Both the position numbers and the translations under genes were made by a program. DNA of 26,206 nt from a virus, in IMG/VR virus record IMGVR_UViG_3300034683_000099, positions 1 to 26,206 of that record. One strand, 5' to 3'. The notes below the pieces were generated by a model, which saw only the letters and a program-made list of their open reading frames with translations, was not told the origin of the DNA and made no database searches. Shown piece after piece: positions 1 through 26,206 of this stretch. Positions within the stretch are counted from its first letter, which is position 1, and every line of letters starts with the position of its first letter.

Positions 1-2
1 AC

Positions 3-3000
3 TATTTTGCCGGTGGCTATGGCGCCTTGGCAGGGATGGTGGAGTCTACTGGTAAGACCATGGGCCTGCTAGGTCAAAAGTTGCAGGAAGAAGAGCCAGT
101 CCAGTTCGTCAGGCGCCCGGTCCCGAAGCCGTATGAATATGATCTTCCCGAAGTTGAAATGGGGCTACCCACCACTGTGGCGAGTGGCCAGGAAACTGAC
201 AAATCAGCGGCGTGGGCGCTCAAAGAAAGCGAGAGATTCAAGAAAGGTCTTCTCACCGGGAAGCACCGCGCTACGGAATTTCTAAGCCCTGAACTCCGGA
301 AGACCATCGGAAAGACGTTTGAATCCATTGGCGAGAAGATGGTCGCAGCAGGAGAACAGGCAAAGAGAGACTATCCGCTCTCCGTTGTCGACCCACGGAT
401 GCACAAGGATTTCATCGAAAACCTCAAGGACCCGAAAACGGCCTGGAGAACGATACGGCGAGGGTTTGCTTCCGGCATCACGTCGACCGCCGCGTTGCTC
501 GCATCCTCTTATGTTTTCGCCAAATCCACAGCCATGACGCAGTATAGTGGCATCGGGCCAAGGCTCGCGAAGGGGATACAGAACGCCGCTATAGGCGCTG
601 GTGCAATCTTCGCAAACATGGCTATCGGGCTTGGCGACATGTATGAAGAACTAATCAAGCAAGGCGCGCCACCCGATGACGCACTTGAAACGGCCATGGC
701 GACAGAAGCTCTTGTCGGTTCACTGGACGCTGTTCCGGAAATCGGTCCCATCGCCAGGCTCGTGAAGAAGGCGGTCGGCAAGAAAGCCGTAGCGAAGGAA
801 CTCGCGGGCGAACTCGCCAGCAACAAGGATGCACGAGCCTTCATCGCAGAAGTTCTTAAAAAGGCGAAGAAGTTGGGCGCCGAATCCGGCAAGCAACTCT
901 TGTCCGAGGGGTTCACAGAGGGGCTACAGGGTGTCGTAGAGAACGCGGCGAAACGAATTTACAACAAGCACCAGAACCTTTTCGAGGGAGTGCCCGAAGA
1001 AGCGTTTATCGGCGCCCTGGTTGGCGCATTTTTCGGTGGCGCTTCGGTCCTTGTCGAAAATGCCGCGCAGGCTGGGCAAGTCGCAGGAACCGACAAGACG
1101 ATCGACCCGCGCAAACCAAAGGACATAAAGGATCTAGCCAGGGAAGCTGAGGAGGACGTCGAAGACAAAGATCCGGTGATTGGCCTTGTCGACCAGATCG
1201 CAAGCGAGGCCGCTAGATCCGACATCATCTATGAGCCGGACGAGTACGACATCTCAGGGTTTGAAGACCCGCTTGCCGGGATGGAAGGAGCCCCGCCAGA
1301 CAGCAGTGGGGTCGGAGGCGAGATCCCTGGCATAGCGCGTCCTGATATTGTCTACGATCCTGAGGGATACGATCTGACCGGCTTTGACGACCCGCTTGCG
1401 GCTGGGCCGGCATACAGGCCCGAGCAATATCCTTCGCAGGCCAGGCCGACAGGTATTCTTGGGCCGCAGATTGCTGGTGGTGCAGTTAAGCCAGAGGAAG
1501 GAGCGGAGGTTAGCTATGCCGAAGGGATACGAGGAGATGAGGGACCGCTTTATCCGGGAGGGGTTGAGCCCGAAGCAGGCGAAAGAGAAAGCGGCGAGGA
1601 CCTGGAACGCACGCCACCCGAACAACCAGGTGGGACCGAAGGAGCGCCGCAAATCGTCCAAGAAGGGCCGAGCAAAGAAGAGATAGACAAAGAGGCGCAC
1701 AGTGCCGCGACTTCGCCCGAGAACGATCTTCCTGAGCCGACAAAGCCGCAGATAGAAGCCGGGAACTACAAGAAGGGGCACGTTCGGATTCACGGTTTTG
1801 ACATCTCCATTGAGAACCCGAAGGGGTCAGTCCGCTCCGGTGTCTCTCAAGACGGGAAAAAATGGAAGCGCAGGCTCCGTGACCATTACGGATATATTCG
1901 AGGCGTCAAGGGAAATGACAAGGGGCGTCTTGACGTTTTCGTTGGGGACAACCCAGAGAGCACGCGGGTTTTCGTTGTTGACCAGTATGATCCAAAGACG
2001 GGGCTATTCGATGAGCATAAGGTAATGCTCGGTTACTCCTCCGAGCCCGAGGCATTGGCCGCCTATAGGCGCAACTATCCGCGCTCCTGGAAGGGGCTCG
2101 GCCCTATCCGAGAATTTGACGTAGAAGGATTTAAGCAGTGGGCGTCTATCCCAGAGAATGTGCAACGGCCAGCCATCGGTCCAGAGAAGATAGAGATCCC
2201 AGAGGCCGCTACCAGGACGGAGCAGAGGCCCGAGAAAGCAAAGAAGTCGTCCAAGCCAGCCAAGCCGAGTGCAGAGGACGCACATCCAAGGCCGGAAAAG
2301 GAAGCTCCTCCTGAGCGGCCGGCTGAAGGACAGTCTGAGTCGCCGCAGACTGAACCAACATCTTCGCAGCCGGAAGCCGAGCAATCGCAGGAGTCGACAA
2401 CTCCGTTTGACGATATGGTTGATGCGGCGGCGAAGTGGCGTGCAGCCGCGATGGAAGCCGACCGCAGAATCAGTCGGATGTTGGACGAGGTGTCTCCTGA
2501 GACGAAGAGGAAGCTCATCGCCAGGCGCATGAAGATAATTCGTAACTCTGGGAAATCGGCCCTTGACCGCTACATCATGGACCGGTTCGGGGTCGACGAA
2601 GCATACGCGCGCAGCATTTCCAACGAGCTGACAGCAAAGGACATCTCCTACGACGGCCACATCGACCTAGAAAAATACAAGGATGCCCCATGGTATCAGT
2701 TCTACGAGGAGGCGATGGACCTCATTATGGAGGAGGCCATAAAGATGGCAGATAAGGAGGAGGAGGCAGGGGAAGAAGCAGGTAAAGCAGCGACGGAGCC
2801 AAGTGGGCCTGAGGCTTCTGAGCCGGAAAGCGAAGCTCAGGAGTCGATGCCAGAGGAGGCTAAGCCGAAGGGAGAAAAGCAGGAGCCCATCGAGAAGCCG
2901 AAAGCTGGAGAAGCAAAGGCGCCCGTTGGCGAAGAGATCCCGCTTGATCGCCAACGATCTATTATCGCCGGCATAATGGATGAGTTTTTCCAGCCGGATG

Positions 3001-6000
3001 AGATTATATCCGGCAGGGATCACACTCCGCCTAAGATCAGCGACATACGAAAGTTTGTATCCCAGAAAATGGGGTGGCGTGGTATCAAGCCAGGCTCCAA
3101 GGCGATCAAGCAGGTCGAGGATTTGACAGAGGCCGCCATAATTTTGGCAGCCAGGGAGATCGTTCGCCACCCAGCGTTCAAGTCGATGGGTGAGACGGAT
3201 CGCCTTGGTGTCTTCGTTAGGATGTATGAGCAGTTCCAGCCCACACTATCGTCCAGGACATCCAAGAGTATGCGGAATCAGGCGTATTCCACGCCCATAC
3301 CGCTCGCCTATATCGTACAGGCCATCGCGCAAGCGAGGAAACCGTCTGGATCGCTGAAGGTGCTGGAGCCGACAGCCGGGACGGGGATGCTCCTGTTTGG
3401 TTTCCACCCGAACACGGACATCACAGCAATCGAACTGGATAAGGACAGGTTGTCCGTCCTGCACGAACTAGTCCCGGACGCAGAGCAGGGCGATTTTCTT
3501 GATATAAACGTTGGTGGTCACACTGTCCTTGTAGCCAACCCACCATTTGGCAAGGTCCGCGATAAGGGTAGTATAAGGGCCTTTGAGGTAACTCTTCCTG
3601 ACGGGGAAACATATCGGACCTCAGAACTGGATCACGCCATAGCGATGAAGGCCCTGTCCTCCATGGACCCCAGAGGCACGGCGGTGATTATCCTAGGCGC
3701 CCCTGGCGAGATGAAGAAGTCTGAGGAGCAGCGCAAGAAAGCATACGCCAGTGCAGCCAAGAGGAAGTTTTTTTACAACCTCCAGAAAAATTTTAACGTA
3801 GTGGATCACTTTGTCGTCTCGGGCAAGTTATATTCAAAACAGGGGACGTCTTGGCCTGTTGATGTGATCGTGGTGGAGGGACGCGGCGAATCGAACTTGC
3901 CGCTTCCGAGCGTCAAGGCCCCACCCGTCATCACGGAATGGTCGCAGTTCCCTGAGGAGGTGTTGAATGGCAAGGAAACCATTAACCAGGAAGTTGGACG
4001 TGTTCTATCCCCAGAAAGTGTTCTTCCCGGAGGACAAGCTGGAGGTGGACGAGGAGGAATATCTGGACGCTCTGGTGGAGAGAGTGGATCTACTGGCGAG
4101 GCAGGCGCTCGACCTCAAGCCGGAGGAGAAGCCGACGGTAGACGACGCCCTCGATCTAGCGGACCTGCTGGAGGAAGCACTGGAGAGGCGGGTAGCAGCC
4201 TTCCCGACGAAGAAGGAACAGCTACATCCGTGGGAGTTGGAGCCGGGGGAGGCGTGGGAGTCGATACTGAGAACCCTGAGGGAGGATCTGTCGGAAGACC
4301 TGATATACAACATCCACTACCAGTCGAACCTAATGTGGGCGGGGGGATGGCCGATGAAGACCAAGAAGGCCGACCCGGAGGAACTGGAGTGGGCGATGAA
4401 CGGGCAGGGGTACGACGAACCGAATCCGCTGATCGCGTTTCTGGCCGGACTGGAACTGACAGCGAACGAGAAAGCACACCCAGGCCCACTGTTCGACCCG
4501 CCGAAGAGCAGCAGGGACCGCACCAAAAGCGATACAGACCAGAAAGCACCAGCGAATCGCTAGGCACGAACATCCCCATCAATATGGCCGACTCCGTTCG
4601 GAGGGCTCTTTCCAAGGTCGCCAGACTCTTCAGGGTTGATAATCCATCGGCAGAGCATCCGATTGACGAGTTCGTTCGTGAAAAGCTCGGATATGATTCC
4701 ATCAAGGACCTTCACAAGGTGCTATCTGCCGAGCAGATTGACGCGGTTGCCCTTGCCATCCACAACATGGAGCAGGGCAGCGGGTTCATCCTTGGGGACC
4801 AGACGGGTGTCGGCAAGGGCCGCGTCGTTGCCTCCATGATCCGCTACGCAAAGCGGATCGGTAAGATCCCCGTATTCATAACGGAATCCCCGAAGCTCTT
4901 TTCTGACATGATGCGGGATCTGAGGGATATAGGCGAAGAGCTTAATCCATATACGACGCTCGAATACGAAGCGGTAGACGAGTCCGGTGAAGTGATCTTC
5001 AAAAGGACCAAGCGCGACGTCCAGTCCGGACTCGAATCCATTATCAAGGAAGGCTCGCTCGGTAAGTATGACGCCATCTTCACCACCTATTCGCAACTCC
5101 AGACCGTCAAAGGACAGGACACCAAGCGAAGGGAACTCATAAGGAAGATCGCGGCTGATTCGGTTTTCCTTATGGACGAATCGCATAAGGCCAGCGGCCA
5201 GGCCGCAACGATAATGCAAAGAAAGAAACGTGGCTCCGGGAACACAGAAGTCCCACTGACCATGGCCGATTTTCTCCGGGATGTTCTCCTTAACGTCCAT
5301 GGCGTAATGTATGCGAGCGCCACCTTCGCAAAGAACCCTCATGCCATGACGCTCTATCACAGGACCGACATGCGCTACGTTGTGGCAAGACCGGAAGAGC
5401 TGGCCGAGGCATTGGCAAATGGTGGCGTCCCACTACAGCAGATCGTTGGCAACATGCTTGCCGAATCTGGGCAGTATATCAGGCGCGAGTATACATTTGA
5501 GGGCATCAAATTCGGGTCGCAGGAAATTCCAATTCCATTGGAAGAGTACGATTCGGCAGCCGAGGGAATGCGGAAAATCCTGGACTTTGAATCCCGCTTA
5601 CGAAAGGTCATTCGACAGCTAGAAGGGATGGTCCTTGCTGAAGCAGGGATTACCGTTACTGAAACCGGCGAGAAAGGCCAAGCCGGAGTAGATAGCACAA
5701 ATTTCACCTCGATTATGCACAATCTCATCGGCAACCTTCTTCTTGCATCGAAGGCCGATGCGGTTGTCGAAAAAGCCGTGGAGGTATTCAAGGCCGGTGA
5801 AAAGCCGGTAATCGCCCTCCACAATACCATGGAAGCAGCCATCAAGGACTTTGTGGAGAGTGAGGATCTAAGCATCGGAGACAAGGTCGATGTTGACATG
5901 AAGTTCCTCATCCATAGGTACTTGGTTAAGGCCCGCACGCTTACCGTCAAGGACGCCAATGGGAATGCGTCGAAGTTCTATATCCAGGACGAAATGTTTA

Positions 6001-9000
6001 TCGAGCTTGGTGACGAAGGCATTGCGGCCCTAGACTATTGGAACAACGCAAGTAAGTTTATCGAATCACTTGAACTAAGCTCGTATCCGTTGAGCCCGAT
6101 TGACTACATTATAAACCGGCTACGCGATGAGGGCATCAGGGTTGGGGAACTCACTGGAAGATCGTATTTCCTGAACTACAACACCAAGGACGGCATCCCA
6201 GTCCTTGACCGTCGTTCCCCGAAGGAAAGCTCAGACAAAGGCAAACGCAAGATCATCAACGCCTTCAACTCTGGGGAAATCGACGCTGTGATCGCAAATA
6301 GCAGTGCATCAACTGGCGTGAGTCTCCATTCGAGCAAGAATTTCAAGGACCAGAAAAAACGGCACATGATAATCGCCCAGGCGGCGCCAGAGATAAACAC
6401 GTTCAAGCAGATGCTTGGGCGCATCAACCGCACTGGGCAGGTTGTCAAGCCGGAATACACTTTCCTTTTCTCAAACGTTCCTGCGGAGAAGCGACCGGCA
6501 AGTCTGTTAATGAAAAAGTTGTCCGGGCTTAATGCGACGACAACGGCTGCGAGAAAGACCGCAGAGGAAATTGATCTGCCGGATATTTTCAACATCTTTG
6601 GCGACCGCGCGGTTGCACAGGCACTTTTCAATGAGCGGGAGACTGGAGTATACGCCTACCTAGGGCTCCGTGAGTCAGACCAAGAACAAGGCTCAGGTCT
6701 GAGACTTAACGAAGACCAAACGAGCTATCTACCAAACCCTGAAATAACAAGAAAGGCGACGGGACGAGTTGCGATTCTCCCTACACATATACAGGCAAAG
6801 TTTTACTCCACGGTCTTGGATCTCTTCAACCAGTACCTCGAAGAGGCGATAGCCAACGGCGAGAATCCGCTTGAGGCCAGTCGGCTCGACTTGAGGGCAA
6901 AGACCCTCCGGAAGGTCGAATTTTTCAGGCCAAACATCCCGCAAGATGTCGCAGAGAACAGCGCCTTTACTGCACCGGCTTATGTGGAACTCGTTGAGGT
7001 GAACGTCCTATCCAAGCCGATGCCGGCGTCCTCCGTCCGAGTTGCGATAGCTAAGGAACTCGGTCTAAAGCCGGATATCCGTCTCGATGCCTACAAGCGT
7101 GGCGACATATCCAGGGCAGAGTTCGGGATGGAAGATGAATATAACAAGGCAAGGATCGCCTATCACAAGCGCGTCATTGAGCAATTCGACACGGAGGTCG
7201 ACGACTATATCACAGCAATCGAGGACAACGAGCGTCTCAAACCAGAGGCGAAGGAGCGCGCGATCAACCGCGTGCGGGAACAGGCCGCGGATGTTAGAAG
7301 GATGCTTGAGACGGAGGCGTTTATCGGATCTCCTGTCGAACTTTCTAACAGGAGCACCGGCTACTACGGCCAAGGCGTGATTCTTGGATTCACAAGGAAC
7401 AATGCCGTAGCAAATCCGAGCCTCAAAAGTGCGTGGCAGGTGGTCGTAGCCACAACGGATGAGGTCCGCAAGATAAAAATCCCGCTCAGCAAGTATGATG
7501 CCCCTAGCGGAGGGTTTGTCGTCCAGCGGGCGATGAACGAGGAGGAGATTTGGCGCGACTTCGACTCCAAGCAGGAAGTCAGAAGAGAAAAACGAGTAAT
7601 GCTCACTGGAAATCTTCTCGCCGCGTTCATGGTGAAGAACGAGAAGATGAACATTGTGATGTTCACCCGAGAAGACGGTGGCACGCACGCCGGAGTTCTC
7701 CTCCCGAAGAAGGCCGACTTCGACAAGGTGGTAAAAGACGCCCCCGTGCATTTCGCAAATGGGGACCAAGTTGTGAGGTTTCTCAAGGAGAAGCGGCACC
7801 GCATGGTGTCCAGCCTCGACAAGATCATCTCCATCCAGAACCACTACGGGGACATGCTCATCAAGACGGCGGCGGCCAGGTCTAAGGCCGGGCATATCTT
7901 TCTTGATCCGCAGATAGCTAAACTCGCTGGGAAGAAGGAAGGGTTTTTCCGATCCGGCAATAACATGTATTTGCGCCTGGAGGAATTCAAGAACGCCGAA
8001 GCCGTTGTCCAATATCTCCTTGACGAGGCAGGCATCACGCTGAAGCCTGAAGTCGACAAGGACCGGGCGAAAGAGATAGTCTATGAATCGTTTGGGAAGA
8101 ACGATCAGCAAGTCACCGACGAGGGGCAAAGTCAACCATCTATTGTTCCTACGCCACCGTCTGTACCCGGCGGGCCGGTAAAGTTCGAGAGCCTCCGCGA
8201 AACACCAACGCCAAAAGGTGTTGTTGAGGTCGAGCGGCTTGAGGCATACCTTGCCGAAGGCGAGTGGGTACCGCTCCATGGCGCGAAGGTTGGTGACTCA
8301 TCTGAACTTGCTAGGCTTATGACGGTCTATCGCAACCCGGAGATGGAGGTTGCCCACCTCGTCTACATCAAAGATGGAAAGGTCGTCCATCACGAGGCGG
8401 CCACGGCATCACTCCCAGAGATCGTCAATCCCGCATTCCTTGGGAACAGGCATGGGACATCCGCATCCGAAATGCAGGAGTATTCTATCGGCCGGATTGC
8501 GGAGGTGGCTGAGCGTCTTGGTGCCGATGAGATTTACTTGGTCCACAACCACCCGTCCGGCGATCCGAAGCCGTCACGCAATGACATCGAGGCAACGAAG
8601 CAGTTAGCCACTCATTTGCCTGCGTTCAAGGGGCAAATCGTTATAGATGGTGACAGGTTCGTCTTTATCAACAGACATGGCAGGACGGATGAGAGGAAGT
8701 TTCCCGATGGATACAAAAAGCCAAACCCTTTAGACAGCATAAGGGAAGGCGAACACAAGTTCATCGGGACGGCGGTTAGAACCACAGAAGACTTGGTGGA
8801 TTTCGCTGCAATCCTAGGGTCTGTCCGGGTGATGGACAACCCTCTTATCATCATCCTTGACTCTGGCATGGTAGTGACTGGCATCTACGAGATCGACAGG
8901 GATAGTGCCCCGATCTACGATCCCGAGGCCATCCGGGAAACGAGCGGCAGGACCATCTATAACTGGCTTGACGCCATGGCGAGAAGGACTGGCCCTGGCG

Positions 9001-12000
9001 TCCAAGCTATCGTCATTGATACCGCGATAGACGAAACATCTGAAGACGCGAAGAACCTGGCAAGACTGCTTGGCAGGGGCGTTTTTGTTTCTGGTTTGGT
9101 TTCGTCCGAGTCGCTGAACGAACTCGTGCCGCTTGAGTTCGCATTCGAGCGTCATTTTGGTAGCTGGCCTACGAAACCGGGCGATGTCCGGTTTGGGATT
9201 AGCATGGGGACCCTCGTCAAGGATGCCAGGAACAATCTCGCCCTCTTCAGTCCGATGGAGCGATATGGGTTCGATAGGGAATCTGGTGAATTTACAAGTG
9301 CAGTAGACCAGGACATCCTTCTGCTTGAGGCAAAGGAAGAGCAGATACAGCGAGACATCGAGGAGATCATCGACCTAACCGAGCCCATCGAGGACGATTC
9401 CGGGGATGTCCGCTACAGATTTGGGAAGCGGATGAAGCCGCGAGAGCGGAGGTTCCGTCCCCCGCATTGGATAGCCAAGAGATGGCCAAAGTTTGCAGAG
9501 ATCTACGAGCGGCAACGAGAGCGCGACAAGATGCGCCGCAGGATGCTTTCCATGTCTCTTGAGCAGACGAGCCTCTTTTGGGATCTGAAGGGAGAGGAGT
9601 TGAACGCGCTCCGGGATCTCATCTGGGCGCTTGACGGCAGGAAGATCAAGGACATCTCTGCACAGAAGTTTGTCTTTGACAAAAAGACTGGCAAGGGCTT
9701 CCAGAATGAGGAGCATTATAGGCAACTGGCGGAGTGGTTGACGAAAAAGTCCATGGATTATGGCGGTTTAACCAAGCGCGTCGTGGATGCCTATGTTCAG
9801 ATCCGCTTTTCTTTGGACCGAGATCTTCTCACCGTCTATGAGTCCATGCGTTCTATGGACGACGTGGACCGAGGCGTTGTCGCTAACTTCAGACAACAGA
9901 TGGGGCAGATCGAAAACTACTTCCCACACAAGAGATACGGCAATTATTACGTCCAGATAACCAGGAACGTAAAGGACGAGAAGACAGGCAAGATCAAGAA
10001 GGAAGTGGTTTACAGAGAGCACTTTTATGCCATTGGCGACAAGGTTGCAAAGCGGATTTCCAAGAAGATCGCCAATCGAGCGGTTTCAGACTTAGATCTT
10101 GGTCCGAAGGAACGGCTGACCTTAAACAAGCCAGAGGTCGGCCGTGTCGAGCCGCTTCCGGAGGATGTGTTTTCGATTCCCATTCCAGTCGAAGCAATCG
10201 AGCAGGTATTGGTTGCAGCCTCTAAGCGCGTTGGCGACCAGGAAGCCGCCGAGCTGTTCAAGAGGGTGCTTCCACAGGCGGTAGCGGATACCCTCAAGTC
10301 TCGCGGCTGGGGCTCTCACATGATCCATCGTAAGGGGATCCCAGGGCATGAAACAAACGACATCAAGCGTGTTTTGCTTGATTACAAGGCCGGTCTGTAT
10401 GGCTGGATCACTAAGATGGAGGCGTCCAGGGATTTCAGTAAGGCGCTCAGGGATGTTGAAGCCGCTAAGCAGCCGGAACTTTACAAGGCGATGAGGAACT
10501 ATGTCTACCAAGTTCTTCGCAATCAGACGTACGCAGACCAAGTAAGCCACGCCATCCGTTCGGTTGCATTCATAAAGTACCTTGGCGGCAACATCAAAAC
10601 GGCGGCTGTCAATATGACTCAGAACCTCATATCCGGCATCCCCCGCCTCGGGATGGATACGAAGGCCGCAAGTATTCACTACATGAAAGCTGTGCGTGAT
10701 CTTGTGGCACATGCAACCGATGGTGGCAAGAGACTTCCCAGCGACGAACGTCGTCTTATCAAGGAACTGTTCGATGAGGGGACGACGCACGCGGCCTTTA
10801 TCGAGGAGGTCAGGGGAATAGTCGGCGGCCCGTACCGCAAAACAGCGAATCGGCTGTTAAGGGTGCTCGGACTCCCCATGGAAATGGCAGAGCGATTCAA
10901 TCGAGTGACGCTCGCCCTGGCGGCATACCGAGTTGCAAGGCGCGGTCTCATTACAAGAGGGAAGGTTCTTGCTGAGCTTGGGTTGAACGCAGGTGAGAAA
11001 GCAGATCATCGGACAGCGAAGAAGTATGCCTCAACAGTAGTAGATGATGCACACTTCGTTTATGGCATGGCGAATCGGCCAGAGGTCCTTCGTGGCGAGG
11101 GCGGCTCTCTCGTCGCATCGGCATATACCTTTAGGAGCTTCTCGCACAACCTGATTAACTTGTGGCGGTGGATGTGGGACCAAGGCGGTACAGGGCAACG
11201 TGCGATTATGAAATCCATGGCCGCGACGTGGGTGCTCGGTGGCTTGGCGTCGCTACCATTGTATAAGACAATCCTCTCCATGATGCGTCAGCTAACAGGA
11301 GAGGATTGGACGGAAGAATACGTCCTTTCCCTCATACCCAAGGGTGCTAATTGGCTTAGGGATATCGTTCTTTACGGTGTACCATCCTTGGCTGGGATGA
11401 ACATCGGCGGCTCTTTGGGCATGGAACTCCCCATCGTCAACCGGTTACGCCTTGACGAGCCGTTTGCGCGTCAAATAGCTGGATCTGCGATGGAGATTGT
11501 GGGCGTCCCGTGGGCCGTGTTTCAAGATATTGTCGACGCCATCGAGTACGGATGGCATGGAAAGATTGGTCGGAGCGCAGAGGCGCTCATGCCTGCACTC
11601 GTCGCAAACGTTTTCAGGGCATACCGGATGGCAAGCGAGGGCATGGTTTCAAGAGCCGGAACAGCCATAAACCTTCCTGGCGAGGCCGGACCTAGCAAAC
11701 TTAGCGGGTACGAGGCCGTGATAAAGGCTCTCGGCTTCCAACCAACGTCTGCGACCAAGGCATGGGATATTCACAAGACCCTAACCGATTTCATGGTCTA
11801 TCGTGACAGGGTTCGCAACGTCATGGTGATGCGCTACGTTGAGGCATATCGAGCTGGTGACAAAGAGGAGATGAAGCGCATCAAAGCAGATATCTTGGAA
11901 TGGAACCAGAAAATGATGAAGGACAGGCACCCTGAATACAAAATAGACATCAGCCGATCTGTCAGGAGCAGGGCTAGGGGCCGTAGATATCCAAAGGCTT

Positions 12001-12050
12001 TCCGCCCCAAGGCGATGGAACTGAAGGAACGTTATATTGGGAGGAAGTAA
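3..12050 (+). CDS. Giant polyvalent protein: InPase-like, N6-adenine methyltransferase, SF2 helicase, RadC-JAB, LPD38 (5' partial)
   Basis: The frame is open to the left edge, so the true start lies outside the window. Residues are numbered from the TTG at 27. Residues about 140-215 and 320-345 are hydrophobic and Gly/Ala-rich, as in ejected virion proteins. Residues 580-708 match the InPase-like domain of polyvalent proteins (DISIENPKGSVRSG, FDEHKVMLGY). An N6-adenine methyltransferase follows, with motif I VLEPTAGTGML at about 1112 and NPPF at 1171. Next is a Strawberry-notch/DarB-type SF2 helicase: GDQTGVGKGR at 1590, DESH at 1717, QMLGRINRTGQ at 2128. A RadC-like JAB domain has HNHPSGD at 2840 and a downstream Ser/Asp. 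From about 3296 to the end the sequence is LPD38-like, starting near ENYFPHKR. Known relatives such as P1 DarB are virion-borne and protect injected DNA from type I restriction; that role here is inference. Two linkers are overprinted by nested genes. Confidence 0.95.
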   Translation, partial: YFAGGYGALAGMVESTGKTMGLLGQKLQEEEPVQFVRRPVPKPYEYDLPEVEMGLPTTVASGQETDKSAAWALKESERFKKGLLTGKHRATEFLSPELRKTIGKTFESIGEKMVAAGEQAKRDYPLSVVDPRMHKDFIENLKDPKTAWRTIRRGFASGITSTAALLASSYVFAKSTAMTQYSGIGPRLAKGIQNAAIGAGAIFANMAIGLGDMYEELIKQGAPPDDALETAMATEALVGSLDAVPEIGPIARLVKKAVGKKAVAKELAGELASNKDARAFIAEVLKKAKKLGAESGKQLLSEGFTEGLQGVVENAAKRIYNKHQNLFEGVPEEAFIGALVGAFFGGASVLVENAAQAGQVAGTDKTIDPRKPKDIKDLAREAEEDVEDKDPVIGLVDQIASEAARSDIIYEPDEYDISGFEDPLAGMEGAPPDSSGVGGEIPGIARPDIVYDPEGYDLTGFDDPLAAGPAYRPEQYPSQARPTGILGPQIAGGAVKPEEGAEVSYAEGIRGDEGPLYPGGVEPEAGERESGEDLERTPPEQPGGTEGAPQIVQEGPSKEEIDKEAHSAATSPENDLPEPTKPQIEAGNYKKGHVRIHGFDISIENPKGSVRSGVSQDGKKWKRRLRDHYGYIRGVKGNDKGRLDVFVGDNPESTRVFVVDQYDPKTGLFDEHKVMLGYSSEPEALAAYRRNYPRSWKGLGPIREFDVEGFKQWASIPENVQRPAIGPEKIEIPEAATRTEQRPEKAKKSSKPAKPSAEDAHPRPEKEAPPERPAEGQSESPQTEPTSSQPEAEQSQESTTPFDDMVDAAAKWRAAAMEADRRISRMLDEVSPETKRKLIARRMKIIRNSGKSALDRYIMDRFGVDEAYARSISNELTAKDISYDGHIDLEKYKDAPWYQFYEEAMDLIMEEAIKMADKEEEAGEEAGKAATEPSGPEASEPESEAQESMPEEAKPKGEKQEPIEKPKAGEAKAPVGEEIPLDRQRSIIAGIMDEFFQPDEIISGRDHTPPKISDIRKFVSQKMGWRGIKPGSKAIKQVEDLTEAAIILAAREIVRHPAFKSMGETDRLGVFVRMYEQFQPTLSSRTSKSMRNQAYSTPIPLAYIVQAIAQARKPSGSLKVLEPTAGTGMLLFGFHPNTDITAIELDKDRLSVLHELVPDAEQGDFLDINVGGHTVLVANPPFGKVRDKGSIRAFEVTLPDGETYRTSELDHAIAMKALSSMDPRGTAVIILGAPGEMKKSEEQRKKAYASAAKRKFFYNLQKNFNVVDHFVVSGKLYSKQGTSWPVDVIVVEGRGESNLPLPSVKAPPVITEWSQFPEEVLNGKETINQEVGRVLSPESVLPGGQAGGGRGGISGRSGGESGSTGEAGARPQAGGEADGRRRPRSSGPAGGSTGEAGSSLPDEEGTATSVGVGAGGGVGVDTENPEGGSVGRPDIQHPLPVEPNVGGGMADEDQEGRPGGTGVGDERAGVRRTESADRVSGRTGTDSERESTPRPTVRPAEEQQGPHQKRYRPESTSESLGTNIPINMADSVRRALSKVARLFRVDNPSAEHPIDEFVREKLGYDSIKDLHKVLSAEQIDAVALAIHNMEQGSGFILGDQTGVGKGRVVASMIRYAKRIGKIPVFITESPKLFSDMMRDLRDIGEELNPYTTLEYEAVDESGEVIFKRTKRDVQSGLESIIKEGSLGKYDAIFTTYSQLQTVKGQDTKRRELIRKIAADSVFLMDESHKASGQAATIMQRKKRGSGNTEVPLTMADFLRDVLLNVHGVMYASATFAKNPHAMTLYHRTDMRYVVARPEELAEALANGGVPLQQIVGNMLAESGQYIRREYTFEGIKFGSQEIPIPLEEYDSAAEGMRKILDFESRLRKVIRQLEGMVLAEAGITVTETGEKGQAGVDSTNFTSIMHNLIGNLLLASKADAVVEKAVEVFKAGEKPVIALHNTMEAAIKDFVESEDLSIGDKVDVDMKFLIHRYLVKARTLTVKDANGNASKFYIQDEMFIELGDEGIAALDYWNNASKFIESLELSSYPLSPIDYIINRLRDEGIRVGELTGRSYFLNYNTKDGIPVLDRRSPKESSDKGKRKIINAFNSGEIDAVIANSSASTGVSLHSSKNFKDQKKRHMIIAQAAPEINTFKQMLGRINRTGQVVKPEYTFLFSNVPAEKRPASLLMKKLSGLNATTTAARKTAEEIDLPDIFNIFGDRAVAQALFNERETGVYAYLGLRESDQEQGSGLRLNEDQTSYLPNPEITRKATGRVAILPTHIQAKFYSTVLDLFNQYLEEAIANGENPLEASRLDLRAKTLRKVEFFRPNIPQDVAENSAFTAPAYVELVEVNVLSKPMPASSVRVAIAKELGLKPDIRLDAYKRGDISRAEFGMEDEYNKARIAYHKRVIEQFDTEVDDYITAIEDNERLKPEAKERAINRVREQAADVRRMLETEAFIGSPVELSNRSTGYYGQGVILGFTRNNAVANPSLKSAWQVVVATTDEVRKIKIPLSKYDAPSGGFVVQRAMNEEEIWRDFDSKQEVRREKRVMLTGNLLAAFMVKNEKMNIVMFTREDGGTHAGVLLPKKADFDKVVKDAPVHFANGDQVVRFLKEKRHRMVSSLDKIISIQNHYGDMLIKTAAARSKAGHIFLDPQIAKLAGKKEGFFRSGNNMYLRLEEFKNAEAVVQYLLDEAGITLKPEVDKDRAKEIVYESFGKNDQQVTDEGQSQPSIVPTPPSVPGGPVKFESLRETPTPKGVVEVERLEAYLAEGEWVPLHGAKVGDSSELARLMTVYRNPEMEVAHLVYIKDGKVVHHEAATASLPEIVNPAFLGNRHGTSASEMQEYSIGRIAEVAERLGADEIYLVHNHPSGDPKPSRNDIEATKQLATHLPAFKGQIVIDGDRFVFINRHGRTDERKFPDGYKKPNPLDSIREGEHKFIGTAVRTTEDLVDFAAILGSVRVMDNPLIIILDSGMVVTGIYEIDRDSAPIYDPEAIRETSGRTIYNWLDAMARRTGPGVQAIVIDTAIDETSEDAKNLARLLGRGVFVSGLVSSESLNELVPLEFAFERHFGSWPTKPGDVRFGISMGTLVKDARNNLALFSPMERYGFDRESGEFTSAVDQDILLLEAKEEQIQRDIEEIIDLTEPIEDDSGDVRYRFGKRMKPRERRFRPPHWIAKRWPKFAEIYERQRERDKMRRRMLSMSLEQTSLFWDLKGEELNALRDLIWALDGRKIKDISAQKFVFDKKTGKGFQNEEHYRQLAEWLTKKSMDYGGLTKRVVDAYVQIRFSLDRDLLTVYESMRSMDDVDRGVVANFRQQMGQIENYFPHKRYGNYYVQITRNVKDEKTGKIKKEVVYREHFYAIGDKVAKRISKKIANRAVSDLDLGPKERLTLNKPEVGRVEPLPEDVFSIPIPVEAIEQVLVAASKRVGDQEAAELFKRVLPQAVADTLKSRGWGSHMIHRKGIPGHETNDIKRVLLDYKAGLYGWITKMEASRDFSKALRDVEAAKQPELYKAMRNYVYQVLRNQTYADQVSHAIRSVAFIKYLGGNIKTAAVNMTQNLISGIPRLGMDTKAASIHYMKAVRDLVAHATDGGKRLPSDERRLIKELFDEGTTHAAFIEEVRGIVGGPYRKTANRLLRVLGLPMEMAERFNRVTLALAAYRVARRGLITRGKVLAELGLNAGEKADHRTAKKYASTVVDDAHFVYGMANRPEVLRGEGGSLVASAYTFRSFSHNLINLWRWMWDQGGTGQRAIMKSMAATWVLGGLASLPLYKTILSMMRQLTGEDWTEEYVLSLIPKGANWLRDIVLYGVPSLAGMNIGGSLGMELPIVNRLRLDEPFARQIAGSAMEIVGVPWAVFQDIVDAIEYGWHGKIGRSAEALMPALVANVFRAYRMASEGMVSRAGTAINLPGEAGPSKLSGYEAVIKALGFQPTSATKAWDIHKTLTDFMVYRDRVRNVMVMRYVEAYRAGDKEEMKRIKADILEWNQKMMKDRHPEYKIDISRSVRSRARGRRYPKAFRPKAMELKERYIGRK
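1216..1405 (+). repeat. Two-copy 22-residue coding repeat in the giant protein
   Basis: Residues RSDIIYEPDEYDISGFEDPL (from about 1218) recur as RPDIVYDPEGYDLTGFDDPL (from about 1340). The spacing is about 120 bp and the changes are conservative. The repeat sits in the disordered linker between the N-terminal hydrophobic part and the InPase-like domain. It looks like a short linear binding motif in tandem, possibly for a virion partner; that is inference. Confidence 0.6.
1516..1686 (+). CDS. Nested 56-aa basic phage protein inside the giant gene (+1 frame)
   Basis: The product starts MPKGYEEMRDRFIREGLSPK and ends in a Lys/Arg-rich tail. The first 40 residues resemble a small protein often found in phage genomes, of the form M-P-x-G-Y-x-x-M-R-D-x-F-x-x-x-G-(M/L)-S-x-K-x-A-K-x-K-A-A. 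Its function is unknown. GGAGG at 1505-1509 lies 6 nt before the ATG and TAG closes the frame at 1684-1686. In the giant frame the same bases encode an acidic Gly/Pro/Glu-rich linker without recognisable fold. The resemblance, the SD site and the clean stop argue for a translated gene. I identified the family by memory of its pattern, not by a search. Confidence 0.7.
   Translation: MPKGYEEMRDRFIREGLSPKQAKEKAARTWNARHPNNQVGPKERRKSSKKGRAKKR
3967..4563 (+). CDS. Nested 198-aa acidic protein inside the giant gene (+1 frame)
   Basis: GAGGAGG at 3954-3960 lies 6 nt before the ATG, and the frame closes with TAG at 4561-4563. The product is acidic (about 42 Asp/Glu against 26 Lys/Arg by my count). 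It has amphipathic helical stretches such as LDALVERVDLLARQALDL at residues 33-50, a Trp-containing middle (WELEPGEAWESI; MWAGGWPM) and a polar tail. Codon third positions are mostly G/C in this frame, as in the rest of the giant gene. In the giant frame the same bases give a Gly/Ser/Arg-rich linker with many A- or T-ending codons. It lies exactly between the methyltransferase and helicase domains. I do not recognise the family. A regulatory or DNA-mimic role would be speculation. The case for a real gene is strong on composition and SD. Confidence 0.75.
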   Translation: MARKPLTRKLDVFYPQKVFFPEDKLEVDEEEYLDALVERVDLLARQALDLKPEEKPTVDDALDLADLLEEALERRVAAFPTKKEQLHPWELEPGEAWESILRTLREDLSEDLIYNIHYQSNLMWAGGWPMKTKKADPEELEWAMNGQGYDEPNPLIAFLAGLELTANEKAHPGPLFDPPKSSRDRTKSDTDQKAPANR

Positions 12051-12060
12051 GGGGCATGCA

Positions 12061-12438
12061 ATGGGAACATTCCTCTGTGATTTGGACGTGCGAAAGATCA
12101 GCAAGCGCCGGTGGTTGCTACTGAGGCCGCTCCGGTACGAGCACGACGGAAAGCTCTTCGTGATCCCGCGCGGATTCATCACCGATTTTGCTAGCGTTCC
12201 GCGGCTCCCGCTGGCATATCTCTTGGCCGGCGATACGGGCCACAGGGCGGCCGTCCTCCATGACTGGCTCTACAGGGTTCAGGTGTGCAGCAGGGCGTGC
12301 GCCGACGGGCTGTTCAGGCAGGCGCTCATAGACGACGGCGAGCCGTGGTGGCGCGCGTGGATCATGTGGGCTGGGGTGCGGCTCGGCGGGCTATTCGCGT
12401 GGAAGAGAAAACAACCAGCAAGGGGGATGGCACGATGA
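12061..12438 (+). CDS. DUF1353 family phage protein
   Basis: The 125-aa product carries the DUF1353 signature: a hydrophobic strand, then FVIPRGFITDFASVPRL, then a buried HDWLYR motif around residue 68. These are small phage proteins of unproven function, usually near structural or lysis genes. AAGGGG lies 6 nt upstream of this ATG. An in-frame upstream start at 12037 would overlap the giant gene and lacks a comparable SD. The gene begins 10 nt after the giant gene ends and its stop overlaps the next start as ATGA, so it is co-transcribed and probably coupled. Confidence 0.85.
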   Translation: MGTFLCDLDVRKISKRRWLLLRPLRYEHDGKLFVIPRGFITDFASVPRLPLAYLLAGDTGHRAAVLHDWLYRVQVCSRACADGLFRQALIDDGEPWWRAWIMWAGVRLGGLFAWKRKQPARGMAR

Positions 12439-12593
12439 AGATAGGCTTTTTCAAGGTTCTCGGGCTTGTGGGGATGCTAGCCGAGGAACTGACGGCGGCC
12501 GCCGTGGATGGCAAGATCACGGTCGACGAGGCCCTCAGGATCGTCGGGAAGATCTGCGAGGCCCTTGGAATTGAGTTCATCACAGAAATCTAA
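12435..12593 (+). CDS. Small phage protein, 52 aa, unknown function
   Basis: The product starts MKIGFFKVLGLVGMLAEEL. A first hydrophobic helix (residues 4-22) is followed by DGKITVDEALRIVGKICEAL, an amphipathic helix of the type seen in small phage proteins that carry a D-G-K-I-T motif. The start overlaps the DUF1353 stop (ATGA) and AAGGGGGATGG lies just upstream. I recognise no enzymatic function. The pattern is compatible with a short membrane-associated or assembly accessory protein. Confidence 0.7.
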   Translation: MKIGFFKVLGLVGMLAEELTAAAVDGKITVDEALRIVGKICEALGIEFITEI

Positions 12594-12603
12594 GGAGGGA
12601 GCC

Positions 12604-12720
12604 ATGACCAGGAGCACTTACCAACCGATCATCAGGACGGGGTTGACTCAGGCCATGGGCCTATCGGATGAGGATGTGGAGCGCATCTTTGAGACGGCCA
12701 GGAACCTGAAGCTGGGCTAA
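12604..12720 (+). CDS. Small hypothetical protein, 38 aa
   Basis: A strong SD (AAGGAGGGAG) precedes this ATG, 10 nt after the upstream stop. The product ends MGLSDEDVERIFETARNLKLG, a single amphipathic helix with an acidic turn. It is below usual gene-calling length, but the SD and its place in the operon support translation. Function unknown. Confidence 0.6.
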   Translation: MTRSTYQPIIRTGLTQAMGLSDEDVERIFETARNLKLG

Positions 12721-12737
12721 TTACGAGCGGACCCCAC

Positions 12738-12953
12738 ATGGATCTGAACCGGCGGATTGACCTTCTGCTCTCCCACGACGTACGCCACGGCCTACTCGTC
12801 GCCAGGTATCATCTGATGCGGCTCCGGCAGGCTGTGGCGGCCAATGGTGCCATTGATCTCAAAGAACCTCTAGAGTCCCTGGACGAGGCCATTCTTGCTG
12901 TTGACAGGGCCTACAGAGACGGGGTGAAGAGGATAATGGATCTGCTCACTTAG
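12738..12953 (+). CDS. Hypothetical helical protein, 71 aa
   Basis: The product is all-alpha in appearance: two heptad-like stretches (RIDLLLSHDVRHGLLVARYH and EPLESLDEAILAVDRAYRDG) separated by a short polar turn. The SD is weak. It is the last rightward gene before the convergent gap, 17 nt after its neighbour. No family recognised. Confidence 0.6.
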   Translation: MDLNRRIDLLLSHDVRHGLLVARYHLMRLRQAVAANGAIDLKEPLESLDEAILAVDRAYRDGVKRIMDLLT

Positions 12954-12975
12954 CCCTCACGAAACGGATATTCGA

Positions 12976-13005
12976 GGTTTTCCCCAAATAAGCGTTTAGA
13001 AAACC
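12976..13005. repeat. Inverted repeat just downstream of the rightward operon
   Basis: GGTTTTC at 12976-12982 and GAAAACC at 12999-13005 form 7-bp arms around a 16-nt loop, about 23 nt past the last rightward stop. No long U-tract follows, so this could be an RNA 3' end-protecting hairpin or a chance repeat rather than a proper terminator. Confidence 0.3.
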
Positions 13006-13162
13006 CCAGCCAAAATCAGCCATGCCGCCGCCGACTGGAGCGGGACTTGTCCGTTGCCGAGCGCCTTGATGCGTGGCGTGTTTGGCTTGCAGCACGTAGG
13101 TGGTCATGTAGAGCAGGTCCGGCATGTCTTGACATCCTCCCCGCCCCGCCATGCCAGCTTGT

Positions 13163-13184
13163 AAAGGAAAAGCGCCCTTTTTTC
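13163..13184. terminator. Possible bidirectional terminator in the convergent gap
   Basis: The 246-nt gap between the convergent operons (12,954-13,199) contains GAAAAG-CGCC-CTTTTTTC at 13167-13184. It can fold as a short A/T-rich stem in either direction, with a T-run on the plus strand. The stem is weak, so this call rests mainly on position. The rest of the gap has short competing frames on both strands but nothing I can support as a gene. Confidence 0.3.
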
Positions 13185-13199
13185 TACACCTCTGCGAAA

Positions 13200-13619
13200 T
13201 TACACAATCTGATTTACACTACCGCGCACTCGTAGTGCCTCGGCCCCATCGCTAGCGCCTTGCGGATTTCCTCGTAGCGGTCGGGCATCGCTGTTCTCCT
13301 TCTCCATCGCTTCGTCGATGGCGGCGTCCAGATCGTCGCCGTCGATCTCCTCCGAATAAGTGGCTACAACCGCGCTCATTCCGTAGTCCATCGCGCCCAG
13401 GCCGCGCACAACCGCAACGTCCTCGACGGCCCCCTTGCGCAGCAGGCGATACCGCTCCGCATCCTCCCGCAGCCTCGCGTTCTCGGCGGCTAGTTGGTCG
13501 CGTTCGTCGAGCAGCGCCCGGATCGTGTCGATGTCGCCCGGGGCGATATGCCCGGCACGCATCAGATTGCGCAGCCACTCAGCCGCATACGGGTCGATCT
13601 CGTTGTAGTAAGCAGTCAT
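13200..13619 (-). CDS. Coiled-coil phage protein with methylase-leader-like N-terminus
   Basis: The 139-aa product begins MTAYYNEIDPYAAEWLRNLM, a leader I associate with the start of some phage-encoded DNA cytosine methylases and related small proteins. A DTIRALLDERDQLAAENARL coiled-coil module follows (residues 32-60), then an acidic region. No methylase catalytic motif is present. AAGGAG lies 10 nt upstream of the ATG. The last 35 or so residues are out-of-frame reading of a second gene start (13214-13288), so the C-terminus looks disturbed. The coiled-coil module is shared with the gene at 14657-15199. Confidence 0.65.
   Translation of the reverse strand: MTAYYNEIDPYAAEWLRNLMRAGHIAPGDIDTIRALLDERDQLAAENARLREDAERYRLLRKGAVEDVAVVRGLGAMDYGMSAVVATYSEEIDGDDLDAAIDEAMEKENSDARPLRGNPQGASDGAEALRVRGSVNQIV
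13214..13288 (-). pseudogene. Truncated second copy of the DRYEEIRKALAMGP gene
   Basis: AAGGAG lies 7 nt before an ATG that opens a 24-codon frame, MPDRYEEIRKALAMGPRHYE and four more residues, ending in TAA. Its first 16 residues match the internal start at 14998 (MSNDRYEEIRKALAMGP), including 38 identical bases. After ALAMGP the copies diverge at once. It therefore looks like the stump of a paralogue cut by deletion or recombination, although it could still be translated. Confidence 0.6.
13245..13282. repeat. 38-bp exact direct repeat, copy 1
   Basis: This segment is identical to 14952-14989, in the same orientation. It encodes the DRYEEIRKALAMG segment of two small proteins. Homologous recombination between the copies would remove about 1.7 kb holding five or six small genes. 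Confidence 0.9.
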
Positions 13620-13715
13620 GGTCTGCAGGCTCCTTCTCCGTGTATCTGAGTTCGCGTTGCATCTTCTTTCCTTCGCTACGCGGCTCCTCCCCGGTGAGCT
13701 TCGTCGTTATATGGC

Positions 13716-13916
13716 TCACAGGTATTCGAGGTCGTACGTCGGATGGTAAATCCCGGCGCGTTTTTGGTCGCCCATCCGAATTTTTAGGTATGCACCTCTG
13801 GAGCCAACAATTACCCCCTCGCACGCCAGGTATTGGTTTCCATACGGTGCGAATCTCACCTTCCCGCCACGCTTGGCAGGTACTCCGTAATGCTTCCGGA
13901 TATACTCCATGCTCAT
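13716..13916 (-). CDS. Small conserved phage protein, beta-rich, 66 aa
   Basis: The product starts MSMEYIRKHYGVPAKRGGKV and continues with beta-strand-like segments (ACEGVIVGSRGAYLKIRMGD) and YHPTYDLEYL. This arrangement, a short helix, a Gly/Lys-rich turn and a small barrel-like part ending in a Y-H-P-T motif, is common in phage accessory proteins and recalls KOW/SH3-type folds; no biochemical role is known to me. GGAGG lies 7 nt before the ATG. Confidence 0.75.
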   Translation of the reverse strand: MSMEYIRKHYGVPAKRGGKVRFAPYGNQYLACEGVIVGSRGAYLKIRMGDQKRAGIYHPTYDLEYL

Positions 13917-13983
13917 TCGTCCACCTCCAGTAATCCGGCCTCGCGCCGCTCCCTTTGATGATAGCTTCGACTACCAGTTACCT

Positions 13984-13995
13984 GGCTTGAAAGCC
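13984..13995. repeat. 12-bp dyad GGCTT(GA)AAGCC next to a DnaA box
   Basis: A short perfect-arm dyad directly abuts the DnaA-type 9-mer in the 96-nt gap between two leftward genes. A second small dyad, CCAG-TTAC-CTGG, lies just to its left at about 13974-13985. This resembles an operator or replication control site, but all parts are short. Confidence 0.3.
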
Positions 13996-14004
13996 TGTGG
14001 ATAA
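13996..14004 (-). promoter_or_regulatory. Consensus DnaA box
   Basis: The minus strand reads TTATCCACA, an exact match to the high-affinity DnaA box. It lies in a rare non-coding gap (13,917-14,012). A single exact 9-mer can occur by chance in a 26-kb window, and I saw no cluster. Confidence 0.35.
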
Positions 14005-14012
14005 GTCTGTGG

Positions 14013-14291
14013 TTAGCTGGAAACGGCATCGGCCAAATCCGATAACCGGTCTTGCTCTTTCTGATATTCGACAATTTCACGGTTTAACAACCGGCTCTCT
14101 TTATGGAGCCTGCGAATCCGGCTTAAAATAAACTGGAGTTCCGAAATTGACTTCTGAATCTCTCCACCGTACTTTCCGGTGTCATGCCCATCGCGCAGAG
14201 CCAACTCTTCGCGGTATGCTTCTATCGCCTGTCTGAGCCATGAGCAGGCTTCATTTGTGTCTTCCCTGGCCTTCATCAGTAATTCGCTCAT
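14013..14291 (-). CDS. Coiled-coil hypothetical protein, 92 aa
   Basis: The product is nearly all helical and charged: an N-terminal amphipathic helix (residues 1-33), a GHDTGKYGGEI turn, then a long heptad region (LHKESRLLNREIVEYQKEQD). GGAGG is 9 nt upstream of the ATG. The start overlaps the end of the upstream gene by 41 nt in another frame, typical of this operon. No family recognised. Confidence 0.7.
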   Translation of the reverse strand: MSELLMKAREDTNEACSWLRQAIEAYREELALRDGHDTGKYGGEIQKSISELQFILSRIRRLHKESRLLNREIVEYQKEQDRLSDLADAVSS

Positions 14292-14478
14292 CTCTCCATT
14301 CCTCCAATATTCTCCTGGCTATTTCAACATCCAGCGGAAGTTCGCCGTTTATCCATTTGCAGAACAGAGCATCCGGGACAACATGCACAGACGTTCCGCA
14401 ATTTATAACCCAGTGCGGCCTATGGTCGTCAAGGTTTACTAAGTTGTTTTGCAAGATGCTTTTTCCTCCACGAATCAT
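14251..14478 (-). CDS. Hypothetical protein, 75 aa
   Basis: I chose the internal ATG (MIRGGKSILQNNLVNLDDHR) because a purine-rich SD (AAAAGAGA) lies 3-5 nt upstream and the longer frame would run deep into the neighbouring gene. The middle (HWVINCGTSVHVVPDALFCK) is strand-like and the C-terminus (LDVEIARRILEEWRDE) is an amphipathic helix. It overlaps its neighbours at both ends. Function unknown. Confidence 0.55.
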   Translation of the reverse strand: MIRGGKSILQNNLVNLDDHRPHWVINCGTSVHVVPDALFCKWINGELPLDVEIARRILEEWRDERITDEGQGRHK

Positions 14479-14641
14479 GTTCTCTTTTGGCAACTTCTCC
14501 GGCCTGCGGAATGCTGTAAATTCTGTCAAGTTCCATCTCCCGCAAATGTTTAACGGGAACACCAAGAATTTGGCAGCACCATCCAGCCGCATAATCAGAC
14601 AGCATTGGACAACCGTTTTTCACCCATTGGTTCAGTGTCAT
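14429..14641 (-). CDS. Hypothetical protein, 70 aa
   Basis: The product starts MTLNQWVKNGCPMLSDYAAG. The opening recalls the N-terminal DNA-binding segment of phage terminase small subunits or Nu1-type HTH proteins (LNQWVKNGCP), but the chain is too short for a terminase subunit. GAGG lies 5 nt upstream of the ATG. It overlaps the next gene by 50 nt. Function not established. Confidence 0.6.
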   Translation of the reverse strand: MTLNQWVKNGCPMLSDYAAGWCCQILGVPVKHLREMELDRIYSIPQAGEVAKREHDSWRKKHLAKQLSKP

Positions 14642-14656
14642 GATAACCTCATGAAA

Positions 14657-15199
14657 TCAGCTAACAAGCGGGTCAAAACGACGCCCCGCCTCCCGCTCGG
14701 CGCGGGTGCCATCAGTTCGCAACCTCTCCACCTCTTCCCGCAGCGCCTCGTTCTCGGCGGCTAGCCCGTCGCGCTCATCCAGTAACGCCCGGATGGTGTC
14801 GGGGTCGCAAGCGGCGATGAAACTGGCGTCTGCATTAACGTCTTGGGTGGTTCGGCAATGGCGGACTTCGGCCAGATACCCAGAAACACGTTCGCTCTTT
14901 ACAAACGTCCCGCTATTGGTATGGCAAACCAGCCACGGGCCCGGCGTCGGGCCCATCGCTAGCGCCTTGCGGATTTCCTCGTAGCGGTCATTGCTCATTG
15001 TCTTTCTCCCTATATAACTTATAACATCCTCAATTTTGTCCCCTCCGACGTATGCTTTGCGCCAGTAGTATCCCATCACCCCCAACTGGGGGACATATCC
15101 CCATTCGAGTTGGTTGCGGTTTTGGATAATTTCGATTGCTGCATTTAGGAGTGGTTGGCATGTCGAACATGCTGTTTTTTTATCCGTTGTAGTTGTCAT
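14657..15199 (-). CDS. In-frame fusion of two small phage proteins, 180 aa
   Basis: From the ATG at 15199 (AGGAAGG 5 nt upstream) the frame reads MTTTTDKKTACSTCQPLLNA, with a CxxC near the start. After about 67 residues it runs without a stop into MSNDRYEEIRKALAMGPTPG. That second half has its own SD and is a familiar type of phage protein ending in a coiled-coil module (DTIRALLDERDGLAAENEAL). Either the two are fused or the second half is also made separately from 14998. The gene starts inside the last 20 nt of the endolysin gene. Function unknown. Confidence 0.6.
   Translation of the reverse strand: MTTTTDKKTACSTCQPLLNAAIEIIQNRNQLEWGYVPQLGVMGYYWRKAYVGGDKIEDVISYIGRKTMSNDRYEEIRKALAMGPTPGPWLVCHTNSGTFVKSERVSGYLAEVRHCRTTQDVNADASFIAACDPDTIRALLDERDGLAAENEALREEVERLRTDGTRAEREAGRRFDPLVS
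14952..14989. repeat. 38-bp exact direct repeat, copy 2
   Basis: This is identical to 13245-13282. Here the sequence lies inside an intact reading frame, so this copy is probably the parental one. Confidence 0.9.
14999..15010 (-). promoter_or_regulatory. Internal ribosome binding site for a start at 14998
   Basis: GGGAGAAAG lies 3 nt before the in-frame ATG at 14998, which begins the DRYEEIRKALAMGP protein. It is as good as most SDs in this operon and suggests that a 113-aa product is made as well as, or instead of, the long form. Confidence 0.5.
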
Positions 15200-15620
15200 C
15201 ATAACCTTCCTTTCCTTTAAGGAGCATCTTGGCGGTGCGCTCTGCGCGCTGGGGTGTCTGCCTGGCCCACCTACTATCCAGCGCTTCCCTATAGGCCCTT
15301 TCCCAATCAGCTTCGCCGATTGCCTTAAGCATCTTTTTGAACGCAAGCAGCTTGGCTCTGCCAAGCTGGTAGGCCATGGAGAGCAAGGCCATCTGCCTGG
15401 CTTCGCCAATCCTGTGCCACCAGGGAAACTGCTGCGCAGCCCACTCAGAAAGCTCTTCAATATCCCTTCTGAGGAGCTCCTCGCAAATGTCCTTGGGCAG
15501 CCCACGATCTTCGATATTATATCCAAACCCAATGGTCCACTTCCCGGCAGAGCACTTGTAGAGCCTGTCCCGGAAGCCCTCCTCCCGCTTAATAAGCTCT
15601 ATGAGCTTTTCTCTATCCAT
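15180..15620 (-). CDS. GH24 phage endolysin (T4-type lysozyme)
   Basis: This is a 146-aa muramidase that should cleave the MurNAc-GlcNAc bond of peptidoglycan at the end of infection. The catalytic pattern E-8aa-(D/C)-5aa-T is visible as Glu14, Cys23 and Thr29 in EGFRDRLYKCSAGKWTIGFG. The Asp of T4 lysozyme is replaced by Cys, a change that is natural in this family and tolerated by T4 lysozyme. There is no signal peptide or SAR segment, so release depends on a holin; the gene just upstream is a good candidate. AAGGAG is 9 nt before the ATG. Confidence 0.93.
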   Translation of the reverse strand: MDREKLIELIKREEGFRDRLYKCSAGKWTIGFGYNIEDRGLPKDICEELLRRDIEELSEWAAQQFPWWHRIGEARQMALLSMAYQLGRAKLLAFKKMLKAIGEADWERAYREALDSRWARQTPQRAERTAKMLLKGKEGYDDNYNG

Positions 15621-15626
15621 AGATAG

Positions 15627-15836
15627 TCACTCCTTTCCATTGCGCTTTGCGATTCCCCTTGAGAGCGAATATCCGAAGCCGGAGCCGACCATCATAATAG
15701 CGCCCGCAATATGCTGGAGAGCGCCGGCAAAGGCATCTTGCTGTTCTGGCGTGATCACGCCAAGGACAACTAGGATGCCAAGAAGCTGCGAAGCAATGGC
15801 AAGCCAAAATTCCGTAGTCTTATATCCTGGCTTCAT
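15627..15836 (-). CDS. Putative holin, two membrane segments, 69 aa
   Basis: The product MKPGYKTTEFWLAIASQLLG... has two hydrophobic segments (about residues 10-27 and 39-57), a short polar loop (TPEQQD) and a charged C-terminus (SRGIAKRNGKE). This size and layout match small phage membrane proteins annotated as class II holins. It lies 6 nt upstream of the endolysin in the same transcript. AAAGGAG precedes the start. Holin activity is inferred from topology and context; no Rz-type spanin was found nearby. Confidence 0.7.
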   Translation of the reverse strand: MKPGYKTTEFWLAIASQLLGILVVLGVITPEQQDAFAGALQHIAGAIMMVGSGFGYSLSRGIAKRNGKE

Positions 15837-15898
15837 TTCTCATGGCTCCTTTCCGTGGAGAGTCTTCATCCAGTCCTTCAGTTCGGCCAGGTCGTTCC

Positions 15899-16243
15899 TT
15901 ACCCTGAAGCTGGCACAGAAAGAATCTCGGCCCAGGCAATAGGTTCTTCGTGGATTTGAACAAAGTGATCGCCAGCAATCACCCATACGCTTTTCCATTC
16001 GTCCCAATAACACACCTGGACCAGTCCACCAGTAAATTGGATGAGAATATGCGTTCCATCTTTGGGGGCCTCATCCATCGGTTTCCATGTTCCGGCTGCT
16101 AGGCGTTGAAGCAGGCGATCGAACTGCTCCACACGACCCTCCAAAACTTGCGCATATTCTACGAGAGTCCTTATCTCTCGCTTTGCTGCATCAATCGCTC
16201 CTAGGTAATAAGAAATCCTCCAGTCATCTAATTTATTGCTCAT
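15899..16243 (-). CDS. DUF551-like small phage protein, 114 aa
   Basis: An N-terminal helical part (YYLGAIDAAKREIRTLVEYA, heptad-like) is followed by a beta-rich C-terminal domain carrying TWKPMDEAPKDGTHILIQF. That W-x-P-M-x-x-A-P-x-D-G motif is typical of DUF551-type phage proteins. Later Trp residues (CYWDEWKSVWVI, PIAWAEI) fit the same domain. AAGGAG lies 7 nt before the chosen ATG, and a longer upstream start has no SD. Function unknown. Confidence 0.75.
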   Translation of the reverse strand: MSNKLDDWRISYYLGAIDAAKREIRTLVEYAQVLEGRVEQFDRLLQRLAAGTWKPMDEAPKDGTHILIQFTGGLVQVCYWDEWKSVWVIAGDHFVQIHEEPIAWAEILSVPASG

Positions 16244-16266
16244 ATCGTTTCTCCTTTCCCGAAGCA

Positions 16267-16677
16267 TCACTGACCACCAACAACGCTAAGGCCCCCGTCG
16301 TCGGATAGTCTCACCTCCACGATCCTCGGACGCCATACCAGTGCGCGGCCCCCGCGTTTGAGCTTCACCTTGCGCCAAGCCCACAGTTCCAGCACAGTGC
16401 CAGGCGTGCTGAGCCAGTCGATGGTTTCCTGCGCGTGGTCCTCTGTGAGCTTCTTGACGTGGGCCTGGAAGCCGGAGCCGCCGCAGCACTGGATACCGAC
16501 AACGCCGCGGGCTGGATCTAGAGCGATGATGTCGATGATGCCAAAGAGGTCCTGCCGAATACCAGGCGGCCCGTCACCTCCGCGCTTCGCATAGCTATTC
16601 CAGTGCTCGACGATAGCGCACCGGCGCCCCATGTCCCTGAGCGCCCGCATCGTCCGTTGGGTGGGACTCATCGCCAT
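16267..16677 (-). CDS. PD-(D/E)XK-like small nuclease, 136 aa
   Basis: The core reads RQDLFGIIDIIALDPARGVV followed by GIQCCGGSGFQAHVKKLTE. This is the Asp-containing strand, second strand and Lys-bearing helix layout of small restriction-endonuclease-fold proteins common in phages, here with GIQ in place of the usual (D/E)xK. The N-terminus (SPTQRTMRALRDMGRRCAIVEHWN) also matches that phage family. Likely roles are Holliday-junction or DNA-end processing; the substrate is not known. GAGGT precedes the start by about 6 nt. The gene is next to the replication genes. Confidence 0.7.
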   Translation of the reverse strand: MAMSPTQRTMRALRDMGRRCAIVEHWNSYAKRGGDGPPGIRQDLFGIIDIIALDPARGVVGIQCCGGSGFQAHVKKLTEDHAQETIDWLSTPGTVLELWAWRKVKLKRGGRALVWRPRIVEVRLSDDGGLSVVGGQ

Positions 16678-16690
16678 TTTTCGCACCTCG

Positions 16691-16861
16691 TTACTTCCTC
16701 TTGTTTCGCCCTGCGTTCCTCCATGAGGTTCTTCTACGATGGCTGCGAAGCCTGCACAAACCAAAGGCCCAGGCGCACGCGGCGATGCACGCGGCGATGA
16801 TGATGACCCAGAGGACTCCGCCGACCGCAACTTTGATTGGGAGCATGAGCAGATCAATCAT
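16691..16861 (-). CDS. Small single-span membrane protein, 56 aa
   Basis: A near-perfect SD (AAGGAGG, 6 nt spacing) fixes the start at 16861. One long hydrophobic segment covers about residues 4-36 (VAVGGVLWVIIIAACIAACA), followed by a strongly basic tail rich in Arg. The predicted topology is N-out/C-in with the basic tail in the cytoplasm. The start overlaps the end of the helicase-loader-like gene by 8 nt. The role is unknown; it could be a superinfection, lysis-timing or membrane-anchoring protein. Confidence 0.7.
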   Translation of the reverse strand: MIDLLMLPIKVAVGGVLWVIIIAACIAACAWAFGLCRLRSHRRRTSWRNAGRNKRK

Positions 16862-17573
16862 GGTCCGCCTCCTTCCCGGCTCGAATTTCGCCCTCAGGCG
16901 CACGATCTCCGGCAGACATATGCTGTGATACCTGATTCGCGAGATCTTCAAGCAGAGGCAAACCTCGCGCGCCCTGACCGGTGTTTTTTCCGTGGTCATC
17001 GCCAAGCTCTGCGGCGACAACCTTGCGCCACCCGATCTCAAGAAAAGCTTTTGAGGTCCCGTACACGTCCGGCTTGCCTACGTGTTCCCGGAAACCGAGG
17101 GCCATGTTCCTGGCATCGTGAGAACACCAAAGGACCCGTGGTCGGCCTGACTGGTGGGCTAGGGCCTCGTACATCCCGAGAAATTCCTTCTGACGCCACT
17201 TCAGGTCCTCGGTCCGCCATGAGCAGACCGACTCCCAGCCGCCCATCAGCTCCACCACGCGGGTTATCACGGGGTCCTCGAACAGCACGGACCCGTGAGC
17301 ACCGGTCCCTCGGATCGCCCGGAGTAGCGTCTCCCATCCGACGACGGCCCGACTCTCTGTCCCTCCGTAGAGCGCGGCCTCAAGGTCCGCGACCTTTGGG
17401 AAAAATCTTTGAGTGCGCATGGCCGATTGAGCGGCCGCCTTGAACGCTTCAAGCTCCCAGTCCTTCAGTAGGTTCCAGTACAGTTCCATGAGAGCCTGCG
17501 ACGGCTCCCGTCCGTAGTAGTCGCACATGGCGGCGAACACCATGGCGAACTCCTTGGCGTCGCTGTCACGCAT
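16854..17573 (-). CDS. DUF6475-like replication protein, probable helicase loader
   Basis: The 239-aa product has the pattern FAAMCDYYGREPSQALMELY, then RFFPKVADLEAALYG, then SVLFEDPVITRVVELMGGWE and FLGMYEALAHQ. Phage proteins of this type sit directly after a winged-helix replication initiator, as lambda P follows O, and are thought to recruit the host replicative helicase. Two start ATGs lie 6 nt apart. The inner one (17573) has GGAGG at 8 nt and is preferred. It overlaps the initiator stop. Loader function is inferred from position and family resemblance. Confidence 0.75.
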   Translation of the reverse strand: MRDSDAKEFAMVFAAMCDYYGREPSQALMELYWNLLKDWELEAFKAAAQSAMRTQRFFPKVADLEAALYGGTESRAVVGWETLLRAIRGTGAHGSVLFEDPVITRVVELMGGWESVCSWRTEDLKWRQKEFLGMYEALAHQSGRPRVLWCSHDARNMALGFREHVGKPDVYGTSKAFLEIGWRKVVAAELGDDHGKNTGQGARGLPLLEDLANQVSQHMSAGDRAPEGEIRAGKEADHD

Positions 17574-18477
17574 CCTCATTTCCTCCCGTTCCTTTGCGTT
17601 TCAGCCATTCCTCGACGGCACCCATGCGGCTCTCGACCTTCGTCGAAAAGTATCCGCGACCCCTACCTCGCCCATTACTCTTATCACGCAGTACCCACTC
17701 GGCTTTGAATCCCTGCCAGCCGCGCGCTGTACATTCCGCCAGCGCGTCAGCCAGGGGCCAGCCCGCCTTGTCGGCCTCGGAGCGGATACGGGCGAGCGCC
17801 GTCTGGGTCACCGGCGCGCGCTTGGCCTTGCGGTGCGCCAGGAAATCGCGCCACACGTCCTCGGGTACGTCGTCCGGGCGAGAGACAGTGGCCGGCGCTG
17901 ATCGCTTCTTGGCCGGTTTGGCCTTCCGCTTCGGAGAAGGTGTCGCGGTTGCCGTCCCGGCCCCGTCAGGGGGCGGTGGTGTGAGCGCGCCGCCCTCGCG
18001 CGCGCGTGTATTATCAGGTTCCTTGGTAGGTTCATTTGGTAGGTTAAGTAGTAGGTTAATATAGTGGGGGTGACTCTCTGTCACCCCCCCCTGACTCTCT
18101 GTCAGGGGTACCCCTGACTCTCTGTCACCCCTCCCCTGACTCTGTGTCACCCCTGACTCTGTGTCACCCCTGACTCTCTGACACCCCTCCCCTGACTCTC
18201 TGTCAGGGGTGACTCTCTGACACCCGTCTAGGTGCAGGACGTACATCGACGGTCGGCCACGCCGTCGTTCCACTGAGATTAGTCCCAGGCTCTCAATGAG
18301 CAGTAGAGCCCGATATACCGATCGCTCTGTGAGGCCAGTGGATTCGGACAGGTGGCGCACGCTCGGGTAACAGGACCCGTCCTTGTCAGCCATTTCAGCC
18401 AGTCGGAGTAACACGAGCTTCGCTATGGGAGGGACTACTGTGATTCCCCATGCCCATCTGGTCGCCTCAAGACTCAT
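17566..18477 (-). CDS. Phage replication initiator (lambda O-like) with origin inside the gene
   Basis: The 303-aa product has a winged-helix domain at residues 5-78 (YPSVRHLSESTGLTERSVYR, then SLGLISVERRRGRPSMYVLH) as in phage replication initiators. Residues about 85-140 are low-complexity Glu/Ser/Gly/Thr sequence, because that DNA is an array of eight iterons. A Lys/Pro/Ala-rich linker and a C-terminal domain follow (VPEDVWRDFLAHRKAKRAPV; GWQGFKAEWV). In lambda, O binds iterons inside its own gene and P brings DnaB. The gene order here is the same. The start overlaps the upstream stop as ATGA. Confidence 0.88.
   Translation of the reverse strand: MSLEATRWAWGITVVPPIAKLVLLRLAEMADKDGSCYPSVRHLSESTGLTERSVYRALLLIESLGLISVERRRGRPSMYVLHLDGCQRVTPDRESGEGCQRVRGDTESGVTQSQGRGDRESGVPLTESQGGVTESHPHYINLLLNLPNEPTKEPDNTRAREGGALTPPPPDGAGTATATPSPKRKAKPAKKRSAPATVSRPDDVPEDVWRDFLAHRKAKRAPVTQTALARIRSEADKAGWPLADALAECTARGWQGFKAEWVLRDKSNGRGRGRGYFSTKVESRMGAVEEWLKRKGTGGNEDA
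18021..18066. other. AT-rich three-copy repeat, candidate DNA unwinding element
   Basis: TAGGTT occurs at 18027, 18040 and 18052, giving three similar units of 12-13 bp in an A/T-rich stretch set between GC-rich flanks. It lies 5 nt from the first iteron. This arrangement of iterons next to A/T-rich near-13-mers is that of lambda ori and oriC-type origins. On the coding strand it encodes a Leu/Asn-rich segment. Confidence 0.55.
18071..18222. repeat. Eight-copy iteron array, candidate replication origin
   Basis: The 13-mer TGACTCTCTGTCA or a one- or two-base variant starts at 18071, 18092, 18115, 18137, 18154, 18171, 18193 and 18210, all in the same direction. Spacings are 21, 23, 22, 17, 17, 22 and 17 bp. 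Each unit has TGAC/GTCA-type ends, so it is partly palindromic, and units are separated by C-rich spacers. The spacing does not keep reading frame, so the repeats are selected as DNA rather than as peptide. The array lies within the initiator gene. Confidence 0.85.
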
Positions 18478-19127
18478 CTCTCCGCCCTCTCAAGCGCCTC
18501 GGCCACTATGGCCAGGATCTGCAGGTCAGGAGTCCTGAATTCCGATTCGGCCATGCGTCGCAGTCCGTCGAGCAGGTCGATGCGCCCCTTAAAATCTACG
18601 GTGATCCGCGTGCTCTCGTAGTGTTTCTTGGCCTTCGCGGCCTTCTGGCAATATCCAGTTTGCCTCTCGCGCCAGCAGTCCCGGCAGAGCTTGGAGATCG
18701 TGACTGCACCGGCCTTCCACGGGGTCACCTCGGCGCCGCACTCCGTGCAGGTCGTGGTGATGGGCTTTTCCTTGATGGAAGATGTTTCGCTCTTCGTAAT
18801 GTTATCGGTCTTCCCCATCTTGATCCTCCCTTCTTTGGCCTTGCACTTTGCTTTGTCGCACGTGTTCATGCCTGGACGCTTCGGGCTTGTTCCGCAGTGC
18901 GGACAAATATTCTGTTCCGCTATGCGTTTCCCCTGCTCGCAGTCAAAACAGTGCCAGGTGGTCCTATCTGAGCCGTGTTGTGCGCCGGTTTCGTTCCAAG
19001 ATTGCCGTGTAGCTCGATCTCCTTTGTGCGCCCTTTCCTGATTCAGGAGGCACGTTGCCGGCGCGATCCTCGCCTTCAGGCGCTCACAGAAAAATCCGTG
19101 TTTCTCAAGCCATTCCTCGGCCGTCAT
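18474..19127 (-). CDS. Cys-rich zinc-binding phage protein, 217 aa
   Basis: The first half has WHCFDCEQG and ICPHCGTS (CxxC pairs near residues 60-63 and 75-78) plus a TCDKAKCKA segment. The second half has CTECGAEVTPWKAG and LCRDCWRER, a second zinc ribbon, then a helical C-terminus (GLRRMAESEF, LAIVAEALERAER). An internal ATG at 18818 has a strong SD, so this may be two proteins or a fusion. AAGGAG lies 9 nt before the chosen start. It overlaps the initiator start by 4 nt, suggesting a DNA- or replication-related role; no specific function is known. Confidence 0.7.
   Translation of the reverse strand: MTAEEWLEKHGFFCERLKARIAPATCLLNQERAHKGDRATRQSWNETGAQHGSDRTTWHCFDCEQGKRIAEQNICPHCGTSPKRPGMNTCDKAKCKAKEGRIKMGKTDNITKSETSSIKEKPITTTCTECGAEVTPWKAGAVTISKLCRDCWRERQTGYCQKAAKAKKHYESTRITVDFKGRIDLLDGLRRMAESEFRTPDLQILAIVAEALERAER
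18819..18832 (-). promoter_or_regulatory. Internal ribosome binding site for a start at 18818
   Basis: GAAGGGAGG lies 6 nt before an in-frame ATG that begins MGKTDNITKSETSSIKEKPI, just before the second zinc ribbon. This would give a 114-aa product with only the C-terminal ribbon and helix. Confidence 0.45.
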
Positions 19128-19315
19128 CTCACCCGCTCCTTCATCCACCAGCAATCCTTCACTGGATCACGCCATGCCCCACATTCCGGGCCTGTCCTGG
19201 TCCAGTGGAAGGCTACACACTGGACCAGGAGCTTAGGCCCGCGCCACACGCAGAGGCCACGGCTCCACCAGGACGGCGGGTCGTTAGGCCACGAAGCCGT
19301 GACCTCCGGCGGGAT
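19124..19315 (-). CDS. Trp/Cys-rich small protein lacking a normal start codon
   Basis: A 63-codon frame begins right after the exonuclease stop (TGA-GCC-ATC) and reads IPPEVTASWPNDPPSWWSRG, then LCVWRGPKLLVQCVAFHW, then RDPVKDCWWMKERVR. The codon choice and residue mix look coding, and its TGA overlaps the next gene's ATG as ATGA, as with real neighbours in this operon. No ATG lies near the beginning. The candidates are ATC at 19315, a later GTG, or readthrough of the exonuclease stop. Function unknown. Confidence 0.55.
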   Translation of the reverse strand: MPPEVTASWPNDPPSWWSRGLCVWRGPKLLVQCVAFHWTRTGPECGAWRDPVKDCWWMKERVR

Positions 19316-19318
19316 GGC

Positions 19319-20497
19319 TCACCATTCGCCTTCACTGTCTTTGTAGAGGTCGAAGCGTTGGTAGGTTTTGGACTGTCCGTACTTCGCCATGAGCATGGCG
19401 CGCACTTCATCGTCCCGCACAAGCCTTTCGAGACCCTTCTTGTCGATCTTCATGGCGGACAGGACCTTTTCCTGTGGCAACCCAAAACCGATAGCCGACT
19501 TGATGAATCCGATTGGGTCTGTCAGCGACCACGACTCGATGTCGCGCAGTTCGGCCGACTTCCCGGCGGCCTGGACAGCCCCGTGGTCCTTGACGTATGC
19601 CTTGAGCCTGTCCTTGATCTGCTTCAGGATCTGGTCCGCGAACACCAAGAATTCCACGGCCCGCTCAGCCTGCTCGGGCGTGGTGATCTCGGTGGGGATC
19701 GTCGGAGCGGCTGGCGGCATCGCACCCACCAGCGCCGTCTCAGCCTCGGAAACGGCTGGGCAGTCCGGGGCCTGACAGTTGGAGCACAGGGCACCTGGGA
19801 CTGCCGGGAACTCGGTCCATGAGTTTACGGTCTCGATGTGAGCCCGGATCATGGCGAGCTTCTCATCAAACTCCTTTTCTGCGTCTCCCACCGAGCATTC
19901 CATCACCGGAACATATTTCCCACGGCGATGGTCGAGAAAACCGAGTTTGATCTCTTCGATCTCGGATAGGCGCTCATGGCATTTGACGTAGAACGCTGCG
20001 TAGGTGACGAGCTGGGCCGGGTCAGCGCTTCCCCAGCCGGTCTTGTCGTCGATGATGTGGAGCGTTTTCCCGGTGACATATGCAAAATCAGCCACCAGCC
20101 GGAACGCAACGCCCGGATCCAGCCATTCGCACGGACTGAAACCGTCGCCGTTCAGGGAATACCCCATCTTTTGCTCCACAGCATGCCAGGTGGTGTTGGT
20201 GGGCACCAAGACAGCAGGGCTGTCCATGACGCCATCCATGAGGTCCTTGACCTCCTGGGCCTCGTCTTCATGTAGCTGCCCGGTGATCTTGGGTATGACC
20301 TCGTCGAAATACTCGACGTCAGACTGGAGCCCCCTCACAAGGCAGCGGGTCCTATACTCGGCCATGATCTCATGGATCGCCGACCCGATCCTCATGGCCG
20401 GGCTCTCGGGCTCTGTGTAGGACTTGGCAATATGCTTGGCGTGAAAACGGAACGGGCACGCCATATCCTGTATCCTGGACCAGCTAAGCGCAATCAT
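19319..20497 (-). CDS. Cas4/RecB-type PD-(D/E)XK exonuclease with Fe-S cluster motif
   Basis: The 392-aa product shows the RecB-family nuclease core: His42 in GSAIHEI, Asp136 in RLVADFAYV, Asp149-x-Lys151 in IIDDKTG and the QxxxY motif at 161 (QLVTY). Cys14 with Cys237, Cys240 and Cys245 forms the four-cysteine pattern that holds a 4Fe-4S cluster in Cas4 and AddB. A helical C-terminal extension follows (residues 265-392). Likely role: end resection for phage recombination or replication. No annealing protein was recognised next to it. The start overlaps the upstream stop as ATGA. Confidence 0.87.
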   Translation of the reverse strand: MIALSWSRIQDMACPFRFHAKHIAKSYTEPESPAMRIGSAIHEIMAEYRTRCLVRGLQSDVEYFDEVIPKITGQLHEDEAQEVKDLMDGVMDSPAVLVPTNTTWHAVEQKMGYSLNGDGFSPCEWLDPGVAFRLVADFAYVTGKTLHIIDDKTGWGSADPAQLVTYAAFYVKCHERLSEIEEIKLGFLDHRRGKYVPVMECSVGDAEKEFDEKLAMIRAHIETVNSWTEFPAVPGALCSNCQAPDCPAVSEAETALVGAMPPAAPTIPTEITTPEQAERAVEFLVFADQILKQIKDRLKAYVKDHGAVQAAGKSAELRDIESWSLTDPIGFIKSAIGFGLPQEKVLSAMKIDKKGLERLVRDDEVRAMLMAKYGQSKTYQRFDLYKDSEGEW

Positions 20498-20781
20498 CGG
20501 TCATCCTCCGGTGCTTCATCGGCAGGGAGATACCCAACAAGCTCATCATTGGTCATGGACTTGCCAGTCAACACTGTTGCAGAATCTGGGATAAACTCAG
20601 GGTCAACGATTACAGAAACCATGCGGTTATTGATCTCAAATAGACGAATGCCACCTAGGTCATCTGAGATCTTCTCCAGTATAGATTGCAAGCAATCCGG
20701 GCACGGGAAATCGTCACGGCACGCATCGCACCCATCAAAACTCGCGTCGATATACACGGTGTGCGTCATGAACAGTAGCAT
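20494..20781 (-). CDS. Small Cys-rich protein, 95 aa
   Basis: Near the N-terminus the product carries DGCDACRDDFPCPDCLQSIL, two CxxC pairs (residues 18-21 and 27-30) that should bind one zinc ion. A beta-rich, acidic part follows (RLFEINNRMVSVIVDPEFIP). The start overlaps the RDF-like gene stop by one base (TGATG) with GGAGG at 7 nt, so the first ATG (MLLFM) is preferred to the fifth codon. The end overlaps the exonuclease start. Function unknown; tight coupling suggests a partner of the recombination genes. Confidence 0.72.
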   Translation of the reverse strand: MLLFMTHTVYIDASFDGCDACRDDFPCPDCLQSILEKISDDLGGIRLFEINNRMVSVIVDPEFIPDSATVLTGKSMTNDELVGYLPADEAPEDDR

Positions 20782-22190
20782 CAGATCACCTCCTCGATTT
20801 CAGGCATCCCGTCGATCTCGGGACAATACCCGGTGCGCTCACGGAGCTTGCACCCGCCAGGGACGAGACAGACCTTCTCGGCATAGACGATGTCGCCGGT
20901 CTGGGGGCAGGTGACCTTGGTAATAGCCTCCGGCTCGGAGCGTTCATCCGGATCTTGCGGCGGCGGTTCCTGGTCTGACTCAGCCGGCGCCACGTCCACC
21001 GGTGCCACGTCCACCACGTCGGCCTCAAAGCGCGCGATCAGCTCCGCCGCCTCGTCCTCCCTGAGATATGAGAGCTGGTCATATCCGGTCAGATCCTTCA
21101 CTGCCGCCTTGACCTCGGGGTTGCCTTGCCCGAGCTTGCGTAGAGCCAAGAGCTGGTCTGGAGTAGCGCCGCAGGTGATGATCTCCGGCTTGCCGAAAAT
21201 AGCCGGGTCCACCGCGAACCTGTTGCGACGGGATCTCTTCGGGTATTCCGTCTTCTCCCAGTTGACGTCCGTCGGATCGGGCGTGTCCTTCTCAGGGTCT
21301 GGAGCGTCTTGGATATGCTGGTGGGCCTTCGGCTCAGGTTCTGCTTTGACGGCGGCTTCCACCTGCTCCGGGAAAAACTCTTCCACCACGTCGTCGATCT
21401 CCTCGGGTTCCACCGGCGGGGCCGACAGTAGCCTTTTGGCCTCGGCCTCGATCTGTTCGATCCTGGCTTGATGGAGGGCCTGGCGTTGGGCCACATCGTA
21501 TGCGATCTGCTGTAGCGACTCAATACTCCCGCGGTACTCGATGCCGACCACCCACACCTGCATGGCCTGGCCGTTGACGGGGCTGATGACGGTCTTGGGG
21601 TTGAGAGTGAGCTGGAGAGGGAGACCGGCCAGGACACCGCCGGTAAGCCTCTTGATGAGTGCAAGTGAGGATAGTATGCCGACGGTGGTGTTGTAGCTCG
21701 TCGTGCGGAGCTTCCACACGCCGCCGACCCGCTCAACGCCGTCGATAATGACAGACAGGCACGAGTTGATTTTGCACCTGTCCTGCCCCTGATATGCTGG
21801 GTCCTGACGCCCGCACGGGCAGGCAACCGTGTCGCGTTCGTTCTTGGCGTTCAACCGTAGGGCCGTTTCACCGTCTCCGTAGCACCACATGGTGCGGCCC
21901 TGGAAGCAGGTGTAGCGGCATTGGAAGTTCAATTCGATATCGTCATACAAAAGGCTGACCGGGAGCACGCGGGGCCGATCCCCGTAGAGGCGATGCACCT
22001 CCTCATCCCTTAGAAAGTTCCCATCCGGCCCGCGCATTAGCGAAACGACGCGGAAATGATCCAGCTTTTGAGGCGGCTGAAACTCCTTCCCACCTCGGCT
22101 CGTTACGGTTTTGCCCTTCTCCCCGATCTTGATCTTGCCGCGTTCCGTAAGACCAGGGGTCAATCCCTTAATGATTAGCGACAGTCCCAT
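20781..22190 (-). CDS. RDF / phiC31 gp3-like protein (hydrolase or metal-binding type), 469 aa
   Basis: The N-terminal 215 or so residues match the gp3-like recombination directionality factor family: a small basic start, LPVSLLYDDIELNFQCRYTC, GDGETALRL, CPCGRQDP with DRCKINSC, then WKLRTTSYNT and LPLQLTLNPK. Cys91, 95, 103, 124, 126, 139 and 144 probably bind metal. A coiled-coil stretch (RIEQIEAEAKRLL), an acidic Pro-rich linker and a final Cys group (CPQTGDIVYAEKVCLVPGGC) follow. Relatives in non-integrating phages sit with recombination genes, so excision control is not assured. GGAGG at 6 nt sets the start. Confidence 0.78.
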   Translation of the reverse strand: MGLSLIIKGLTPGLTERGKIKIGEKGKTVTSRGGKEFQPPQKLDHFRVVSLMRGPDGNFLRDEEVHRLYGDRPRVLPVSLLYDDIELNFQCRYTCFQGRTMWCYGDGETALRLNAKNERDTVACPCGRQDPAYQGQDRCKINSCLSVIIDGVERVGGVWKLRTTSYNTTVGILSSLALIKRLTGGVLAGLPLQLTLNPKTVISPVNGQAMQVWVVGIEYRGSIESLQQIAYDVAQRQALHQARIEQIEAEAKRLLSAPPVEPEEIDDVVEEFFPEQVEAAVKAEPEPKAHQHIQDAPDPEKDTPDPTDVNWEKTEYPKRSRRNRFAVDPAIFGKPEIITCGATPDQLLALRKLGQGNPEVKAAVKDLTGYDQLSYLREDEAAELIARFEADVVDVAPVDVAPAESDQEPPPQDPDERSEPEAITKVTCPQTGDIVYAEKVCLVPGGCKLRERTGYCPEIDGMPEIEEVI

Positions 22191-22347
22191 GATTTTCCTC
22201 CCCTCGATAGATGAAGCTAGCCACCGGCACCGTGGCGCCGGAACCGCACACCGGGCACCTGGAGACGTTGCTTTCCGACCAGTGCCAGGTGTGCCCACAA
22301 TCCTCCTCCAAGCAGAGCACAAGCCCCTCAATCCTCTTGGCCATCAT
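22168..22347 (-). CDS. Small zinc-ribbon protein, 59 aa
   Basis: The product MMAKRIEGLVLCLEEDCGHT... has C-x4-C and CPVCGS pairs with His and Trp between them, a compact rubredoxin-like zinc ribbon. A G-rich SD (GGGGGG) is 7 nt upstream of a double ATG. It overlaps the end of the upstream gene by 20 nt and runs 23 nt into the RDF-like gene. Function unknown; probably nucleic-acid- or protein-binding. Confidence 0.65.
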   Translation of the reverse strand: MMAKRIEGLVLCLEEDCGHTWHWSESNVSRCPVCGSGATVPVASFIYRGEENHGTVANH

Positions 22348-22552
22348 CGCACCACCCCCCTGATATATAGCCATGTGCGAGTAGCTCGGCCTTCCTCAGG
22401 CCCCAGGCAACGCCGGCCGCGAAAATTTCCAATTCGTCCAGCGAATCAGTTTTGGTGATTTCGTTCAAGATGATCGCCTCGGCTGGGCCGATCTGGCCCT
22501 TGGCCGCGGTCCGCCACTGCCAGCTCCTCGCTATCTCCTCCACCCTCATCAT
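22328..22552 (-). CDS. Hypothetical protein, 74 aa
   Basis: The product starts MMRVEEIARSWQWRTAAKGQ and is helical throughout, with an acidic centre (NEITKTDSLDELEIFAAGVA) and a small polar tail. A double ATG follows GGAGGAG; the first overlaps the previous stop as ATGA. No family recognised. Confidence 0.6.
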   Translation of the reverse strand: MMRVEEIARSWQWRTAAKGQIGPAEAIILNEITKTDSLDELEIFAAGVAWGLRKAELLAHGYISGGWCDDGQED

Positions 22553-22710
22553 TGCTCCTCCTCCCTCCCGCACTTCCTGCACCGCACAAACACCGTCCCG
22601 TCCTCAGCCCGGCCCACAAAGACGAACCGGTGGCCGTCAACCGAGCAATCGTGCTCGTCAGGGACGGAAAGATCGCGCCGGATCTGCAGGTCTCGGAATC
22701 TATCGTCCAT
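22549..22710 (-). CDS. Small zinc-binding protein, 53 aa
   Basis: The product reads MDDRFRDLQIRRDLSVPDEH, then DCSVDGHRFVFVGR, then VRCRKCGREEQ. The Cys/His pair and the CRKC knuckle suggest one zinc site. GGAGGGAAGCG precedes the ATG, the start overlaps the upstream gene by 11 nt, and the TGA overlaps the next ATG as ATGA. It is short, but its fit in the operon is very good. Confidence 0.65.
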   Translation of the reverse strand: MDDRFRDLQIRRDLSVPDEHDCSVDGHRFVFVGRAEDGTVFVRCRKCGREEEQ

Positions 22711-22888
22711 CGCTTCCCTCCTCAGCAATCGACGCGAGCCATGCCTCTATGTCCTCCTGGCGGTAGCGCACCGACGAGCCGATGCGGATAAACCGCGGAC
22801 CGCGCCCCTCATGGCGCATGAGTTGGATGGTATTTGGACTCAGCTTCAGCAGTCGAGCGACTTCTTTTGTCGTGAGCAGTTCATTCAT
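22700..22888 (-). CDS. AlpA/excisionase-type HTH protein, 62 aa
   Basis: The product MNELLTTKEVARLLKLSPNT with RIGSSVRYRQEDIEAWLASI is a textbook HTH_17/MerR-like DNA-binding protein, the fold of AlpA and many excisionases (Xis). AAGGGGG lies 6 nt before the chosen ATG; another ATG lies two codons upstream. It may control phage transcription or act as an excisionase. No integrase is visible in the window, and the RDF-like gene lies about 500 nt downstream. Confidence 0.85.
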   Translation of the reverse strand: MNELLTTKEVARLLKLSPNTIQLMRHEGRGPRFIRIGSSVRYRQEDIEAWLASIAEEGSDGR

Positions 22889-23105
22889 CTTCATCCCCCT
22901 TATGTGCATCTTTTGTTCCTCTGGTTTCGCGCACCCATTGGACTCGTAAGTGCTCGATCTCCTCAAGGATACCGGTGCCAGCCGCCACCACTATGCACTC
23001 ATCGTCAACTTCTGACCACCACGCGCATTTCCAGCCCATACACCTGGCTAATGCGCTCCCTTCACTCATCACTGGACAGACCAGGTACGTGGATTCATCA
23101 GTCAT
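22881..23105 (-). CDS. Small Cys/Trp-rich phage protein, 74 aa
   Basis: The product starts MTDESTYLVCPVMSEGSALA, continues RCMGWKCAWWSEVDDECIVV and ends in an amphipathic helix and an acidic tail. The C-x(n)-R-C-x-G-x-x-C-A-W-W pattern is typical of a small phage family known to me only as hypothetical. GGGGGAG is 4 nt before the ATG. It overlaps the next gene by 8 nt. Confidence 0.7.
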   Translation of the reverse strand: MTDESTYLVCPVMSEGSALARCMGWKCAWWSEVDDECIVVAAGTGILEEIEHLRVQWVRETRGTKDAHKGDEDE

Positions 23106-23115
23106 CTTTCTCCCC

Positions 23116-23241
23116 CTATTCGCAGTCTACGCTGAACCCGCATCGGGGACAAAAACGGAGCCCCCAGGCAACCGGAAAGACCTCGTGGCACCAAAAGCAT
23201 TCGAGATGGTCGCCCTCGGGACCGACCACCTGGAACCGCAT
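23116..23241 (-). CDS. Second zinc ribbon, frame B of the frame-split gene
   Basis: In the minus-1 frame, MRFQVVGPEGDHLECFWCHE, then VFPVAWGLRFCPRCGF, gives a second clear CxxC...CxxC ribbon. The open frame extends upstream to 23319, but those residues (KSSHDVPG) look like out-of-frame reading of frame A. The ATG at 23241 has no good SD, so this half probably needs a frameshift or coupling to be translated. Joined to frame A it would give a double-ribbon protein of about 70 residues. Confidence 0.5.
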   Translation of the reverse strand: MRFQVVGPEGDHLECFWCHEVFPVAWGLRFCPRCGFSVDCE

Positions 23242-23324
23242 TCCCGGCACGTCATGAGAGCTTTTGAGCTTTTCTTCATGAGCTTCGCCAGGATCAACTT
23301 CGAACCGCATTTTGGGCATGTCAT
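23127..23324 (-). CDS. Zinc-ribbon protein, frame A of a frame-split gene
   Basis: The product starts MTCPKCGSKLILAKLMKKSS and reaches CRECGSRW, a complete four-cysteine ribbon. After about residue 37 the sequence loses protein character (ATISNAFGATRSFRLPGGSV). The missing second ribbon is found in the overlapping minus-1 frame. GGGGGAGG lies 4 nt before the ATG, and the start overlaps the previous stop. The gene is therefore frameshifted, or the junction is a sequencing or assembly error, or two products are made. Confidence 0.55.
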   Translation of the reverse strand: MTCPKCGSKLILAKLMKKSSKALMTCRECGSRWSVPRATISNAFGATRSFRLPGGSVFVPDAGSA

Positions 23325-23527
23325 TTTTCCTCCCCCATCTCTTTGGTAATTTCTACCGCTATCTGATTAGAAATTGAGAACTCCTTGAATGTTCGTCCTT
23401 CATCCATACGGCCGAGAACTGACCACACGGTGTTGATGTTGTACCCGTGGTCAAGCGCCCACCTGCTCACCGTAAGACCCCGCTCCATGATTCTGGAGCG
23501 GAACTTCAAACTCGGTTTCAACGTCAT
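23321..23527 (-). CDS. BcepMu gp16-like DNA-binding protein, 68 aa
   Basis: The core RSRIMERGLTVSRWALDHGY followed by NINTVWSVLGRM is the short helix-turn-helix seen in BcepMu gp16-type phage proteins (x-G-(M/L)-(T/S)-(V/I)-x-x-W-A-x-x-(N/H)-G-Y). The C-terminus (SNQIAVEITKEMGEE) matches the usual closing helix. The ATG at 23527 is preceded by GAAGGGGGG and overlaps the upstream small gene's TGA; a GTG one codon earlier is possible. Likely a transcriptional regulator of early genes. Confidence 0.75.
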   Translation of the reverse strand: MTLKPSLKFRSRIMERGLTVSRWALDHGYNINTVWSVLGRMDEGRTFKEFSISNQIAVEITKEMGEEK

Positions 23528-23595
23528 CACCCCCCTTCTTTGGTCGCCCCGCCAGGCCCGCGCTCTGTACCCGGCGGGGCTATCACCACTCCCAT
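23527..23595 (-). CDS. Small Gly/Pro-rich ORF, 22 aa
   Basis: AAGGAG lies 8 nt before the ATG of MGVVIAPPGTERGPGGATKE (two more residues), whose TGA overlaps the next ATG by one base. A start 6 codons earlier (23613) is possible. It may be a real micro-protein or a coupling peptide for the regulator that follows. Evidence is only the SD and the overlap. Confidence 0.4.
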   Translation of the reverse strand: MGVVIAPPGTERGPGGATKEGG

Positions 23596-23619
23596 GGCCT
23601 TTTCTCCTTTCATGTGCAG

Positions 23620-23940
23620 CTACTCATAAGTAAGTAGTCTCCGAGCACGCGCAATACAGGCATCACGAAGCCTTCGTACATGTCGGTTGAAGGCATCATG
23701 GCTTGGGCCACCGGCAGGCCAGCCCAGCGGTATTTTCCGCACAAAGTCAGCGTTCGACTTCGACAGGACCGGACGCCTACCGGCTTTTTGTGCATAGCAG
23801 ATGGTCTCTTCTATCTTTGTGAGGCGGTCCGCTATGGCCTGCCACCTATCCTGTTGCGCAGACACCTCGGCGCGGATATCGCGAAAGTAAGAACGATCCC
23901 ACGCCTTGGTGCGTCTTTGGTTATAATGAGGGTGTCCCAT
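23620..23940 (-). CDS. Hypothetical basic protein, 106 aa
   Basis: The product starts MGHPHYNQRRTKAWDRSYFR, has a coiled-coil-like middle (VSAQQDRWQAIADRLTKIEE) and a basic C-terminus (HVRRLRDACIARARRLLTYE). AAGGGGG lies 6 nt before this ATG; an upstream GTG frame start has no SD. High Arg content suggests nucleic-acid binding. No family recognised. Confidence 0.65.
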   Translation of the reverse strand: MGHPHYNQRRTKAWDRSYFRDIRAEVSAQQDRWQAIADRLTKIEETICYAQKAGRRPVLSKSNADFVRKIPLGWPAGGPSHDAFNRHVRRLRDACIARARRLLTYE

Positions 23941-24011
23941 GGCTTTCCCCCTTTTTTTAGAAAGTTGGTGGCGGGCGTCTGCCTTAACTGGGCAGTGCTG
24001 TACCACCTCTA

Positions 24012-24074
24012 GGCCCCACCCTTAACAGCCACGTCTGGTGCTCCTATTAGCTAGGTACACACCAGGCGGGGGCC
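24012..24074. repeat. Nested inverted repeats in a 165-nt intergenic gap
   Basis: GGCCCC (24012-24017) pairs with GGGGCC (24069-24074), and inside it CTGGTG (24035-24040) pairs with CACCAG (24060-24065). The transcript of the gap 23,941-24,105 could fold into a two-storey hairpin upstream of the gene at 23940. I see no U-tract and no convincing gene in the gap. It may be a leader structure or operator. Confidence 0.4.
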
Positions 24075-24105
24075 AAGCCTCCTAACCTAGTGCGCCTGGA
24101 GCGAA

Positions 24106-24351
24106 TCAGATCACGTCGTGATACTTAATCCGCTCCCGCAAAATCATTTCCTGGGCGACCCATCGAAGATCGCCCTGCGACTTGCGCAGGCGGTCCTCGA
24201 TTCGCCTCCTGAGCTTGCGCCATGCCTCGGGCTCAAGTTCGTGCAAGAGCCCAGAGATTTCCATGCGAGCGCAAGACTCGCACAGGTCGCCCCCAAAGGG
24301 AGACGGCCAGATGGCCGCCCCACGACCGCAGGTGCAGGAGGTTGGATCCAT
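24106..24351 (-). CDS. Small zinc-finger-like protein, 81 aa
   Basis: The product starts MDPTSCTCGRGAAIWPSPFG and continues GDLCESCARME, giving CxC and CxxC pairs that can hold one zinc. A long helical, basic/acidic C-terminus follows (EAWRKLRRRIEDRLRKSQGD). AAGGAGG lies 7-8 nt before this ATG, while longer upstream starts would cross the leader hairpin. It is a typical phage early accessory protein. Function unknown. Confidence 0.7.
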   Translation of the reverse strand: MDPTSCTCGRGAAIWPSPFGGDLCESCARMEISGLLHELEPEAWRKLRRRIEDRLRKSQGDLRWVAQEMILRERIKYHDVI

Positions 24352-24388
24352 TACACCACCTCCTTCGTTAGTGTTGTTTAATCGCTCC

Positions 24389-24412
24389 GTTGAGCGGAGC
24401 CCGCCGCTCAAC
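24389..24412. repeat. 9-bp perfect inverted repeat in the leader of the zinc-finger gene
   Basis: GTTGAGCGG at 24389-24397 and CCGCTCAAC at 24404-24412 flank a 6-nt loop. In the leftward transcript this hairpin lies about 38 nt before the start at 24351 and after the leader ORF. No U-tract follows. It may affect translation or serve as a protein-binding site. Confidence 0.5.
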
Positions 24413-24467
24413 CCGGTCGGGACGGCACCAGTTCACCTTCTAGGTTTGCGAATGGCCAATAGCTAGA

Positions 24468-24539
24468 TCATTCGCCGGCTTGCGCCGACGGGGGGCGCGG
24501 CCTGCCGATGCCGTGCATACTTAGCGTGATGACTCTCAT
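24468..24539 (-). CDS. Leader ORF of 23 codons after the terminator
   Basis: AAGGAGG lies 6 nt before an ATG that opens MRVITLSMHGIGRPRPPSAQ plus three residues. It begins only about 20 nt after the U-tract of the strong terminator. The SD is among the best in the window, so translation is likely. The product may matter less than its translation, for example for control of downstream genes. Confidence 0.5.
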   Translation of the reverse strand: MRVITLSMHGIGRPRPPSAQAGE

Positions 24540-24558
24540 GGCTGACCTCCTTCGTCAC

Positions 24559-24595
24559 AAAAAAGGGGGCCACGACCATAGCGGTCGTGGCCCCC
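24559..24595 (-). terminator. Strong rho-independent terminator (leftward)
   Basis: In the leftward transcript a perfect 13-bp GC-rich stem (GGGGGCCACGACC with GGTCGTGGCCCCC on the plus strand, 5-nt loop ATAGC) is followed by six U. It lies about 50 nt past the stop of the small gene at 24645. No promoter is obvious between it and the leader ORF, so downstream genes probably depend on readthrough or antitermination. Confidence 0.88.
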
Positions 24596-24644
24596 CGTCG
24601 GGAGCATACGTCGAGCGCCTATGTCTGGGCCGCTGGGGGCGGCA

Positions 24645-24761
24645 CTAGTCCCCCAGGGCCTCCCTGGCATCTTTCGCGGCCCGCCTCAGCTCCCCGATGT
24701 TGGCCTTGCGGCGCAAAAACCGCTCGACCACATCGAGGAGCCGGCGGGCCGCCCGGGTCAG
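24645..24761 (-). CDS. Short helical ORF with a possible CTG start, 38 codons
   Basis: The frame reads LTRAARRLLDVVERFLRRKA, then NIGELRRAAKDAREALGD, a plausible basic amphipathic helix pair. It has no ATG near the right place. A CTG overlaps the preceding gene's stop as CTGA, copying the ATGA overlaps elsewhere in the operon. The longer in-frame reading from 24893 looks non-coding at its N-terminus. Real but unusual, or a chance frame. Confidence 0.4.
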   Translation of the reverse strand: MTRAARRLLDVVERFLRRKANIGELRRAAKDAREALGD

Positions 24762-25288
24762 TCCTGGCAGGTGACTCCGAGCGCCTCCCGTACGGCGCGG
24801 ATCGCCGCGCCTTCGTGGGGATGGCGAGGCCGGAACCCGGCGTCCCTGAGTGCCCGGTTCGTCATTCCCGGGCAACTGGAGAGGAGCGGCCAAACCTCGG
24901 CCGCTGCCGAGAGCGCGGGTTCGTACCCGCGCAATTCGGCGAAAATGGCGTCCGCGACCTGGCGCGGCGCGCCCATGCGATGCGCGAACTCATCACGCCG
25001 GGCGGCGTTCACAATCCGCCGGCATTCCGGCGTCGCGGGCACCAGACGGTGCCCGCCATGATTCCCCGTGCCCCGGGTTTCGACCGGGGCGAACCCAATG
25101 TGCCCCACGGGTGCCGGGTCGAAACGGAGGCCGTAACCTCCGTTGCCCTCCGCCCGGCGGAGGGCGTCGGCCTGCTCGGCCGTCAGGGGACGACGGCCGA
25201 GGATCAACTCGGCCGCCTGGTCGGCGGTGAGGCCGCCAAAGGCGGCCGAGAACTCGTCCTGCGTGACGCGGTAGTAAAACTGGCTCAT
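24758..25288 (-). CDS. Hypothetical protein, 176 aa
   Basis: The product starts MSQFYYRVTQDEFSAAFGGL, followed by TADQAAELILGRRPLTAEQA. It has a Gly/Pro-rich middle (GGYGLRFDPAPVGHIGFAPV) and a helical C-terminal part (EFAHRMGAPRQVADAIFAEL; MTNRALRDAGFRPRHPHEGA). AGGAG lies 7 nt before this ATG, and the in-frame upstream extension lacks an SD. Its GC content and Arg/Ala/Gly use exceed the neighbours', which could mean separate acquisition. No family recognised. Confidence 0.7.
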   Translation of the reverse strand: MSQFYYRVTQDEFSAAFGGLTADQAAELILGRRPLTAEQADALRRAEGNGGYGLRFDPAPVGHIGFAPVETRGTGNHGGHRLVPATPECRRIVNAARRDEFAHRMGAPRQVADAIFAELRGYEPALSAAAEVWPLLSSCPGMTNRALRDAGFRPRHPHEGAAIRAVREALGVTCQD

Positions 25289-25306
25289 GTCTGTTCTCCT
25301 AGTGGT

Positions 25307-25327
25307 GCCGGGGATTCGCGCCCCGGC
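25307..25327 (-). repeat. GC-rich hairpin just before the ribosome binding site
   Basis: GCCGGGG and CCCCGGC form a perfect 7-bp stem with a 7-nt loop (25314-25320), ending about 19 nt before the start at 25288 and 7 nt before its SD. It has no U-tract. It could modulate translation of the following gene. Confidence 0.45.
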
Positions 25328-25340
25328 GTTTGGGTTAGTC

Positions 25341-25415
25341 TTAGAGGACCGTTTCATCCTCATCGGTTCCGATGATGTGCGTGTCATCAGATAATACCGT
25401 AAAGGTGTTCATCAT
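25341..25415 (-). CDS. Small ORF, 24 codons
   Basis: A double ATG inside the end of the upstream gene opens MMNTFTVLSDDTHIIGTDED plus four residues, ending TAA before the hairpin. It fills the gap between two genes, has a purine-rich region upstream (GAGAGATGGAAC) and reads like protein (Thr/Asp/Glu-rich). It is too short to be certain. Confidence 0.4.
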   Translation of the reverse strand: MMNTFTVLSDDTHIIGTDEDETVL

Positions 25416-25596
25416 GTTCCATCTCTCGCGCGATTTTATGCGCCTTGAGAGCCAATGTGGGGATGGCAACCCGTCGCCTGGAGATAACCTTTATCCACCA
25501 GGAGCCTTCCGGTGGATTCGCGTCTGGTGGAAAGGGCCACCCATCGCAATATGCCTTTCCAGTCTCGACATTGTAGAATTGTGCGACTCGTTCCAT
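25387..25596 (-). CDS. Hypothetical protein, 69 aa
   Basis: The product starts MERVAQFYNVETGKAYCDGW, continues PFPPDANPPEGSWWIKVISR and ends in a helix (LALKAHKIAREMEHDEH). AAGGAG lies 7 nt before this ATG; the longer frame start at 25620 has no SD. The strand-rich, Pro/Trp-containing body suggests a small beta domain. No family recognised. Confidence 0.65.
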   Translation of the reverse strand: MERVAQFYNVETGKAYCDGWPFPPDANPPEGSWWIKVISRRRVAIPTLALKAHKIAREMEHDEHLYGII

Positions 25597-25623
25597 TGTT
25601 GTTCTCCTTTTTCGTGCCACGCC

Positions 25624-25663
25624 GCCAGGCTAGAGTGGCGTTACGAATCTTGGCGGGCCTGGC
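25624..25663. repeat. Inverted repeat between two leftward genes
   Basis: GCCAGGC at 25624-25630 and GCCTGGC at 25657-25663 are 7-bp arms around a 26-nt loop in the 97-nt gap 25,597-25,693. This could be a leader hairpin; there is no U-tract. Confidence 0.3.
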
Positions 25664-25693
25664 CGCCCCTTGCTTTTGACTGCATTAACGGGC

Positions 25694-25999
25694 CTACCCC
25701 TGGGACTTCCAGCGGTAGGCCTCGTGGCCCCTCGCGGAGCGGCAGGGCCCGACGAGGCCTGCATCGTAGAGGGCTGACAGGCGGGACATGAAGGCCCGGA
25801 AATAGGTCGATGAGTAGGCCCTGGCTTTTCCGCGTAAGGAGTAGTTGAGGAAGGTTTGCGGGGTTAGGGGGGTGCTGTTGGTGTTGTCGTGGAGATAGCT
25901 GACCAGCAGCTCCTCGGTTATCGGGGCCGGCCGGAAGCCTGCCGCACTAAGGGCCTTCCTGGTGTTTTCCCTGATCTCCTTGTGAGTGATCTCCTTCAT
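25694..25999 (-). CDS. Hypothetical first gene of the leftward operon, 101 aa
   Basis: The product starts MKEITHKEIRENTRKALSAA and contains ITEELLVSYLHDNTNSTPLT and FRAFMSRLSALYDAGLVGPC, ending HEAYRWKSQG. The helical body with a final short strand could be a winged-helix domain, fitting a regulator, but no known family is recognised. GGAGG lies 6 nt before this ATG; the upstream extension of the frame crosses the promoter and is rejected. It is promoter-proximal, so an early regulator is plausible. Confidence 0.65.
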   Translation of the reverse strand: MKEITHKEIRENTRKALSAAGFRPAPITEELLVSYLHDNTNSTPLTPQTFLNYSLRGKARAYSSTYFRAFMSRLSALYDAGLVGPCRSARGHEAYRWKSQG

Positions 26000-26083
26000 T
26001 TTCTTCCTCCCCTTCCCACCGCCCGGCCAGTGGGGCTTCTGATCGCTTGGCCGCCGGGGGCCGCTGCTCCTTGTTTTGGCTGC

Positions 26084-26112
26084 ATTTGAACAAAATCTTT
26101 GCACTAGGTCAA
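26084..26112 (-). promoter_or_regulatory. Sigma-70-type promoter for the leftward operon
   Basis: The minus strand has TTGACC (-35, 26107-26112), a 17-nt spacer and TCAAAT (-10, 26084-26089), about 85 nt before the first leftward gene. It matches five of six and four of six consensus bases. The surrounding 26,090-26,190 is the most A/T-rich stretch of the window, with A and T runs upstream of the -35 like an UP element. I see no gene in 26,000-26,206. Confidence 0.6.
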
Positions 26113-26206
26113 GAACTTTTTTCACTCATACGCAAAAAAAAATGCTTTGAGCCGCTAACCTTTCTGATTGAAAAAATTAGGACCGACAAGCGAATGAATT
26201 GCGCCA

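Follow-up and report, generated by a model that had tools for sequence, protein, structure and literature searches.

Host gene, linker and nested frame

The window analysed here is a 26 kb viral contig (26,206 nucleotides), the first part of which is occupied by a single giant gene for a polyvalent protein (Table 1). The giant frame is open at the left end of the window, so that the gene is longer than 12 kb, and it carries a methyltransferase and an SF2 helicase within one frame, as DarB-type genes do (PHROG 45 bits and AAA_34 61.4 bits, respectively). The methyltransferase domain, for which a Pfam N6_Mtase match falls below the Pfam cut-off, ends at a conserved WPVDVIVVEGR anchor. A segment in the C-terminal half of the giant frame, HNHPSGDPKPSRND, presumably resembles a RadC/JAB metal-binding motif, and the giant protein therefore probably carries further domains. 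An antisense ORF inside the giant gene has a codon-position GC that follows the giant frame and is probably a shadow ORF. Elsewhere in the window, PHROG matches to a replication initiation O-like protein and to an exonuclease were found, suggesting that the phage carries a lambda-like replication module.

Table 1. Features of the window and of one plasmid relative
Feature	Position	Strand	Remarks
Giant polyvalent gene	3..12050	+	>4015 aa; 5' end outside window; N6-methyltransferase and strawberry-notch-type SF2 helicase domains
Methyltransferase domain, giant frame	3261..3890	+	NPPF motif; PHROG DNA methyltransferase, 45 bits; alignment
Linker, giant frame	3891..4562	+	Gly/Ser/Arg-rich; 672 nt between methyltransferase and helicase
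Shine-Dalgarno (SD) of nested gene	3954-3960	+	GAGGAGG; 6 nt before ATG, read from sequence
Nested gene, +1 frame	3967..4563	+	198 aa; pI 4.64; net charge -16
SF2 helicase domain (AAA_34), first part, giant frame	4563..5402	+	Pfam 61.4 bits, cut-off 27
Antisense ORF within giant gene	7065-8279	-	404 aa
Replication initiation O-like protein	17566-18477	-	PHROG match
Exonuclease	19319-20497	-	PHROG match
Nested frame on pAQ6, Picosynechococcus sp. PCC 7002	101013 down to 100507	-	inside SYNPCC7002_RS15125

Between the two enzymatic domains lies an ORF in the +1 frame, which starts with the ATG at 3967, ends with a TAG at 4561-4563 and is directly preceded by an in-frame TGA at 3964-3966; the giant frame runs uninterrupted across it. 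A preliminary description of this DNA had reported a 198-aa +1 ORF with GAGGAGG 6 nt before its ATG, G/C-rich third positions in that ORF, and a giant frame that turns into Gly/Ser/Arg filler over the same bases. All of these observations were borne out. Over the nested stretch, the GC content at codon positions 1/2/3 was 0.76/0.65/0.37 when read in the giant frame, as compared with 0.62/0.44/0.63 and 0.57/0.39/0.63 in the giant gene upstream and downstream of it, respectively. Read in the nested frame, the stretch gave 0.65/0.37/0.76, as is normal for coding DNA. In a phase scan of the 12 kb of the giant gene, a clear phase swap was seen solely over the nested stretch. Order-promoting residues made up 34% of the nested protein and 31% of the methyltransferase, versus 13% of the giant-frame linker, and the giant reading of the linkers contained 18% Gly. 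Judged by this composition, the giant-frame linker is probably disordered, and its odd composition can be attributed to nested coding on the same bases.

The role of chance was assessed by keeping the giant amino acids fixed, resampling their synonymous codons and counting how often the +1 frame remained open. The frame of the window stayed open in 13% of the resamplings, and in 3-7% of them in stricter versions of the test. Openness of the frame in the window is thus weak evidence for a gene, the window by itself makes a moderate case, and proof of a nested gene rests on comparison with relatives. One near-identical contig differs from the window by 4 mismatches in 12 kb and is therefore uninformative.

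Conservation and selection among homologous linkers

Homologous methyltransferase-helicase genes were gathered from viral contigs, GTDB genomes, phages and plasmids, and their linkers were cut out between fixed anchors. The relatives that proved decisive are approximately 40-45% identical to the window in the flanking domains. The +1 frame contained an ORF of 85 aa or more in 139 of 155 distinct linkers, or in 138 once one decayed gene (L123) is discounted, while the +2 frame was mostly closed. In 116 of the 139, the start lies precisely 73 or 76 nt downstream of the methyltransferase anchor; an ATG is the start codon in 133, and a Shine-Dalgarno sequence is present in 120. The window, with an ATG at offset 76 behind GAGGAGG, conforms to this pattern. 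Starts in the Bacteroidetes group lack a Shine-Dalgarno sequence and are often preceded by A-rich sequence, a pattern common in that phylum.

The preliminary description had regarded relatives that keep the giant frame but not the nested one as a sign against the gene. Such relatives do exist, i.e., 15 intact loci, but 11 of these have linkers of just 222-300 nt and 13 fall into one separate clade. Linkers with the nested ORF measure about 390-1170 nt, so that much of the linker length is due to the nested gene. Long linkers that are devoid of it occur at L019 (540 nt), L125 (480 nt), L142 (567 nt) and L152 (564 nt), perhaps owing to losses or to other linker content. Two copies look decayed, as the giant frame of L123 and L159 contains 4 and 2 stops, respectively, in the linker.

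An unrooted tree of the flanking domains, into which 137 of the 138 nested loci were entered, indicated that presence of the nested gene changes about five times. Within it, the window falls into a supported clade, 125 of whose 127 members carry the nested gene. On this unrooted tree, a single origin within the clade appears likely, and the gene, which could have been taken for a private oddity of the window, is instead typical of a large group.

No locus was shared among the 22 pairs of relatives in which selection was examined, although common descent leaves the pairs short of strict independence; the result on purifying selection comes from these pairs, as the window has no suitably close relative. 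Inside the ORF, substitutions at nested positions 1/2/3 numbered 339/299/643 (chi-square p 1e-36), compared with 225/186/684 at giant positions 1/2/3 of the adjacent methyltransferase. The least variable position inside the ORF is therefore nested position 2, which is the third position of the giant frame. In each of the 22 pairs, conservation was higher in the nested protein than in the giant reading. Substitution patterns in both frames across homologues, a comparison that had been proposed at the outset, thus indicate purifying selection that follows the nested frame. Constraint on that frame alone would leave the giant frame open in approximately 5% of resamplings (0.7% for the window), whereas the giant frame was open in all 138 nested loci tested, which argues that both frames are selected. 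From these comparisons, the nested frame appears to be kept for its sequence and the giant frame mainly for its continuity.

The nested protein and its genomic contexts

BLAST or profile comparison linked most of the nested proteins to one another; those that profile comparison left apart were the Bacteroidetes group, a Vibrio pair and several single sequences. A family profile (A3) built from 67 members, with the window left out, matched the window's nested protein with 20.2 bits (E 3.5e-5 for 1000 sequences). The best of 2000 shuffles reached 9.7 bits, and all other frames of the window also scored below 20.2, while copies on plasmids scored up to 82 bits. At 20 bits, the nested protein of the window is best placed as a distant member of the family.

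AlphaFold2 modelling of a cyanobacterial member (L155) gave a pLDDT of 89 and a pTM of 0.83; in this model, six main helices follow two short strands. When modelled from an alignment of other members, the nested protein of the window showed the same order of elements (pLDDT 74.9, pTM 0.66). The confident, mostly helical fold predicted for the family is that of L155. Its members are acidic, with a median pI of 4.4 and a median net charge of -10, although several groups carry just -3 to -5.

Scans of 67 relatives against Pfam and PHROG returned scattered weak matches and no covering family. PHROG 16732, a weak match of the window's nested protein (E 0.015), was dropped since it was not matched by the relatives. 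Structure searches of PDB and BFVD yielded nothing significant, the best VIA Z of 4.2 being in the range of common helical arrangements. With the window's nested protein as the sole query, the viral contigs returned its own near-identical contig and the phage collection returned nothing; the search of phage databases that the preliminary description had recommended was therefore fruitless in that form, and the family emerged via the flanking domains. Similarly, tblastn with two family members found nothing in plasmids and phages, though plasmid copies could be reached through the host gene.

By contrast with these single-sequence queries, a profile search of ten whole genomes recovered 18 copies in nine genomes, and all 18 lie between a methyltransferase and a helicase that share one frame. 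A stand-alone homologue was found neither by sequence nor by profile or whole-genome searches; the preliminary description had counted such an absence against the gene, but it carries no weight against a gene that is always nested. Unannotated copies were located on plasmids of Picosynechococcus PCC 7002 (pAQ6) and PCC 7117, of Chroococcidiopsis and, with a weaker match, of Thalassospira. Tryptic peptides predicted from the pAQ6 nested frame include VWIPSGEGDQALFMVR and IPANLTALDWQTYLELMK. In Bacteroides phage BS-TP4 the giant gene alone is annotated, and the nested gene was unannotated in every annotated record checked. No such nested gene was found on a Yersinia ruckeri plasmid. The same holds for DarB of phage P1, which is weakly similar to the window's giant gene and has no comparable +1 ORF, so that the nested gene does not extend to the DarB archetype. 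The comparisons place it in phages and plasmids of Cyanobacteria, Proteobacteria and Desulfovibrio, and probably of Bacteroidetes. One genome, that of Nodosilinea sp. LEGE 07298, holds at least five methylase-helicase copies with the nested gene (contigs L137, L139, L145, L147 and L153). In the related strain from which L155 comes, a gene resembling that of a conjugative coupling ATPase lies close by, suggesting conjugative elements.

Interpretation and relation to known systems

We consider the nested ORF to be a real, translated gene that is overprinted in the +1 frame on the methyltransferase-helicase linker, with a probability of about 0.92. The proposal of the preliminary description, namely that a real gene read in a foreign frame makes up the linker, is supported by the place, frame and start common to 138 of 155 linkers, the selection on the nested frame, the independent profile match and the predicted fold. 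Both the reality of the gene and the selection on it are shown by comparison, and from these its translation is strongly inferred. In the mechanism that we propose, ribosomes would start at the internal SD-ATG on the mRNA of the giant gene and produce an acidic, mostly alpha-helical protein of 90-200 aa. Other ribosomes would read through in the giant frame to yield a Gly-rich, probably disordered spacer, which would be under little constraint beyond the avoidance of stops. As to the origin of the gene, we lean towards de novo emergence in an expanded linker rather than insertion, because no stand-alone relatives were found.

A Gly/Ser/Arg-rich linker seldom gives off-frame stops, and the nested ORF might accordingly be a shadow ORF left open by chance, as the +1 frame of the window was in about 13% of synonymous resamplings. 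Chance would not explain why frame, start and Shine-Dalgarno sequence are common to most of the 155 linkers while the +2 frame is mostly closed, nor the selection on the nested frame and the confident predicted fold, and nested coding itself accounts for the unusual make-up of the giant linker; we regard this explanation as extremely improbable. Ribosomal frameshifting out of the giant frame, which would give the methyltransferase an alternative C-terminus and no separate protein, is suggested by the position of the nested frame directly after the methyltransferase and, in a minority of loci, by a +1 frame that stays open upstream into this domain. However, the fixed distance of the SD-ATG argues against it, and upstream entry is blocked or narrowed by a stop immediately before the ATG in 49 of 139 loci, including the window, and by a stop within five codons upstream in 103 of 139, making frameshifting very improbable. 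We give similarly little credence to the idea that the Shine-Dalgarno sequence and start serve as a translational pause that aids separate folding of the domains, with the nested peptide as a by-product. Although the site does lie at a domain boundary and its Shine-Dalgarno sequence is conserved, a pause needs neither an open frame of 90-200 codons, nor purifying selection on amino acids, nor a folded product.

With regard to function, the product of the nested gene may be made in cis to serve the methylase-helicase as accessory subunit or regulator; it might, for example, be a partner by which the enzyme is controlled or held prior to packaging or transfer. We suggest this role with low confidence, because all copies were found inside the host gene and none stand-alone. 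The main rival is an independent anti-defence protein, e.g., an inhibitor of restriction enzymes that acts as an acidic DNA mimic and shares nothing but the transcript with the methylase-helicase. The acidity of the family (median pI 4.4; net charge of -16 in the window) is consistent with such a mimic, as is the role of DarB, the archetypal host gene, in shielding phage DNA from restriction (PMC5512222). Stand-alone copies would be expected of an independent inhibitor, though, and were not found in the whole genomes searched; nor was any useful fold match in PDB or BFVD. Moreover, the mimics Ocr and ArdA carry far more negative charge than the -3 to -5 of several groups, and we hold an independent inhibitor to be unlikely. 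Returning to the role as subunit or regulator, it is possible, and put forward tentatively, that the nested proteins form an undescribed family, for which no matching fold was found. Such a family would exist solely overprinted in the mobile-element methylase-helicases of phages and plasmids from several bacterial phyla, and would supply this anti-restriction machinery with an obligate second component that shares its coding bases with the linker.

Both overprinted genes and internally translated subunits are already known as kinds, as exemplified by comS and Cas11. The comS gene is nested in srfAB of Bacillus subtilis, is expressed from that operon and can be separated from it by changes that are silent in the host frame (PMC12915044). 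The likeness is that of a small gene in a distinct frame within a giant multidomain gene; the nested product described here differs in its 90-200 aa, its predicted fold and its occurrence in phages and plasmids of several phyla. ComS has approximately 46 aa, is restricted to Bacillus and lies on a cellular biosynthesis gene. The Cas11 small subunit, for its part, arises by internal initiation inside cas8 or cas10d, the gene of its large partner (PMC11899642). Cas11 is read in the frame of that partner, whereas the nested product is out of frame and its partnership putative. The host gene shares its arrangement of methyltransferase and SF2 helicase with P1 DarB and the polyvalent methylase-helicase dyad (PMC5512222), from which it differs in that P1 DarB lacks a comparable nested gene. 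In the 2017 survey of polyvalent proteins the word "overlap" is absent from the text (PMC5512222), and the nested gene was undescribed in the literature searched, which consisted of journal papers, mostly from non-subscription journals.

A further parallel is Rz1 of phage lambda, which is nested out of frame in Rz and whose product works with that of its host gene; Rz1 is a short lipoprotein of the lysis machinery and is unrelated to the nested family. To our knowledge, no folded, widely spread out-of-frame gene of such size has been described in mobile elements. Long out-of-frame nested genes are rarely accepted in prokaryotes, most claimed cases being young, local and poorly conserved. The gene presented here, by contrast, appears to be old, widely spread and predicted to fold, and was overlooked in annotation. 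It accounts for the length of the methylase-helicase linker as well as for its unusual composition, and may represent a second component added to a widespread family of anti-restriction proteins.
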